Origin: Deltaproteobacteria bacterium | Lineage (GTDB): Bacteria; Myxococcota; Myxococcia; Myxococcales; Anaeromyxobacteraceae | Assembly (NCBI GenBank): GCA_016214955.1 | Contig: JACRMN010000007.1 | Location: 124,001 to 188,000 of the forward strand | Reading direction: 5' to 3' | DNA length: 64,000 bases | Shown here: positions 1-64,000 of the stretch, one piece after another | Numbering within the stretch: position 1 is the stretch's first letter | How the letters are laid out: every line of letters begins with the position of its first letter | Notes under the pieces: generated by a model | Databases searched by the model: none | Told to the model about the DNA's origin: nothing | What the model saw: only the letters and a program-made list of their open reading frames with translations | Made by a program: the position numbers and the translations under genes

Positions 1-782
1 TCCACCCGCGCCAGCCGCGCGCCCAGGGCCACCGAGCGGGAGGTGAACCGGCTGCCGCCGAGCTGCGACACGCCCACCAGCCCCACGTGGAAGGCGCCGG
101 GCGCCTCGTCCTGCACCCGCACCAGCTCCAGCGCGGAGCGCTCGCCCAGCGACGCCTGGGTGAGGCCGGCGGCCAGGTAGCTGCCGCTGCCGGTCCAGTG
201 CTCCACCACCACCGCCCTGGCCGCCTCGCCCAGCAGCAGCAGCGAGCGCGGGAAGGCGCCCACCGCCTGGCCGGCTCCGGCCAGGGTGAGGTGGACCACG
301 TGGATGGGGGCCTCGACCGCGACGCCGGCCGGGAGCTCCAGGTGGAGGCCGTCGGCGAAGAGGGCGTCGGAGAGCGCGGCGAAGGCGTGGTCGCCGAAAG
401 GGCCGCGTCCCAGCAGCGGCTCGACGGCGCCGGGCCGCTCGCGGATGGCCGCGGCCAGGCTGCCGACCCGGGCCCCGGGCGGCAGGCCGGCGAGGTCGGT
501 GCGCGAGGGATCGATCCGGCCGTTCACCAGCACCAGGCGCGGGGCCGGAGGCAGCGCGAAGCCGGCCGGCAGCGCCGCCGCCCCGGGCTCCGCCGGCGCG
601 AGCGCCAGGTCGGCGAGGCCGGCCAGGCTGGTGTAGCGCCACTCCTCGTGGCGGGTGGTGGGCAGCAGGAGCCGCCCGAAGTCGTCGGCCCCGGCGCGCC
701 GCAGGGCCGCCAGGAAGCCGGGCTCGCCCGCCGGCGCCGGCCGCGCCAGGGCGGCCTGCAGGCTCTCCTCGGCGCGGTTCAC
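1..782 (-). CDS. sufD: SufD, Fe-S cluster assembly scaffold subunit (3' end beyond window)
   Basis: SufD forms the SufBC2D scaffold that builds Fe-S clusters in the cytoplasm. The 260 visible residues start with GTG at 782 and read through the SufD signature HEEWRYTSL around residue 48. The family is usually about 430 residues, so the C-terminal 40% lies off the left edge; no break is seen in the visible part. The start overlaps the sufC stop by four bases (GTGA), indicating translational coupling. It is the last visible member of a minus-strand operon Rrf2-sufB-sufC-sufD. Identification rests on the EEWRYT motif and operon position, which together are strong. Confidence 0.9.
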   Translation of the reverse strand, partial: MNRAEESLQAALARPAPAGEPGFLAALRRAGADDFGRLLLPTTRHEEWRYTSLAGLADLALAPAEPGAAALPAGFALPPAPRLVLVNGRIDPSRTDLAGLPPGARVGSLAAAIRERPGAVEPLLGRGPFGDHAFAALSDALFADGLHLELPAGVAVEAPIHVVHLTLAGAGQAVGAFPRSLLLLGEAARAVVVEHWTGSGSYLAAGLTQASLGERSALELVRVQDEAPGAFHVGLVGVSQLGGSRFTSRSVALGARLARV

Positions 783-1546
783 GGCCTGGCTCCCGCCCCG
801 TGCCGCTCGGGCACCCAGCCGGCGTAGCCGGTCTTCTCCAGCTCCAGCGCCAGCTCCGGCCCGCCGCTCTTCACGATCTTGCCGGCGGCCATGACGTGCA
901 CCCGGTCCGGCTTCACGTAGTCGAGGAGCCGCTGGTAGTGGGTGACGAGGAGGAAGGCCCGGTCCGGGGCGCGCAGGGCGTTGACGCCGTCGGCCACCAC
1001 CCGCAGGGCGTCGATGTCGAGGCCGGAGTCGATCTCGTCGAGGATGGAGAGCTTCGGCTCCAGCACCGCCATCTGCAGGATCTCGTTCTTCTTCTTCTCG
1101 CCGCCCGAGAAGCCCTCGTTGACGCCGCGCTGCACGAAGCTCTGGTCCCACTTCACCAGCTTGAGCTTCTCCTTGGCGATGGCGAGGAAGTCCATGGCGT
1201 CCACCTCCTCCTCGCCGCGGGCCCGCCGCATGGCGTTGAGGGCGGTGCGCAGGAAGTAGAGGTTGGCGACGCCCGGGATCTCCACCGGGTACTGGAAGCC
1301 GAGGAACAGGCCGGCGGCGGCCCGCTTCTCGGGCGCCAGCGCCAGCAGGTCCTGGCCCAGGTAGGTGACCGAGCCGGCGGTGACCTCCACGTTCTCGCGG
1401 CCGGCCAGCACGCTCGCCAGCGTGCTCTTGCCGGAGCCGTTGGGCCCCATGATGGCGTGCACCTCGCCGGCGTTCACGGTGAGATCCAGCCCGTGGAGGA
1501 TCTCCTTCTCGCCGATGCGGGCCTTCAGGTTCTGGATGCGCAGCAT
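779..1546 (-). CDS. sufC: SufC, ATPase subunit of the Suf Fe-S assembly complex
   Basis: This ABC-family ATPase of 255 residues powers conformational change of the SufB-SufD scaffold and is cytosolic, not a transporter. It shows Walker A GPNGSGKST near residue 35, a Q-loop region (GFQYPVEIPG), the SufC signature FSGGEKKKNEILQM, Walker B LSILDEIDSGLDIDAL, and the H-loop His in LLVTHYQRLL. Length matches the family (about 250). ATG at 1546 is preceded by a GAGGGA ribosome site. It lies 28 bases after sufB and overlaps sufD by four bases. Confidence 0.97.
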   Translation of the reverse strand: MLRIQNLKARIGEKEILHGLDLTVNAGEVHAIMGPNGSGKSTLASVLAGRENVEVTAGSVTYLGQDLLALAPEKRAAAGLFLGFQYPVEIPGVANLYFLRTALNAMRRARGEEEVDAMDFLAIAKEKLKLVKWDQSFVQRGVNEGFSGGEKKKNEILQMAVLEPKLSILDEIDSGLDIDALRVVADGVNALRAPDRAFLLVTHYQRLLDYVKPDRVHVMAAGKIVKSGGPELALELEKTGYAGWVPERHGAGARP

Positions 1547-1574
1547 GCTCGTTTCCCTCTCCCGGTCGCCGGCC

Positions 1575-3007
<1,433 letters not shown>

Positions 3008-3011
<4 letters not shown>

Positions 3012-3460
3012 GATGCGACCTCCGGGTTGAGGATGGGAAGGCGGGCCAGCCCGGCGGGCCGCGGCCCGAGCGCCGAGAGCGGGAGCTTCTCCAGCGTCCC
3101 CTGGATGGCGCGGCTGATGGGTCCCCAGTGGCTCTTGGCCACGCAGGTGGGCTCGAGGGCGCAGAGGCCGCCGGCGTCGCTGCACTCGGTGACCGAGACC
3201 GGCCCCTCGAGCGCCTCGACGATGGCCGCCACCGAGATCTCGTCGGCGCGGCGCGAGAGGCTGTAGCCGCCGTGGCGCCCGCGGTGCGAGGCCACGATGC
3301 CGGCCCGGCACAGCTCCTTCAGGATCTTGGCGACGGTGGGCGGCGGCACCCGCGAGGCCTGGGACAGCTCCTGCGCGGTGCGGACCGGGGGCGAGCCGCC
3401 CTGGGCCATGTGCGTCAGCACCACGATGCCGTAGTCGGTGAGCTTGCTCATGCGCAGCAT
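3008..3460 (-). CDS. Rrf2-family [2Fe-2S] repressor of the suf operon (SufR/IscR-like)
   Basis: A 150-residue Rrf2 regulator leads the suf operon. The winged-helix N-terminus ([15 protein letters not shown], then [22 protein letters not shown] and the wing [10 protein letters not shown]) is typical. Three cysteines at 93, 100 and 106 (C-x6-C-x5-C) are positioned like the cluster ligands of IscR, so it probably senses Fe-S status by binding its own [2Fe-2S] cluster. ATG at 3460 is preceded by GGAGGG; an upstream in-frame extension lacks domain content. Adjacent sufB and a promoter palindrome imply autorepression of the whole operon. Family is certain; target and cofactor are inferred. Confidence 0.92.
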
Positions 3461-3492
3461 TGGGCGCGACCCTCCACCGTCCTCGGAGCCTT

Positions 3493-3513
3493 TCTGGACC
3501 ACATCAGTCCAGA
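3493..3513 (-). promoter_or_regulatory. Candidate Rrf2 operator over the suf promoter
   Basis: A perfect inverted repeat TCTGGAC-N7-GTCCAGA lies 33 bases upstream of the Rrf2 start codon. On the minus strand it overlaps a plausible -10 (TATCTG, 3515 to 3510), so a bound repressor would occlude RNA polymerase. The matching -35 is weak. Assignment to this repressor is by position only. Confidence 0.6.
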
Positions 3514-3574
3514 TAGAGAGCAAGGTAACCGACGAAAGGGGGTGGCGCCAGTCCTGATTTATTGATCGCTGAAA

Positions 3575-4126
3575 TTACTGGAGATTACTGCGACTCAGCG
3601 CGCCGTCCAGGGAGGCGCTGCCGCGGGTCACGTACAGGTGGTCGCCCACCACGGTGAGGGAGATGCGCACGCGCCGCTCGTCCTCGGCGGCGAGCGCCCG
3701 CAGGAGCGCCGGATCGACGGCCAGGAGCTCCGCCCGGCCGAGCCGCCCGAGCCGCTTCTCGCGGGCCTCGGCCACGAAGGCCTCGAGGCGCGCCGGCGCG
3801 TCGAAGAGCACCGCCACCTGGGCGCGCGGGGCGCGATCGGCCTCGCGCTGCAGCCGCTCGGGGTCGGGGCGGCCGACCCGGATCCAGAGCACCTTCTGGC
3901 CGGTGAGGTCGTCGGCGAAGAGGTCGGGGACCTCGGGCTCGGAGAGGCCGGGGCCGAACGCGATCCGCTCCTGGTGAAACAGGCAGTAGGCCAGCACCCG
4001 CAGCCAGAGCCGCTCCAGCGACTCGGAGGGGTGGCGCGCCACCTTGGTGGAGAGGCGCTGGTGCAGGTCGCGCTCCACGTGGCTGAGCTCGATCTCGAAG
4101 GTGTAGGGGACGGACTGGAGCGCCAC
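3575..4126 (-). CDS. yaeQ: YaeQ family protein
   Basis: The 183-residue product matches YaeQ in length and blocks: YTFEIELSHVERDLHQRL at the start, ARHPSESLERLWLRVLAY near residue 31, PDLFADDLTGQKVLWIRVGRPD near residue 67. YaeQ has a restriction-endonuclease-like (PD-D/ExK) fold with unknown substrate; E. coli yaeQ was described as a suppressor affecting haemolysin transcription elongation. GTG at 4126 with GAAAGG about six bases upstream fits the family start; the open frame further upstream is compositional. It lies immediately upstream of the suf operon on the same strand but is separated by the repressor promoter. Function here is unknown. Confidence 0.9.
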   Translation of the reverse strand: MALQSVPYTFEIELSHVERDLHQRLSTKVARHPSESLERLWLRVLAYCLFHQERIAFGPGLSEPEVPDLFADDLTGQKVLWIRVGRPDPERLQREADRAPRAQVAVLFDAPARLEAFVAEAREKRLGRLGRAELLAVDPALLRALAAEDERRVRISLTVVGDHLYVTRGSASLDGALSRSNLQ

Positions 4127-4227
4127 GCGTGCCTTTCGTGCGGGGAGGGGCCGGCGGCGCGGGAGCATACACCGACACACCCGGGTCCATACCCTCGTCC
4201 CCGCGATTCGTGACAGGCTGCAGGGTG

Positions 4228-4950
4228 ATGCGCACCGCACTCCTGGCCCTCGTGGCGCTGCTCGCCGCCTCCCCGGCGCGCGGGCAGCAGAGCCTCTCGC
4301 CCCCGCCCCCTCCGCCGCGCCCGGCGGCGGGCCTCCCCGCGCCGCCGCCACCGCCGCCAGCGCCCGAGCCGGCGACCGCGACCCCGACCTCGCCCGCGAC
4401 CTCGCCCGCGACCGCATCGCCGCTCGTCGCCAAGGAGAAGGCGGACGACGGTGCGCCGGTGCTGGGGGTGCTTGTGGACGCGGGCTTCCCCGACGGCATC
4501 GGCGCCTCGCTGCTCTACCGCCCGGCCTGGTTCGCGCGCCTGCACGGGGGCGCCACCTACAACTTCATGGGGCCGGGGCTGCGGGCCGGCGCAACGCTCG
4601 TCCCGTTCCAGTTCTTCCTCACCCCCACCCTCTCGGCCGAGTACGGCCACACCTTCGACGCCGACGCCACCCGCGTGGTCTCGATCTTCTCGAAGCTCAG
4701 CCCGTCGGAGAAGATCCTGCTGCGCTCGGTGGGCTACGACTACCTCTCGGTGCAGGTGGGGCTGGAGACGGGCTCGCCCCGCACCTTCGCCTGGTTCACG
4801 CGCGTCGGGCTCTCCTGGATCTGGCCCCGCGTGAACGACGTCCAGGCCGCCGCCCAGGCGCAGAACGCCAGCATCACCTCCGTCTCGAGGCCGAAGATCC
4901 GGCTGGTGACGCCGTCCATCTCCACGGGCATCTACCTCTTCGTCTGGTGA
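4228..4950 (+). CDS. Secreted Pro-rich protein with outer-membrane beta-barrel-like C-terminus
   Basis: The 240-residue product begins with a signal peptide (hydrophobic core TALLALVALLAASPARG) and a long Pro/Ala/Thr-rich linker to about residue 70. A glycine/aromatic-rich region of alternating hydrophobic residues follows, ending in GIYLFVW. A terminal aromatic residue and these alternating strands are typical of small outer-membrane barrels recognised by BamA. No enzymatic motif is seen. ATG at 4228 is chosen because the signal peptide starts there. A GACC-type hexamer tract encodes the ATATPTSPATSPAT part of the linker. It is followed nine bases later by a lipoprotein gene, likely one transcript. 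Confidence 0.65.
   Translation: MRTALLALVALLAASPARGQQSLSPPPPPPRPAAGLPAPPPPPPAPEPATATPTSPATSPATASPLVAKEKADDGAPVLGVLVDAGFPDGIGASLLYRPAWFARLHGGATYNFMGPGLRAGATLVPFQFFLTPTLSAEYGHTFDADATRVVSIFSKLSPSEKILLRSVGYDYLSVQVGLETGSPRTFAWFTRVGLSWIWPRVNDVQAAAQAQNASITSVSRPKIRLVTPSISTGIYLFVW
4373..4414 (+). repeat. GACCnC hexamer tract inside a coding linker
   Basis: Degenerate six-base units of GACC(G/C/T)C and related GCGACC run in frame through the Pro/Thr linker of the preceding gene. Similar tracts occur at about 31.6, 36.9, 41.5, 51.6 and 55.4 kb. Confidence 0.6.
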
Positions 4951-4958
4951 GCCGAACC

Positions 4959-5534
4959 ATGCGACCGCACCTGCTCGTCCCATTCGCGCTCGCCGGCCTC
5001 GCCGCCTGCGGCGGCCCGCTCTTCTCCGCCGAGGTGGAGGTGGAGCGCTTCTGCTACGCCCGCCGGGTGTGCGAGGCCGCCGGCCAGCCCTCGCCCTGCT
5101 TGCCGCCGCTGCCCGCGGTCCCGCCCTCGGGCCAGATCCCCTCCGGCGCCCTCCCCGCCTTCGCGGTGCCGCTGCAGCTTCCGCCGCTGCTCCGCAACCA
5201 CGGCTCGGAGGTGGAGGTCCGGCTGCTCCAGGCCCGCCTGGTGCCGGTGAGCGCCGCCACCGACCTCCGGGGCATCGTCTCGCTCGACCTGTCGCTGGTG
5301 CCGGCCAGCGGGACGCCGGTGGCGGTGGCTGCCTACGCCCGCCCGGTGCCGGCCCCGGCCACCGTGCCCAGCCTGACCCTCGAGGGGCAGCGCGTCGACG
5401 TGGTCGCCTACCTCCAGGCCAACCAGATGCAGGTCCGGATCGGCGGCGCCTACGACGCCCCGTTCCCCTCCGCCCCCTGGGACGCCGACCTGGAGCTGTG
5501 CTTCTACGGCCGGGCGCTCATGCCCTACTTCTAG
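4959..5534 (+). CDS. Hypothetical lipoprotein
   Basis: The product of 191 residues starts [19 protein letters not shown], a lipoprotein signal peptide with lipobox LAAC, so it should be lipid-anchored in the envelope. The mature N-terminus has a small cluster of cysteines ([17 protein letters not shown]). The rest is a beta-rich domain with no family I recognise. ATG at 4959 is preferred over GTG at 4947 because GGTGAG lies seven bases upstream of it. The 3' end overlaps the convergent recQ by 17 bases. Confidence 0.7.
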
Positions 5535-7071
5535 CTCCGGGGCGACGCCGCCGCGGGCGCGCGGCGCGCCGGGCCGGCACCGCCGGCGCCTCGGCCAGCA
5601 GGTCGGCGCCGGAGCACAGGTCGCAGCTCTCGCCGCAGGCCTCGATGCGCTCGCCGAAGTAGGCCACCAGCTCCCGGTGGCGGCAGCGCGCCTCCTCGGC
5701 CAGCCGGAACATCTGGCGGGCCTGCTGCCGCTGCACCCGGGCGTGCGCCTCGTCGAGGTCGCCCAGCATGCGGTCCCAGGCCAGCACGTCGGCCCAGGAG
5801 TAGAGCAGCACGCAGTCGGAGGGCGCGCCGTCGCGGCCGGCCCGCCCCACCTCCTGGTAGTACCCCTCCACCGAGCGCGGCATGTCCCGGTGCACCACGA
5901 AGCGCACGTCGGGCTTGTCGATGCCCATGCCGAAGGCCACCGTGGCCACCACCACCTCGGCCTTGCCGGAGAGGAAGTCGTCCTGGGCCCGCTCCCGCGC
6001 CTCGGGGGCCAGGCCGGCGTGGTAGGGCGTGGCCGCGAGGCCGGTGCGGCGCAGGAAGGCGGCGGTCTCCTCGGCGGTCCGGCGCGAGAGGCAGTAGACG
6101 ATGCCGCTCTGGCCCCGGCGGCCGGCGAGCAGGCGCACCAGGGCGTCGCGCGTGGAGACGCCGCCGCGGCCGGCCGCCTCGCCCCCCTTCTTGTAGGCGT
6201 GGAGGCGGAGGTTCTCGCGGAAGAAGCGGCCCCGCACCAGCAGCGGCCCCTCCATGCCCAGCTGCTCGGCGATGTCCTTCACCACCGCGGCGGTGGCGGT
6301 GGCGGTGAGCGCCAGCACCGGCACGCCGAAGCGGGCCTTGAGGCCGGCCAGGTTGCGGTAGGCGGGCCGGAAGTCGTGTCCCCACTGGCTGATGCAGTGG
6401 GCCTCGTCCACCGCCAGCGCCGAGAGCCGCACGCCGGAGAGCGCCGCGCCCACCGAGGCCTCGAGCCCCTCGGGCGCGGCGTAGACGAGCTCGTAGGCGC
6501 CGCGCCGGACCTCCTGCACCCGCTGGCGCCGCTCGTCGGGCGCCAGGCTGGAGTTGAGGAAGGTGGCGCGGATGCCCAGGCGTCCCAGCGCGTCCACCTG
6601 GTCCTTCATGAGGGCGATGAGCGGAGAGACCACCAGCGTGGTGCCGCCCAGGACCCGGGCCGGGAGCTGGTAGGTGAGCGACTTGCCGGCGCCGGTGGGC
6701 ATGACGCCGATGCAGTCGCGGCCGGAGAGCACCGCCTCGATGATGGGCTCCTGCCCGGGCCGGAACCCGGCGTGGCCGAAGAGGTCGCGGAGCACGGCCC
6801 GGGCTTCGGGGCGCGGCCCTGCGGGCGCGGCCCGCAGCGAGGCGGAGAGGGCGCGCAGCGCCTCGATCTCCCGCTCGCCGAAGAGGGCCGGCTCGGCGCG
6901 CCACAGGCCGCGCAGCGCCTCGAGGCGCGCCTGGGTGCGGCGGCGCAGGGCGGCGTCGGGGGGATCGCCCCCGTCCCAGCCGCGGCAAAGCCCCTCCACC
7001 TCGGCGGCCACCTCGCGGCGGCGGGCCGGCACGTCCAGCGCGAAGAGGTCGGGGTGCCCGCGGCGGGTCAA
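5518..7071 (-). CDS. recQ: RecQ-type ATP-dependent DNA helicase, short form
   Basis: An SF2 DNA helicase of up to 517 residues, acting in recombination and replication-fork repair. After a poorly conserved N-terminal 85 residues it shows Walker [22 protein letters not shown] in [20 protein letters not shown], the SAT-like ALTATAT, motif V/VI ([31 protein letters not shown]) and the four-Cys zinc site ending ESCDLC. The chain stops right after the zinc site, so the winged-helix RQC and HRDC domains of E. coli RecQ (about 610 residues) are missing. The longest frame starts with TTG at 7071; GTG at residue 14 is an alternative. Neither has a clear ribosome site. Confidence 0.9.
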
Positions 7072-7076
7072 AGGAA

Positions 7077-7107
7077 GGCGGCGGGTCGGATGGGCCGACC
7101 CGCCGCC
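7077..7107 (-). terminator. Rho-independent terminator of the NrfJ-like gene
   Basis: A perfect 13-bp stem with a five-base loop is followed on the minus strand by TTCCTTT. It sits 22 bases after the stop of the lipoprotein gene and six bases before the longest recQ start, so recQ must start from within or by readthrough. Confidence 0.75.
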
Positions 7108-7129
7108 GGAAGCTACCAGGAAGCGAAGG

Positions 7130-7927
7130 CTACTTGCTGACCTTGGCGTCCTCGATGATCACCGGGTAGGCGTAGCCGGCGCCGAAGTCCTTGTCGACCT
7201 TCACGGTGCCCTTCACGGTCACCACGTCGCCGACCTTGGCGTCGTCCTGGGTGGTGATGGTGACGTCGTGGTTGTTCTTCTCGGCCTTGCCGCTGCCGTC
7301 GCGCAGGTGGATCCAGTTGCGGCCCATGATGCCGGGCGAGAACTTCACCACCTGGCCCTTCACGGTGACCGGCTTGTCCTTGAGGCCGGCCTTGCCGGTG
7401 AAGAGCTCCTCCACCGTCTTGCCGTCCGGGCCGGCGGCCTTGGTGATCTTGGCGATCTTCACGTCGGTGGGCCCGGCCGCGGCCGCCTGGTGCTGCGCGG
7501 CCATGGCCGCCGGGGACGGGGGCGGCTCGCCGCCCTGCGGGCCGGGGGCCGCCTGCATCGGCGCCGGGGCGGCACCCTCGCCGCCGGCCAGCGTGCCGAA
7601 GAGCACCAGGTCGAACTTGCGGTTCAGGGTCTTGGACTCGAAGTTGGTCATGGGCGCGGAGACGGAGATGGTCACCTCCTCACCGGCCTTGGTGGGGGCC
7701 TGCGGGACGGCCGCCCAGGTCTCGCCGGTGGGGGTGGCGAGCTTCAGGTAGCTGTAGGGGGCCGCGTCCAGCTTCTCCAGGACCTTGCCCTTCACGGTGT
7801 TGGCGGCGACGGGGGCGGCGGCCGGGGCCTGCTGCGCGCTCGGGGCGGGCTGGGCCGGCGTGGGGGCCTCGGGCTTCTTGCAGGCCACGAGGGCCAGGGC
7901 GGCAAGGACGACGAGCGACGAACGCAT
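7130..7927 (-). CDS. Lipoprotein with two OB-fold-like domains (NrfJ-related)
   Basis: The product of 265 residues has a lipoprotein signal (lipobox LVAC, Cys 16) followed by an Ala/Pro linker. The first domain ([19 protein letters not shown], then GETWAAVPQ, residues about 44-105) resembles the NrfJ-type OB-fold often encoded near multihaem cytochromes. A Pro/Gln/Ala linker separates it from a second OB-like domain ([28 protein letters not shown] and [10 protein letters not shown]). It should be periplasm-facing. The ligand is unknown. Its gene is monocistronic, ending in a strong terminator. Confidence 0.75.
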
Positions 7928-8044
7928 GGGGCAGATTCCTCCAGGATTTTGCGGAATGCCTCCGGGGGCGCCGGGGGCGGCCTCTTATACCCGGAAGAGA
8001 CAACCTTGGCGATAGAGGTTCTCTTCCCGACCCGGAACCGGCGT

Positions 8045-8806
8045 TTAGCTCCGGAGCCGGTATCCGCTGGCCAGGAGGGCGTAGGCCAGGGACAGCGACC
8101 CGGCCGCCAGGACCGCCAGGATGCCCAGCCCCCAGAGCGGCGAGGCGTCGGAGATCCCGAGGAACCCGTAGCGCACTCCGTCCACCAGGTAGAACACGGG
8201 GTTGGCCATGGTGAGCCGCTGCAGCCCCGGCGGCAGCATCCGCACCGAGTAGAAGACGCCGCCCAGGAAGGTGAGCGGCGTCACCACGAAGGTGGGGAAG
8301 AAGTTCACCTGCTCGAAGGTGGCCGCCCAGATGGCGGTGACGACGCCCAGGGCTGCGAAGGCCACGGCGGCCAGCACCAGCATGACCAGCGCCCAGAGCG
8401 GGTGGGCGATGCCGATGCCGGTGAAGGCGCCGGCCACCAGCCAGGTCACCCCGCCCACCAGCAGGCCGCGCACCACGGCCGCGGCCACGAAGCCGGTGAG
8501 CACCTCGGTGTGGGAGAGCGGGGCCACCAGGATGTCGATGATGGTGCCCTGGAGCTTCATGACGAAGAGCGAGGAGGCGGAGTTGAGGTAGGCGTTGCTC
8601 ACCACGCCCAGCGCTACCAGGCCCGGCGCGATGAAGCGGGCGTAGGGCACCCCCTCGACGTCGGCGAGGCGAGAGCCCAGCGACCAGCCGAAGACCACGA
8701 AGTAGAGGGTGGTGGTGACGAGCGGCGAGGCGAGCGTCTGGCCGGGCACGCGCAGGAAGCGGCGCACCTCCTTGACGAGGAGCGTCCGCAGGCCGAGGCC
8801 CATCAC
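8045..8806 (-). CDS. ABC-2 type transporter permease
   Basis: The 253-residue integral membrane protein has about six hydrophobic helices and the ABC-2 pattern: a first helix following residue 20 (FLRVPGQTLASPLVTTTLYFVVFGWSLG), TFLGGVFYSVRMLPP before the last loop, and the NPVFYLVDGVRYG motif typical of drug/polysaccharide exporters of this class. It overlaps the ATPase gene 8803-9549 by four bases and is translated after it, so the two form an exporter. The substrate cannot be read from sequence. Confidence 0.92.
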   Translation of the reverse strand: MMGLGLRTLLVKEVRRFLRVPGQTLASPLVTTTLYFVVFGWSLGSRLADVEGVPYARFIAPGLVALGVVSNAYLNSASSLFVMKLQGTIIDILVAPLSHTEVLTGFVAAAVVRGLLVGGVTWLVAGAFTGIGIAHPLWALVMLVLAAVAFAALGVVTAIWAATFEQVNFFPTFVVTPLTFLGGVFYSVRMLPPGLQRLTMANPVFYLVDGVRYGFLGISDASPLWGLGILAVLAAGSLSLAYALLASGYRLRS

Positions 8807-9549
8807 TCGGCCTCCCTTCCGGCCCGCTCGCGCTGCAGCAGGGCCACGTAGATGTCCTGGAGCCGCTGCCCGGCGTTGCGGGCCATCAGGGTGCCCTTGT
8901 CCTCGAGGAGCACCAGCCGCCCGCGCTCGATGACCGCCACCCGGTCGGCCAGCTCCTCGGCCTCCTCCAGGTAGTGGGTGGTGAGCACCACGGTGGTGCC
9001 CCGCTCGCGCAGCCGGCGCACGTAGCGCCAGAGCTGCTGGCGCAGCTCCACGTCCACGCCGGCGGTGGGCTCGTCGAGGAACAGCACCTGCGGGTCGTGC
9101 ACCAGCGCCTTGCCGATGAGCAGGCGACGCTTCATGCCGCCGGAGAGGGCCCGGGCATTGGTGTGGCGCTTCTCGGTCAGGTCCAGCGCCGAGAGGATCT
9201 CCTCCAGCCGGTCGCCGGTCAGCTTCACGCCGAAGTAGCCGGCCTGGAAGCGCAGCGCCTCCTCGACCGAGAAGAAGGGGTCGAAGTTGATCTCCTGGGG
9301 CACGAGCCCGACGGCACGGCGGGTGAACCGGTAGTCGCGCACCACGTCCTTGCCCAGCACCCGGGCGCTTCCCTCGGTGGCCCGGCTGAGGCCGGCGACG
9401 ATGGAGATGAGGGTGGTCTTTCCCGCCCCGTTGGGGCCGAGGAGGCCGAAGATCTCGCCCTGGCGCACCTCCAGGTCCACCCGGTCGAGCGCCAGCACGG
9501 CGCCGTACCGCTTCCGCAGGCCCTCGATCTCGACCACCGCTCCGTTCAC
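8803..9549 (-). CDS. ABC-2 exporter ATP-binding protein
   Basis: A 248-residue ABC ATPase with Walker A GPNGAGKTTL, Q-loop LVPQEINFDPFFSVEEALRF, signature LSGGMKRRLLIGKALVHDP, Walker B VLFLDEPTAGVDVELR and the switch His in VLTTHYLEEAEELADRV. The nodulation/daunorubicin-resistance type of sequence fits its ABC-2 permease partner 8045-8806. GTG at 9549 (VNGAVVEIEGLRKRYG) is chosen because homologous sequence begins there; the extra upstream open frame is compositional. Exported substrate is unknown. Confidence 0.93.
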   Translation of the reverse strand: MNGAVVEIEGLRKRYGAVLALDRVDLEVRQGEIFGLLGPNGAGKTTLISIVAGLSRATEGSARVLGKDVVRDYRFTRRAVGLVPQEINFDPFFSVEEALRFQAGYFGVKLTGDRLEEILSALDLTEKRHTNARALSGGMKRRLLIGKALVHDPQVLFLDEPTAGVDVELRQQLWRYVRRLRERGTTVVLTTHYLEEAEELADRVAVIERGRLVLLEDKGTLMARNAGQRLQDIYVALLQRERAGREAE

Positions 9550-9664
9550 GGGCCGGAATCTATCCGAGGCCCGGCCCGCCGGCGAGGCCGGTCCGGGGCG
9601 CGCGCTGGCGCGGCCGCCACCCACCGCGGTTGACGCAGGGCCCGACCTCGGCTGGAGTGGCCCG

Positions 9665-10396
9665 ATGGCGGCGAGCGAGGAGGCGAGCCGGGGCGGCCCG
9701 CGCCGCGAGGTGCTGTGCGGCGACGGCGTGGCCTGGCTGCGCGAGGCCCGCCTCGGCGCCGGCCACGCGGTGGTCACCTCGCTGCCCGACGCCTCCGAGC
9801 TGCCGGAGCTGGGGTTCGAGGGCTGGCGCGGCTGGTTCGTGGAGACCGCGGCCCTCGCCTGCCGGGCGGTGGCGCCGGAGGCGGTGGCGGTCTTCTACCA
9901 GACCGACGTGAAGCGCGACGGCCGCTGGGTGGACAAGGGCCACCTGGTGCAGCTCGGCGCCGAGCGGGCCGGGTCGTCGCTCCTCTGGCACAAGGTGGTG
10001 TGCCGGGTGGCGCCGGGCACCACCACCTTCGGCCGCCCATCCTGGGCCCACCTGCTCTGCTTCTCCCGGGAGCTGCGCCTCCCGCCGGGCCGCTCCTCGC
10101 CCGACGTCCTGCCCCGCCTCGGCGAGATGACCTGGGCCCGGGCCATGGGGCGCGAGGCCTGCGAGGCGGTGGCCCGCTTCCTCCTCGCGCACACCGCCTG
10201 CCGCACCGTGGTCGACCCCTTCTGCGGCCTCGGCACCATGCTGGCGGTGGCCAACGCCCGCGGCCTCGACGCGGTGGGCGTGGAGCGCTCCCCGCGCCGG
10301 GCGGAGCGGGCCCGGCGGCTCGTCCTCGCGGGCGAGGCCTCACCGGCGGCGGCACCGCCGGAGGGGCCCGCCGGCCAGGTGCCCACCGAGAGTTGA
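9665..10396 (+). CDS. Putative SAM-dependent methyltransferase with variant catalytic motif
   Basis: The 243-residue protein has a SAM-binding motif DPFCGLGTMLAVAN at residues 184-197 followed by VGVERS. The region that would hold the catalytic (S/N)PPY of amino-methyltransferases comes first, at residues 37-45, but reads VTSLPDASE. Motif IV before motif I is the order of beta-class N4-cytosine/N6-adenine methyltransferases. The Pro-to-Leu and Tyr-to-Asp changes imply a different substrate or chemistry. Also notable is YQTDVKRDGRWVDKGHLV near residue 78. No restriction gene lies beside it. The start at 9665 has no clear ribosome site. Substrate (DNA, RNA or protein) is not known. Confidence 0.7.
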   Translation: MAASEEASRGGPRREVLCGDGVAWLREARLGAGHAVVTSLPDASELPELGFEGWRGWFVETAALACRAVAPEAVAVFYQTDVKRDGRWVDKGHLVQLGAERAGSSLLWHKVVCRVAPGTTTFGRPSWAHLLCFSRELRLPPGRSSPDVLPRLGEMTWARAMGREACEAVARFLLAHTACRTVVDPFCGLGTMLAVANARGLDAVGVERSPRRAERARRLVLAGEASPAAAPPEGPAGQVPTES

Positions 10397-10450
10397 CGGC
10401 GGCCTCCGGGGAGTGCTTGCCTCGGGGCGACCCGCACCCGGAGCCCGCCC

Positions 10451-11113
10451 ATGCGCCCCACCGCCCTGGCCATCCTCCTCGCCCTCCTCGCCGCCTGCGG
10501 CGGCAGCAAGAAGACCGAGGGCCCCGTCCAGAACGGCGGCCTCACCGGCGCCGGCCCCACCGGCACCGTAGAGGGGGCGGCCTTCACCGCCGGCGACGGC
10601 GGGGCGCTGGTCGTCGCGCCGGCCCCCTGCCCGGCGGCCAACAACCTGACGCTCGGCGGCCTGGTGGTGGCCTTCTCGAGCTACCAGGGCTTCTGCGCTT
10701 TCAAGCGGGGCGCCAACGCCTGCGGCGACCACCCCTCCTCCACCGAGGTGATCGTGATGATGGCCCGCGCCGCCTCCAGCGCGCCCCCGGCCATCGGGCC
10801 CGGCACCTACACCATCGGCAACAGCACCGCCGGCGGCGTCATCACCGCCGTCAGCGTCGACTTCCGGCGCCTGGGCGCCACCTGCGCCGACGTCACCACC
10901 TACGCGAGCGTCACCGGCAGCGTGACCATCGACCAGGTCTCGCCCACGGTGAAGGGGAGCCTCACCGCCACCTTCTGGAGCGGCGCCGGCGGCGGCGGCA
11001 CCAGCATGGGCAGCCTCTCCGGCACCTTCGAGGCGGGCGCCTGCACCCTCCCCCTCGACATCTGCGGCCTCGTCACCGGCGGCGCCTGCTCGGTGCCGGC
11101 CTGCATCCCCTGA
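10451..11113 (+). CDS. Hypothetical lipoprotein
   Basis: A 220-residue protein with lipoprotein signal MRPTALAILLALLAACGG. The mature part is rich in Gly, Thr and Ser and looks like a beta-sandwich; four or more cysteines (PCPAAN, FCAFKRGANACGD, ATCADV, ACTLPLDICG) could form disulfides in the periplasm or at the surface. I do not recognise a family. It ends 18 bases from the convergent LysR gene. Confidence 0.65.
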   Translation: MRPTALAILLALLAACGGSKKTEGPVQNGGLTGAGPTGTVEGAAFTAGDGGALVVAPAPCPAANNLTLGGLVVAFSSYQGFCAFKRGANACGDHPSSTEVIVMMARAASSAPPAIGPGTYTIGNSTAGGVITAVSVDFRRLGATCADVTTYASVTGSVTIDQVSPTVKGSLTATFWSGAGGGGTSMGSLSGTFEAGACTLPLDICGLVTGGACSVPACIP

Positions 11114-11131
11114 CGGCTGCCGGCCGGCGCC

Positions 11132-12010
11132 TCACCCGGCCATGGCCCGCGCGGCCTCCTCGCGCAGGAACTCCCAGACCACGCGCACGCGGGGCACGCG
11201 CAGCAGCGCCTTGTGGGCCACGAGCCAGAGCGGCAGCGCCGGCGCCAGGCCCGGCAGCTCCAGCCGGGTGAGCCCACCGGCGAGGCGGGCCATGGCGTCG
11301 GGGAGCAGCGCCAGCCCGAGCCCGGCTCGCGCCGCCGCCGCCAGCGCCTCCAGCCGGTTGCAGCGCAGCCGCACCTGGTCGGGAGCGACGTGGCGCGAGA
11401 GCCAGCCCGACTCGGCCCGGAAGCCCGCCTCGTCGTCCCAGCCCACCCAGGGAGCGCGGCCGGCGCCCAGGGCCACCAGCGCCTTGGTGCCCCAGGCGCC
11501 CACCGACAGCCAGGCCACCCGCAGCGCCACGAACTCGCCGGCCTGGGGCCGCACCAGGCGGAGCCCGACGTCGGCCTCGCGCCGCGACAGGTTGGCCAGC
11601 GCGGCGCCGGCGACCACCTCGAGCCGCACCCTGGGGTAGCGCTCGTAGAAGGCCCCCAGCGCCGGCACCAGCACGCCGCTGTCCATCGCCTCCGGCACCG
11701 CCACCCGGACCGTCCCCTGCAGCGCCTCGTCGGCGCCGGCGGCGGTGCGGAGGAGCTCCAGCACCTGCGCCTCGGCCGCCTCGGCGAGCGGCAGCACCTG
11801 GATCGCCACCGGGGTGGGCTCGAGCCCGCCGGGGACCCTGTCGAAGAGCCGGACGCCGAGGGCGCGCTCCAGCGCGGCCAGCCGCCGGCTGGCGGTGGAC
11901 TGATCGAGCTTCAGGGCGCGGGCGGCGCCGGTGAGCGAGCGGGCGCGCGCGGCGGCGAGGAGGAGCCGCAGGGCGTCCCAGTCGAGGTCGTGGGGTATGC
12001 GCTTCTGCAT
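11132..12010 (-). CDS. LysR-family transcriptional regulator
   Basis: A 292-residue LTTR. The N-terminal winged helix reads DWDALRLLLAAARARSLTGAARALKLDQSTASRRLAALERALGVRLFDR, and the effector domain starts near residue 92 (GTVRVAVPEAMDSGVLVPALGAFYERYPRVRLEVV). ATG at 12010 gives the standard length. It is transcribed away from the quinone-reductase-like gene 12113-12694 across a 102-base gap, the classical arrangement for a LysR regulator controlling its divergent neighbour. The inducer is unknown; a quinone or electrophile would fit the neighbour but is inference. Confidence 0.93.
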   Translation of the reverse strand: MQKRIPHDLDWDALRLLLAAARARSLTGAARALKLDQSTASRRLAALERALGVRLFDRVPGGLEPTPVAIQVLPLAEAAEAQVLELLRTAAGADEALQGTVRVAVPEAMDSGVLVPALGAFYERYPRVRLEVVAGAALANLSRREADVGLRLVRPQAGEFVALRVAWLSVGAWGTKALVALGAGRAPWVGWDDEAGFRAESGWLSRHVAPDQVRLRCNRLEALAAAARAGLGLALLPDAMARLAGGLTRLELPGLAPALPLWLVAHKALLRVPRVRVVWEFLREEAARAMAG

Positions 12011-12073
12011 GGTGACTCTGGATTCTTGGGCATTCCGATGCGCCGTTGCAAGCCATAGATCCGGGGGCAGAGA

Positions 12074-12092
12074 GGGCGCCATGCCGGCGCCC
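12074..12092. promoter_or_regulatory. Inverted repeat in the LysR/quinone-reductase gap
   Basis: GGGCGCC-N5-GGCGCCC is a perfect 7-bp inverted repeat located 20 bases before the reductase start, just ahead of its GAGGAG ribosome site. It could be an operator or a leader hairpin. GC-rich composition makes chance more likely than usual. Confidence 0.3.
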
Positions 12093-12112
12093 CGCACCGC
12101 CGAGGAGATCCC

Positions 12113-12694
12113 ATGCGCCGCATCCTGGTCATCGATGCCCATCCCCGGGCCGGCAGCTTCTGCGCCGCCCTGGCCACCGCCTACGTCGAGGAGTCGCGCC
12201 GCGCCGGGGCCGAGGTCGACCGGCTCGACCTCCGCGACCTCCGGTTCGACCCCATGCTCCGCGACGACGTCGCCCTGGAGCAGCCCCTCGAGCCCGACCT
12301 GGAGCAGGCGCAGCGCCGGCTGGCCGCCGCCGAGCACCTGGTGCTCGTCTACCCGATCTGGTGGGGGAGCTACCCCGCCCTGCTGAAGGCCTTCCTCGAC
12401 AGGGCCATGCTCCCGGGCTTCGCCTTCAAGTACCGCCCGCAGGGGCGCGGCTGGGACAAGCTCCTGGCCGGCCGGAGCGCTCGCGTCATCAGCACCATGG
12501 ACACGCCACCGCTCCTCTTCCGGCTCCTCATGGGCAGCCCGGCCCACCGGGCCATGGGGCGCGCCACGCTGGGCTTCTGCGGCGTGAAGCCGGTGCGCTT
12601 CACCGACGTCGGCTCGGTGAAGGGGTCGACCCCCGCGCAGCGCCAGGCCTGGCTCGGCGAGGCGCGGAAGCTGGGGAGGCAGGAGGCGCGGTGA
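12113..12694 (+). CDS. Flavodoxin-fold NAD(P)H:quinone oxidoreductase (MdaB/NQO1-like)
   Basis: A 193-residue flavoprotein likely carrying out two-electron reduction of quinones or related electrophiles. The first strand and phosphate loop (RILVIDAHPRAGSFCAALATAY) and the block LVLVYPIWWGSYPALLKAFLDRAMLPGFAFKY near residue 77 are diagnostic of the family; the aromatic YPIWW lines the flavin. Cytosolic, no signal peptide. It is divergently oriented to a LysR regulator and has a GAGGAG ribosome site, so induction by LysR is likely. Confidence 0.88.
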   Translation: MRRILVIDAHPRAGSFCAALATAYVEESRRAGAEVDRLDLRDLRFDPMLRDDVALEQPLEPDLEQAQRRLAAAEHLVLVYPIWWGSYPALLKAFLDRAMLPGFAFKYRPQGRGWDKLLAGRSARVISTMDTPPLLFRLLMGSPAHRAMGRATLGFCGVKPVRFTDVGSVKGSTPAQRQAWLGEARKLGRQEAR

Positions 12695-12739
12695 GGGGGC
12701 GGGCCGCCGGCGCGCCGGCGGCGTATCCTCCCGGCCGCC

Positions 12740-13507
12740 ATGGGACGCCGCTCCGCCTCCATCGCCGATCCGTCCCGCTGGGTCTTCAACCGCCTGGCGG
12801 GCGACTACCCGCAGCGGCCCCCCTACCCGGGGCCGCTCGTCGAGCGGCTGGCCGCGGCCGCGGGTGGCCCGGGCGCCCGGGTGGTCGACCTGGGCGCCGG
12901 CACCGGCCACCTGGCGCTGCCGCTGGCGGCGCGCGGGCTCCGGGTGACCGCCGTCGAGCCGGCCCGCGCCATGCTCGACGCGCTCGCCGCCGCGGCCGCC
13001 CGCGCCGCGCTCCCCGTCGAACCGGTGCACGCCCCGGCCGAGGAGACCGGCCTGCCCGCCGGCGCCTTCGATCTGGCGCTGGTGGCCGACGCCCTCCACT
13101 GGCTCGACCCGGAGCGGGCCGGCCGGGAGATCGGCAGGCTGCTGGCGCCGGGCGGGGCGGTGGCGGTCGTCGAGGCGGCGCCGGCCGCCACGCCCTTCAT
13201 GGACGAGCTCATGGCCCTCGTCGCAGCCGCCAACCCGCGCCGCCCGCCACCGCCCGGCGACCGGCTGCGGCAGCTCCTCTCGCTGGCCGGAGCCCGCGCC
13301 GGGCCGGCCGAGCGCTTCGCCGCCGAGGAGCCGCTCGACGGGCCGCGGCTCGAGGCGCTGCTCCGCTCCCACTCCCACGTCGGGCCGGCCCTGGGCCCGG
13401 TGGCGCTCGAGGCCCTGCTGGCGCAGGCCCGCACCCTGGCGGCGCGCCACGGCGGCGCGCGCTGGGCGCGGCGGCTCACGCTCACGCTGGCGCGGCGTCG
13501 CGCCTGA
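12740..13507 (+). CDS. Class I SAM-dependent methyltransferase
   Basis: A 255-residue methyltransferase with motif I VVDLGAGTGHLALPLAARG (about residue 46), acidic VEPARAML (motif II) and a Methyltransf_11-like centre (ALVADALHWLDPERAGREIGRLLAPGGAVAVVE). The N-terminal SRWVFNRLAGDYPQRPPYPGPLVERL is typical of the trans-aconitate/UbiE-like small-molecule group. Substrate unknown. The promoter-like TATCCT ends ten bases before the ATG and no ribosome site is seen. The end overlaps the convergent FemAB-like gene by 26 bases. Confidence 0.85.
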   Translation: MGRRSASIADPSRWVFNRLAGDYPQRPPYPGPLVERLAAAAGGPGARVVDLGAGTGHLALPLAARGLRVTAVEPARAMLDALAAAAARAALPVEPVHAPAEETGLPAGAFDLALVADALHWLDPERAGREIGRLLAPGGAVAVVEAAPAATPFMDELMALVAAANPRRPPPPGDRLRQLLSLAGARAGPAERFAAEEPLDGPRLEALLRSHSHVGPALGPVALEALLAQARTLAARHGGARWARRLTLTLARRRA

Positions 13508-14660
13508 GGACGGGGCGGGCCGCCCGCCACCGCTCCAGGGCTGCCCGGCGAGCCGGCCCCTCGGCTGCGAGCTGGCGCCGCACCGCCGCCTCCAGCCGCC
13601 GGTCGAGGAAGCGGTGGGCCGAGCAGGTGATGGCCGGCTCGAAGCCGCGGGTGAGCTTGTGGTCGCCGCCGGCTCCGCCCTCGAAGAGGGCGAGGCCGCG
13701 CTCGATGCAGCGCTCCACCGAGTGGTAGAGGCAGACGTTGAAGTGGAGGAAGGGGTGCGACTCGCTGCAGCCCCAGTAGCGGCCGTAGAGCCGCTGGGAC
13801 GAGGCCAGGTTGAGGGCCGCCGCCACCCGCCGCCCCTCGCGCCGCGCCTCCACCACCTCGACGGCGCCGGGCATCCCCGCCACCAGCCGCCCGAAGAAGG
13901 CGGCGTTGACGAAGCGCATCCCCCAGTCCATGGAGTCGACGGTGTCGCGGTAGAGCGCGAAGACCTCGGCGGCGAGCCGCTGGCCGCCGGCGGCCACCTC
14001 GGCGCCGGAGAGGGTGCGGATCTCGATGCCCTGCCTGGCCGGCGCCGCCCGCTCGCGGCGGATGGCGTTGCGCCGCTTGGAGTCGAAGCGGGCCAGGAAG
14101 TCGTCGAAGGTCCGGTAGCCGGCGTTGCGCCAGTGGAACTGGAAGTCCACGCGGGAGAGGAGCCCCAGCCCCTCCCACTCGGCCGCCTCCTCCTCGTCGG
14201 GGAAGAGGACGTGGATCGACGAGAGCCGCTCCCCGGCGCAGAGGTCGAGGGCCGCATCGAGGAGCGCCCGCCCGCAGGCGACGCGGTCCTCGCCCTGGGC
14301 CGCGAGCAGGCGCCGGCCGGTGGTGGGGCTGAACGGCGCGCCCACCACCAGCTTCGGGTAGTAGCGCAGGCCGGCGGCCCGCGCGGCGCTGGCCCACTCC
14401 CAGTCGCGCCCGAAGTCGCCGTCGGAGCGGTCGCGCTCGTAGGCCGGCAGCGCCGCCACCAGCCGGCCGCCGCGGCGCAGGGCCAGGTGGCGCGGCCGCC
14501 AGCCGCTGCGCGCCGAGGCGGAGCCCGAGCCCTCGGCCGCTGCCAGGAAGGCGTGGCACACGAAGGGGCTGGCCCGCACCGGCTCGTGGGCGATGAGCGC
14601 ATCCCACTCCGCGGCCGGGATCTCGTCGATGGAGCCGTGCTGCCGTACCTCGAGGGTCAC
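13482..14660 (-). CDS. FemAB-like GNAT-fold acyltransferase (DUF482/PF04339 type)
   Basis: The 392-residue protein matches the FemAB_like family: the N-terminal block PVRASPFVCHAFLAAAEGSG, then FPDEEEAAEWEGLGLLSRVDFQFHW split around residue 155, YRTFDDFLARFDSKRRNAIRRER, and the C-terminal FNVCLYHSVERCIERGLALFEGGAGGDHKLTRGFEP region. Members have two GNAT folds and are proposed to transfer amino-acyl or peptidyl groups, but no substrate is proven. GTG at 14660 is preceded by TAGAGA six bases upstream and no ribosome site, suggesting a leaderless message. Confidence 0.85.
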   Translation of the reverse strand: MTLEVRQHGSIDEIPAAEWDALIAHEPVRASPFVCHAFLAAAEGSGSASARSGWRPRHLALRRGGRLVAALPAYERDRSDGDFGRDWEWASAARAAGLRYYPKLVVGAPFSPTTGRRLLAAQGEDRVACGRALLDAALDLCAGERLSSIHVLFPDEEEAAEWEGLGLLSRVDFQFHWRNAGYRTFDDFLARFDSKRRNAIRRERAAPARQGIEIRTLSGAEVAAGGQRLAAEVFALYRDTVDSMDWGMRFVNAAFFGRLVAGMPGAVEVVEARREGRRVAAALNLASSQRLYGRYWGCSESHPFLHFNVCLYHSVERCIERGLALFEGGAGGDHKLTRGFEPAITCSAHRFLDRRLEAAVRRQLAAEGPARRAALERWRAARPVLRRDAAPA

Positions 14661-14805
14661 GCTGCTTCTCTAGCGCGAAGGGGCGGGGGCGCGCACGCCC
14701 GCGCGCGGCGCCCGGCCGCGCGGGCCGCCGCCGCACCTCCCCTCCCGAGCCCCTTGCGGGTGGCGATCGAGGAGAGGAGCATGGACCCCTCCCCCGGAGG
14801 TGGCC

Positions 14806-15276
14806 ATGATCCCCATGCAGATCGAGCAGTACCTGACGGAGCACGGGCTTCCCTACGAGCCGCACAACCACCACCGGGCGGTGACGGCCGACCGCATGGC
14901 GGCGGCCGAGCACACGAGCGGCAGCAAGGTGGCCAAGGTGGTGGTGGTGCGGGCCGACGGCGAGCTGGCGCTGGCGGTCGTGGCCGCCTCGCAGCACCTC
15001 GACGCCGAGCGGCTGCGCATGGCCATGGGCGCGCGGGTCCTGACGCTGGCGCCGGAGGAGTCCTTCTCGCAGCGCTTCGCCCCGTGCGAGACCGGGGCCG
15101 AGCCGCCGCTGGCGCTCTTCGGGCTGCCCATCTTCGTGGACTCCCGCCTGGCGCTGGAGCCGCGCATCCTGATGCGGGCCGGCACGCACGAGGACGCCAT
15201 CGAGATGTTCACCGACGACTGGCTGCTCTCGGAGCGGGCCCGCATCGTCGACGGTCTGGGCGCGCACCACCACTGA
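14806..15276 (+). CDS. YbaK/EbsC-type aminoacyl-tRNA deacylase domain protein
   Basis: A stand-alone editing-domain protein of 156 residues. It starts EQYLTEHGLPYEPHNHHRAVTADRMAAAEHTSGSKVAKVVVV, the YbaK/ProXp pattern with the conserved Lys of the KVAKVVV strand, and ends with a short His-rich tail. Relatives hydrolyse mischarged tRNAs (for example Ala-tRNAPro or Cys-tRNAPro) in trans; which tRNA is edited here is not predictable. ATG at 14806 is placed five bases after GGAGG. It is followed 15 bases later by a glycerophosphodiesterase gene. Confidence 0.88.
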   Translation: MIPMQIEQYLTEHGLPYEPHNHHRAVTADRMAAAEHTSGSKVAKVVVVRADGELALAVVAASQHLDAERLRMAMGARVLTLAPEESFSQRFAPCETGAEPPLALFGLPIFVDSRLALEPRILMRAGTHEDAIEMFTDDWLLSERARIVDGLGAHHH

Positions 15277-15291
15277 CGGACGTCACCCCAG

Positions 15292-16110
15292 GTGAAGCCC
15301 TTCCTGGCGCACCCGCGCCCCTGGCTCATCGCCCACCGGGGCGGGGCCGGGATCGCGCCCGAGAACACCCTGGTGGCCTTCGACCGGGCGGTGGAGCTGG
15401 GGGCGACGTGCCTGGAGCTGGACGTGCGGCGCAGCTCCGACGATGCGGTGATGGTCTTCCACGACGAGGGCACCGAGCGCATCACCGGGGAGCGGGGCTC
15501 GGTGGAGGAGCGCACCGCCGGGGAGCTGGCCCGGCTCGACGCCGGCTTCGCCTTCAGCCCCGACGGCCGGCGCACCTTCCCCTTCCGCGGGCAGGGGGTT
15601 CGCATTCCCACCCTGGCGGAGCTGCTGGAGCGCCACCCGCGGTCCCGGCTCAACATCGAGGCCAAGTCGGCCGATCCGCGCCTCGCCCATGCGCTGGTGG
15701 CGGCCATCTCCGCCGCCGGGGCGGAGGAGCGGGTGTGCATCGGCTCGGCCGACGACGACCAGGCCGAGCGGCTGCGCGCGCTCCTGCCGCATGCCTGCCA
15801 CTACCTGCCGGCGCGCGCCGGACGGCGTCACGTCCTGGCGGCGCTGGCGGGCACCGGCGCCTGGCTCTGCCCGCTGGGGTGGGACTGCGCCGAGCTCCCG
15901 CACCGCACCGCCGGCATCACGGTGGTGACCCGCCGGCTGGTGCGCCACTTCCACGCCCTCGACATGCCGGTCTTCGTCTGGACGGTGGACGACGAGCAGG
16001 AGATGCGCGAGCTCTTGGCGGCCGGCGTCGACGGCATCATGACCGACAGGCCCGACCTGCTGGCGAAGGTGCTCGCCGAGAAGCGGGTGCTCGAGGAGGT
16101 GAGCCGGTAG
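15292..16110 (+). CDS. Glycerophosphodiester phosphodiesterase
   Basis: The 272-residue enzyme hydrolyses glycerophosphodiesters to glycerol-3-phosphate and an alcohol. It has the TIM-barrel signature [26 protein letters not shown], the metal-binding [19 protein letters not shown], later NIEAKS and the C-terminal [31 protein letters not shown]. No signal peptide, so it acts in the cytoplasm on recycled lipid headgroups. The GTG start at 15292 follows YbaK closely and has no strong ribosome site. Confidence 0.95.
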
Positions 16111-16219
16111 CGCGTGTCGCCTGCCCTCATCCCGCGGCACGTCGAGCGGGCCAGGGCGCTGGGCCGGCTCCTCCCGGCACCGGCCTGACGCTCCGCCGCG
16201 GGTGTGGCATCCTCTCGCG

Positions 16220-16630
16220 GTGACGAACCGGACCGCCCCCGATCGCTTCCCCATCCGCTTCGGCCGCGCCTACGCGCGCCTCTCGGCGGCGCTCCTCCTG
16301 CCGCCCCGCGATTCCTTCGTCGAGATCGGCGACGGCCAGGTCCGGGTCCGGATGGGCTGGGCCTTCCGCGCCTCGTTCCCCCTCGCGGCGATCGCCTCGG
16401 CCACCCCCTCGCCGCTCCGCCCCCTGAGCCGCGGCGTCCACGGCCTGGCCGGGCGCTGGCTGGTGAACGGCTCGGGAGACGGCCTGGTGTCGGTGGTGCT
16501 CCAGCCGGCGCAGCGCGCCCGCGTGATGGGGCTCCCGGTCTCGCTGGGCGAGCTCCTGGTGAGCGCCGAGGAGCCGGAGCGGCTGGTCGCGGCGCTCACG
16601 ACCGGCCCGGCCCGCGGCGCTCCGGCGTAG
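16220..16630 (+). CDS. Conserved hypothetical protein, possible PH-like beta domain
   Basis: A 136-residue cytosolic protein. The pattern of strands (FVEIGDGQVRVRMGWAFRASFPLAAIASA, then a W-containing HGLAGRWLVNGSGDGLVSVVL) resembles bacterial pleckstrin-like domains, but this is a shape argument only. GTG at 16220 is preferred because TGG-CATCCT ends six bases upstream in the leaderless-promoter pattern seen elsewhere in this window. Confidence 0.55.
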   Translation: MTNRTAPDRFPIRFGRAYARLSAALLLPPRDSFVEIGDGQVRVRMGWAFRASFPLAAIASATPSPLRPLSRGVHGLAGRWLVNGSGDGLVSVVLQPAQRARVMGLPVSLGELLVSAEEPERLVAALTTGPARGAPA

Positions 16631-16694
16631 CCGGGCGGCCCTGCCGCCTCCTCCCCTTGCCCGGCGGCGCCCCGGCCTCTACAACTCCCGCCCG

Positions 16695-17483
16695 ATGGCC
16701 GACGCGACCAAGCGCTTCCTCTGGCCCCGCGAGCACGGGGCCTGGGGCCAGATGGCGATGCCTCTCGCCACCGGGCTCGCCCTCGGCCGCCCCGGCGCCG
16801 CCGCCTGGCTCTTCGCCCTGGCCGGTGCGCTCGCCTTCCTGGCCCACGAGCCGGCGCTGGTGCTGCTGGGCACCCGGGGGCTCCGCTCGGCGCGGGAGGA
16901 CGGCCCGCTGGCCCGGCGCCTCCTCGCCACCCTGGGCGGCGCCACCGCGGTGGTGGGCCTCGCCGCCGCCGTGCTGGCACCGCCCGCGGCGCGCCTCTCG
17001 CTGGCCGTGCCCGCGGGCCTGCTGCTGGCCACGCTCTGGCTGGCCCGCCGGCGGCTGGAGATGACCACCGGCGGCGAGGTGGTGATCGGCGCCGCCATGG
17101 CCTCGAGCCTCCTGCCGGTGGCGCTCTCGGGCGGCGCCAGCCCGCGCGCCGCTGCCGCTGCCTTCGGCGTCTGGGCGCTCTCCTTCGCCATGGCCGCGGT
17201 GGCGGTCGAGGCGGTGCTGGCCCGCGGCAGGCCGGGCGCCCCGGACCTGGGCCGGCGCAACGCCCTCCTGGCCGCCTCCCTCCTCGCGCTGGGCGTCGGC
17301 ACAGCGCTCGCCGCCGGCCTGCCCTGGCTCGTTCCCGCCTCGCTCCTGCCCACCGCCCTCTTCGGCGTGGCAGCCTGCCTGGGCCGCTCCGGCCCCGACC
17401 GCCTGAAGCAGATGGGCTGGGGCCTGGTGGCCAGCACCAGCGCCACGCTGGCCGGGCTCCTCTGGGGGCTCCGCGGGGGCTGA
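16695..17483 (+). CDS. YwiC-like integral membrane protein
   Basis: A 262-residue protein with roughly eight hydrophobic helices. It opens with LWPREHGAWGQMAMPLATGLALG, the hallmark of the YwiC-like family (PF14256), and continues with FLAHEPALVLLG. Bacillus ywiC lies near nitrate-respiration genes, but the function of the family is not established. No ribosome site is visible; TACAAC ends nine bases before the ATG. Confidence 0.88.
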   Translation: MADATKRFLWPREHGAWGQMAMPLATGLALGRPGAAAWLFALAGALAFLAHEPALVLLGTRGLRSAREDGPLARRLLATLGGATAVVGLAAAVLAPPAARLSLAVPAGLLLATLWLARRRLEMTTGGEVVIGAAMASSLLPVALSGGASPRAAAAAFGVWALSFAMAAVAVEAVLARGRPGAPDLGRRNALLAASLLALGVGTALAAGLPWLVPASLLPTALFGVAACLGRSGPDRLKQMGWGLVASTSATLAGLLWGLRGG

Positions 17484-17521
17484 GCGAGGTGGGCCGCTTG
17501 CGGGCCCCGGCGCCGACCCGA

Positions 17522-17530
17522 TGGTAGAGT
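17522..17530 (+). promoter_or_regulatory. Extended -10 of surE, leaderless arrangement
   Basis: TGG-TAGAGT ends seven bases before the surE GTG; no ribosome site lies between. The predicted transcript starts at or within one base of the start codon. Confidence 0.45.
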
Positions 17531-17537
17531 CGGGCCC

Positions 17538-18302
17538 GTGCGCGTCCTCCTCAGCAACGACGACGGCGTCCACTCCCGCGGCCTCTCGACGCTGGCCTCT
17601 GCCTTCGCCGGCGACGAGGTCTGGGTGGTGGCCCCCGACCGCGAGCAGTCGGCCTCCAGCCACGCCATCTCGCTCCACCGGCCGCTGCGCATCGGCGAGG
17701 TGAGCCCGCGCCGCTTCGCGGTGGACGGGACGCCCACCGACGCCGTCTACGTGGGGATGAACCACATCCTGCGGCAGAACAGGCCCGACGTGGTGGTCTC
17801 GGGCGTCAACCACGGCCCCAACCTCGGCAACGACGTCCTCTACTCGGGCACCGTGGCGGCGGCCATGGAGGGGGCGCTCCTCGGCTCCCACGCCATCGCC
17901 GTCTCGCTCGCCTGCCCGCCGCCGCACGACTTCGGACCGGCGGCCGCCTTCACCGTGGCCCTGGCCCGCCGCCTGGTGGCCTCCGCCCCGAGGCGGCCGG
18001 TGCTCCTCAACGTCAACGTCCCCCGCGGCGCCGTGAAGGGCTACTGCTTCGCGCGGCTGGGGCGGCGCGACTACGGCAACCAGGTGGTGGAGAAGACCGA
18101 CCCGCGGGGACGCAAGTACTACTGGATCGGCGGCGAGGGCGGCGCGCGGCACGAGGACCTGCCCGGCTCCGACTGCAACGCGGTGCTGGAGGATGGGCTG
18201 GTGGCCATCACGCCCCTGCAGCTCGACTGGACCAACGAGGGGCTCCTCGAGGAGATGCGCGGCTGGGAGGTGGAGGGCTACCGGCGGGAGCCCGGTCCGT
18301 GA
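17538..18302 (+). CDS. surE: SurE 5'/3'-nucleotidase
   Basis: SurE is a metal-dependent phosphatase acting on nucleoside monophosphates and short polyphosphates. The 254-residue product starts with the metal site LLSNDDGVHSRG, then APDREQSASSHAISLHRPLR, PTDAVYVGMNH and the signature VSGVNHGPNLGNDVLYSGTVAAAMEG split over residues 78-105. Length is normal. GTG at 17538 is the only start that keeps the first strand intact. Its stop overlaps the next gene by four bases, reproducing the surE-nlpD neighbourhood of other Proteobacteria. Confidence 0.96.
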   Translation: MRVLLSNDDGVHSRGLSTLASAFAGDEVWVVAPDREQSASSHAISLHRPLRIGEVSPRRFAVDGTPTDAVYVGMNHILRQNRPDVVVSGVNHGPNLGNDVLYSGTVAAAMEGALLGSHAIAVSLACPPPHDFGPAAAFTVALARRLVASAPRRPVLLNVNVPRGAVKGYCFARLGRRDYGNQVVEKTDPRGRKYYWIGGEGGARHEDLPGSDCNAVLEDGLVAITPLQLDWTNEGLLEEMRGWEVEGYRREPGP

Positions 18303-19162
18303 AGCTCCGCTGGGCCGCCGCGGTGGCGCTGGCCGCGGCGCTGGCCTGCGGCCACCGGCCGGCGCTGCGGCCGCCGCCGCCCATCGAGGCGCCGGCGACC
18401 CGCCCGCCCGCCGTCCCGGCGCCGGCCCGCGGGCCAGGCGAGGACGCCCCCGAGCCGCACATCGAGCCGGAGCTCCTGGGCGCCATCCACGTGGTGAAGC
18501 AGGGCGAGACCGTCTACCGCATCGCCCGGACCTACGGCCTCGAGGTCCGCGACCTCCTGGAGGTGAACGACCTCTCCGACCCCCGCCAGCTCAGGGTGGG
18601 GATGGAGCTGTTCGTCCCCGGGGCGCGCGGCCCGCGCCCGGTGCCGGCACTCGGCGCCGCGGGCCCGGCCGAGGTCGCCGAGCCCGACGAGCCGGCCGAG
18701 CCCGAGCCGCCGCCTGGCGCCCGGCCCCGCCCTCCGGCACCCGGCGCCGCCCCGCCGGCCTCCGAGCGGCCTGCCGCCCGCCCCTCCGGCAAGGAGCCGC
18801 TCCTGCGCTGGCCGGTGAAGGGGCTGCTCTACAGCCGCTTCGGCATGCGCCAGGGGCAGCGCCACGACGGCATCGACCTGGCGGCGCCCGAGGGCTCGCC
18901 GGTGACCGCCGCCGCCGACGGGGCGGTGGTGTACGCCGGGCAGCAGGCCGGCTACGGCCACGTGGTCATCCTGCGCCACGCCCGCGGGCTGCTCACCGTG
19001 TACGCCCACAACGCCAGGCTGCTGGTGGCCGAGGGGGACAAGGTCCGGGCCGGCGACCCCATCGCCCGGGTGGGCCAGTCGGGCAAGACCACCGGCCCCC
19101 ACCTGCACTTCGAGGTGCGCGAGGGGGCCAAGCCTCGCGACCCGCTCGTCTACCTGAAGTGA
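18299..19162 (+). CDS. NlpD-like LysM + M23 lipoprotein
   Basis: A 287-residue envelope protein with a lipoprotein-like signal ([12 protein letters not shown]). One LysM module ([29 protein letters not shown], residues about 64-95) binds peptidoglycan. A Pro/Ala-rich spacer leads to an M23 LytM domain ([51 protein letters not shown]). The first His of the HxxxD site is present (HDGID), and the HLHFE His is present, so it could be catalytic, whereas E. coli NlpD is an amidase activator without activity. The GTG start overlaps the surE stop. Confidence 0.9.
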
Positions 19163-19186
19163 ACGGCGCGGCCGGCCCGCGGCTCC

Positions 19187-19195
19187 TGCTATCCT
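19187..19195 (+). promoter_or_regulatory. Extended -10 of apt, leaderless arrangement
   Basis: TGC-TATCCT ends seven bases before the apt ATG at 19203, with no ribosome site and no good -35. Confidence 0.45.
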
Positions 19196-19202
19196 GCGGC
19201 CC

Positions 19203-19718
19203 ATGGACGAGATCCGCGCCCGCATCCGCGACGTGCCCGACTTCCCGAAGAAGGGCATCGTCTTCAAGGACATCACCCCGGTGCTCGCCGACGCCGTGCT
19301 GTTCCGGAGGGTGATCGACGCCTTCGCCGCCCGCTGGAAGGGCGAGCGCATCACCAAGGTGGTGGGCATCGAGGCCCGCGGCTTCCTCTTCGCCGCCCCG
19401 GTGGCCTACGCCCTCGGCGCCGGCCTGTGCGTGGTCCGCAAGCCCGGCAAGCTGCCCTGGCGCACGCTGCGCGAGGTGTACCAGCTCGAGTACGGCGAGG
19501 ACGCGCTGGAGATGCACGTGGACTCGGTGTCCGCCGGCGACCGGGCCCTGGTGGTGGACGACGTGCTGGCCACCGGCGGCACCGCCGCCGCCGTCGGCTC
19601 GCTGGTGACGCGGCAGGGGGCGCACCTGGCCGGCTACGCCTTCCTGCTGGAGCTGGGCTTCCTGAACGGGACCCGCAAGCTGGGCGCGCAGAGCGTCCAG
19701 TCCCTGCTGCACTACTGA
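19203..19718 (+). CDS. apt: Adenine phosphoribosyltransferase
   Basis: Apt salvages adenine with PRPP to give AMP in the cytoplasm. The 171-residue protein begins [25 protein letters not shown], the standard Apt start, shows [18 protein letters not shown] and the PRPP loop [16 protein letters not shown] near residue 116. Length is typical. It is transcribed separately from the upstream NlpD-like gene by its own close-set promoter element. Confidence 0.97.
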
Positions 19719-19824
19719 TCCAGGGCCGGCGACGCGAGAGCGCCCGCGGTGCCTCGAATCGCGCCCTGTTTCGGCCGGTTCGCCCCGCCCCGCCGCGCGG
19801 ATGCGCTCCCGCCGCCGGTTTTGG

Positions 19825-19833
19825 TGGTAGCTT
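19825..19833 (+). promoter_or_regulatory. Extended -10 of the flavin reductase gene
   Basis: TGG-TAGCTT ends seven bases before ATG at 19841; no ribosome site is seen. Confidence 0.45.
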
Positions 19834-19840
19834 CGCCCGG

Positions 19841-20548
19841 ATGCCGGTCTCCACCCCCTTCGGGCTGGCGCGGGTCCTGGCCGCCGACGACGAGACGGCG
19901 GCCTTCCGCGCGCTCCGCCTCGCGCTCCCGCCGCCCCTGGCGGCCGCCCACCAGCGGCCCGGCCAGGTGGTCAAGGTCCGCACGCCGGTGGGCGAGGGCT
20001 ACCTGGCGCTGGCCAGCGCTCCCAGCCCCGCCGGCCAGGTGGACCTGCTCGTGAAGCGCGGCGGCAAGGTGGCCGATGCCGCGCTGACCGCCGCGGCGCC
20101 CGGCGGCACGCTGGAGATCTCCGCCCCCTTCGGCAAGGGCTTCCCGGTGGAGGAGGCGCACGGCCGCGACGTGCTCCTCTTCGCCGCCGGCTCCGGCATC
20201 GCCCCCATCCGCGCCCTGGTCCAGCACCTGGTGGCCCACCGCGAGTCCTTCGGCCGCGTCACCCTCTTCTACGGCCAGCGCCACGGCGCCGACTTCGCCT
20301 ACCAGCGGGAGCACCTGGGCTGGGAGCGGCGCGGCGTGCGGGTGGTGCTCTGCCCCACGGCCGACGACTCGGCCTGGCGCGGCGTGCGCGGCCGCGTCCA
20401 CGAGGTGGCCAGCGCCCTCTCCTTCGGCGGCGGGACCACCGGCGACGCGGTGGCCTTCGCCTGCGGCATGACGGCGATGGTGGAGGAGGTGCGCGCCACC
20501 CTCGCCCGCTCGGGCATCCCGCCCGACCACGTCCACGCGAACTTCTGA
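19841..20548 (+). CDS. FAD/NAD(P)-binding oxidoreductase (ferredoxin-NADP reductase family)
   Basis: A 235-residue flavoprotein of the ferredoxin reductase fold without an added iron-sulfur domain. The FAD barrel (RPGQVVKVRT, LALASAPSPAGQVDLLVKRGG) is followed by the nucleotide-binding half with LLFAAGSGIAPIRALVQHLVAHRE, LFYGQRHGADFAYQRE and the C-terminal VAFACGMTAMVEEVRATL. It probably passes electrons between NAD(P)H and an unidentified acceptor; the single-domain form recalls dihydroorotate dehydrogenase electron transfer subunits but lacks their [2Fe-2S] cysteines. It is followed two bases later by the AI-2E permease gene. Confidence 0.85.
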   Translation: MPVSTPFGLARVLAADDETAAFRALRLALPPPLAAAHQRPGQVVKVRTPVGEGYLALASAPSPAGQVDLLVKRGGKVADAALTAAAPGGTLEISAPFGKGFPVEEAHGRDVLLFAAGSGIAPIRALVQHLVAHRESFGRVTLFYGQRHGADFAYQREHLGWERRGVRVVLCPTADDSAWRGVRGRVHEVASALSFGGGTTGDAVAFACGMTAMVEEVRATLARSGIPPDHVHANF

Positions 20549-20550
20549 CC

Positions 20551-21588
20551 ATGGTCCGAGCCGCAACAGGCCGCTTCGTCCTCTACCTGCTCGCCGCCGT
20601 CGCGGTGGGCATGCTGGCGCTGCTCATCACCCCCTTCGCCGCGCCGCTCCTGGTTGCCGCGGTGCTGGCGGGCGCGCTCTACCCCTGGAACGAGCGGCTG
20701 GCCGTCCGGCTCCGGGGCCGGCGCCGGCTGGCCGCCTTCCTGATGACGCTCCTGGTGCTGCTCGCCATCCTGCTGCCGGTCTCCTACCTGGCGGTGCTGG
20801 CGCTGCAGCAGGTGGGGGCCGGCATCGAGTGGGTCCGGCAGGCGGTGCAGAGCGAGGGGCTCGTGGGGCTGGTGAAGGAGCTCCCCGCGCCCCTCGACGG
20901 CCTGGTGGAGCGGGCCCTGGAGGAGCTCCCCGACGACCTGTCCAAGCTGGAGACGGTGGCGGCCGAGCAGAGCGGCCGGGCCGCCAAGGTGCTGGGCGGG
21001 TTCGTCAGCGCCACCGGCGTGCTGGTGCTCAAGTCCTTCCTGGCCCTCATCGCCTTCTTCTTCCTGCTGGTGGACGGCCCGGCGCTGGTGCGCTGGGTCG
21101 ACGAGGTGGTGCCGCTGCAGCGCGGACAGGTGGCCGAGCTGCTCTCCGACTTCCGGCGCGCCACCGTGGCGGTGCTCTTCTCCACCCTGGCGACGGCCGG
21201 CATCCAGTCGGTGGCCGCCCTGGTGGGCTACCTGGTCACCGGCGTGCCCCACGCCTCCTTCTTCGCCTTCGTCACCTTCCTGGTGGCGCTGGTCCCGGCC
21301 CTGGGCGCGGCCCCGGTGGTGCTGGGCGTGGGCGTGCTCCAGCTCGCCACCGGATCGCGGGTGGCGGGCGTGGTGCTGCTCGTCTGGGCGGTGCCGGTGT
21401 CGCTCATCGACAACGTGGTGCGGCCGGTGCTGCTGCGCCGCGGCCTGGCCATCCACCCAGCGGTGATCTTCTTCACCCTGCTCGGCGGCCTGGCGGCCTT
21501 CGGCCCGCTGGGCTTCGTGCTCGGCCCGCTCACCGTGGCCTTCCTCCTGGCCGTGATCCGGATGTTCCGGCGCGACCAGGGGATGTGA
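20551..21588 (+). CDS. AI-2E family transporter
   Basis: A 345-residue membrane protein of the AI-2 exporter/Na+-H+ antiporter superfamily (PF01594). It has a helical pair at residues 8-45, another at about 62-80, a hydrophilic periplasmic segment, and four C-terminal helices with SLIDNVVRPVLLRRGLAIHPAVIFFTLLGGLAAFGPLGFVLGP split near residue 285-330, the family hallmark. Family members export varied substrates, so a role in quorum signalling should not be assumed. Likely co-transcribed with the flavin reductase. Confidence 0.9.
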   Translation: MVRAATGRFVLYLLAAVAVGMLALLITPFAAPLLVAAVLAGALYPWNERLAVRLRGRRRLAAFLMTLLVLLAILLPVSYLAVLALQQVGAGIEWVRQAVQSEGLVGLVKELPAPLDGLVERALEELPDDLSKLETVAAEQSGRAAKVLGGFVSATGVLVLKSFLALIAFFFLLVDGPALVRWVDEVVPLQRGQVAELLSDFRRATVAVLFSTLATAGIQSVAALVGYLVTGVPHASFFAFVTFLVALVPALGAAPVVLGVGVLQLATGSRVAGVVLLVWAVPVSLIDNVVRPVLLRRGLAIHPAVIFFTLLGGLAAFGPLGFVLGPLTVAFLLAVIRMFRRDQGM

Positions 21589-21598
21589 GCTGCGCTCC

Positions 21599-21847
21599 TC
21601 AGTCGGCCGCGCCGAAGGCGCGGAAGGCAAGCAGCGTCTCGGTGTCCCTCACCCCCGGCACCTTCTGCACCTTGCCGGGGATGAGGTCGCCGAAGGCCTC
21701 GTAGGCCGGCGCGTAGGCCTTCACCAGCAGGTCCCAGGGGCCGGTGACCGAGTGGACCTCCGAGATCCCGTCGATCTCGATGATCTGGTTGGCCACCTTC
21801 TCCACCTGTCCCAGCTCGCACTTCACCAGCACGAAGGCCACCTTCAT
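21599..21847 (-). CDS. Stand-alone Lrp/AsnC ligand-binding (RAM) domain protein
   Basis: The 82-residue product (AFVLVKCELGQVEKVANQIIEIDGISEVHSVTGPWDLLVKAYAP) is a complete RAM/AsnC effector domain with no DNA-binding helix-turn-helix. Such single-domain proteins form ring oligomers and bind amino acids or act as sensors. Its ATG overlaps the stop of the acyl-CoA dehydrogenase gene as ATGA, so the two are translated together. What it senses, and whether it acts on the enzyme, is open. Confidence 0.9.
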   Translation of the reverse strand: MKVAFVLVKCELGQVEKVANQIIEIDGISEVHSVTGPWDLLVKAYAPAYEAFGDLIPGKVQKVPGVRDTETLLAFRAFGAAD

Positions 21848-23646
21848 GTCGCTCCTCCCAGGGGGTACCCGCCGGCGGCCAGCGCCGCCTCCACGATCCG
21901 CTCCCGCAGCGCCGTGAGATCGATGGGGTCCTCGTCGGCCAGGACGCGCAGGTTGCCGAGCAGCGCCCGGCAGGCGGCCGGCTCGGGCACGGCGCAGCGC
22001 ACCGCCCGGCGCGCCGCCGCCAGCGCCCGCTCGTGCGACTCCACCGCGTACAGGCGAACGCAGGCCTCGGCCACCGGCGGCGGCCAGCCCTCGCCCTGCA
22101 GCGCGCGGCCCACCGCGCTGTCGAGGGCGTAGGCCTCGGCAAGCGCGTCGGCCAGCGCCCCCAGCACCTCCTGCCGCTCGGCGATGGCCGGCCCCAGCGC
22201 CTCCACCGCCGCCTGCATGGCGTAGGTGGCCGCCAGCTTGGCGAGCTCGGCCAGCCGCCGCTCCTGCGCCAGCGGCCCCGGCGCGAAGTGCGGCAGCTCG
22301 GCCCGGGTCACCGCCCGGGTGGCCGCCACGGCCACCTCCATCCAGGGGAACTGCCCCTTCATGGCGCGGCGCAGGAGCGTGCCCGGCACCAGCATCCGGT
22401 TCACCTCGTTGGTGCCCTCGAAGATGCGGTTCACCCGGGTGTCGCGGTAGATGCGCTCGACGGCGTACTCCTCCACGAAGCCGTAGCCGCCGTGGATCTG
22501 CAGCGCCTCGTCGGCCACCTGCGAGAGCGCCTCGGAGCACCAGAACTTGAGGATGGAGCACTCCGAGGCCAGCTCCTCGGCGGCGCTCACCAGCGCCGCG
22601 GCGTGAGCCGGCGTGCCGCGGGTCGCGCCCGAGGCCGCCGCCCGGGCGTCGATGGCCCCGGCGGTGCGGTGGGTCATGGCCTCGCCCACGTAGACCAGCG
22701 CCACCATCCGCGCCAGCTTCTCCCGGATGAGCCCGAACTGGGCGATGGCCTGGCCGAAGGCCCGGCGCTCCTGGGCGTAGCCCACCGCCAGCGGCAACAG
22801 GTTGCGGGCGCCGGCCACGCAGCCGCCGGCCAGCTTCAGCCGCCCGACGTTGAGGACGTTGAAGGCGATGCGGTGGCCCTTGCCCACCTCGCCCAGCAGG
22901 TGGTCGGCGGGGATGCGCACGCCGTCGAAGGTGAGCGGGCAGGTGGAGCTGCCGCGCAGCCCCATCTTGTGCTCCTCGGCCCCGACCTCGAAGCCGGGCG
23001 TGCCCTTCTCCACCAGGAAGGCGCTGAAGAGCTGCTGGTCCACCTTGGCGAAGACGACGAAGAGGTCGGCGAAGGCGGCGTTGGTGATCCACTGCTTGGA
23101 GCCGTCGAGGATCCAGTGGCGCCCGTCGGGCGTGAGCACGGCGCGGGTGCGGGCCGAGAGGGCGTCGGAGCCGGAGCCGGCCTCGGAGAGGGCGTAGGCG
23201 GCCACCAGGTCGCCGCGCGCCATCCCCGGCAGCCAGCGCTGCTGCTGCGCCTCGGTGCCGAACCAGGCGAGCGGCAGCGTGCCCACGCCGGAGTGGACGC
23301 CCCAGGTCACCGACCAGGAGCCACTCACGGCCATGGCCTCGGTGACCAGCAGGTTGGAGACGGTGTCGAGCCCGAGCCCGCCGCAGGACTCGGGCGACTC
23401 GGTGCCCAGCAAGCCCAGCCCGCCCGCCTCGCGCAGGAGCGCCCGCAGCAGGCCAGGCTCCTTGCGCTCGATGCGGTCGGACGCCGCCGCCACCCGCTCC
23501 ACGGCGAAGCGGGAGGCGGTGCGGTACAGGGCCCGCTGCGTCTCGTCGGCCTGCTCCGGGGTGCGGAACGGCGTCGAGCCGGCCGGCTGGAGCAGGTAGC
23601 CGCCTCCGGTGGGAGGGGGCGGCGGCGCGGCGGGGCTCTTGGACAT
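21844..23646 (-). CDS. Acyl-CoA dehydrogenase family protein (long, VLCAD-like)
   Basis: A 600-residue flavoenzyme that desaturates acyl-CoA in beta-oxidation. It has YALSEAGSGSDALSARTRAVL for flavin binding (about residue 158), ILDGSKQWITNAAFADLFVVFAKVD, and the C-terminal IHGGYGFVEEYAVERIYRDTRVNRIFEGTNEVNRML block with the catalytic-base region. The extra 180 residues after this block are typical of the very-long-chain type, which associates with membranes. It is coupled to a downstream RAM-domain gene. Confidence 0.93.
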   Translation of the reverse strand: MSKSPAAPPPPPTGGGYLLQPAGSTPFRTPEQADETQRALYRTASRFAVERVAAASDRIERKEPGLLRALLREAGGLGLLGTESPESCGGLGLDTVSNLLVTEAMAVSGSWSVTWGVHSGVGTLPLAWFGTEAQQQRWLPGMARGDLVAAYALSEAGSGSDALSARTRAVLTPDGRHWILDGSKQWITNAAFADLFVVFAKVDQQLFSAFLVEKGTPGFEVGAEEHKMGLRGSSTCPLTFDGVRIPADHLLGEVGKGHRIAFNVLNVGRLKLAGGCVAGARNLLPLAVGYAQERRAFGQAIAQFGLIREKLARMVALVYVGEAMTHRTAGAIDARAAASGATRGTPAHAAALVSAAEELASECSILKFWCSEALSQVADEALQIHGGYGFVEEYAVERIYRDTRVNRIFEGTNEVNRMLVPGTLLRRAMKGQFPWMEVAVAATRAVTRAELPHFAPGPLAQERRLAELAKLAATYAMQAAVEALGPAIAERQEVLGALADALAEAYALDSAVGRALQGEGWPPPVAEACVRLYAVESHERALAAARRAVRCAVPEPAACRALLGNLRVLADEDPIDLTALRERIVEAALAAGGYPLGGAT

Positions 23647-23691
23647 GAGAGGCTCCTCGGCCCGGGAGCATTCGACGGGGGCCGGCGCCCG

Positions 23692-24636
23692 TCAAGCGCC
23701 GCCGGAGGGCGCCGGCCAGGTGGGGCTGTCGCCGAACCAGTCGGCGGTGACCTCGAGCCACAGGGCCAGGCCGGCCCACTCGCCGAAGGGCCGGAACCAG
23801 CGGGCGATGGTGCGGTCGGTGGGCTGGCGCGAGAGGCCGCGCAGCTCGCGGAGCTTGGGGCGCACCCAGGAGTCGAGGGAGAGGTGGCGGTGGCGGGAGA
23901 GGAGCCGGAGCAGCCCCTCGGCGGCGTAGGGGCCGAAGCCGGGCAGGTCCAGGATGCGCCGGTACAGCTCCTCCTCGGACAGCGCCGGGTCGCGCCAGGC
24001 CTCGACGTCGAGGCGGCCGCCGGCGATGTCCCGCGCGATCCGGCGGAGCCAGGGTGCCCGGTAGCCGGCCCTCACGGTCTCGCGGAAGAAGCGCACCGGC
24101 CGCTCGGCCAGCGCCTCGGGCGTGGGGAAGGCGCGGGTGCCGAGGGGCCCGGGCGCCCCGGCCCGCTCCACCAGGCGCCCCACCATGGCCCGGGTCAGGC
24201 TCCAGGAGCAGTTGGTGGTGCACAGCATCTTCACCAGGTCCTCGAAGACCGTGGGCGAGCGCAGCATCCGGCCCGCCCCCCGGGCGACCGCCCAGCGCAG
24301 GTCGGGCAGCCCCAGCTCCTCCCTCCTGGGCATGAGCTCCTCGACGCGCCGCCAGAAGGGGCCGAGGTCCTCATCGAGGGAGAGGGCGTGGCGGAGCTGC
24401 CTCCGGGCCTCCTCGGCCTGGCGCTGGCCCGGCCGCCCCTGGGACGCCAGCCGCAGGGCCAGACCGCCGCCCGGCTCGACCCGCTCCGCCAGCTCGGCCC
24501 GGACCACCTGGCCGCCGGAAAGGAGCAGCGGCCGCGCCAGGATCCGCCGCCCGGGGTCCCAGCTCCAGGGCGCGAGGTCGTACCAGCCGTGGCTGCGGAC
24601 CACCAGGTCGAGGTCGAAGGGGCTGGGCACGTGCAT
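23692..24636 (-). CDS. HhH-GPD base-excision DNA glycosylase
   Basis: The 314-residue protein has an N-terminal beta domain (DLVVRSHGWYDLAPWSWDP) like AlkA/OGG1, and a helix-hairpin-helix with the Gly/Pro loop DLPGFGPYAAEGLLRLLSRHRHLSLDSWV near residue 222, in which the Asp of LSLDSWV is the expected catalytic acid. No C-terminal 4Fe-4S cysteine set is present. It should remove damaged bases, with alkylated purines or oxidised bases both possible. Confidence 0.85.
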   Translation of the reverse strand: MHVPSPFDLDLVVRSHGWYDLAPWSWDPGRRILARPLLLSGGQVVRAELAERVEPGGGLALRLASQGRPGQRQAEEARRQLRHALSLDEDLGPFWRRVEELMPRREELGLPDLRWAVARGAGRMLRSPTVFEDLVKMLCTTNCSWSLTRAMVGRLVERAGAPGPLGTRAFPTPEALAERPVRFFRETVRAGYRAPWLRRIARDIAGGRLDVEAWRDPALSEEELYRRILDLPGFGPYAAEGLLRLLSRHRHLSLDSWVRPKLRELRGLSRQPTDRTIARWFRPFGEWAGLALWLEVTADWFGDSPTWPAPSGGA

Positions 24637-24736
24637 GCGGCAACCGTTTGCGCCGGGCGTGGTGCGGGTGCGCTATCCTTCCGGCGGGGCGTCACCACCC
24701 CGTGAACGCATCCTTTCCGACTCAGACGGAGGCACC

Positions 24737-25306
24737 ATGGTATCCGAAGACATCCGGTGGGAAGAGCGCGAGGACGAGACCGCCCCCATGGAGGGCGACG
24801 AGCCGGAGCCCGAGGTCGGCCGCCGCGGCGACGTCGGCCGCCAGTTCCTGGAGACCCGCATCTCCGAGCTCAAGCCCCAGGCTGCGGTGTGCGTGGGCGA
24901 GGACACCACGCTGGCCAAGGCCATCGAGCTCATGCGCAAGAAGAAGGTGGGCGCGCTGATGGTGGTCTCGCGGAAGAAGCCGAAGCGGCTGGTGGGCGTC
25001 TTCTCGGAGCGCGACCTGATGAACCGGGCCCTGGGCCTCAAGGGCTACGGCCGGGTCAAGATCTCCAAGGTGATGACGCGGGATCCCGAGGCGCTCCGCC
25101 CCGGCGACAGCTGCGCCTACGCGCTCAACAAGATGAGCGTGGGCCGCTTCCGCCACATCCCGCTCGTCAACAAGGACCACGTGCCGGTGGGGATGCTCTC
25201 CATCCGCGACATCATCGACTTCCTTGTGGAGCTCATCCCGGAGGAGATCCTCAACCTGCCGCCGGAGCCGCAGTTCAAGTACGTGAAGACGCAGGAGGGA
25301 GACTAG
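24737..25306 (+). CDS. Tandem CBS-domain protein
   Basis: A 189-residue cytosolic protein with an acidic N-terminal 45 residues, then two CBS modules: VCVGEDTTLAKAIELMRKKKVGALMVVS..RLVGVFSERDLMNRAL and SKVMTRDPEALRPGDSCAYALNKMSVGRFRHIPLVNKDHVPVGMLSIRDIIDFLVE. CBS pairs bind adenosine nucleotides and usually regulate a partner. ATG at 24737 has ACGGAGG seven bases upstream. No obvious partner is adjacent; the gene is convergent with secA. Confidence 0.9.
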   Translation: MVSEDIRWEEREDETAPMEGDEPEPEVGRRGDVGRQFLETRISELKPQAAVCVGEDTTLAKAIELMRKKKVGALMVVSRKKPKRLVGVFSERDLMNRALGLKGYGRVKISKVMTRDPEALRPGDSCAYALNKMSVGRFRHIPLVNKDHVPVGMLSIRDIIDFLVELIPEEILNLPPEPQFKYVKTQEGD

Positions 25307-25345
25307 CCCAGCGGCGGCAGGCGATTCGGAAGCGCCGGGGCTGCA

Positions 25346-25418
25346 GGCTCCGGGCCGCGGGCTTCAGGAAGACGCGTACGGGTTTCTCCCGGAGCCCCGG
25401 AGCCGGGAGCCTGAAGCC
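25346..25418. repeat. Nested inverted repeat between CBS and secA genes
   Basis: GGCTCCGGG (25346-25354) and GGCTTCAGG (25360-25368) face CCCGGAGCC (25388-25396, repeated at 25396-25404) and CCTGAAGCC (25410-25418). It can form alternative stems between convergent genes and may end transcription from either side, though no T-run follows. Confidence 0.5.
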
Positions 25419-25440
25419 GTTCGGGTGAGCGGAGCGCGGC

Positions 25441-28284
<2,844 letters not shown>

Positions 28285-28427
28285 CCGCGTGATTCCTTCC
28301 TTGCCGGCCGGGGCCAGGGGCGCCGCCCGGGGCGGGCCGCCCGGGGCGCGGGCGACCCCTTCGATAACGCACTGCAGGGGGAAAAGAAACGCCCGCGGCA
28401 CCGCCGGCGCGAGGCCGGCGCGCGAGC

Positions 28428-29333
28428 CTACTCCAGGATGAATTTCCTCGGGTTCTCGGGGACGCCGTTCACCCGGACCTCGTAGTGCAGGTGGGGGCCG
28501 GTCGACTTGCCGGTGTTCCCCACCGCCGCGATCCGGGCGCCGCGCTTCACCCGCTCGCCCAGGGCCACGCCGATCTGCGAGAGGTGGCCGTAGCGGGTCT
28601 TGACCCCGTAGCCGTGGTCGATGACCAGCACGTTGCCGTAGCCGCCCTCCCAGCCCTTGAAGACCACGGTGCCGTCGGAAGGCGCCAGCACGGCCTGGCC
28701 GTGGGGCGTGGCCACGTCCATGCCCTCGTGCATGCGCCGCTCGGCGCTCACCGGGTCGAGCCGCACGCCGAACTCGCTGGTGAGCCAGCCGCGCGTCGGC
28801 AGGAGCGACGGGGTGGAGGCCAGCAGCGAGTGGCGATCGTCGAAGTACTCCTGCAGCTCGCGCAGGCTCTGCTCCTGCCGCTCGGCCTCGCCCATGAGCG
28901 AGCCCAGCCGGCCGGGCAGAGCCGCCAGGTTCTCGTGGGCGGCCGGCGCCGGGCCGCGCTGCGCCTCGTCGGGCACGGCCACCGGCCCCATGGCCAGGCC
29001 GCGCTCCGGATCGCTGCGGCCGGTGACGGCGGTCCGCAGCTTCTGGTCGTAGCGCTCGACGCGCTCCACCGCGGCGGCGATGACCGAGAGCCGGTCCTTC
29101 ACCTGCACCATGGTGCGGCGCAGCTCCTCGTTCTCGGCCCGGAGCGTCCGGTTCTCGCGCCACTCGGGCAGGAGGGAGAGGTAGTGGCCGAAGGAGAGCG
29201 CGGTCCCCAGCACGGCCACCGCCACCAGCCCGGCTCCCTGGAGGAGCAGGCGGCGCGGCAGGTGGACGCGGCGCACCGGCTCGGCGTGCTGGCCCACCAC
29301 GAGGACCGTGAGCTGTTGGGTCTTCTTCGGCAT
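28428..29333 (-). CDS. M23 peptidase, membrane-anchored with coiled coil (copy 1)
   Basis: A 301-residue periplasmic murein hydrolase candidate. A basic cytoplasmic start is followed by one transmembrane helix ([20 protein letters not shown]), a coiled coil (residues about 58-100, with [33 protein letters not shown]) and a LytM domain: [50 protein letters not shown]. The HxxxD and HLH metal ligands are intact, so it is probably active. It is a paralogue of 31696-32568 with the same order of parts. It lies upstream of secA but 143 bases away. Confidence 0.93.
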
Positions 29334-29632
29334 GCGCTCCGGCAAAGGCGTTCGCGGCTCGGGTTCCTGCGCCCTGCGGCACATGGCCCCGTGGGCCGGG
29401 TTTCAGGGCAGGCGACCACCCGCCGCTGGAATCGAATGCGAGACGCGTACCAGAGGCGCCGCCCCGATGTCAACGAAAAGGGCGGTATTCCGGCACCTTG
29501 CACCGACAGGGGCGGTGGTCTTTGACCCCACCCCGCACACCCCGCACAATCGCCGCCGGCGTGACGAGCGAGCGCAGCACAGCCGCGCAGGGCCCTGGCC
29601 GATCGGGCCAGGAGGCCCGTCGCTTCGGTGGG

Positions 29633-30457
29633 ATGGACGCCGGTGCCGCGCCTCGGCCGATCGGCGCGCTCCTGGCCGCCGCCGCCCTGCTGTGCGCCTG
29701 CGGCGGCCCGCAGCAGGTGGTCCGCCCCTCCGGCCCCCCCCGCACCCCACCCCCGCGCGAGCTGGAGGGCCCGCTTGCCCCACATGCGCCCACGGGTCTC
29801 CTCGCCGCCCTGCCGGTGCCGACCCGGGTCGCCCTCCTCGCCACCGCCCGCGGATGGCTGGGCCGCAGCGGCCCTTTCGAGGCCCGCGGCCGCCGCTTCC
29901 ACGCCGACTGCTCCGGCTACGTCGAGGCGGTGTACGAGGCGCAGGGAATCCCCATCCGCGACGCCTTCGACATCCGCCCCGTGGACGAGTGGCGCGCCTC
30001 GGCGGCGCTGCAGCGGGCCACGCGCGAGCTGGGCGTGCTCTACGGCGCCGAGCGCGAGCCGCTGGCCGGCGACCTGGTCTTCTTCGAGAACACCTACGAC
30101 CGCAACCGCAACGGCAAGGCCGACGACGGCGTCACCCACGTCGGGCTGGTGGAGGAGGTGCGGGCCGACGGCGCCGTGGTCTTCCTCCACCGCGGCGGCC
30201 GCGGCGTGGCGCGGGCGGTGCTCGACCTGCGGGCCCCCTCCACCGGGCGCGCCCCCGGCGGCGCGCAGCGCAACAGCCCGCTGCGGGCGCGGGCCCGGGA
30301 CGGGGAGCCGGCGCTGGCCGGCGAGCTCTTCGCAGGCTTCGGGCGCATCGACCCGGCGCGGGTGGCGGCGGTGCTCGACGGCAACGCCCGCCTCGACCTG
30401 GCGGTGCTGGGCTTCGGGGAGCCGGCGGGCGGCATCGCCGTGCCCGAGGGGCGCTGA
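29633..30457 (+). CDS. NlpC/P60- or CHAP-like lipoprotein
   Basis: The 274-residue protein starts with a lipoprotein-type signal ending LLCACGG (Cys 23 is the best lipidation site). The body resembles cysteine peptidases of the NlpC/P60 group: RRFHADCSGYVEAVYEAQGI with nucleophile Cys 93, then EPLAGDLVFFENTYDRNRNGKADDGVTHVGLVEEV giving the His of the dyad. The DRNRNGKADDG stretch looks like an EF-hand-style calcium loop. It is flanked by two M23 genes and a CapA-like gene, so a wall-remodelling role fits. Its last 364 bases are overlapped on the other strand by the CapA-like frame. Confidence 0.75.
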   Translation: MDAGAAPRPIGALLAAAALLCACGGPQQVVRPSGPPRTPPPRELEGPLAPHAPTGLLAALPVPTRVALLATARGWLGRSGPFEARGRRFHADCSGYVEAVYEAQGIPIRDAFDIRPVDEWRASAALQRATRELGVLYGAEREPLAGDLVFFENTYDRNRNGKADDGVTHVGLVEEVRADGAVVFLHRGGRGVARAVLDLRAPSTGRAPGGAQRNSPLRARARDGEPALAGELFAGFGRIDPARVAAVLDGNARLDLAVLGFGEPAGGIAVPEGR

Positions 30458-31692
30458 TCGGCCGGCGGCGGCTCGGGCGGCAGGAGCAGGCCGTCGTCGG
30501 TGAGGCGCACCGCGCCGTCACCGAAGTCCTGGCGCGACAGCTCGGCGATCTTCCGCACCACCTCGCCGCCCGGGTCGCGGCGCGGCCCGCCCGGCTTTTC
30601 CTGGCGGAACGCGTCGACGCGGCCGCCGCGCAGCGCGCCGCCGGGGCCGAGCCGCACCGTGAGGATGGGCGCGAGCGCGTTGGGGCCGGAGAGGTTGAAG
30701 GCGCCGTAGGTGGCGAAGTTGCCGAGCGAGTAGGCGATGAGCCGGCCCCGGTACAGCTCCATGCCCCGGGCCACGTGGGGCCCGTGGCCGAAGACCAGCG
30801 CCGCCCCCGCGTCCACCATGGCCCGGGCGAAGGCCCGCAGGTCGCCGCGGGACTCGCCGTAGAACGACTCCGGCCCGTGGGGCACGTGCTGGTGGGCCGC
30901 CCCCTCGGCGCCGCCGTGGAACGAGACCAGCACCAGCTCCACCTGGCGGGCCAGCGACGCCACCAGCGCGCCGGCTGCGGCCACGTCGCGCAGGTCCATG
31001 GTGGCGTCGGAGGTGGCGAAGGCCACCAGCGCCAGCGTGCGCCCCCGCACCGTCAGGCGGGCCACGTCGCCGGGCTCCCCGGAGTGGGCGATGCCGGCGG
31101 CGTCGAGCGCCCGCCGCGTGCTCGCCCTCCCCTCCGGCCCGAAGTCGCCGGCGTGGTTGTTGGCCACGCTCACCGCGCCGATGCCGGCCTGGCGCAGCAG
31201 CGCCGCGTAGCGGGTGGGCATGCGGAAGGCGTAGCAGTGGCCGGGCCTGGAGCGGGCGCACTTGGCGCTCGCGCCCCCTTCCAGCATGGGGCCCTCCAGG
31301 TTGCCGATGGCCAGGTCTGCGGCCGAGAGCACCGGGGCCGCCTCGGCCAGGAGGGAGCGCGCGTCGTCGGGCGGCAGCCCCGACTCCTCCGGAAACGTGC
31401 TCCCCAGCATGAGGTCCCCCACCAGCGCGAGGGTGATGTCGGGCGGCGCGCCCCCCTCACCCTGCCCCTCTCCCCCCGCTGCGCTTCGCCCCGCGGAGGG
31501 AGAGGGAAAGGATCGTTCGCCACCGTGCTCGCTGTCTTCCCTCTCCCCTGCTTTTCGGGGGAGAGGGTCAGGGCGAGGGGGGAGAGCGTGAGGCGCGGTA
31601 GCGGTCGGGGTCGGAGTCGGGGTCGCGCCACTCCCGGCGTGCGCGCACGCCCCCGCCACCGCCAGCGCCGCCACCCACCCGATCCTTCTCAC
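30094..31692 (-). CDS. CapA-like metallophosphatase-fold protein with in-frame palindrome insert and antisense tail
   Basis: The 532-residue frame has a signal sequence, a Thr/Pro linker, and a CapA domain (PF09587) from about residue 86: ITLALVGDLMLGS, VSVANNHAGDFGPEG, LVLVSFHGGAEG, ALVFGHGPHVARGMELYRGRLIAYSLGNFATYG. CapA proteins are linked to poly-gamma-glutamate capsule and related envelope polymers. Two oddities: residues before the domain are encoded by a 132-bp palindromic repeat, and the last ~120 residues (low-complexity Ser/Arg/Pro) run antisense through the NlpC-like gene because no stop occurs earlier. The domain itself ends where the overlap begins. GTG start at 31692, three bases after the upstream M23 gene. 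Confidence 0.82.
   Translation of the reverse strand: MRRIGWVAALAVAGACAHAGSGATPTPTPTATAPHALPPRPDPLPRKAGEREDSEHGGERSFPSPSAGRSAAGGEGQGEGGAPPDITLALVGDLMLGSTFPEESGLPPDDARSLLAEAAPVLSAADLAIGNLEGPMLEGGASAKCARSRPGHCYAFRMPTRYAALLRQAGIGAVSVANNHAGDFGPEGRASTRRALDAAGIAHSGEPGDVARLTVRGRTLALVAFATSDATMDLRDVAAAGALVASLARQVELVLVSFHGGAEGAAHQHVPHGPESFYGESRGDLRAFARAMVDAGAALVFGHGPHVARGMELYRGRLIAYSLGNFATYGAFNLSGPNALAPILTVRLGPGGALRGGRVDAFRQEKPGGPRRDPGGEVVRKIAELSRQDFGDGAVRLTDDGLLLPPEPPPADQRPSGTAMPPAGSPKPSTARSRRALPSSTAATRAGSMRPKPAKSSPASAGSPSRARARSGLLRCAPPGARPVEGARRSSTARATPRPPRWRKTTAPSARTSSTSPTWVTPSSALPLRLRS
31451..31582. repeat. 132-bp palindromic element (MITE/REP-like) inside the capA-like gene
   Basis: Terminal inverted repeats of 26 bp (31451-31476 and 31557-31582) differ at two positions. 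Each end also folds as its own CCCTCTCC/GGGAGAGG hairpin. Its length is exactly 44 codons, so the host frame is preserved; it encodes a Gly/Ser/Pro/Glu-rich linker between signal and domain. A related hairpin occurs at 36984-37012. Confidence 0.75.
31602..31629 (-). repeat. GACCnC hexamer tract in the capA-like signal region
   Basis: On the minus strand, units GACCCC, GACTCC, GACCCC, GACCGC encode the TPTPTPTATA linker immediately before the palindromic element. Confidence 0.55.
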
Positions 31693-31695
31693 GCC

Positions 31696-32568
31696 CTACT
31701 CCCGCACGAACCGGCTCGGGTTCTCCGCGATCCCGTCCACCTGCACCTCGTAGTGCAGGTGCGGCCCGGTGGAGCGGCCCGTGTTCCCCACCATGGCGAT
31801 GGGCGTGCCGCGCTTCACCGCCTGGCCGCGCTCGACGCTGAACTCGGCCAGGTGGCCGTAGCGGGTGCGCACGCCGTAGCCGTGGTCGAGCACCAGCACC
31901 TTCCCCAGCACGCCGTCCACGCCGGCGTACACCACCACGCCGTCGCTGGGCGCGACCACCGGCGCCCCGGGCGCGGTGGCGATGTCCACGCCCCGGTGCA
32001 TGGTCCGCTCGGAGGTGACCGGGTCCATCCTCAGGCCGAAGGCGCTCGTCAGCCAGCCGCGAGCCGGCCAGAGGGTGGGCACGGCAGGGGCCAGCGCCCT
32101 GTCGGCCGGCTCCTCCGCCGGAGCGCCAGCCGGGGCGGCGGCGGTGGGGCCGGTGCCGACGGCCGGGGCCGGCGCCGCCGTGGAGCCGGGCGCGCCAGGG
32201 CCAGGGGGCGGCATCGGGGCGTTGCGCTCCGGGTCCTGCAGCTGGGTGACCGCGGTGCGGAGCTTGGCGTCGAAGCGCTCCACCTGGTCGAGGGTGCTGG
32301 AGATGTGGGCCACCTTCTCCTGCACCAGCAGGATCTGGGAGCGGAGCTGCGCGTTCTCCTCCTTGAGCACCCGGTTCTCGCTGGAGGCGCCGAGGAGCGC
32401 GAAGTAGTGGCCCATGGCCAGGAGCGCCACCAGGCCCGTGACGCCGCCCACCCATGCGGCGCGGCGCAGCCAGGGGCGCGGCACCAGGAAGCGGCGCACG
32501 GCCTGCGAGTGATCGCTGACCAGGATCACCGTGTAGAGCTGGGTGGGGGGCTTCTGCGGCGCTGGCAT
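31696..32568 (-). CDS. M23 peptidase, membrane-anchored with coiled coil (copy 2)
   Basis: A 290-residue paralogue of 28428-29333. It has the same plan: cytoplasmic stub with VILVSDHSQAVRRFLVPRPWLRR, one transmembrane helix near residue 35-52, coiled coil (RVLKEENAQLRSQILLVQEKVAHISSTLDQVERFDAKLRTAVTQ in parts), a Pro/Ala linker, then LytM domain with HRGVDIATAPGAPV, YGVRTRYGHLAEF and [13 protein letters not shown]. Metal ligands are intact. It is three bases upstream of the CapA-like gene and probably its operon partner. Confidence 0.93.
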   Translation of the reverse strand: MPAPQKPPTQLYTVILVSDHSQAVRRFLVPRPWLRRAAWVGGVTGLVALLAMGHYFALLGASSENRVLKEENAQLRSQILLVQEKVAHISSTLDQVERFDAKLRTAVTQLQDPERNAPMPPPGPGAPGSTAAPAPAVGTGPTAAAPAGAPAEEPADRALAPAVPTLWPARGWLTSAFGLRMDPVTSERTMHRGVDIATAPGAPVVAPSDGVVVYAGVDGVLGKVLVLDHGYGVRTRYGHLAEFSVERGQAVKRGTPIAMVGNTGRSTGPHLHYEVQVDGIAENPSRFVRE

Positions 32569-32586
32569 GGGGCCACGGGGCCTGGT

Positions 32587-33351
32587 CTACGGAGCCGACT
32601 CGCCCACCTGCAGGACGATCACGGTGATGTTGTCGTCACCGCCCCTGTCGTTCGCCAGGTCCACCAGCTTCTGCGGCACGGCCTCGAGCGGCCCCTCGCG
32701 CACCACCTGGAGGATCTCGCCGTCCTCGACCAGGTTGGAGAGGCCGTCGCAGCAGACCAGCATCCGATCGCCGGGCTTCACCTCCAGGCCCAGCAGATCC
32801 ACCGCCACCTGCTCCTCGAAGCCGACCGAGCGGGTGATGATGTTGCGGAAGCGGCTGGTGCGGGCCTCCTCGGGGGTGATGGCGCCGGCCTTGAGCTGCT
32901 CGTTGACCAGCGAGTGATCCTCCGAGACCTGGAAGATCTCCTCGCCGCGGATGAGGTAGCAGCGGCTGTCGCCCACGTGGGCGACGAAGGCGGCCTGGTC
33001 GTCGAGGGCCAGCGCGGTGACGGTGGTGCCCATGCCCTGCAGCCCCGGGTCTGTCTGGGCGGCCTGGAAGATGCTCCGGCAGGCTCGCTCGACCGCGCTC
33101 CGGAGCACCTCGCGGAGCGGGTTCTCCTCCAGCGGCCCCTGGTGCGGGACGCTGGCCCCGTTGGCCTTCGCAGCGCGCAGGCTCTCCCGGATGGTCTCGA
33201 CGGCGAGGCGGGAGGCGGTCCCTCCGCCCTGGTGCCCACCCATGCCGTCGGCCACGATGTACAGGCCGAGTGCGTCGTCGATGAGGAGGGAGTCCTCGTT
33301 GTGCTCCCTCTTGCGACCGACGTCGGAAATGCCTCGTGAAGTGACGTTCAT
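32587..33351 (-). CDS. PP2C-family Ser/Thr protein phosphatase
   Basis: A 254-residue soluble phosphatase of the bacterial Stp/PrpC type, which reverses Hanks-type kinase phosphorylation. Metal-site motifs are complete: GRKREHNEDSLLIDDALGLYIVADGMGGHQGG at the start, AFVAHVGDSRCYLIRG in the middle, LVCCDGLSNLVEDGEI and DRGGDDNITVIVLQV at the end. ATG at 33351 gives the usual N-terminus (MNVTSRGISDVG). No kinase gene is adjacent. It lies 18 bases upstream of an M23 gene, so it may share a transcript with the wall cluster. Confidence 0.95.
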   Translation of the reverse strand: MNVTSRGISDVGRKREHNEDSLLIDDALGLYIVADGMGGHQGGGTASRLAVETIRESLRAAKANGASVPHQGPLEENPLREVLRSAVERACRSIFQAAQTDPGLQGMGTTVTALALDDQAAFVAHVGDSRCYLIRGEEIFQVSEDHSLVNEQLKAGAITPEEARTSRFRNIITRSVGFEEQVAVDLLGLEVKPGDRMLVCCDGLSNLVEDGEILQVVREGPLEAVPQKLVDLANDRGGDDNITVIVLQVGESAP

Positions 33352-33465
33352 CGAAGGCCGAAAACCTGCGCGAGCGTAGTCGAGCAACGCTCGGCGGGTC
33401 AACGACGGATCCCGGCCTTTGTGCCACATCTGCGCGAGAGGTAGGCACCCCCCGCAGAGGCCTCG

Positions 33466-35250
33466 CTATCGCCTGGCGACCCGGGCGGCAGCCCTCCCCG
33501 GGGCGGCTCGCCTCCCCTTCCGCTCCTCCCCCCGAGCCTGCTGGGCAGCGCCGATGAGGGCGGCAGCGTGTTCCAGGGCCGAGGTGGTGATGGTCTGGCC
33601 GGCCAGCATCCGGGCCACCTCCCGCTGCTGCTCGGCCGGCTCGAGGGGCTGGACCAGCACGCCGGTGCGGCCACCCGCCACCCGCTTCTCGACCCGGTGG
33701 TGGCGGTCGGCGAAGGCGGCAACCTGGGGGAGGTGGGTGACGCAGATCACCTGGCGGCCGCGGGACACCTCGGCCAGGAGCCGGCCCACCGCCTCGGCCA
33801 CCGCCCCGCCGATGCCGGCGTCCACCTCGTCGAAGACGTAGGTGGGCACCGGGTCGGTGCGCATCTGCGCCCGCTTCACCGCCAGCAGCACCCGTGAGAG
33901 CTCGCCCCCGGAGGCGATGCGGGCCAGCGGCCGCGCCGGCTCGCCCGGGTTGGGCGCCAGCAGCACCTCGGCCCGCTCGGCCCCATCGGGGCCGAGCAGC
34001 ACGCCGCCGTGCTCCTCGCCCCCCTCGGGTGGCCCGAAGGCCACCTCCAGGTCGCAGCGGCCCATGGCGAGGGCCAGGAGCTCCCGCTTCACCGCCCGGG
34101 CGAAGCGCCCGGCCGCCTCGCGGCGCGCCGCCGACAGCTCCTTCGCCAGCGCCAGCGCCTCGGGCCCGAGCCGCTCGATCTCGCGCTCGATCGCGGCCAG
34201 CCGCTCGCCGCTCCCCTCGGCCCCCGCCAGCTCGCCCCGCATCTCCTCGCGGCGCGCCAGCACCGCCTCCAGTGAGCCGCCGTGCTTGCGCGCCAGCTGC
34301 CGCAGGAGCTCGAGCCGCGACTCGGCGTCGGCCAGCCGCTCGGGATCGCCGCCCAGGGCGTCGGCGTAGCGGGAGAGCTCGCGCCCCGCCTCCTCGGCCT
34401 CGGCGGCCGCGGAGCGCAGCAGGGCCAGCGGCCCCTCGAGCCGAGGGTCGGTGTGGGCGGCGTCGGCGAGCGCCCGCTGCGCCCGGCCCAGCCGCTCGGA
34501 CGCACTGCCCTCCTCGCCGTAGGCCAGCCCCTCGGCGGCCCGGGCCGCCTCGCGGAGCTTCTCGCTGGCGACCATCACCTTCCGCTCCTGCTCCAGCGCC
34601 TGGTCCTCGCCGGGGCGCGGGTCGGCGGCCTCGATCTCCTTGAGCTGGAAGGCCAGGTAGTCGAGCCGGCGCGCCCGCTCGCCGTCGGCGGAGCGCAGCG
34701 CCGCCCGCTCCCGCAGCCGCGCCGCCAGGCCTCCGTAGGCCTCCCGGTAGCGAGCCACCAGCGAGCCTCCTGCGCCCCCGGGGTCGGAGCTGCCGGCGAA
34801 GGCGTCGAGCAGCGGCAGGTGGGTGCCGGGGTCGAGGAGCGAGACGTGCTCGTGCTGGCCCGACACGTCCACCAGCCCGCGCATCAGCTCCTCGAGCATC
34901 GAGGCGGTGACCATCGCCCCGTTGACGAAGGCCCGCCCCCGCCCCGAGCGCGCCACGGTGCGCCGCACCAGCAGCTCCCCGCCGGGCGGGGCCGGCAGGC
35001 CGGCCGCCTCGACCCTCGCCAGCGCCGCGTGGCCCGGCGGCAGCTCGAAGAGCGCCTCCACCGAGGCCTCCTCGGCCCCCTCCCGCAGGAGGTCGGAGGA
35101 GGCGCGCCCGCCGAGCACCAGGTGGAGCGCGTTCACCAGGATCGACTTGCCGGCGCCGGTCTCGCCGGTGAGGACGTGGAGGCCGGGGCCGAGGCGGACC
35201 TCCACCTCGTCCACGATGGCCAGGCCCGAGATGCGCAGGGTGGTGAGCAT
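33466..35250 (-). CDS. recN: RecN, SMC-like DNA repair ATPase
   Basis: RecN acts early in double-strand break repair. The 594-residue protein has Walker A LTGETGAGKSILVNALHLVLGGR (residues 27-50), the RecN-specific VDVSGQHEHVSLLDPGTHLPLLD, a central coiled-coil pair, SGGELSRVLLAVK (signature) and Walker B TYVFDEVDAGIGGAVAEAVGRLL. Length is close to typical (about 550-570). ATG at 35250 gives the canonical MLTTLRISGLAIVDEVEV start. Two TTCAG-containing palindromes upstream are candidate SOS sites. Confidence 0.96.
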   Translation of the reverse strand: MLTTLRISGLAIVDEVEVRLGPGLHVLTGETGAGKSILVNALHLVLGGRASSDLLREGAEEASVEALFELPPGHAALARVEAAGLPAPPGGELLVRRTVARSGRGRAFVNGAMVTASMLEELMRGLVDVSGQHEHVSLLDPGTHLPLLDAFAGSSDPGGAGGSLVARYREAYGGLAARLRERAALRSADGERARRLDYLAFQLKEIEAADPRPGEDQALEQERKVMVASEKLREAARAAEGLAYGEEGSASERLGRAQRALADAAHTDPRLEGPLALLRSAAAEAEEAGRELSRYADALGGDPERLADAESRLELLRQLARKHGGSLEAVLARREEMRGELAGAEGSGERLAAIEREIERLGPEALALAKELSAARREAAGRFARAVKRELLALAMGRCDLEVAFGPPEGGEEHGGVLLGPDGAERAEVLLAPNPGEPARPLARIASGGELSRVLLAVKRAQMRTDPVPTYVFDEVDAGIGGAVAEAVGRLLAEVSRGRQVICVTHLPQVAAFADRHHRVEKRVAGGRTGVLVQPLEPAEQQREVARMLAGQTITTSALEHAAALIGAAQQARGEERKGRRAAPGRAAARVARR

Positions 35251-35276
35251 GGGGCGATGGTGCCACCGGACCCTGA

Positions 35277-35323
35277 CACTGCGCAAGTATTCAGTGGTGG
35301 ATGCGTTCAGTCACCGTGTGAAC
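35277..35323. promoter_or_regulatory. Candidate SOS/LexA-type operators upstream of recN
   Basis: CACTG-N10-CAGTG (35277-35296) and GTTCA-N9-TGAAC (35305-35323) sit 27-73 bases upstream of recN. Both contain the TTCAG core of the Myxococcus LexA box as I remember it, but agreement with the full 17-base consensus is only partial. Confidence 0.3.
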
Positions 35324-35489
35324 CTCGCGCCGGGGCGCTGCCTGGCCGCAGGTGGCCGCAGGGCGCTGGCCGAAGCCGGGCGTGCTCCGGCAGGGGTGCA
35401 GGCGGGAGCCATGCGGCGGCGCCGGGCCCCTCCGCGTTATGCTTCGCCTCCGCCGCCTGCTCCACGCAGTATCTTTCCGGAGGCCGACG

Positions 35490-36662
35490 ATGCCCGCCAC
35501 CCCGCCCGAGGAGTGCTCCCGCCGCCTCGACGCGCTCCGCCGCACGCTGGGCGAGCGCTCGCTCGACGCCGCGCTCCTCGTCTGGGCCACCGACGTCTTC
35601 TACTTCTCCGGCACCCGCCAGAACGCGGCGCTGTGGGTGCCGCGGGAGGGCGAGCCGCTCCTCCTGGTGCGGAAGAGCTTCGCCCGGGCCCGCGCCGAGA
35701 GCCCGCTCGCCGGGGTGCGCCCGTTCCCGCCGTCGAAGGAGCTTCCCTCGGTGCTGGGGCCGGCGCGGCGGGTGGGCTTCACGCCCGACGTGGCCACCGC
35801 CTCGGTGGAGCGCTTCTGGCTGCGGGCGCTGCCGGGCGCGGAGCTCGTCGATCTCTCCGGCGCCATCCGCGAGCAGCGCAGCGTGAAGTCGGCCTGGGAG
35901 CTCTCGCGCATGCGGGCCACCGCCGAGCTGCTCTGCGGCGTGCTCCGCGAGCTGCCGGCCTACCTGCGCCCGGGCATGCGCGAGGTGGACCTCTCGGCCG
36001 AGATCGAGGTGCGGATGCGCCGGGCCGGCAACGAGGGCAGCCCGCGGATGCGCGCCTTCAACCAGGAGTTCTTCATGGGGCTGGCGGTGGCCGGCGGCGC
36101 CGCCACCGCTCCCAGCTACTTCGACGGGCCGGTGACCGGCCGCGGCCTCTCCGCCTCCTCGCCGCTGGGCGCCTCCACCGACGCCATCCCCCGCGACGTG
36201 CCGGTGCTGCTCGACTACACCGCCATCCTCGATGGCTACATCCACGACATGACCCGCATCGCCGTGTGCGGCAAGCTGCGGCCGGAGCTGCAGCGCGCCT
36301 ACGGCGCGGCCTGCGCCATCTCCGACGAGGTGGCGGCGGGGCTGCGGCCCGGGGCCATCCCCTCGCAGCTCTGGGAGCTGGCCCGGGCGCGGGCCGAGGA
36401 CGCGGGGCTGGGCGGGGTGTTCATGGGCCCGCCCGGCGACCAGGCCCGGTTCGTGGGCCACGGCGTGGGGCTGGAGCTGGACGAGGTGCCGGTGCTGGCG
36501 CCGGGCTTCGACCAGCCGCTGCGGCTCGGCCAGACCATCGCCGTGGAGCCCAAGTTCGTGCTGCCAGGGCTGGGGGCGGTGGGGATCGAGAACACCTGGG
36601 CGGTGGGCGAGAAGGGCGGCGAGCGGATCACGGCCATGGGGGACGAGCTGATCGAGGTGTGA
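35490..36662 (+). CDS. M24 family metallopeptidase (Xaa-Pro aminopeptidase-like)
   Basis: A 390-residue cytosolic enzyme of the pita-bread fold. The creatinase-like N-terminal domain (residues 1-140) includes LLVWATDVFYFSGTRQNAALWVPREGEPLLLV. The catalytic domain shows the metal ligands LLDYTAILDGYIHDMTRIAV (two Asp), the His of VGHGVGLELDEVP, and the Glu residues of TIAVEPKFVLPG and GIENTWAV. ATG at 35490 is preceded by CCGGAGG. It likely removes N-terminal residues before proline, but substrates of this subgroup vary. Confidence 0.92.
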   Translation: MPATPPEECSRRLDALRRTLGERSLDAALLVWATDVFYFSGTRQNAALWVPREGEPLLLVRKSFARARAESPLAGVRPFPPSKELPSVLGPARRVGFTPDVATASVERFWLRALPGAELVDLSGAIREQRSVKSAWELSRMRATAELLCGVLRELPAYLRPGMREVDLSAEIEVRMRRAGNEGSPRMRAFNQEFFMGLAVAGGAATAPSYFDGPVTGRGLSASSPLGASTDAIPRDVPVLLDYTAILDGYIHDMTRIAVCGKLRPELQRAYGAACAISDEVAAGLRPGAIPSQLWELARARAEDAGLGGVFMGPPGDQARFVGHGVGLELDEVPVLAPGFDQPLRLGQTIAVEPKFVLPGLGAVGIENTWAVGEKGGERITAMGDELIEV

Positions 36663-36779
36663 GGGCTCCGCCGGACACACCGGCTGCGCGGCTGGTGACA
36701 GACAGTGAGCCCAGGGCCCGGTCCTCCGCGCCTCGAGGCGGGGGAAGCGCGTTCGGACGATGCCCGCTGCTCCCACGGA

Positions 36780-36850
36780 CCGAAGCAATGCCGGCGCCGC
36801 GCGTCGAACCACCCCGGGCCGAGAGGCGCGCGGCGCGTTGCATTGCTCGG
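36780..36850. repeat. 71-base hairpin element
   Basis: AGCAATGC (36784-36791) pairs with GCATTGCT (36840-36847), and CGCCGCGCG (36795-36803) with CGCGCGGCG (36827-36835), flanked by CCG/CGG. The stems are nested and nearly continuous. Its AT-richer outer stem is unlike the surrounding DNA. Confidence 0.6.
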
Positions 36851-36930
36851 GGTCTGCGCACGGAACCGGTCGCAGGTCGCTGCCGTGAAGACGCGGCCCG
36901 CCGAGAGGCGCGGTGGACCGAGGCCCGGCC

Positions 36931-36973
36931 GGACCGCGACCGCGACCTCGACCCTGACCTCGACCGCGACCCC
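36931..36973 (+). repeat. GACCnC hexamer tract, intergenic
   Basis: About seven near-consecutive six-base units (GACCGC, GACCTC, GACCCT, GACCCC) lie between convergent genes, next to a CCCTCTCC-type hairpin. Confidence 0.65.
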
Positions 36974-36983
36974 GTCCCTTCCT

Positions 36984-37012
36984 CCCCTCTCCCCGCGCTG
37001 GTGGGAGAGGGG
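36984..37012. repeat. Short hairpin related to the 132-bp palindrome
   Basis: CCCCTCTCCC and GGGAGAGGGG form a 10-bp perfect stem around nine bases. It resembles one arm of the element inside the capA-like gene and lies 22 bases past the VOC stop, so it may terminate that transcript. Confidence 0.6.
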
Positions 37013-37034
37013 GCTCGCCGGTGGAGCGCTCGCT

Positions 37035-37514
37035 TCAGTGCTTCGTCATCTCCTTCGCGAACTGCTCGCCCGCCTTCTTCATCTCGGCCTGCGACATGTC
37101 CTTCACGTGGGTGGCGAAGTTCCAGACGTAGCCGAAGGGATCGGTCACCGAGCAGGTGCGGTCGCCCCAGAACATGTCGGTGGGCGGCTGCGTCCCCTTG
37201 GCACCGGCCTGCAGCGCCTTCTGGTAGGCGGCGTCGCAGTCGTTCACGTAGACCCAGAGGTTGGCGGGCGAGAGGTGGTCGGTGGCCGGGGCGTGCACCG
37301 GCGCGCCGGGCATCTCGTCGTTCATGAAGAGGATGGAGTCGCCGAGCTTGAGCTCGGCGTGCATCACCCCGCGCCCGTCGGGCGTGGGCATGCGCATCAC
37401 CTCCTCCGCTCCCAGGGCGCGCTTGTAGAACTCGATGGCGCGCGAGCAGTCCTTGATGGTGAGGTTGGGCGTGACGGTGTGGAAGCCCTTGGGAATGGGC
37501 ATGACCTTGGCCAT
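37035..37514 (-). CDS. VOC-superfamily (PhnB/glyoxalase-like) protein
   Basis: A 159-residue protein with the paired beta-alpha-beta-beta-beta modules of the vicinal-oxygen-chelate fold: FHTVTPNLTIKDCSRAIEFYKRALGAEEVMRM, then MHAELKLGDSILFMND, and in the second half NLWVYVNDCDAAYQKALQAGAKGTQPPTDMFWGDRTCSVTDPFGYVWNFATHV. PhnB-like members are common and mostly uncharacterised; the ligand is unknown. GGAGGT precedes the ATG by about five bases. Confidence 0.9.
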   Translation of the reverse strand: MAKVMPIPKGFHTVTPNLTIKDCSRAIEFYKRALGAEEVMRMPTPDGRGVMHAELKLGDSILFMNDEMPGAPVHAPATDHLSPANLWVYVNDCDAAYQKALQAGAKGTQPPTDMFWGDRTCSVTDPFGYVWNFATHVKDMSQAEMKKAGEQFAKEMTKH

Positions 37515-37597
37515 GGGTACCTCCGGCTGCGGGTTGCCCCGGAGTCCTAGGCCTGCCCGCCTGCGCCCGGCAGGCCCGCCCGGGTGTCGCGCCGCGC

Positions 37598-37649
37598 TTT
37601 CCTGGGGGTCAGGAAACGTTGCTTCTCCGCCCGCGAGGAGTAGCGGGCG
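37598..37649. terminator. Paired hairpins after the secreted-protein gene
   Basis: TTTCCTG-N5-CAGGAAA (37598-37616) and CGCCCGC-N8-GCGGGCG (37628-37649) lie between two minus-strand genes, 36 bases past the upstream stop. There is no T-run, so termination is only a suggestion. Confidence 0.4.
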
Positions 37650-37684
37650 CGGCGGATGCAGGCCGCAGCGCCGACAGCCCGCCG

Positions 37685-38533
37685 TCAGCAGTCGCCCGGG
37701 CCGGCCTTCTGGTAGAGCGTGTCGCCGATGCGCAGCGCCGGGCCCCAGCCGCTGCGGTCGCGGGGGTCCTGGCTCGCCTGGTAGCGAAGCGTGGTGGTGC
37801 CGCCGCCGGACCAGGTGAGCGTCAAGGAGCCGGAGGTGGCGTCGCCGGCCGCCGTCCAGGTGCCGCCGTTGCCCCGGGAGACCACGGCCGACCCGGCGGA
37901 GCCGGAGCCGGCCATCTCGCCGCTGCTCTGGAAGCGGCCGCTCCGGCACAGGACGAGGCGCGCCTCGCGCGAGTAGCTCCCCACCTTGGAGACGTAGATG
38001 AACTGGTAGTCGCCGGCGATGGCCGTGCCCCGGGGCGGCGCCCGGAAGGTCACGGAGCGCCCCAGCGCGTCCACGCGCGCCGCCAGCGCGGCGTACTGCG
38101 CCCGGGTGGTGAGCCCGAGGACCACCACCGCGCCGCCGTGGCCCGAGAGGACGGCGACGCTCCGCACCCGGATGACGCTGCCGTCCTGGGCCATCCCCTC
38201 CAGCACGCCGGCCAGGCCGGTGCCGCCGGGAGCCGCGAAGTCGGTGGCGCTGCCCACCGGCCGCGCCGCGAAGCCCTGCTCCTGGATGCCCTCCGCGAAG
38301 CCCGAGACGAGCTCGGCGCGCGAGGTGGTGGGCAGGAAGCGGACCACGATGAGGCCGGCCTCGGTGTCGGAGCCGGCCACGATGACGCCCTCCTTCTCGG
38401 CGCTCTTCCAGCCGCCCGGGAGCGCGAAGCTCACGCCCCAGCCCGGCCGGTCCACGCGGGTGCCCTTTCCCTGCGCCGCGGCGAGAGCCGGGGCGGCAGC
38501 GGCCAGGAGGGCGAGGAGGAGCGGGGCGCGCAT
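37685..38533 (-). CDS. Secreted hypothetical protein
   Basis: A 282-residue protein with a Sec signal peptide ([19 protein letters not shown]). The N-terminal half (WGVSFALPGGWKSAEKEGVIVAGSDTEAGLIVVRFLP) resembles PsbP/DcrB-like or DUF1795-type folds. The C-terminal half (AIAGDYQFIYVSKVGSYSREARLVLCRSGRFQSSGEM... GGTWTAAGDATSGSLTLTWSGG) is a lipocalin-like beta domain seen in uncharacterised Myxococcota secreted proteins. Two widely separated cysteines near the C-terminal half may form a disulfide. No function can be assigned. Confidence 0.65.
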   Translation of the reverse strand: MRAPLLLALLAAAAPALAAAQGKGTRVDRPGWGVSFALPGGWKSAEKEGVIVAGSDTEAGLIVVRFLPTTSRAELVSGFAEGIQEQGFAARPVGSATDFAAPGGTGLAGVLEGMAQDGSVIRVRSVAVLSGHGGAVVVLGLTTRAQYAALAARVDALGRSVTFRAPPRGTAIAGDYQFIYVSKVGSYSREARLVLCRSGRFQSSGEMAGSGSAGSAVVSRGNGGTWTAAGDATSGSLTLTWSGGGTTTLRYQASQDPRDRSGWGPALRIGDTLYQKAGPGDC

Positions 38534-38629
38534 GGGGCCTCCGGAGCGGGGCGTCGGTTCCGGCGCTCACGGTACCGGCTCCGGGCCTTCCCCGGGAACC
38601 CACTCCGGGTGAATCGCCCGGCCGGCCCC

Positions 38630-39469
38630 CTACCGCTCGCCCCACTTCAGCTTTGCGCGGAGGATGCCGAAGTAGTCGAGGTTGGGGTTGCGCACCAGCA
38701 TCACCCGGTTGGCGGTCTGCTTGATCTGCACCCGGTCGGCCCGCTCCAGCTTGATGAAGCCCTGGCCGTCGAGCGACACCACCACCTCGCCCCGGGTCTG
38801 CAGGGTGATGTCGAGCTTCATGTCGTCGGGGAGGACGATGGGCCGCTGGGTGAGGGTGTGAGGGCAGATGGGGGTGAGGAGGATCACGCCCAGCATGGCC
38901 GGGTGGAGGATGGGCCCGTTGGCCGCCATCGAGTAGGCGGTGGAGCCGGTGGGGGTGGCGACGATGACGCCGTCGGCCTTGTAGCTGGTGACGAACTGGC
39001 CGCCGGCCGTCACCTCCAGCTCGCACATGGGGGCGAGCGCCCCCTTGGCGATCACCACCTCGTTCAGCACCTCGGTGTCCACCACCTTGGCCTGGGAGGA
39101 GCCGCGGTGCACGTGGACGCCCAGCTTCATGCGCTCCGAGATGAGCGCCTTGCCGGCCATCACCACGTCGAGCGCCTGGTAGAGCTGCCCGTAGGGCACC
39201 TCGGTCATGAAGCCCAGGCTGCCCATGTTGACGCCGAGGATGGGCACCGACTTGCCGTCGAGCAGCCGCGAGGCGTGGATGAGCGTGCCGTCGCCGCCCA
39301 GCACCAGCAGGAGATCGGCCTCCGGCGCCTGGGCCTCGTCGAGCAGCGCCTCCACCCCGCGGCCGCGGAGGTACTGGGCGGCGGCGGCGGCAGCGGCGGC
39401 GGCCTCCGGAGAGGTCACCTTGTGGACGATGCCCACCCGCCGCGGAACGGGGCAGACCGGATTCGGCAT
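38630..39469 (-). CDS. nadK: NAD kinase
   Basis: NadK phosphorylates NAD to NADP with ATP or polyphosphate in the cytoplasm. The 279-residue product has the GGDG motif in LLLVLGGDGTLIHASRLL, then ILGVNMGSLGFMTEV, the NE-containing TEVLNEVVIAKG, and DGVIVATPTGSTAYSMAANGPILHP. It carries an unusual run of nine alanines near residue 23. ATG at 39469 is preceded six bases upstream by a perfect TATAAT, so the message is probably leaderless. Confidence 0.96.
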   Translation of the reverse strand: MPNPVCPVPRRVGIVHKVTSPEAAAAAAAAAQYLRGRGVEALLDEAQAPEADLLLVLGGDGTLIHASRLLDGKSVPILGVNMGSLGFMTEVPYGQLYQALDVVMAGKALISERMKLGVHVHRGSSQAKVVDTEVLNEVVIAKGALAPMCELEVTAGGQFVTSYKADGVIVATPTGSTAYSMAANGPILHPAMLGVILLTPICPHTLTQRPIVLPDDMKLDITLQTRGEVVVSLDGQGFIKLERADRVQIKQTANRVMLVRNPNLDYFGILRAKLKWGER

Positions 39470-39475
39470 TCGGGC

Positions 39476-39481
39476 ATTATA
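39476..39481 (-). promoter_or_regulatory. -10 element TATAAT of nadK, leaderless arrangement
   Basis: A perfect TATAAT on the minus strand ends six bases before the nadK ATG. The expected transcription start is the A of the start codon. The element overlaps the region upstream of rarA on the other strand, where CATTAT (39475-39480) may serve as a divergent -10. Confidence 0.55.
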
Positions 39482-39495
39482 TGGGCGGACGCCCC

Positions 39496-40812
39496 ATGGA
39501 CCTATTCGACCACGCCTCGGAGCGGGATCAGACAGGCAGGCCCCTGGCCGAGCGGCTGCGCCCGCGCCGCCTCGAGGACTTCGTGGGGCAGGAGCACGTG
39601 CTCGGCCCCGGCACCATGCTCCGGCGCGCCATCGAGGCCGACCAGGTGCCCTCGCTCGTGCTCTGGGGGCCGCCGGGCACCGGCAAGACCACCCTGGGCC
39701 GCATCGTGGCCGAGCGCACCGGCGCCGCCTTCGTGCCGCTCTCGGCGGTGCTGGCCGGGGTGAAGGAGATCCGCGAGGTGGTGGAGGGGGCGCGGGAGCG
39801 GCGCAAGATGCACCGCCAGCGCACCATCCTCTTCGTGGACGAGATCCACCGCTTCAACAAGGGGCAGCAGGACGCGCTCCTGCCCCACGTGGAGAGCGGC
39901 ACCGTCACGCTGGTGGGGGCCACCACCGAGAACCCCAGCTTCGAGCTCAACGCCGCGCTCCTCTCCCGCTGCCGGGTGGTGACGCTGCGCCCCCTCACCG
40001 AGGAGGAGGTGGGGCGGCTGCTCGACAGGGCGGTGGCCGCGGCCGACGGGCTGGGCGGCGACCTCGCCCTCTCCGCCGAGGGGCGCGACGAGCTCTGCCG
40101 CGCCGCCTTCGGCGACGCCCGGCGGGCCCTCAACGCGCTGGAGGTGGCGGCCGCCTCGGTGCGGCTCGCTGGCAGGAAGACGGTGGAGAAGGCCGACGCC
40201 GAGGAGGCGCTGCAGCACCGCACGCTCCACTACGACAAGGCGGGCGAAGAGCACTTCAACGTCGCCTCGGCCTTCATCAAGTCGATGCGCGGATCCGACC
40301 CCGACGCCGCCGTGTACTACATGGTGCGGATGCTGGAGGCGGGCGAGGACCCGCGCTTCGTGCTGCGGCGCATGGTGATCTTCGCCAGCGAGGACGTGGG
40401 CAACGCCGACCCGCAGGCGCTGCTGGTGGCCACCGCGGCCCTGCAGGCGCTGGAGCTCGTCGGCCTGCCGGAGGGGGTGCTGCCCATGAGCCAGGCGGTC
40501 ATCTACCTGGCGCTGGCCCCCAAGTCGAACACCGCCATCACCGCCTACGGCGCCGCCCGCAAGCTGGTGAAGGAGCGAGGGGCGCTGCCGGTGCCGCTGA
40601 AGCTCCGCAACGCGCCGACCAGGCTCATGGAGTCGCTGGGCTACGGCGGCGGCTACAGGTACCCGCACAACTTCGAGGGGCACTACGTGGCCGAGCAGTA
40701 CCTGCCGGATGCCATCCGCGAGGAGAAGGTGGTGACCCTCTCCGACAGCGGGCTGGAGAAGGTGCTGGCGGAGCGGCTGCGCGAGGCGCGGGAGAAGGCG
40801 GGCAAGAAGTAG
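39496..40812 (+). CDS. rarA: RarA (MgsA), replication-associated recombination ATPase
   Basis: A 438-residue AAA+ clamp-loader-like ATPase acting at stalled forks. It starts [39 protein letters not shown] in two parts typical of RarA, has Walker [15 protein letters not shown], Walker [24 protein letters not shown], sensor [21 protein letters not shown] and the C-terminal [29 protein letters not shown] oligomerisation region. An ATG at 39481 would add five residues, but 39496 matches the family start. The 5' region is shared with divergent nadK. Confidence 0.95.
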
Positions 40813-40885
40813 CCGGGGTGGGCGAGAGCGATGCGGAACGTGCTCATGGCGCCGCGAGCTTGGCGCGTGGGAGCCCGGCGCGCCC

Positions 40886-41398
40886 TCAGGTGGCCTGCGG
40901 ACGCCAGAGGTAGTCGGCGACCGATTCCGCCGCCGCGCCCGCGGGCAGCTCCAGCTTCGCGAGGACCGCGCTCCCCAGGTGCGGAGGCATGGGGAAGAAC
41001 TTCCCCTCGCAGGTTGCGTAGGGGGTGCCGTCAGCGCCGGCGATCTCGGCGGAGGCGACGACGTACTTTCTCCCGTCCTGGGCGTCGTCCCGACACGTGC
41101 CGCGGATGACGAGCTCGTGGCCCGTGGGGACCGGCCTCAGGTACCGGACCTTCAACTCCCCGGTGAAGCACATGGCCCGGCAGCGCAGCGCCGCCGCCCA
41201 CCCCGCGCACTCGTCCAGAAGGCCCGCGATCACGCCCCCGTGCAGGATCCCCTCGAACCCGCAGTGCCTTTCCGCACCGCGTGTGCGTCCCTCGACGCCC
41301 TCGCCAGACTGCGACCAGGCCATCTGCGCGCCGCACGCGTTCTTGCCGCCGCAGATGAAGCAGGGGGCATACATCGGCAGGGTCCTTCCCGTCGCCAT
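40886..41398 (-). CDS. PaaI-like hotdog-fold thioesterase with N-terminal Cys motif
   Basis: A 170-residue protein. Residues 60-140 form a hotdog domain (FEGILHGGVIAGLLDECAGWAA with the active-site HGG..D/E arrangement, then GELKVRYLRPVPTGHELVIRG). It should hydrolyse acyl-CoA or related thioesters. The N-terminus carries CFICGGKNACG, a C-x2-C-x4-C pattern that could bind zinc. ATG at 41398 follows a GGAGGA ribosome site. Confidence 0.88.
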   Translation of the reverse strand: MATGRTLPMYAPCFICGGKNACGAQMAWSQSGEGVEGRTRGAERHCGFEGILHGGVIAGLLDECAGWAAALRCRAMCFTGELKVRYLRPVPTGHELVIRGTCRDDAQDGRKYVVASAEIAGADGTPYATCEGKFFPMPPHLGSAVLAKLELPAGAAAESVADYLWRPQAT

Positions 41399-41576
41399 GG
41401 TCGGCTCCTCCGGGCTCCACGAATGGGATTGGAGGAGTCTGCACGTACCGTGGATGCGCCACAAGGTGAGAGGCGCGACACCGGCCCCTGCCCGGAGCGA
41501 ACGCCCGCCCCGGCGGGCCCGAGTCGAAGGGCCGACCCCGACCCCTCCCGACCCCGCGACCTCCGCGCCTGCCCCG

Positions 41577-41585
41577 TGCTACACG
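41577..41585 (+). promoter_or_regulatory. Extended -10-like element of the esterase gene
   Basis: TGC-TACACG ends six bases before ATG at 41592 with no ribosome site. The last base departs from TAnnnT. Confidence 0.3.
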
Positions 41586-41591
41586 GGCGCG

Positions 41592-42224
41592 ATGGTTCCC
41601 ATCCTCTACCTGCACGGCTTCGCCTCCGGCCCCGGCTCCGCCAAGGGGAAGGCGTTCGAGGAGCGCTTCGCCCGCCTCGGCGTGCCGCTCCACCGCGCCG
41701 ACCTGACACCCGGCCCCGACGGCTTCGAGCGCTCCACGCCCCTCACCATGCTGGCGGAGGCCGAGAAGGCGCTCGCCGCCACCGGCGCCCGCTGGGTCAT
41801 GGGGAGCTCGCTGGGGGGTTACCTCTCGGCGCTGCTGGCGTCGCGCCACGCCTCGGTGGAGAAGGTGGTGCTGCTCGCCCCCGCCTTCCGGCTCTTCGAG
41901 CGCTGGAGCGCGCGGCTCACCCCGGAGCAGCAGGCCGACTGGCAGGCCAGCGGCCTCTGGGTGGACCACCACATCACCAAGGACCGGCGCCGCATCGAGT
42001 GGCGCTTCCTCGCGGAGGCCCGCTCGCTGCCGGCCTTCCCGGCGGTGAGTGTCCCGGCGCTCTGCATCGCCGGGCGGCGCGACGACACCGTGCCGCTCGA
42101 GGACGTGGAGGCCTGGGCGGCCCGCACGCCCTCGGCGCGCCTCCTGGCGCTCGACGACGGCCACGACCTCCTGGCCTCGGTGCCGCGCATCTTCGAGGAG
42201 GCGCGGGCCTTCCTCGGGGTCTAG
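41592..42224 (+). CDS. YqiA/UPF0227-like alpha/beta hydrolase (esterase)
   Basis: A 210-residue cytosolic hydrolase. ILYLHGFASGPGSAKGKAFEERFA is the oxyanion-loop strand, WVMGSSLGGYLSALLA holds the nucleophile Ser elbow (GSSLGG), RRDDTVPLEDVEAW carries the acid and DDGHDLL the catalytic His. YqiA-like proteins hydrolyse short acyl esters or palmitoyl-CoA; the physiological substrate is unknown. A GACCCC-rich stretch lies just upstream of the start. Confidence 0.88.
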   Translation: MVPILYLHGFASGPGSAKGKAFEERFARLGVPLHRADLTPGPDGFERSTPLTMLAEAEKALAATGARWVMGSSLGGYLSALLASRHASVEKVVLLAPAFRLFERWSARLTPEQQADWQASGLWVDHHITKDRRRIEWRFLAEARSLPAFPAVSVPALCIAGRRDDTVPLEDVEAWAARTPSARLLALDDGHDLLASVPRIFEEARAFLGV

Positions 42225-42297
42225 GTCCGGAAGAGTCCGAGGCCGCGCCCCGCCCTCCTGGGCAGGCGCGGCCCCGATGTCCCCGCTCGAGGCGCGT

Positions 42298-43764
<1,467 letters not shown>

Positions 43765-43778
43765 GTGCGGCTCCCCCT

Positions 43779-45311
43779 TCAAGAACGCTGCTGCGCCTGC
43801 GGGATCTCCAGGATGAAGGAGGCCCCTCCACCCGGCACCGGCTCGTGGCGGATGGTGCCGCCGTGCTCCTCGGCGATGCGGTAGCAGATGGAGAGGCCGA
43901 GCCCGGTGCCCTGCCCCTCCGGCTTGGTGGTGAAGAAAGGCTCGAAGATGCGGCTCTGGATCTCGAGCGGCACGCCCGGCCCGTTGTCGCTGACGCGGAC
44001 CCGGCACATGGTCCCCTCGACGCCGGTCTCGACGGTCAGCTTCCCCTGGTTCCTCATGGCCTGCAGGGCGTTGACCAGCAGGTTCACCAGGATCTGGCCC
44101 AGCAGGTTGCCGTTGCCGTGGCAGAGGGCCGGGTCGATCTTGCGGACCACCTCGACCTTGCCGTCCTTGATCTGCGAGCTGAGGAGGAAGAGCGCGTCCT
44201 CGGCCACGCGGGCCAGGTCGACGTCGCCGCGCTCGTCCTGCTTGGGCCGCCGCGAGAACCGCAGCAGCGACTCCACGATCTTCTTGGCGCGGGTGGCCGC
44301 GTCCATGATGAGGTTGAGGTTCTCGAGGTCCTCGGCGCTGCGGTCCTCGCGGCTCATGAGCTGCGCGAAGGCCAGGATGCCGCCCAGCGGGTTGTTGATC
44401 TCGTGCGCCACGCCCCCGGCGAGCTGTCCCACCGCCGACATCTTCTCGGCCTGCAGGAGCCGGCGGGTCACCTCGCGCTCGTCGGTCACGTCCTTCCACA
44501 CCGTGACCGCGCCCACCTCGGGGAACGGGAAGGTGCGGACCAGCCAGGCCCTGTCGCCGTGCAGCACCTCGGAGACCGTCTCGTCGGCGTCGGAGACGGC
44601 GCGGGGCGCGGGCAGCTCGCCGAAGGCGTCGCGGATGGGCACCAGCCCGGGGAGCCGGTTGATGAGGACGCCGGCGGCCTTGGCGAAGGCCGAGTTGCCC
44701 CGCACCACCTCGCCGTCCTCCTTGACGATGGCCAGCGGGTCGCTGATGGCGTCGAAGCAGGCGCGCCACTCGTCGGCGGCGCGGATCAGGGCGCGGGAGC
44801 GCTGCTCCAGCTTCACGTCCAGCTCCCGGTTCATCCGCTCCAGCTCCTGGTTGCGCTGGGCGATGAGGGCGTTGAGCCGGCTGTTCTCCTCCACCAGCCA
44901 GTACTGATCGATGGCGCTCTGGATGGTGAGGATGAGGTGGGCGTCGTCCCAGGGCTTCCAGATGAAGCGGAAGATCTCCGACTGGTTGACCGCCTCCTCG
45001 ATGGCCGCGGTGTCGGCCTGGCCGGTGAGCAGCACGCGCTGCACCCGCGGCCAGCGCTCCTTCACCTGCCGCAGAAACTCGACCCCCGACATCCCGGGCA
45101 TGCGGTAGTCGGAGACCACCACGTGCACGGGCTCGGTCTCGAGCGCCCGCAGCCCCTCCGCGGCATCTGCCGCCTCGAGCAGCCGGCATCTCGCGCGCTT
45201 GAGCACGCGCTTCAGCGCGCGGCGGACGTGCTCGTCGTCGTCGACGAGCAGCAGGGTCGCCTCGATGGCAACCCCCATGGTGTCGGTGACCTGTGCCAGG
45301 GCAGCAGTCAT
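43779..45311 (-). CDS. Hybrid histidine kinase with N-terminal receiver and PAS domain
   Basis: A 510-residue soluble kinase, with no transmembrane segment. Order: receiver (residues 19-135, Asp 68 in VVVSDYRMPGMSG, Lys 119 in FRFIWKPWDD, as in RpfG-like receivers), coiled coil to about 175, PAS (about 180-285), HisKA with His 303 in GGVAHEINNPLGG, and HATPase with QILVNLLVNALQAM, VSDNGPGVP, FEPFFTTK and GTGLGLSICYRI. The receiver at the front suggests another kinase feeds it, and it would then phosphorylate the NtrC-like regulator encoded next. ATG at 45311 is chosen; 45278 is possible. Confidence 0.94.
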   Translation of the reverse strand: MTAALAQVTDTMGVAIEATLLLVDDDEHVRRALKRVLKRARCRLLEAADAAEGLRALETEPVHVVVSDYRMPGMSGVEFLRQVKERWPRVQRVLLTGQADTAAIEEAVNQSEIFRFIWKPWDDAHLILTIQSAIDQYWLVEENSRLNALIAQRNQELERMNRELDVKLEQRSRALIRAADEWRACFDAISDPLAIVKEDGEVVRGNSAFAKAAGVLINRLPGLVPIRDAFGELPAPRAVSDADETVSEVLHGDRAWLVRTFPFPEVGAVTVWKDVTDEREVTRRLLQAEKMSAVGQLAGGVAHEINNPLGGILAFAQLMSREDRSAEDLENLNLIMDAATRAKKIVESLLRFSRRPKQDERGDVDLARVAEDALFLLSSQIKDGKVEVVRKIDPALCHGNGNLLGQILVNLLVNALQAMRNQGKLTVETGVEGTMCRVRVSDNGPGVPLEIQSRIFEPFFTTKPEGQGTGLGLSICYRIAEEHGGTIRHEPVPGGGASFILEIPQAQQRS

Positions 45312-45491
45312 GCAGTCCGGCGGTGGGGCTGCATTCTCCGTTCCGGGTCCGGGCGGACCGAGGGGTCGTGAAATCAGGTGGTTGTGTAGAAAACTTCGGG
45401 GTTCCCTGTCACCCTGGGGGTAGTGACGCACCCCCCGATGCCGCAGGACAGGGGCAAACGGTACAGGGAAAAATGCGTTTCCCGACCCACC

Positions 45492-46487
45492 TCAGGCGGG
45501 TGGTGGGCTCGCCGAGGCCTCCGGTTCGGCGTCCTCGCGGAACTCGCCGTCGCCGCCGTAGGCCCAGATCCGATCGCGGCCGGCGCGCTTGGCGCGGAAG
45601 AGCGCCTCGTCGGCGCGCCGCACCAGGGTCTCGGGCGTGGTGACGTCGCCACCCGGGAAGGCCGCCACGCCGAAGGAGGCGGTGACGCTCACCTCCGGCC
45701 CCTGGCTGCCGGGCTCGTCCGCGTCCACGACGAAGAGGTGGCCGGCGATGGCCCGGGCGATGCGGCGGGCCACCGGCAAGGCGCTGGCGAAGGGCGTGTG
45801 GGGCAGCAGCACCGCGAACTCCTCGCCGCCGTAGCGCGCCGAGACGTCGTGGTCGCGCAGCGAGTTGCGGATGAGGATGGCGGTCTCGCGGAGCACCTTG
45901 TCGCCGAAGGGGTGGAGCCAGGTGTCGTTGATGGCCTTGAAGTGGTCGAGGTCGATCATCACCAGCGAGAGCGGCCCGCCGTAGCGGGCGGCGCGGCCGA
46001 ACTCCTCGCGCAGCCGGGTCTGGAAGGCGCGGTGGTTGTAGAGGCCGGTGAGGCCGTCGGTGACCGAGAGCAGCTCCAGCTTCTCGTTGGCGTCGCGCAG
46101 GTCGTCCTGGAGCTGCTTGATGCGCAGCATGGTGGCCACCCGCGCCAGGATCTCCTCGGGGTGGGCGTCCTTGCCCAGGTAGTCCTCGGCGCCCAGGCGG
46201 AGCCCCTTGAGGCGGGCCGCCAGGTCGGACTGGGCCGAGAGGATGATGGCCGGGACGAAGAGGTGGCGGGGGAGCACCTTGCGGAAGCGGAGCACGTCGG
46301 CGCCGCTGCCGTCGTCGAGCACCATGGACAGCAGGAGCAGGTCTGGCGGGCTGGCGACGAGCTGGGTCTGGGCGCTGGAGCGGTCCGAGGCGAAGGTCAC
46401 GTCGTAGCCCGCGCCGCGCAGCACCTCGCCGATCCGGTCGGCCTGGACCGGAGAGTCCTCCACCACCAGAACCTTGCCCGTGGGCAT
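45492..46487 (-). CDS. Diguanylate cyclase with degenerate receiver domain
   Basis: A 331-residue protein: receiver-like domain (residues 4-120), a short linker helix, then GGDEF domain (about 140-305). The active-site loop is GGEEF (220-224), the substrate region DHFKAINDTWLHPFGDKVL is present, and the product-inhibition site RDHD lies at 211-214, so c-di-GMP synthesis with feedback is expected. In the receiver, the acceptor position reads PPDLLLLSMVL with Ser 54 in place of Asp, while the acidic pair Glu 10/Asp 11 and Lys 106 remain. It is therefore unlikely to be switched by phosphorylation. TGC-TAACCT lies seven bases before the ATG. Confidence 0.93.
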   Translation of the reverse strand: MPTGKVLVVEDSPVQADRIGEVLRGAGYDVTFASDRSSAQTQLVASPPDLLLLSMVLDDGSGADVLRFRKVLPRHLFVPAIILSAQSDLAARLKGLRLGAEDYLGKDAHPEEILARVATMLRIKQLQDDLRDANEKLELLSVTDGLTGLYNHRAFQTRLREEFGRAARYGGPLSLVMIDLDHFKAINDTWLHPFGDKVLRETAILIRNSLRDHDVSARYGGEEFAVLLPHTPFASALPVARRIARAIAGHLFVVDADEPGSQGPEVSVTASFGVAAFPGGDVTTPETLVRRADEALFRAKRAGRDRIWAYGGDGEFREDAEPEASASPPPA

Positions 46488-46494
46488 CGCGGTC

Positions 46495-46503
46495 AGGTTA
46501 GCA
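46495..46503 (-). promoter_or_regulatory. Extended -10 of the diguanylate cyclase gene
   Basis: On the minus strand TGC-TAACCT ends seven bases before the ATG at 46487; no ribosome site lies between. It predicts a leaderless message separate from the RNA candidate upstream. Confidence 0.45.
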
Positions 46504-46574
46504 GAGGCCACCCAGCAGTGGCGGGGTCGCGATTCACCCGCCACCCGCCCAAACCTTCGATTTCAGCGGTGGCC

Positions 46575-46720
46575 ACAAAGGGAAAGGGCCGCCGGCTTGC
46601 GCGGGCGGCCCCTTCTTGAAAGTGCCGAAGCAGGGAGAGCCAAGGAGGGCGGTCGGCCCATCCCTGCTTCAGCGACCCCGCTCCCGGGCCCGGGAGCGAG
46701 GCTTCCTTGGAACCGCCATA
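46575..46720 (-). ncRNA. Candidate structured RNA upstream of the GGDEF gene
   Basis: Read on the minus strand, the region starts with GGCGGTTCCAAGG, then a hairpin over the palindrome 46679-46698 (extendable to 11 pairs around a GGCC loop), then a 13-pair stem (46661-46673 with 46624-46636, one G-U), and finally a GC stem followed by TTTCCCTTT. GGCGGT and CCAAGGA of the 5' end can pair with ACCGCC and TCCTTGG inside the second loop, an arrangement that would make a pseudoknot. It does not match the riboswitch or 6S patterns I know. No clear promoter was found, so an RNA is plausible rather than proven. Confidence 0.5.
46586..46611 (-). terminator. Terminator hairpin of the RNA candidate
   Basis: GGGCCGCC and GGCGGCCC form an 8-bp stem; on the minus strand TTTCCCTTT follows directly. 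It would end the upstream transcript about 100 bases before the GGDEF start codon. Confidence 0.7.
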
Positions 46721-46830
46721 GACTCTAGCACACGAACACCTGCTGCCTAGACCCATCCACCCGACCCGCGGCCACCTGCCTGAGTGCCGCCCCGCTTGGG
46801 TGGTCGACCCCTCCGGGGGGCCGGAGTCCC

Positions 46831-48174
46831 TCAGGCCAGCCGCGCCAGCACCGGCTCCGGGATGACCGGCGCCAGCCCGCCGCCGCCCAAGATGTTCACG
46901 ATGGGCGAGGCGGCGGCGCGGACCACCGAGCCCCTCGGCCAGGCCGGCCCCAGGCCGGCGTAGGTGGAGACGTCGCGGACGAGCTGGCCGGCGAAGGTCC
47001 CCTCCGGCGTGATGCGGGTGGCCGGGCGCCAGGCGGCGAAGATCCGCTCCTGCACCACGAAGCCACCGCCGCGGGTGTCGGCCAGCGCCGCCTCCACGCC
47101 GCGGGCCCACTCCTCCTCGCCGAGCTCGGCGCCCAGCAGCACGCTCTTGCCGCCGTAGTCCCAGCTCCGCTTGAGCACGAAGGCCTTGCGGTCGGCGAGC
47201 AGGCGCGGCACCAGCCCGGCGTCGAGCCGGCGGGTCCAGGGGATGCGGAGGGCCGCGCCCCGCTCCTCCTCGTCGAGGCCGGCCAGCGCCGCCAGCGCCG
47301 GGTCGTCGGCGCACTCGGAGAGGCGGGCGAAGAGGGCCTTGGCCTCGAGCAGCCCGTTCACGGGGTTGGCGAGGATGAAGCGGCCCGGGTGGCGCAGCGC
47401 CTCGGCGAAGGGGCTGTCGGGCGGGGTGTTGTGGGCCCAGACGTGCCGGTAGAGGAGCTCCCACTCGCCCGGACGGCAGTCGGCGGGCGTGAGGTTCTCG
47501 ACCCGGTGGCCCATCTGGCGGAAGTGCTCGGCCAGGCGGCGCAGCTCGCCGATCTGGGCGTCGCCCGGGCGGGCCACGATGGCGATGGCGGGCCGGGCGC
47601 GCGTGCCGCCGCGCAGTGCGTGGTAGGCCGCCAGCGTGCGCCGGAACTCCTCCATGTTGCTGCCGCACTCGGCCACCAGATCCTCGGCCACCCGCGGCGG
47701 CAGCCCGCGCTCGCGCGCCGCGGCCCGGAGCCAGGAGTGGGCCGCCAGGTCGGCGTAGGCCGGCATCGCGGGGATGGTGGCGTTGAGCTCCAGCGCGCGG
47801 GCCGGCGCGCCGGGCTCGCCGGGCCGCAGGAAGTCCACGCGGGCCACCAGCGCCGGGAGCGGCGCCTCGTCGAAGAGCCGGGCCATGGCCTCGGCCTCGA
47901 GCCCCTCGAACGGCCCCAGCAGCGCCTCGCGGTCGCGGGCGTCGCCGTGGGCCAGGAGCGCCCGCGCCAGCTTCACCGCGCCGGAGAGCAGGGCCCGGGC
48001 CTCGCGCGCCAGCCTCTCCAGCTCCTCGGGGGAGAAGGGCTCGGGCTCGGCCACCAGCGGGATGGGCACTACCGTCCCGTCGGGCTTGCGCACGCTCATG
48101 CCGCCGCGCCAGGCGTCCTCTGCGGCGGCGCGGCCGATGCGCTCGAGCGCTGCGGCGTCGAAGGGAAGGGTCAT
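46831..48174 (-). CDS. ATP-grasp-like protein of unknown function
   Basis: A 447-residue soluble protein. The middle (VDFLRPGEPGAPARALELNATIPAMPAYADLA) and the late block (FVLKRSWDYGGKSVLLGAELG, then GGGFVVQERIFAAWRP) resemble the Lys/Gly-rich nucleotide loop and strand order of ATP-grasp ligases of the glutathionylspermidine-synthase/circularly permuted type. The conserved Asn/Glu pair expected near ELNATIPAMPAYAD is also suggestive. A ligase forming an amide bond is possible, but I cannot name the substrate. ATG at 48174 follows GAGGAG. The neighbours give no clue. Confidence 0.6.
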   Translation of the reverse strand: MTLPFDAAALERIGRAAAEDAWRGGMSVRKPDGTVVPIPLVAEPEPFSPEELERLAREARALLSGAVKLARALLAHGDARDREALLGPFEGLEAEAMARLFDEAPLPALVARVDFLRPGEPGAPARALELNATIPAMPAYADLAAHSWLRAAARERGLPPRVAEDLVAECGSNMEEFRRTLAAYHALRGGTRARPAIAIVARPGDAQIGELRRLAEHFRQMGHRVENLTPADCRPGEWELLYRHVWAHNTPPDSPFAEALRHPGRFILANPVNGLLEAKALFARLSECADDPALAALAGLDEEERGAALRIPWTRRLDAGLVPRLLADRKAFVLKRSWDYGGKSVLLGAELGEEEWARGVEAALADTRGGGFVVQERIFAAWRPATRITPEGTFAGQLVRDVSTYAGLGPAWPRGSVVRAAASPIVNILGGGGLAPVIPEPVLARLA

Positions 48175-48219
48175 CGGCTCCTCGGCCAGGGAGCGCCATT
48201 GCGGCCGGCGCCAGCGGGG

Positions 48220-48228
48220 TGTTAGCTC
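48220..48228 (+). promoter_or_regulatory. Extended -10-like element of the adenosyltransferase gene
   Basis: TGT-TAGCTC ends seven bases before GTG at 48236 (TTAGCT ends eight bases before). No ribosome site is seen. Confidence 0.35.
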
Positions 48229-48235
48229 TGCTCGG

Positions 48236-48823
48236 GTGAAGATCTACACGAAGACCGGGGACGGCGGAGAGACCGGCCTGTTCGGGGGGCCGCGGGTCTC
48301 CAAGGACGACGTGCGCATCGAGGCCTGCGGCGCGGTGGACGAGCTCAACGCGCTGCTCGGCACCATCCGCGCCGCCGGGCGCGAGGGCTGGGCCGAGGAC
48401 GGCTGGCTCCCGGCCATGGGCGAGATCGAGCGCCACCTGGCGGCCGTCCAGTCCCAGCTCTTCGCGGTGGGGGCGGAGCTGGCCACACCGCCGGAGGCCT
48501 CGCGCGCCTCGCTGCCGCCCATCGAGCCGGCCTGGGTGGCCGAGCTGGAGCGGCAGATCGACGCCTGGGAGGCGCTCCTCCAGCCGCTGCGCCACTTCAT
48601 CCTGCCGGGCGGGACGCCGCTCGCCGCCTCGCTCCACCACGCCCGGGCGGTGGCCCGGCGCGCCGAGCGGCGGGTGGTGGGGCTGCACCGGCGCGCGCCG
48701 GTGAGCCCCGCGGTGCTCGCCTACCTCAACCGGCTGGCCGACTTTCTCTTCGTGGCGGCACGGGCCGCCAACCATGCCCAGGGCATGGCCGAGCCGGTGT
48801 GGGACCCCCGGGGGACCGGGTAG
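48236..48823 (+). CDS. PduO-type ATP:cob(I)alamin adenosyltransferase
   Basis: The 195-residue enzyme transfers the adenosyl group of ATP to cob(I)alamin to make adenosylcobalamin. The N-terminal ATP loop KIYTKTGDGGETGLFGGPRVSKDD, DVRIEACGAVDELNALLG and the C-terminal helix ADFLFVAARAAN with the conserved Arg are all present. GTG at 48236 starts the loop correctly. No cobalamin-dependent enzyme lies beside it. It is convergent with DUF4337. Confidence 0.94.
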   Translation: MKIYTKTGDGGETGLFGGPRVSKDDVRIEACGAVDELNALLGTIRAAGREGWAEDGWLPAMGEIERHLAAVQSQLFAVGAELATPPEASRASLPPIEPAWVAELERQIDAWEALLQPLRHFILPGGTPLAASLHHARAVARRAERRVVGLHRRAPVSPAVLAYLNRLADFLFVAARAANHAQGMAEPVWDPRGTG

Positions 48824-48827
48824 CCGC

Positions 48828-49403
48828 TCACACGTGGAGCAGCGCCAGGATCCCCAGCGCCAGGCCGACTGCCGAGAAGCCGTAGACCACCTTCTGCAGC
48901 CAGGTCTTGCGGGTGATGAGGGCGATGGCCGAGAGGGCGATGGCGATCTGCAGCGCGGTGGTGGCCTGCGCCCAGCGGTGGTGCAGGTGCATCTGGCCGT
49001 CCGACTTCCTGTCCCAGTCGGTGGACTCGGCCTCCAGCGCCTCGGCGGCCGCCTTGATCTCGGCCTTCTCCTTCTTGTAGCGCTCCACCTCGGCCCGGAA
49101 GCCCTCGGCCCTGGCCCCCTCCACCAGCTGGACGCCCATCTCGGCCAGGTTCTGCTTGCTGCTCTTGGCCTGGTAGTAGTTCCACTGGTTGGAGGCCTCG
49201 GTCTTCTTGATGGCGGCGTTGTTCTTGTAGAGCGAGGCGTTGGCCTGGGTGGCGCCGCCCATGTACGCGAAGAGGGCGCCGACCGTGGCCAGGATGGCGG
49301 TGGTCAGCGCCACCTTGCTCGAGAAGGAGTCGCCGCCGTGCTGGGCGGCGTGCTCGACCTCGTGGTCGTGCGGGCCATGGACGTGGAAGCCTCCTCCGGA
49401 CAT
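48828..49403 (-). CDS. DUF4337 membrane protein
   Basis: A 191-residue protein. A His/Asp-rich N-terminus (HVHGPHDHEVEHAAQHGG) precedes a transmembrane helix (VALTTAILATVGALFAYMGG). A charged central helix follows (ASNQWNYYQAKSSKQNLAEMG to about residue 125), and two C-terminal hydrophobic helices end the chain. The ANASLYKNNAAIKKTEASNQWNYYQAKS block defines DUF4337. Function unknown; the His-rich start might bind metal. GGAAGGAG precedes the ATG. Confidence 0.9.
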   Translation of the reverse strand: MSGGGFHVHGPHDHEVEHAAQHGGDSFSSKVALTTAILATVGALFAYMGGATQANASLYKNNAAIKKTEASNQWNYYQAKSSKQNLAEMGVQLVEGARAEGFRAEVERYKKEKAEIKAAAEALEAESTDWDRKSDGQMHLHHRWAQATTALQIAIALSAIALITRKTWLQKVVYGFSAVGLALGILALLHV

Positions 49404-49484
49404 GCGATCGCTCCTTCCCCAGGGTGAATGCGGGCGATGGGGGAACCCCGCGGGGCGCGGAGGATAGCAGGGGGCGAGGCGGAG

Positions 49485-51566
49485 CTACCAGACCAGGCAC
49501 TTCTCCGCGGGGTTCATGGGCGTGCCGGCGGGGCACTGGAAGGCGGCGCCGAAGGCGGGGTGGTTGGCCACCGGGCCGTTGACGCGGAAGCGGGAGAGGG
49601 AGTGGCCGTCGGTGGCGGAGCGGAGCCGCTCGGCCTGGGGCGTGGTGACCGTGCACCAGGACTGGGCCTGGGCCACGAAGAAGAGCTGGTCGGCGGTGAG
49701 GCCGGGCACGGTGGGGGCCACGCCGCCGTGGCGCTTCTTCCAGGCCTGGTAGGCCACCCAGGCCTGCTTGAGGCCGGCGACGTCGGCGATGTTCTCGCCC
49801 AGGGTGAGCTTCCCGTTGACCCGGAGCCCGGGCTCCACCTCGAAGCGCCCGTACTGGTCCACCAGGCACTGGGTCTGCTTCTCGAAGCGGCTCGCCACCT
49901 CCGGCGCCCACCACTCGCGCAGCCGGCCCTGCGGGTCGAACTTGCGCCCCACGTCGTCGAAGCCGTGGGAGAGCTCGTGTCCGATGACCATGCCGATGGC
50001 CCCGTAGTTCATGGCCGCGGGGAAGTCCCGGCGGAAGAAGGGCGGCTGCAGGATCCCGGCGGGGAAGACGATCTCGTTCTGGAACGGGTTGTAGTAGGCG
50101 TTGACCTCCTGCGGGCTCATGCCCCACTCGAACCGGTCGGTGGGCTTGCCCACCTTGTCGAGCTGGCGCCGGGTCTCGAAGCGCATGGCGGCGATGGCGT
50201 TGCCGAAGGCGTCGTCGCGCTTCACCACCAGGGCGCCGTAGTCGCGCCAGCGGTCGGGGTAGCCGATCTTGTTGGCGACCGCCGCCTTCTTCTCCAGCGC
50301 GCGCTCCCGGGTGGAGGCGTCCATCCAGCCGAGCCCGGGGAGGCTGGCGGCGAAGGCGTCCTCGATGTCGCCGATCATCTCCAGGGCCACCTGCTTGGAG
50401 TCGCCGGGGAATCGGGCGGCCGCGTAGACCCGCCCCACCGCCTCTCCGAGGGCCGACTCGGTGGCGGCCACGCAGCGCTTCCAGCGGGGCGCGAGCTCCG
50501 CCTGGCCCGACAGCGCCTTGCCGTAGAAGGCGAAGCGCTCCCGCACGAAGCGGTCGGGGAGGTGGCCCGAGGTGGCGTGGACCAGCGACCAGCGGAGGTA
50601 GGCGCGCAGGGTCTCGACGGGCGTTTCGCGCAGCGCCGCCTCCAGGGCCGTGAAGTATTCGGGCGTGCCGACGCTGACGGCGGTGAGCCCGGGGTAGCCG
50701 AGCGCCTCGAAGTACCGGTCCCAGGAGAGGGCCGGGGTCAGCTTCTGCAGGCCGGCGCGCTCCAGGCGGTTGTAGAGCTTGTCGTACTCCTGCATGGCGG
50801 TGCTGTCGCGCGAGGCCCTGGCCAGCCGCGTCTCCAGCGCCAGGATGTCGGCGGCGTGGCGCTCGGCGCCGGGGGCGGGCTCGCCGAGGAGCCCGAGCGT
50901 GGCCGCCACGTGGCGCTGGTAGGCGGTGCGCAGCTCCTTCATCCGCGCCTCGTCGGAGAGGTAGAAGTCGCGCTCCGGGAGACCGAGCTCGGGCTGCAGC
51001 ACGAGGAGGATCTGGAGGCCGGGGTCGAGGAAGTCGTTGATGGGGCCGATGGAGAAGAGGGGATTGGCCGGCCCGGCGTGCAGCTCGCCGGTGACGGCGA
51101 GGAGCGAGGGCAGGTCCCGGGCGGCGTCGATGCGCGCCAGCCAGGGGGCGAGCGGAGCGGTGCCGGCCTTCTCGATGGCCGCCTCGTCCATGCAGGCCGC
51201 GTAGTAGTCGCCCACCCGCCTGCGGTCGGGGTCGGCGCCGGGGCTCCTGCCGGCTTCCTCGAGCATCTGGCGGACGAAGGCGCGGTTCTCCTCCTCGATG
51301 ACCGAGAAGGAGCGCACCCAGATGGACTGATCCGCGGGCAGCTTCGTCGAGGCGATCCAGCCCCCGCAGGCGAAGCGGTAGAAGTCCTGGCACGGGTCTG
51401 CCTTCCGGTCCATGGCCGCGAGCACCGGCGAGGAGATCTCCGGCGGCGCGACAGGGGCGGCCGTCGCGGGCGCCGGCTGGGCGGACGGCGCGGCGGGCTT
51501 CACGGCGGCGCAGGCGGCGGCCAGGAGGAGGAGGGCGGCTGCGGGGGCGAGGCGGCGGGAGGACAT
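49485..51566 (-). CDS. M13 family metallopeptidase (neprilysin-like) lipoprotein
   Basis: A 693-residue zinc peptidase. A lipoprotein signal (ALLLLAAAC) precedes an Ala/Pro linker. The M13 N-terminal domain starts DRKADPCQDFYRFACGGWIA. The catalytic domain has VNAYYNPFQNEIVFPAGIL, zinc site VIGHELSHGFDD, and the third ligand in GENIADVAGLKQAW. The C-terminal CPAGTPMNPAEKCLVW ends in the usual Cys-x-hydrophobic-Trp. It should degrade peptides in the periplasm or outside the cell. ATG at 51566 is chosen over the longer frame because the signal starts there and GGAG precedes it. Confidence 0.95.
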   Translation of the reverse strand: MSSRRLAPAAALLLLAAACAAVKPAAPSAQPAPATAAPVAPPEISSPVLAAMDRKADPCQDFYRFACGGWIASTKLPADQSIWVRSFSVIEEENRAFVRQMLEEAGRSPGADPDRRRVGDYYAACMDEAAIEKAGTAPLAPWLARIDAARDLPSLLAVTGELHAGPANPLFSIGPINDFLDPGLQILLVLQPELGLPERDFYLSDEARMKELRTAYQRHVAATLGLLGEPAPGAERHAADILALETRLARASRDSTAMQEYDKLYNRLERAGLQKLTPALSWDRYFEALGYPGLTAVSVGTPEYFTALEAALRETPVETLRAYLRWSLVHATSGHLPDRFVRERFAFYGKALSGQAELAPRWKRCVAATESALGEAVGRVYAAARFPGDSKQVALEMIGDIEDAFAASLPGLGWMDASTRERALEKKAAVANKIGYPDRWRDYGALVVKRDDAFGNAIAAMRFETRRQLDKVGKPTDRFEWGMSPQEVNAYYNPFQNEIVFPAGILQPPFFRRDFPAAMNYGAIGMVIGHELSHGFDDVGRKFDPQGRLREWWAPEVASRFEKQTQCLVDQYGRFEVEPGLRVNGKLTLGENIADVAGLKQAWVAYQAWKKRHGGVAPTVPGLTADQLFFVAQAQSWCTVTTPQAERLRSATDGHSLSRFRVNGPVANHPAFGAAFQCPAGTPMNPAEKCLVW

Positions 51567-51633
51567 GGGGGGCTCCGGGGCGCGAGACCGGTGGTGAGAT
51601 AGCACGAGGCCGGGGGGGGCCGATGGGCCGGGA

Positions 51634-51672
51634 TGGGGACCGCGACCCCGGCCGCGACGTCGACCCTTTGAC
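51634..51672 (+). repeat. GACCnC hexamer tract before the SDR gene
   Basis: Units such as GACCGC, GACCCC, GCCGCG and GACGTC run in the gap between the divergent M13 and SDR genes. It is more degenerate than the other copies. Confidence 0.4.
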
Positions 51673-51690
51673 CTCTCTCCCCGCCCGCCC

Positions 51691-51696
51691 TACCCT
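51691..51696 (+). promoter_or_regulatory. -10-like element of the SDR gene
   Basis: TACCCT ends seven bases before the ATG at 51704 and no ribosome site is visible. Confidence 0.35.
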
Positions 51697-51703
51697 GCGC
51701 CGC

Positions 51704-52426
51704 ATGGCGTCCCCCGTGGCCCTCGTGACCGGAGCCGGCGTGCGCGTGGGACGCGCCATCGCCCTGGACCTCCGGAGGCACGGGTGGGAGGTGGCGGCCC
51801 ACCACCGCTCCCACCGCCCGCCCCGCGGGCTCGTGGCCCTGCCGGCCGACCTGGCCGCGCCCGGCGGACCCGAGGCGCTGGCCCGCGCCTTCCGCGCCCG
51901 CTTCGGCCGGCTCGACCTGCTGGTGAACAGCGCCGCCGCCTTCGAGGCCCGCCCCCTCGCCGACACCGACGCCGCCGCCTTCGACGCGCAGATGGACCTC
52001 AACGCCCGGGCGCCGCTCCTGCTCTCGCGGGCGCTGGCGCCGCTCCTGCGGCGGAGCCGCGGCGCCATCGTCAACGTGGCCGACATCGGGGGCGGGCTGG
52101 TGGCGTGGAAGGGGTACGCGGCCTACGCCGCCAGCAAGGCGGCCCTGGTGCGCATCACCGAGTGCCTGGCGCTGGAGCTGGCGCCGGCGGTGCGGGTGAA
52201 CGCGGTGGCGCCGGGCACGGTGCTGTGGCCCGAGTCGATCCCGGCGGCGCGCCGGCGCGAGCTGGCCTCCCGCATCCCCCTCGGCCGGGCGGGCACACCG
52301 GAGGACGTGGCCGCGGCCGTCCGCTTCCTCGCCGGCGCCCCCTACGTCACCGGCGCCATCCTTCCCGTGGACGGGGGCAGGCACCTGTCGGGCAGGGGCG
52401 GCGGCGGGGTAGACAACTCGGGTTGA
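51704..52426 (+). CDS. Pteridine reductase-like short-chain dehydrogenase
   Basis: A 240-residue NADPH-dependent SDR. The cofactor loop reads VTGAGVRVGRAIALDLRRHGWEVAAHHRS, matching the TGxxxRxG variant of PTR1/FolM rather than the usual TGxxxGxG. NSAAAFEARPL follows the NAG position, and YAAYAASKAALVRITECLALEL supplies the Tyr-x3-Lys. It may reduce dihydropterin or dihydrobiopterin, though related enzymes accept other ketones. The 3' end overlaps the -35 of the downstream ErpA promoter. Confidence 0.88.
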   Translation: MASPVALVTGAGVRVGRAIALDLRRHGWEVAAHHRSHRPPRGLVALPADLAAPGGPEALARAFRARFGRLDLLVNSAAAFEARPLADTDAAAFDAQMDLNARAPLLLSRALAPLLRRSRGAIVNVADIGGGLVAWKGYAAYAASKAALVRITECLALELAPAVRVNAVAPGTVLWPESIPAARRRELASRIPLGRAGTPEDVAAAVRFLAGAPYVTGAILPVDGGRHLSGRGGGGVDNSG

Positions 52427-52451
52427 AGCGGAAGGGCCCTCCCGCTATCAT
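52423..52451 (+). promoter_or_regulatory. Sigma-70-type promoter of the ErpA-like gene
   Basis: TTGAAG (52423-52428), a 17-base spacer and TATCAT (52446-52451) form one of the best matches in the window. The predicted start near 52458 gives a 36-base leader with AAGGAG (52480-52485) eight bases before ATG 52494, in contrast to the leaderless genes. Confidence 0.65.
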
Positions 52452-52493
52452 GGACGGGTCTAGTCGAGATTACACCTCCAAGGAGAACAGGAC

Positions 52494-52877
52494 ATGGACA
52501 CCGCCGTCGTCACCCCGGGCAGGAACCTCGTGGGCGAGGAGCCCTCCTCCAGCCCCGTCACGTTCACGCCCAAGGCCATCGAGATGGTGAAGGACGCCAT
52601 GGCCCGGGAGAACCTCCAGGGCTACGGCATCCGCGTCGGCGTCGTGGGCGGGGGCTGCTCCGGCTTCCAGTACTCCATGGACTTCGAGAACGAGACCAAG
52701 GACGGCGACCTGGTGGTCGACGCCGGCGACATCAAGATCTACCTCGACCCCATGAGCTCCATGTACCTGCAGGGCGTGACCGTCGACTACGTGGTCGGCC
52801 TCCAGGGCGCGGGCTTCAAGTTCAACAACCCGAACGCCAAGAACACCTGCGGCTGCGGCCAGTCCTTCAACGCCTAG
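52494..52877 (+). CDS. ErpA/IscA-type Fe-S cluster carrier
   Basis: A 127-residue A-type carrier that delivers Fe-S clusters to apo-proteins. The three ligand cysteines are in GGGCSGFQYSMDFEN and the C-terminal CGCGQSF. The chain has about 20 extra N-terminal residues before the domain (FTPKAIEMVKDAM). It is not in the suf operon at the left of the window but has its own strong promoter and terminator, so it is probably abundant. Separating ErpA from IscA or SufA by sequence alone is not secure. Confidence 0.93.
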   Translation: MDTAVVTPGRNLVGEEPSSSPVTFTPKAIEMVKDAMARENLQGYGIRVGVVGGGCSGFQYSMDFENETKDGDLVVDAGDIKIYLDPMSSMYLQGVTVDYVVGLQGAGFKFNNPNAKNTCGCGQSFNA

Positions 52878-52899
52878 CGCCGCCGGGCCGTGCCCAAAC

Positions 52900-52928
52900 G
52901 GGCCGGGGGGATGCGTTCCTCCCGGCCC
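52900..52928 (+). terminator. Terminator of the ErpA-like gene
   Basis: An 11-bp stem (GGGCCGGG arm with one G-U pair) around a seven-base loop, 22 bases after the stop; only two Ts follow. Confidence 0.6.
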
Positions 52929-52947
52929 TTCGTGTATCGGGGACCCG

Positions 52948-53607
52948 ATGCTCGTCGTGCGCCAAGCAGTGGTCGGCCCCTTCGCCGAGAACACCTGGGT
53001 GGCCGCCTGCACCCGGACCAAGGAGGCGCTGGTCATCGACCCGGGCGGCGACCTGCCCCGCGTCCAGGCGCTGGTCGAGCAGGGCGGATTCCGGGTGCAG
53101 CGCATCTTCCTGACCCACGGCCACGTGGACCACGTGGCCGGCGCCGCCGCGGCGCGCCGGGCCTTCGGCGCCAGGCTCCAGATCCACGCCCTGGACCGCG
53201 ACTGGCTGGCCGAGCTGCCGCGGCAGGCGGAGATGTTCGGCTTCGACGAGGCCGGCGAGGTGCCGGAGGTGGATCACTGGCACGCCGACGGCGAGGAGTT
53301 CGCGCTGGGCCAGCTCGCCTGCCACGTGATCCACACGCCGGGCCACTCCCGCGGCTCCTGCAGTCTTTGGATCCCGGCGGCGCAGGCCCTCTTCACCGGC
53401 GACACGCTCTTCGCCGGCTCGGTGGGGCGCACCGACCTGCCCGGCGGCGACTTCGCCGACCTGCGGGCCTCCATCGTCGAGAAGCTCTTCCCGCTCGGCG
53501 ACGCGGTCGCCTTCCACTCCGGCCACGGACCCACCGGCCAGATCGGCGTCGAGCGGCGCAGCAATCCCTTCGTCGGGGAGAGCCTGCCGCGCGGGCGCTT
53601 CCTCTAG
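52948..53607 (+). CDS. MBL-fold metallo-hydrolase (glyoxalase II-like)
   Basis: A 219-residue hydrolase with binuclear metal site: FLTHGHVDHVAGAAA (HxHxDH), VIHTPGHSRGS, FTGDTLFAGSVGRTDL and VAFHSGHGPTG. It belongs to the YcbL/GloB group that hydrolyses glutathione thioesters or related substrates, but also resembles other small MBL enzymes. TATCGG ends seven bases before the ATG. It shares four bases with the convergent fabI stop. Confidence 0.92.
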   Translation: MLVVRQAVVGPFAENTWVAACTRTKEALVIDPGGDLPRVQALVEQGGFRVQRIFLTHGHVDHVAGAAAARRAFGARLQIHALDRDWLAELPRQAEMFGFDEAGEVPEVDHWHADGEEFALGQLACHVIHTPGHSRGSCSLWIPAAQALFTGDTLFAGSVGRTDLPGGDFADLRASIVEKLFPLGDAVAFHSGHGPTGQIGVERRSNPFVGESLPRGRFL

Positions 53608-54392
53608 CCCATCGACACCACGCCCATGATGTTCTGGCCGGCGTCGACGTGGAGCGTCTCGCCGGTGACGCTGAGCCCGAGGTCGCTGCACAGGTAGAGC
53701 GCGGCCTTGGCCACGTCCACCTGGTCGATGTTGCGGCGCAGCGGCGTCTTCTCGGCGTTCTCGCCCAGCATGGAGCGCATGCCCTTGATGCCGGCGGCGG
53801 CCAGGGTCTTGAGGGGCCCGGCGCTGATGGTGTTCACGCGGATGCCGTCCTGGCCCAGGTCCTCGGCCAGGTAGCGGGTGGAGCACTCCAGCGCCGCCTT
53901 GGCCACGCCCATGACGTTGTAGTTCCGGACCACCTTCTCCGCGCCGTAGTAGGTGAGGGAGACGATGGAGGAGCCGGGGGGCATCATGGGCCGGAAGGCG
54001 CGCGCCAGGCCGATGAGCGAGTAGGCCGAGATGTCCATGGTGATGGCCCAGACCTCGCGGGTGGTGGCGTCGGTGAAGCGGCCGTCGAGGGCGGCGCGGG
54101 GGGCGAAGCCGATGGAGTGGATGAGCACGTCCACCCGGTCCCAGATCTTCTTCACCTCGGCCACGGTGCGGTCGATGTCGGCGTCCTTGGCCACGTCGCA
54201 ATCGAGACACGCCCGGGCGCCGATGCTCTCGGCCAGCGGCCGCACCCGCTTCTCCATCGACTCTCCGGGGTAGGTGAAGACCAGCTCGGCCCCCTCCTCC
54301 TGGAAGAGCTGGGCGATGGCCCAGGCGATGGAGCGGTCGTTGGCCACCCCGGTGACGAGCGCGTGCTTGCCCTGCATGAGCGGTCCGGCCAT
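53604..54392 (-). CDS. fabI: FabI, NADH-dependent enoyl-ACP reductase
   Basis: FabI does the last reduction of each fatty-acid elongation cycle. The 262-residue protein has the FabI start GKHALVTGVANDRSIAWAIAQLFQEEGAELVFTYPG in two parts, HSIGFAPRAALDGRFTDATTREVW near residue 93, and the catalytic Tyr-x6-Lys YNVMGVAKAALE. The LTYYGAEKV loop is also standard. GGGAGGA precedes the ATG. It follows a TPR gene by 15 bases on the same strand. Confidence 0.96.
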   Translation of the reverse strand: MAGPLMQGKHALVTGVANDRSIAWAIAQLFQEEGAELVFTYPGESMEKRVRPLAESIGARACLDCDVAKDADIDRTVAEVKKIWDRVDVLIHSIGFAPRAALDGRFTDATTREVWAITMDISAYSLIGLARAFRPMMPPGSSIVSLTYYGAEKVVRNYNVMGVAKAALECSTRYLAEDLGQDGIRVNTISAGPLKTLAAAGIKGMRSMLGENAEKTPLRRNIDQVDVAKAALYLCSDLGLSVTGETLHVDAGQNIMGVVSMG

Positions 54393-54407
54393 CTGTCCTC
54401 CCTCTCG

Positions 54408-54734
54408 CTATCCCTGCGCCCGCAGGAGGTCGAGCGCCTGCTCGAGCTCTCCGCGGGCATGATCGTTTCCGGCCTGGCGGGCGGCGGCGATGCCGGCCTG
54501 GTAGGCCGCGGCCGCCTCGGTCCCCCGCCCCATCGTCTCGAGGAGCTGACCCAGCATCAGGTAGGCGGGCACGTAGCCCGGGGAGCGCCGCCGCAGCTCC
54601 TCGAACTCGCGGACCGCCTCCTCGCCCTGCCCCGCCCCCCGCAGCGCCATGGCCAGCGAGTAGCGGGCGAAGGGCTCGTCGGGCCGGGCCTCCAGCATGC
54701 GCCGGAAGGCCTCGATTCGCTTCTCGGGGGTCAC
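54408..54734 (-). CDS. Small tetratricopeptide-repeat protein
   Basis: A 108-residue protein with about three TPR motifs: KRIEAFRRMLEARPDEPFARYSLAMALRGAGQGEEAVREFEEL, YVPAYLMLGQLLETMGRGTEAAAAYQAGIAAAR. No signal peptide. TPRs bind partner proteins; none is evident. Likely co-transcribed with fabI downstream. It is divergent from mobA over 44 bases, which include TATAGT facing mobA. Confidence 0.85.
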   Translation of the reverse strand: MTPEKRIEAFRRMLEARPDEPFARYSLAMALRGAGQGEEAVREFEELRRRSPGYVPAYLMLGQLLETMGRGTEAAAAYQAGIAAARQAGNDHARGELEQALDLLRAQG

Positions 54735-54778
54735 GCCGCCCCCTTATAGTGCAGGGGACCCGGCCGACAAAGCCCTCG

Positions 54779-55387
54779 ATGCCTCCCACCCCGCTCCTCG
54801 CCGACTGCACCGGCGCGCTCATCGCAGGTGGCCAGGCCTCCCGCCTCGGCGGCGTGGCCAAGGGGCTGCTGCGCCTGGGCGGCGAGCCGCTGGCCGGGCG
54901 GGCCCTGCGGCTCTTCGACGACCTGTTCGGCCAGGCCCTCATCGTCGCCAACGACCCGGCCCCCTACGAAGGCTTCGGCGTCCCGGTGGTGCCCGACCGG
55001 GTGGCCGGCAAGGGCGCGCCGGGCGGGCTCCACGCCGCGCTCTCCGCCGCCGCCACGCCGTGGATCTTCACGGCCGGCTGCGACATGCCCTTCCTCTCGG
55101 CCGCACCGATCTCCTGGCTGGCCGCGCGGCGCGACGCCCCTGCCGTGGCGGTGGTGTGGAGGGGTCGGCTGGAGCCGCTCCACGCCTTCTGGTCGCGCGC
55201 CTGCCTTCCCACCGTGGAGCGCATGCTCGGGGAGGGGAACCCGTCGATGTGGAAGATCTGCACCGCCGTCGGCGCCCGGTTCGTGCCGGAGGAGGAGTGG
55301 CGGGCGATCGACCCGGAGGGGCGAGCGTTCGCCAACGCCAACACGCCCGAGGACGTGGCGCGGCTGGGGCTGGATGGGCCGGGCTAA
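54779..55387 (+). CDS. mobA: MobA, molybdenum cofactor guanylyltransferase
   Basis: MobA attaches GMP to molybdopterin to form the MGD cofactor used by DMSO-reductase-family enzymes. The 202-residue protein starts with the nucleotide loop CTGALIAGGQASRLGGVAKGLLRLGGEPLAG, then VVPDRVAGKGAPGGLHAALSAAATPWIFTAGCDMPFLS and the C-terminal FANANTPEDVARL. The usual Gly-rich loop Lys (KGLL) is kept. Its presence implies anaerobic respiratory molybdoenzymes elsewhere. Confidence 0.93.
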   Translation: MPPTPLLADCTGALIAGGQASRLGGVAKGLLRLGGEPLAGRALRLFDDLFGQALIVANDPAPYEGFGVPVVPDRVAGKGAPGGLHAALSAAATPWIFTAGCDMPFLSAAPISWLAARRDAPAVAVVWRGRLEPLHAFWSRACLPTVERMLGEGNPSMWKICTAVGARFVPEEEWRAIDPEGRAFANANTPEDVARLGLDGPG

Positions 55388-55401
55388 TCGTGAAGGGGCC
55401 G

Positions 55402-55443
55402 ACCTCAGACCTCGACCCCGACCTCGACCTCGACCCCGACCCG
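55402..55443 (+). repeat. GACCnC hexamer tract between mobA and the Cys-rich gene
   Basis: Units GACCTC, GACCTC, GACCCC, GACCTC, GACCTC, GACCCC, GACCCG fill the convergent gap almost exactly, from 15 bases after mobA to two bases before the neighbouring stop codon. Confidence 0.7.
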
Positions 55444-55444
55444 C

Positions 55445-56650
55445 CTAGTTCCACTGGCTGGGGCCCGCAACGGGACACATGGGCACCGCGCTCGCGCTCA
55501 CCAGGACGCGCCCCTGCGCAGCGCCGGTCCAGCACCAGACGCCGGTGTTGATGATCTGGTTGATGGTCGCCGTCCAGGCGATGCACTCGTTGGGGCAGGT
55601 GAGGCCGGCGACGACCCTGGTGCCGCCCGGCCCCCACGATGCGGCGGCGGCCAGGGCGCTCTGCTCCGTGTAGGTGCCGAGCGGATCGCAGTTGACGAAG
55701 GAGCCCCCGAGCCCGTTGGCGTGCACGGTCTGGCAGGCCGTCCCGCCCGGGCAGCAGGTCGTGCCCGCGGTGCAGCAGGCGGCCCCGCAGGTGACGGCGG
55801 GGGCGGCGCAGGTGCAGCCGCCGGCGACGCAGGACTGCTGGGCGCCGCAGGTGCCAGTGCAGGAGCCGCAATGGGAGGGGTCGGTCTGCAGGTCCACGCA
55901 GGTTCCGCTGCAGCTCGTCTGGCCGGCGGGGCAGGTGCAGGCGCCCGCGGTGCACACCCGGCCGGCGGCGCAGGCGTGGCCGCAGGCGCCGCAATTGGCC
56001 GCGTCGGTGGCGGTGTCGGCGCAGGCGTTGCCGCAGCGGTCGGGCGTGGCGCCGCCGCAGGCGAGGCAGGTGCCGGCCGAGCAGATCTCGCCGTCGGCGC
56101 AGGGGTTGCCGCAGGCGCCGCAGTTCAGGCGGTCGGCGCGGGTGTCGAGGCATCGCGGGTTCGCACCGGGGCCGCAGTCGGTGCTGGTGCCGCAGGCGCA
56201 GGCGCCGGAGAGGCAGGTACCCGCTCCACACGACTGGCCACAGGCGCCGCAGTTGGCGCCGTCGCGCTGGTCGTCCACGCACTGCGGGCTGGCCTGGGTG
56301 CCGCAGTCGCGGGTGGCGCCGCAGGCGCAGGCCCCGGCGGCGCAGGTGCCCGTGCCGCAGTCGTGGGTGCAGGTGCCGCAGTGCCGGGGATCGGCAGCCA
56401 GGTCCACGCAGGCGCCCGCGCAGGTGTCCTGGCCCGCCGGGCAGCCGCATTGCCCGGCGTTGCAGGCGGCCCCGGCGGCGCAGCGCAGGGTGCAGCCGCC
56501 GCAGTTCCGGACGTCGGACTGCAGGTCGGTGCAGGCGCCCGAGCAGTCGGCCTGGCCGGCAGGGCAGGTGACCTTCTTGTCGCCGCAGCCCGCCGCCAGC
56601 GACATGGTGAGCGCGAGGAGCAGCAGCGAGGCGTCGGGGCGGCGGGCCAT
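55445..56650 (-). CDS. Cys-rich repeat lipoprotein
   Basis: The 401-residue product has a lipoprotein signal (lipobox region SLAAGC, Cys 22). Six tandem repeats of about 40 residues follow, each with the pattern C-x2-C-x-D-x2-D-x2-NCG-x-C-x3-C-x-G-x2-C-x2-G-x-C (for example SDVRNCGGCTLRC and TDAANCGACGHAC), then a seventh partial Cys run (CGAACCTAGTTCCPGG). The C-terminal ~95 residues are different (TWTATINQIINTGVWCW). Dozens of cysteines imply a disulfide-stapled or metal-binding rod at the cell surface, as in Myxococcota and Bradymonadales proteins. The partner is unknown. Confidence 0.8.
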   Translation of the reverse strand: MARRPDASLLLLALTMSLAAGCGDKKVTCPAGQADCSGACTDLQSDVRNCGGCTLRCAAGAACNAGQCGCPAGQDTCAGACVDLAADPRHCGTCTHDCGTGTCAAGACACGATRDCGTQASPQCVDDQRDGANCGACGQSCGAGTCLSGACACGTSTDCGPGANPRCLDTRADRLNCGACGNPCADGEICSAGTCLACGGATPDRCGNACADTATDAANCGACGHACAAGRVCTAGACTCPAGQTSCSGTCVDLQTDPSHCGSCTGTCGAQQSCVAGGCTCAAPAVTCGAACCTAGTTCCPGGTACQTVHANGLGGSFVNCDPLGTYTEQSALAAAASWGPGGTRVVAGLTCPNECIAWTATINQIINTGVWCWTGAAQGRVLVSASAVPMCPVAGPSQWN

Positions 56651-56773
56651 GGCTTCTCCGCGCTTGCAGGGTGTGCCGGAAGTATACGCGGAGTGCGGGC
56701 CGCGGAGGGCTGAAATAGGCCGGCGGGAGCGGCGTAGGAGGGGGTGTTGCGAACGAGAATCCACGAGGTTGCC

Positions 56774-56977
56774 ATGACGACGCTCTCGACCCCCCGCCGC
56801 TCCGCCCTCCGCACCTTCGCCGCCACGCTGGCCCTCGCCGCCCTGCTGGTCGCCGGCTACCGCACCGCGCTCGAGACCACCGCCGGCGCGGTCTACGGCG
56901 CGCTGCAGGCGGCCCCGGCCGCGAGCGGCGCGGCGGTGCTGGCCGCCGCCGAGCAGGCCCTCTCCGCCCACAACTAG
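56774..56977 (+). CDS. Small single-helix membrane or secreted protein
   Basis: A 67-residue product: a basic start (MTTLSTPRRSALR), one hydrophobic helix (TFAATLALAALLVAGY) and an Ala-rich tail ending LSAHN. It may be a small inner-membrane protein or be cleaved. The ATG at 56774 follows CGAGGT, and a good terminator closes the gene, which supports it being real. Function unknown. Confidence 0.6.
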   Translation: MTTLSTPRRSALRTFAATLALAALLVAGYRTALETTAGAVYGALQAAPAASGAAVLAAAEQALSAHN

Positions 56978-56986
56978 CGCTCCCCT

Positions 56987-57024
56987 GCGGGCCGCTCCCC
57001 GTCGGGGGCGGCCTGCCGTTTTCT
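56987..57024 (+). terminator. Rho-independent terminator of the small membrane gene
   Basis: A GC-rich stem (GGCCG...CGGCC plus CCCC/GGGG) ten bases after the stop is followed by GTTTTCT. Confidence 0.7.
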
Positions 57025-57045
57025 CCCCTGCCGGTCCCGCTCCGG

Positions 57046-57051
57046 TAAGCT
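57046..57051 (+). promoter_or_regulatory. -10-like element of the YbjQ gene
   Basis: TAAGCT ends seven bases before ATG 57059 with no ribosome site. Confidence 0.35.
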
Positions 57052-57058
57052 CCCCGCC

Positions 57059-57439
57059 ATGGCCATCCGCCCCGGCGCCTCCACCGCCCCCCTCCCCCAT
57101 CAGATCCCCATCCAGACCACCTTCGATCCTCCCCCCGGCTACGAGGTGGAGCGGGTGGTGGGCCCCTGCTGGGGCATCACCGTCCGCAGCCGCAGCGTCG
57201 TCGGCACCACCTGCGCCGGCTGCCAGACCATCTTCGGCGGCGAGATCACCATGTTCAGCGAGCTCGCCAACGAGACCCGCAACGAGGCCATGAACCGCCT
57301 GGAGCAGCACGCCCGCCAGATGGGCGCCAACGCGGTGCTCGGGTTCCGCTTCGACTCCTCCGAGCTCATGCAGAACACCAACGAGATCGTGGCCTACGGC
57401 ACGGCGGTGGTCATCCGCCGGACCTCGGCCGCGCCGTGA
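57059..57439 (+). CDS. YbjQ family (heavy-metal-binding-like) protein
   Basis: A 126-residue protein of the YbjQ/UPF0145 family (PF01906), which forms pentameric rings. The core VERVVGPCWGITVRSRSVVG, NETRNEAMNRLEQHARQMGANAVLGFRFDSSEL and EIVAYGTAVVIRR is typical. Three cysteines (GPCWG, TTCAGCQT) give a CxxC not found in every member, which might bind metal. Function is unproven across the family. The next gene overlaps its stop by four bases (GTGA). Confidence 0.9.
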   Translation: MAIRPGASTAPLPHQIPIQTTFDPPPGYEVERVVGPCWGITVRSRSVVGTTCAGCQTIFGGEITMFSELANETRNEAMNRLEQHARQMGANAVLGFRFDSSELMQNTNEIVAYGTAVVIRRTSAAP

Positions 57440-58038
57440 GCCGGCTGCCGCCGGGCCTGGCGCGGCGCATCGACCGCCTGGCCCGCCGGGCCCACGCCTT
57501 CCACCGCCTCGCCCACCACCCGCTCTGCGGCGCCTACCGGGGCGAGCTGCTCCGGCTCGGCCGCCGGACGCGCCTGTGCCTGGGCTGCAGCCTGCTGGGC
57601 CTCGGCGGCGCGCTGGGGCTGGCCGCGGGCCTGCTGGCGCCGCGCCCCTCCGGCGCCGCGCTCGCGGCCGGGGCCGCCCTCCTGCTCCTCGCCGCCTGGG
57701 GCTCGCTGCGGCCCGGCGCCGGCGGGCGGGCGCGCAAGCTGCTCACGCGCCTGGCGCCCATGGGGCTCGCCGCGGCGCTGGCCGCCGGCGGGCTCCGGCG
57801 CGCCGACGGCCCGGGGCTGCTCGCCGCCCTCCTCGCCGCCGCCGCCTTCGCCGGCGCGCTCCTCGCCTACCGCCGCCGCGGTCCCGACCGCTCGCCCTGC
57901 GCCACCTGCCCGGAGCGGCCTGCCGGCCCCGCCTGTGCCGGCTTCCGCCCGGCCGTGCGGCGCGAGCGGGCCTTCTCGCGCCTGGCGGGGCGCTGGATCG
58001 CCGCCGCTAGTGCGCCGCCTCGAAGCCCAGCCTCCTGA
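57436..58038 (+). CDS. Hypothetical membrane protein with Cys clusters
   Basis: A 200-residue protein coupled to YbjQ. The N-terminus has HPLCGAYRGELLRLGRRTRLCLGCSLLGLG, giving C-x(n)-C-x2-C just before the first helix. About four hydrophobic helices follow. A second cluster CATCPERPAGPACAGF follows the last helix. The paired cysteine clusters on the same side of the membrane suggest metal or Fe-S binding. I do not recognise a family. The 3' end overlaps the convergent M3 peptidase by 32 bases. Confidence 0.6.
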   Translation: MSRLPPGLARRIDRLARRAHAFHRLAHHPLCGAYRGELLRLGRRTRLCLGCSLLGLGGALGLAAGLLAPRPSGAALAAGAALLLLAAWGSLRPGAGGRARKLLTRLAPMGLAAALAAGGLRRADGPGLLAALLAAAAFAGALLAYRRRGPDRSPCATCPERPAGPACAGFRPAVRRERAFSRLAGRWIAAASAPPRSPAS

Positions 58039-60100
58039 GCAGCGGCTCGACCGAGGGCTTGCGACCGCGGAAGGCGACGAAGAGCTCCATGGGATCGACC
58101 GAGCCCCCCCGCGCCAGCAGCGCGCGGAAGGCGCCGGCCGTGGCCGGGTCGAAGAGCCCCTTCTCCTGGAAGAGGGCGAAGGCGTCGGCGTCGAGCACCT
58201 CCGCCCAGCGGTAGCTGTAGTAGCCGGCCGAGTAGCCGTCGCCGGGGCCGAAGACGTGCTGGAAGTAGGTGGAGCGGTAGCGGGGGACGATGGCCTCGGG
58301 CATCCCCATGCGCGCCAGCGAGATGCGCTCCAGGGTGGCGGCGTCCTGCTCGGCCGGAGCCGCCAGGGTGTGCCAGTCGAGGTCCAGCAGGCTGGCCGCC
58401 AGGTACTCGACGCTGCGGAACCCGCCGTTCCAGCGCTCGGCGGCGCGGATGCGCTCCACCAGCCGCTCGGGGATGGGCTCGCCGGTCTTCCAGTGGCGGG
58501 CGTAGCCGCGGAGCACCGCCGGCTCCAGGGCCCAGTTCTCCATCACCTGCGAGGGGAGCTCGACGAAGTCGCGCGGCGTCCGGGAGAGCGCGGCGAAGCG
58601 CTTGCGGGCCAGCATGGCGTGCAGGCCGTGGCCGAACTCGTGGAAGAGGGTGTGCACCTCCTCCAGCGAGAGCAGCGCCGGCGCCCCGCCCACGGGCCGG
58701 GTGAAGTTGCAGGTGTTCATCACCAGCGGCCGGACCTCGCGCCCGCCGCGGCTCCACTGGCCCCGGAAGCCGGAGGCCCAGGCGCCGGAGCGCTTGCCCG
58801 GCCGCGGGTGGTAGTCGGTGAAGAAGATGGCCAGGTGGGAGCCGTCGGCCTCCTTCACCTCCCAGGCCTGGGCCTCGGCGCCGGGCACCGGCAGGTCGGG
58901 CCGGGCGGTGAAGGTGATCCCGTAGAGGCGACGCGCCACCTCGAAGGCGCCGTCGCGCACCCGCGGGAGCGCGAAGTAGGGGCGCAGCTCGTCCTCGTCG
59001 AGGTCGTGCCGCTCCTTCCGCACCCGCTCGGCGTAGTGGAACCAGTCGTGGGGCGCGAGGGGCAGCGCCTGGCCGTCGGCCTGCAGCGCGCGGGTCAGCT
59101 CCTCGGCCTCGCGCGCCGCGGCCGCCTTGGCCGGCGCCCAGAGCCTGTCGAGCAAGGCGTAGGCCTGGCCCGGGCTCCCGGCCATCTGGTCGTCGAGGAC
59201 GTAGTCGGCCCAGGTGGCGAACCCGAGCAGCCGCGCCTTCTCGGCCCGCAGCGCCGCCATCCGCGACGCCACCGCCTTGTTGTCGGTGGGGCCTCCCCTG
59301 TCGCAGCGGCCGGTGTAGGCCTGGAACATCTGCCGGCGCAGCTCGCGGTCGCGGGCGTGCTGCAGGAAGGGCCAGAGGCTGGGGGCCTTGAGGGTGAAGA
59401 GCCACTTGCCGGGCAGGCCCGCCCGGGCGGCCTCCTCGGCCGCCGCGGCGCGGAGCCAGGGCGGGAGTCCGTCGAGCTGCCCGGGCCGGTCCAGCACCAG
59501 CCGGTAGGCGTTGGTCTCGGCCAGCACGTTGTCGGCGAACCTCACCCCGAGCGTCGCCAGCTCGCCGTTGACGGCGCGCAGCCGCGCCTGGGCCGCCGGC
59601 TCGAGGCCCGCCCCGGCCCGCACCATGCGCTTCCAGGTGCGCTCCACCAGCATCCGCTGCTCCGGCCCGAGCCCGGCCGCCGCCTCGCGCACCGCCCGCA
59701 CCCGCGCGAAGAGGCGCGGGTCCATGTCGATGGCGTCGCGGTGGGCGGCGAGCAGCGGGGCCACCTCGCGGTTCACCGCCTGGATGGCCGGCGTGGTGTC
59801 GGAGCCGGCCCGGTTCTGGAACACGCTCTGGACCCGCTCCAGCGGCTCGCCGGCGGCGTCGAGGGGCTCCAGGGTGTTCTCGAAGGTGGCCGCCGCGGGC
59901 TGGGCGGCGATGCGCTCCACCTCGCTTCGGACCGCCGCCATGGCCTGGCGCAGCGCCGGCCCGAAGTGCTCGTCCCGGATGCGCGCGAAGGGCGGGATGC
60001 CGAAGGGCCCGTCCCAGGGCGCGAGCAGCGGGTTGGGGTCGGCGGCGGCTCCGGCCGCGAGCGGCAGGAGCAGCGACAGCAGGGCGAGCGTCCGGGGCAT
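58007..60100 (-). CDS. M3 family oligopeptidase (Dcp/OpdA-like), secreted
   Basis: A 697-residue zinc peptidase with Sec signal (ALLSLLLPLAAGAAA). The M3 zinc site is LLSLEEVHTLFHEFGHGLHAML with the downstream Glu in ELPSQVMENWALEP, and DFYLDD-like RGGSVDPMELFVAFRGRKPSVEPLLRRLGF ends the chain. A DH(Y/F)-type substrate loop FRGQWSRGGREVRPLVMNTCNFTRP is present. It likely trims peptides outside the cytoplasm, unlike the cytosolic E. coli OpdA. ATG at 60100 is preferred over 60106 because GGAG is eight bases upstream. Confidence 0.94.
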   Translation of the reverse strand: MPRTLALLSLLLPLAAGAAADPNPLLAPWDGPFGIPPFARIRDEHFGPALRQAMAAVRSEVERIAAQPAAATFENTLEPLDAAGEPLERVQSVFQNRAGSDTTPAIQAVNREVAPLLAAHRDAIDMDPRLFARVRAVREAAAGLGPEQRMLVERTWKRMVRAGAGLEPAAQARLRAVNGELATLGVRFADNVLAETNAYRLVLDRPGQLDGLPPWLRAAAAEEAARAGLPGKWLFTLKAPSLWPFLQHARDRELRRQMFQAYTGRCDRGGPTDNKAVASRMAALRAEKARLLGFATWADYVLDDQMAGSPGQAYALLDRLWAPAKAAAAREAEELTRALQADGQALPLAPHDWFHYAERVRKERHDLDEDELRPYFALPRVRDGAFEVARRLYGITFTARPDLPVPGAEAQAWEVKEADGSHLAIFFTDYHPRPGKRSGAWASGFRGQWSRGGREVRPLVMNTCNFTRPVGGAPALLSLEEVHTLFHEFGHGLHAMLARKRFAALSRTPRDFVELPSQVMENWALEPAVLRGYARHWKTGEPIPERLVERIRAAERWNGGFRSVEYLAASLLDLDWHTLAAPAEQDAATLERISLARMGMPEAIVPRYRSTYFQHVFGPGDGYSAGYYSYRWAEVLDADAFALFQEKGLFDPATAGAFRALLARGGSVDPMELFVAFRGRKPSVEPLLRRLGFEAAH

Positions 60101-60204
60101 CCGCATCTCCGTCTTGACGCGCCCGGCGGGCGCCGGGGCGAGGGGCGCATTGTAGCGGGGATGCCCCCGCCAGGCCGCCCCCCGGCGGGCCGATCCCCCC
60201 GCTG

Positions 60205-60234
60205 TTGACCGCCCCCGCCGCCTGCGGCTATCCC
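60205..60234 (+). promoter_or_regulatory. Sigma-70-type promoter of the GDT1 gene
   Basis: TTGACC (60205-60210), 18-base spacer, TATCCC (60229-60234). The hexamer ends ten bases before ATG 60245, so the leader is only a few bases. Confidence 0.5.
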
Positions 60235-60244
60235 TTCGCCCCCG

Positions 60245-60811
60245 ATGCTCGAGACCGTGGTCAGCAGCTTCCTGCTCGTCGCCGTGAGCGAGATGGGCGA
60301 CAAGACCCAGCTCCTCGCCTTCTCGCTCGCCTCCCGCTTCCGCCGCCCCTGGGTGGTGATGGCCGGCATCCTCACCGCCACCCTGCTCAACCACGGCCTG
60401 GCCTCCAGCGTCGGCGCCTGGGTGGCCCAGAGCGTGCCGCCGCGGGTGATGGCCGGGGTCCTGGCCGCCACCTTCATCGGCTTCGGCCTGTGGACCCTGC
60501 GGCCCGACACCCTCGACGAGGAGGCGAAGCCGGGGCGCTTCGGCCCCTTCGTCACCACCACGGTGCTCTTCTTCCTCGCCGAGATGGCCGACAAGACCCA
60601 GCTCGCCACCGTGGCGCTCGCCGCCCGCTACCAGTCGGTGGTGCTGGTGACCGCCGGCACCACGCTGGGGATGCTGGCCTCCGACGGCCTGGCGGTCTTC
60701 CTGGGCGACAAGCTGGCCGCCAAGGTGCAGCTCCGCTGGATCCGGGTGGCCGCCGCCAGCCTGTTCTTCGCCTTCGGCGGCGTCTCGCTCTGGGGCGCGC
60801 TGCGCGCCTGA
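60245..60811 (+). CDS. GDT1/TMEM165 (UPF0016) family cation exporter
   Basis: A 188-residue inner-membrane protein with six helices in two inverted halves. Each half has the signature E-x-GDK(T/S)Q or its variant: VSEMGDKTQLLAFSLASRF and LAEMADKTQLATVALAARY. Bacterial members export Mn2+ (MneA/MntX type) and eukaryotic ones move Ca2+/Mn2+. Manganese export is the best guess. It is convergent with the Cys-bearing membrane protein gene over five bases. Confidence 0.9.
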   Translation: MLETVVSSFLLVAVSEMGDKTQLLAFSLASRFRRPWVVMAGILTATLLNHGLASSVGAWVAQSVPPRVMAGVLAATFIGFGLWTLRPDTLDEEAKPGRFGPFVTTTVLFFLAEMADKTQLATVALAARYQSVVLVTAGTTLGMLASDGLAVFLGDKLAAKVQLRWIRVAAASLFFAFGGVSLWGALRA

Positions 60812-60816
60812 GGGGC

Positions 60817-61809
60817 TCAGCCCTTCAGGTTGGAGCCCAGCACCGCCCAGGCGACGATGGCCAGCAGCGCCGCGCCCAGCACCGCCGCCGCGCCCGCCAG
60901 CCGGCGCTGCAGCGCCGGGACGGCCTGCGCCAGGCTGGGGATGCGCCGGAACGGCGCCAGCAGGCCCGCGCCCATCCCCGCCACCGAGGCGCCCAGGAGC
61001 GCCGCGTAGAGCGGGTAGCCGATGCCCAGGTACTCGCGCTGCAGCAGGCAGAATGGGCAGTGGTGGGTGGGGAGCTCGTAGACGTAGGGCGACACCCAGG
61101 CGATGGCCGCCGCCAGGCCGGCGGGCAGGAGCAGCGCCGAGGCCAGCGCCAGCGGGAGCGCGCCCCGCCCGGTGCGCCGCAGGGCCACGGCGGCGAGGAG
61201 CGCGGCGCCGGCCGCGGCCAGGAAGGCGGCGGCGGCCGCGCGCGGCGGCAGCCCGGCGAGGTCGCCGGCCAGCCCGGCGCCCGACCTGCCGAAGAGGCTG
61301 CCGCAGCAGGAGGTGATCACCTGGGGGCGCAGCGCGGTGAGGAAGCGGAGCTGGAGCCAGGCCTCGGCCAGGAGCAGCGGTGCCACCGCCAGGAGCGCCG
61401 CGTACTTGGGGCGCAGGAGCGGGTAGTCGAAGCCCTGCCGGTCGGCGTGATCCAGGAGCAGCCAGAGGCCGGCCAGCACCGCACCGGCCAGCTTCAGCAC
61501 CAGCACCTGGTACCCGCCGGGCGCGGCCCGCAGCGAGCCGGCGGCGCACATGGCGCCGCGGAAGAGGGGCGCGAGCGCGTCGGCGGTGAAGACGTAGAGG
61601 AACAGCGACACCAGCTCGAAGGCCATCACCCAGCCGACCAGCGTGGAGACCAGGTAGGTGCGCCGCTCCAGCCGGAGCTGCAGCTCGCTGCCGCTCGAGA
61701 GGTCCCAGTGGCGCAGGATGACGAGGCCGTGGCCGGCGGCGTGGAGCAGGAGCCCGGCGGTGGCCACCGAGGCAACCAGCAGGGCCAGCGCGCCGGGGTG
61801 GAGGATCAC
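60817..61809 (-). CDS. Polytopic membrane protein with Cys motifs, ABC-operon partner
   Basis: A 330-residue protein with about eight helices. Cysteine features face loops: MCAAGSL near residue 88, SCCGSLF near 165, and THHCPFCLLQREYLGIGYPLY near 249, the last resembling a redox or metal CxxC with adjacent histidines. Its GTG overlaps the ATPase stop, so it belongs to the operon 63.9-60.8 kb. I do not recognise a named family. A role in metal, haem or thiol handling is inference from the motifs. Confidence 0.6.
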   Translation of the reverse strand: MILHPGALALLVASVATAGLLLHAAGHGLVILRHWDLSSGSELQLRLERRTYLVSTLVGWVMAFELVSLFLYVFTADALAPLFRGAMCAAGSLRAAPGGYQVLVLKLAGAVLAGLWLLLDHADRQGFDYPLLRPKYAALLAVAPLLLAEAWLQLRFLTALRPQVITSCCGSLFGRSGAGLAGDLAGLPPRAAAAAFLAAAGAALLAAVALRRTGRGALPLALASALLLPAGLAAAIAWVSPYVYELPTHHCPFCLLQREYLGIGYPLYAALLGASVAGMGAGLLAPFRRIPSLAQAVPALQRRLAGAAAVLGAALLAIVAWAVLGSNLKG

Positions 61810-62492
61810 GGCGCCCCCGTCTCGACCCGGCCATCGCGCAGCGAGATGCGCCGATCCACCACCGCGGCGTCGTGGACCACGGCGTCGTGCGAGGCCATCA
61901 GCACCGTCTTGCCGCGGCGGCGCAGGTCGGCGACCAGCTCCAGGAGCTCGAGCGCCAGCTTGCTGTCGAGGTGGGCGGTGGGCTCGTCGGCGACGATCAC
62001 CCGCGGGTCGTTGATCAGCGCCCGGGCGATGGCCACCCGCTGGGCCTCGCCGCCCGAGAGCCAGTCGGCGCGGGCCCGGGCCCGGTGGTCCACCCGCAGG
62101 AGCTCCAGCAGCTCGCGGGCCCGCCGCTCCAGCGTCGGGCGCGGCAGGCCCAGCGGGTAGGCGGGCAGCATCACGTTCTCCAGCACCGGGATGCCGGGCA
62201 GGAGGTGGAACTGCTGGAAGACGAAGCCGAAGGTGCGGCGCCGCACCTCGGTGAGGAAGCGCTCGGGCAGGCTGGTGACCTCGCGGCCGTCGAGGAAGAT
62301 GCGGCCCGAGGTGGGGCGGGCCATGCAGCCCACCAGCGTGAGCAGGCTGGTCTTCCCCGAGCCGCTGGGGCCGCGCAGCACGATCACCTGCCCCTCCTCG
62401 AGCTCGAGGCTCACCCCCCGGACTGCCGCCAGCTCGTCGGGCCGGCCCTGGTGGTAGACCTTCCGCACCTCGCGCAGGGAGAGGAAGCTCAC
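61806..62492 (-). CDS. ABC transporter ATP-binding protein (LolD/MacB type)
   Basis: A 228-residue ATPase of the MacB/LolD/FtsE group. Walker A GPSGSGKTSLLTLVG, Q-loop FGFVFQQFHLLPGIPVLENVMLP, signature LSGGEAQRVAIARALINDP, Walker B VIVADEPTAHLDSKLALELL and the H-loop in MASHDAVV are all intact. These ATPases drive mechanotransmission of FtsX-like permeases rather than transport through a channel. It overlaps the permease gene upstream and the Cys membrane protein downstream. Confidence 0.94.
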   Translation of the reverse strand: MSFLSLREVRKVYHQGRPDELAAVRGVSLELEEGQVIVLRGPSGSGKTSLLTLVGCMARPTSGRIFLDGREVTSLPERFLTEVRRRTFGFVFQQFHLLPGIPVLENVMLPAYPLGLPRPTLERRARELLELLRVDHRARARADWLSGGEAQRVAIARALINDPRVIVADEPTAHLDSKLALELLELVADLRRRGKTVLMASHDAVVHDAAVVDRRISLRDGRVETGAP

Positions 62493-63625
62493 GACCGCAT
62501 CACCGCGTCCGGGTCGACGGTGGCCGCCCGCCAGGAGGGCACCACGGTGGCCGCCGTGTACGGGGCCACCGAGAGGAAGAAGAGCGTGGCCAGCTGGTAG
62601 GGGCCCACCTCGGGCACCAGCCGGAACTGGGGGTAGAGCACCGACCAGCCCTGCAGCGCCGGCCGGAAGATGGGCGCGCCGAGCAGGAAGACGTGGGCGT
62701 AGGCCGCGAGCACGCCGGCGCCGAAGGCGGTGAGCGAGACCGCCGCCCCTTCCCAGGCCTTGAGCGCCAGCACGTCGGAGGTCTCCCAGCCCACCGCCTT
62801 GAGGACGCCGATCTCCCGCCGCTCCTCGGCGGAGAGGCCCGAGGCCTTGTCCCAGGCCACCACCACGAAGGCCAGCACCGCCGCGCCGAGGACGATCACC
62901 GAGAGGCCGGCGCGCCAGTCGAAGATGGACTCGTAGGTGCGGGCCAGCTCCTCGCGGGTGATGGGGCGGGTGTCGGGCAGGGCCGCGGCCACCTTGGCGG
63001 CCACGGTGGACACCTCGCGCGGATTGCGCACGGTGAGCACCGCGTCGGTGTAGACGCCCGGGGGCACGCCGAAGAGCCGGCGGAAGTCGGCCTCCGAGAT
63101 CAGCACCAGGTCGGCCGAGACCAGCTCCGAGCCGGAGGCGAGCAGCTCCCGCACCCGGAGCCGGAGGGTGGAGCCGTCGTGGGCCACGAGGTCGAGGGGG
63201 CTCCCCGGCGCGAGGCGCCGCGCCCGCGCCACCCCCTGCCCCACCACCGCCTGCCCCTCCTCCCCCCAGAAGCGATCCGGGACCTGGATGGTGTAGTTGG
63301 CCTGCGGCGTGGGGTCGTGGAAGTAGCCCCAGAGCCGGCCGCGGATCTCGCCCACGCCGCGGATCCCGCGCAGCGCCTGGAGGTGGCCCGCGGGGAGCAG
63401 GTCGTGCCGGCCGGCCACCATGCGCTGCACCACCACCTCGGGCGAACCCGCGAGCACCCGCGCCGCCTCGGCGCGCAGGGCCCCGGTGAAGAAGAGCACC
63501 GAGGCCACCGCCGCCACCGTGAGGGCGTAGACGGCGGTCAGCGCCAGGTTCTTCCCCTTGCGGCGCCAGAGCGAGCCGAGGGCGAAGTCGAGGAGGGAGC
63601 GCTGCCGCGCCAGCCAGGTGCGCAT
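62489..63625 (-). CDS. FtsX/MacB-like ABC permease
   Basis: A 378-residue permease with an N-terminal helix (LALTAVYALTVAAVASVLFFTGAL), a large periplasmic MacB-like core (residues about 45-230, with VQRMVAGRHDLLPAGHLQALRGIRGVGEIRGRLWGY in sections) and three C-terminal helices of FtsX type, with SAEERREIGVLKAVGWETSDVLALKAWEGA as the coupling region. It pairs with ATPase 61806-62492. Substrate unknown; the partners argue against a plain lipoprotein exporter. Confidence 0.92.
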   Translation of the reverse strand: MRTWLARQRSLLDFALGSLWRRKGKNLALTAVYALTVAAVASVLFFTGALRAEAARVLAGSPEVVVQRMVAGRHDLLPAGHLQALRGIRGVGEIRGRLWGYFHDPTPQANYTIQVPDRFWGEEGQAVVGQGVARARRLAPGSPLDLVAHDGSTLRLRVRELLASGSELVSADLVLISEADFRRLFGVPPGVYTDAVLTVRNPREVSTVAAKVAAALPDTRPITREELARTYESIFDWRAGLSVIVLGAAVLAFVVVAWDKASGLSAEERREIGVLKAVGWETSDVLALKAWEGAAVSLTAFGAGVLAAYAHVFLLGAPIFRPALQGWSVLYPQFRLVPEVGPYQLATLFFLSVAPYTAATVVPSWRAATVDPDAVMRS

Positions 63626-63631
63626 GGGGCC

Positions 63632-63910
63632 TCAGCGGCGCGGCGGGACCAGCGAGCCGGAGGGGAAGTGCTCCAGCGCCACCGGGTGGTCCTGGAAGGC
63701 GGCGAAGCGGTCGGCCTGGGAGGGGTGGCGCGTGTAGCGCGCCTCGGTGAAGAGGCAGAGGTCGGTGAGGTCGAGGCGCCGCACCAGCTCGGCGCGGGCC
63801 TCCTGCTCCGGCAGCAGCCGGCGCGCCTGGGCCCGGGCGTGGGCCGCGGCCGCCGCGCCCAGCGCGGCGAGGGCGAGGAGCAGGGCGAGGAAGGCATCGG
63901 CGCGGCGCAC
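63632..63910 (-). CDS. Small conserved membrane-anchored protein of the ABC operon
   Basis: A 92-residue protein with one N-terminal helix (AFLALLLALAALGAAAAAHA) and a periplasmic tail containing LDLTDLCLFTEARYTRHPSQADRFAAFQDHPVALEHFPSGSLVPP. The tail is compact, with one Cys and several His/Asp/Glu, and looks conserved rather than low-complexity. GTG at 63910 follows the preceding stop by two bases. Function unknown. Confidence 0.65.
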   Translation of the reverse strand: MRRADAFLALLLALAALGAAAAAHARAQARRLLPEQEARAELVRRLDLTDLCLFTEARYTRHPSQADRFAAFQDHPVALEHFPSGSLVPPRR

Positions 63911-63912
63911 GC

Positions 63913-64000
63913 TCAGGGCCCCCCGCCGTCGAGCGCCTTCAGCAGGGCCGGCGTGACCTCGGCGAAGCGCAGCACCTGCTTTCCCCGGTGGTCGCGCAGG
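63913..64000 (-). CDS. C-terminus of an upstream gene in the ABC operon (partial)
   Basis: Only the last 28 residues are visible (RDHRGKQVLRFAEVTPALLKALDGGGP at the end). Its stop is two bases before the next start, so it belongs to the same operon. No family can be assigned from this fragment. Confidence 0.6.
   Translation of the reverse strand, partial: LRDHRGKQVLRFAEVTPALLKALDGGGP

Follow-up and report, generated by a model that had tools for sequence, protein, structure and literature searches.

A candidate small RNA gene between two conserved genes

Our analysis of 64,000 nt of genomic DNA (hereafter, the window) from an Anaeromyxobacter-like soil bacterium reveals an intergenic site that, on the minus strand, folds into three hairpins, the last of them terminator-like, and that lies between a gene for a 447-aa protein and a gene for a receiver-GGDEF response regulator. 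The reading that we tentatively prefer is an independent, non-coding small RNA (sRNA) gene, specific to the species or to a close lineage, whose product would act in trans as an antisense RNA without Hfq. It is plausibly an ordinary species-specific regulator, and not a switch of the adjoining c-di-GMP gene. If transcribed, the site would represent an sRNA gene of recent origin, inserted into an otherwise conserved gene pair of a bacterium with no detectable Hfq, and would offer a small, clean case for studying the origin of sRNA genes and Hfq-free action. The features of the locus, in the direction of the minus strand, are as follows:

46831 to 48174, minus strand: upstream gene, 447 aa (family-wide conservation)
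46749 to 46744, minus strand: weak −35 element, TAGGCA, with a 16-nt spacer to the −10 element
46722 to 46730, minus strand: candidate extended −10 element TGCTAGAGT, TG-C-TAGAGT (sequence resemblance)
46703 to 46718, minus strand: single-stranded 5′ segment GGCGGTTCCAAGGA, complementary to parts of the H2 loop or stem (candidate for a pseudoknot)
46675 to 46702, minus strand: hairpin H1, a near-perfect 12-bp palindrome (folding)
46624 to 46673, minus strand: hairpin H2, 20 bp with one bulge and apical loop CCGCCCUCC (folding)
46577 to 46615, minus strand: hairpin H3 and its tail, intrinsic-terminator-like (folding; a type recurrent in the order)
45492 to 46487, minus strand: downstream gene, receiver-GGDEF response regulator (Pfam Response_reg and GGDEF)

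The product of the upstream gene, which we take to resemble glutathionylspermidine synthase, has no Pfam match at E 0.001.

Folding of the candidate RNA

The initial annotation had described three inverted repeats in order on the minus strand, the last of them terminator-like, and folding confirms all three as H1, H2, and H3. Specifically, the minus strand from 46718 to 46577 folds at −92 kcal/mol, better than 200 of 200 dinucleotide shuffles (z = −5.36). The plus strand folds at only −77 kcal/mol, an asymmetry consistent with a minus-strand RNA. H3 (46615 to 46582, minus strand) comprises 14 bp with a C·C mismatch and a GCAA loop, and is accompanied by the tail TTTCCCTTT at 46585 to 46577, which ends 90 bases before the ATG of the GGDEF gene, in agreement with the distance of about 90 bases given at the outset.

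The background for these values was 464 kb of the same genome (the 64-kb window plus 400 kb sampled), from which the best 144-nt segment of each of 78 intergenic regions was taken and folded in both orientations, yielding 156 strand-segments. The candidate RNA ranks third of the 156 by z score (−5.09) and only about 13th of the 78 regions by raw fold energy, the latter because all intergenic DNA is GC-rich here. The fold is thus exceptional in order, beyond mere GC-richness, yet not unique: strong intergenic folds are common in this 74% GC genome, and several other stretches fold comparably. In particular, the intergenic segment at 31423 to 31695 of the window (minus strand), which carries strong inverted repeats of the CCCTCTCCC / GGGAGAGGG type, is the second-best strand-segment of the sample (z = −5.3), and the top z score (−5.6) belongs to an intergenic segment elsewhere in the sample (L202, 11396 to 12424, minus strand) that forms a large branched structure.

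No long open reading frame fitting the candidate RNA was found. Two small open reading frames are unsupported: one of 20 aa begins ahead of the point at which the RNA would probably start, and one of 32 aa begins within H2 and runs through the terminator.

Candidate promoter and terminator

The candidate −10 element ends 5–7 bases ahead of the expected RNA start (about 46716 to 46714). The candidate promoter agrees with the consensus at 8 of 12 positions, plus the TG, which is resemblance only, and a stricter sigma-70 scan reported no promoter at 46749 to 46722. In a sample of the genome, TANNNT hexamers occur upstream of genes at ~24 times their density in coding DNA, and the position with the most of them is −13 from the start codon; the tRNA-Val promoter of this genome reads TTGACA-N17-TAGAAC.

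At the other end of the site, H3 combines the hairpin and the U tract of an intrinsic terminator, the U tract TTTCCCTTT being interrupted. Hairpins of the H3 type, GGGGCCGxCC...GGCGGCCCTTTT, are found immediately past stop codons elsewhere in the order, and the occurrence of true terminators among the matches at the H3 position supports a terminator reading of H3. A simple terminator scan did not detect H3, probably because of its internal mismatch.

Proposed action of the RNA

From the arrangement of these sequence elements, we tentatively infer that the promoter is used and that a transcript exists. Transcription would proceed from the sigma-70-type promoter at 46749 to 46722, would start near 46715, and would stop near 46577 at terminator H3, producing an RNA of ~135–140 nt in which a short 5′ tail precedes three hairpins. 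Of these, H1 would have a protective role, H3 would end the RNA, and H2 would engage its targets in trans as an antisense element. Specifically, the H2 apical loop CCGCCCUCC is C-rich, is 9 nt long, and contains an anti-Shine-Dalgarno-like CCUCC, which would pair with a Shine-Dalgarno-like GGAGG in the mRNAs targeted and keep ribosomes from binding. This pairing mechanism, for which that one 9-nt loop is the basis, could operate by analogy with alpha-r14/NfeR1, for which it is established that CCUCC-bearing loops block ribosome-binding sites (PMC10746234). The action would be independent of Hfq: no Hfq was detected in this genome's assembly (95.6% complete), and its absence has been reported for myxobacteria in general (PMC5568312). 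A search of the openly accessible literature for Anaeromyxobacter sRNAs found nothing relevant.

The 5′ segments had also been suggested to pair into the second loop. Complementary segments do exist, CCAAGGA with UCCUUGG of H2 (7 nt) and GGCGGU with ACCGCC of H2 (6 nt), but the two pairings cross each other and so cannot both form as a simple helix, and the pseudoknot is only possible. The 7-nt match departs only mildly from chance expectation (p about 0.02–0.03), and forming it would cost ~8.5 kcal/mol of broken H2 against a gain of ~9.5 kcal/mol. The 6-nt pairing is energetically cheap, and part of its GGCGGU side may fall upstream of the RNA start. We regard as very unlikely the more elaborate scheme of a lineage-specific sRNA whose 5′ tail is pseudoknotted to the anti-Shine-Dalgarno H2 loop, so that the targeting loop would be masked until freed.

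Comparison with relatives

The flanking gene pair is retained across most of the family, with a spacer of 348 nt here vs 101 nt and 115 nt in two congeners (G001 and G002); six further genomes that we examined have spacers of 36 to 163 nt. Much longer spacers occur in other relatives, several of which appear to hold another reading frame in between. An additional ~230–250 nt is private to this genome among the genomes compared. Global alignment of the congener spacers with the 348-nt spacer is poor except immediately ahead of the ATG, so that the boundaries of the extra segment, and its size, are approximate. The 101- and 115-nt spacers of the congeners contain no T-run terminator. As a separate observation, the same-pair spacer of one relative (L191, G025:C70:177747-178371) carries an AT-richer segment twice (GCGCTCGGTGAGCACGAGAAACGGTGAAAGGC...), perhaps a small mobile repeat.

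BLAST searches found no homologue of the candidate RNA in the genus, in 145 genomes of the order, in 195 genomes of the phylum, or in phage and plasmid collections, and a search of viral contigs with its exact pattern found none. A single-sequence covariance model recovered only the query itself in the family, in the 145 order genomes, and at orthologous loci, and the candidate RNA is absent from all orthologous gene-pair loci searched. The remaining weak covariance-model matches (E 0.006–0.9) look like coding sequence or isolated hairpins, and the non-self matches that we inspected are terminator hairpins, fall within or close to long open reading frames, or correspond to the H1 palindrome. 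Since there is no homologue, there is no covariation among relatives to count. An origin from a mobile element was considered and rejected: the segment is single-copy and has no convincing flanking repeat.

A possible 3′ untranslated region or non-functional segment

The main rival to an independent sRNA gene, less likely in our judgement but a serious contender, is that the site is the 3′ untranslated region belonging to the upstream gene (46831 to 48174), with a terminator and two stabilising hairpins that would stop read-through into the GGDEF gene, and from which processing may release a 3′-UTR-derived RNA. The two genes are on the same strand with terminator H3 between them, the same terminator type stands directly after stop codons in relatives, and the lack of a T-run terminator in the congener spacers would allow this lineage to have gained insulation. 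The terminator, however, lies ~215–250 nt beyond the stop codon; a promoter-like element and two more hairpins intervene, exceeding what termination needs; and relatives do without such a terminator.

An unlikely explanation is that the site has no function and consists of GC-rich intergenic palindromes, derived from an insertion or a local duplication, with a chance terminator-like end. Its presence in this genome alone, the ~230–250 nt by which the spacer exceeds those of the congeners, the near-perfect palindrome of H1, and the comparable folds of other intergenic stretches are in keeping with this explanation. Against it, the segment is single-copy and has no flanking target-site duplication beyond 7 nt, and the order in which its promoter-like element, its hairpins, and its terminator follow one another on a single strand is a functional one.

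Relation to the GGDEF gene

The initial annotation had left the choice between a small RNA and a leader acting on the GGDEF gene. The sRNA option is the better supported, with a candidate promoter upstream and a terminator at the end; the leader option finds no support. The GGDEF gene has its own −10 element, TAACCT, at 46500 to 46495 (minus strand), seven bases before the ATG, and the GGDEF genes of both congeners, which are without the candidate RNA, have TACCCT likewise exactly seven bases before the ATG. This is the spacing of leaderless starts, so the GGDEF mRNA is probably leaderless, and the possession of its own conserved promoter marks the candidate RNA as a separate unit. A cis-acting leader or riboswitch controlling the GGDEF gene would account for the position of the candidate RNA upstream of that gene on the same strand and for a terminator within the would-be leader, but we consider it very unlikely: in three species the gene has its own −10 element, here with a terminator 90 bases upstream; the family members examined retain the gene pair without the candidate RNA; no riboswitch in Rfam matches; and no alternative anti-terminator pairing that would open H3 was seen. 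The candidate RNA has no bearing on c-di-GMP sensing.

Comparison with known RNA families

No family of Rfam 15 matches the candidate RNA at gathering scores. The view that it is neither GEMM nor 6S RNA is borne out by this result and by the sole 6S (RF00013) match of the genome, which lies on another contig (G000:C13:69171-69363, 62.4 bits). The candidate RNA resembles 6S RNA as a small structured non-coding RNA, but is without the long open-bubble rod of 6S. The best relaxed Rfam match is BjrC68 (RF02353), at 26.7 bits vs a gathering score of 39; the likeness is a terminator hairpin with a GCGCAAGC tip, and since the terminator part alone aligns, the match reflects a shared terminator shape. 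Among the nearest known systems, the trans-acting sRNA alpha-r14/NfeR1 (PMC10746234), with its anti-Shine-Dalgarno loops, shares with the predicted RNA a length of ~100–150 nt, three hairpins, a CCUCC in an apical loop, and a separate intergenic gene. NfeR1 differs in having CCUCCUCCC in unpaired regions of all three hairpins, whereas CCUCC stands in one loop here, and in being a family common to rhizobia, whereas the candidate RNA is in no relative.

The candidate RNA shares with the myxobacterial Pxr sRNAs, which work without Hfq (PMC5684412, PMC5568312), an intergenic position, three stem-loops, a terminator hairpin, and a C-rich loop, and a sequence at the base of H2 agrees with Pxr in 11 of 13 nt (CTTCGGCACTTTC vs Pxr CTTCAGCACTTCC). 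Retrieval by the published probe sequence yielded Pxr from 59 genomes, all in one family of the order (f6) that is not the family of the window, and two covariance models were built, one of SL1 and one of the full RNA. That the candidate RNA is a diverged member of the Pxr family is rejected as extremely improbable, since both models fail to recognise it (SL1 model, 6.5 bits on the minus strand with filters off, equal to noise matches; full model, nearly equal on the two strands, 14.2 and 13.5 bits), the characteristic sigma-54 promoter (TGGCAC-N5-TTGC), adjoining nla19, and conserved C7 loop of Pxr set it apart, with no such promoter upstream and no nla19 beside the candidate RNA, and the real Pxr-like RNA of the family is located elsewhere.

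Pxr-like RNAs in the Anaeromyxobacter family

The Pxr SL1 model identified clear relatives in ten genomes of the family of the window (E about 2e-4 to 2e-5), and an eleventh genome gave a weaker match. These Pxr-like RNAs, at L261 to L271 (about 1450 to 1620 of the match-sense strand), have a sigma-54 promoter of the TGGCAC-N5-TTGC type, one long hairpin whose loop carries a run of C, and a T-rich end, and on these sequence features are apparent Pxr homologues in the Anaeromyxobacter family. At L261, the Pxr-like RNA lies between a preceding regulator-like gene, whose C-terminus we read as that of an NtrC-type regulator, and a following short receiver gene; no copy of the latter was found in the assembly that contains the window. 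Anaeromyxobacter is not mentioned in the searched text of the two Pxr papers (PMC5684412, PMC5568312). At the syntenic place in two congeners (L281 and L282, about 1378 to 1480 of the match-sense strand), a sigma-54 promoter TGGCACCCGGCTTGC stands ahead of a long hairpin that has a C-rich loop and a stem of different sequence; this hairpin, which receives no score from the Pxr model, is possibly a far-diverged Pxr.
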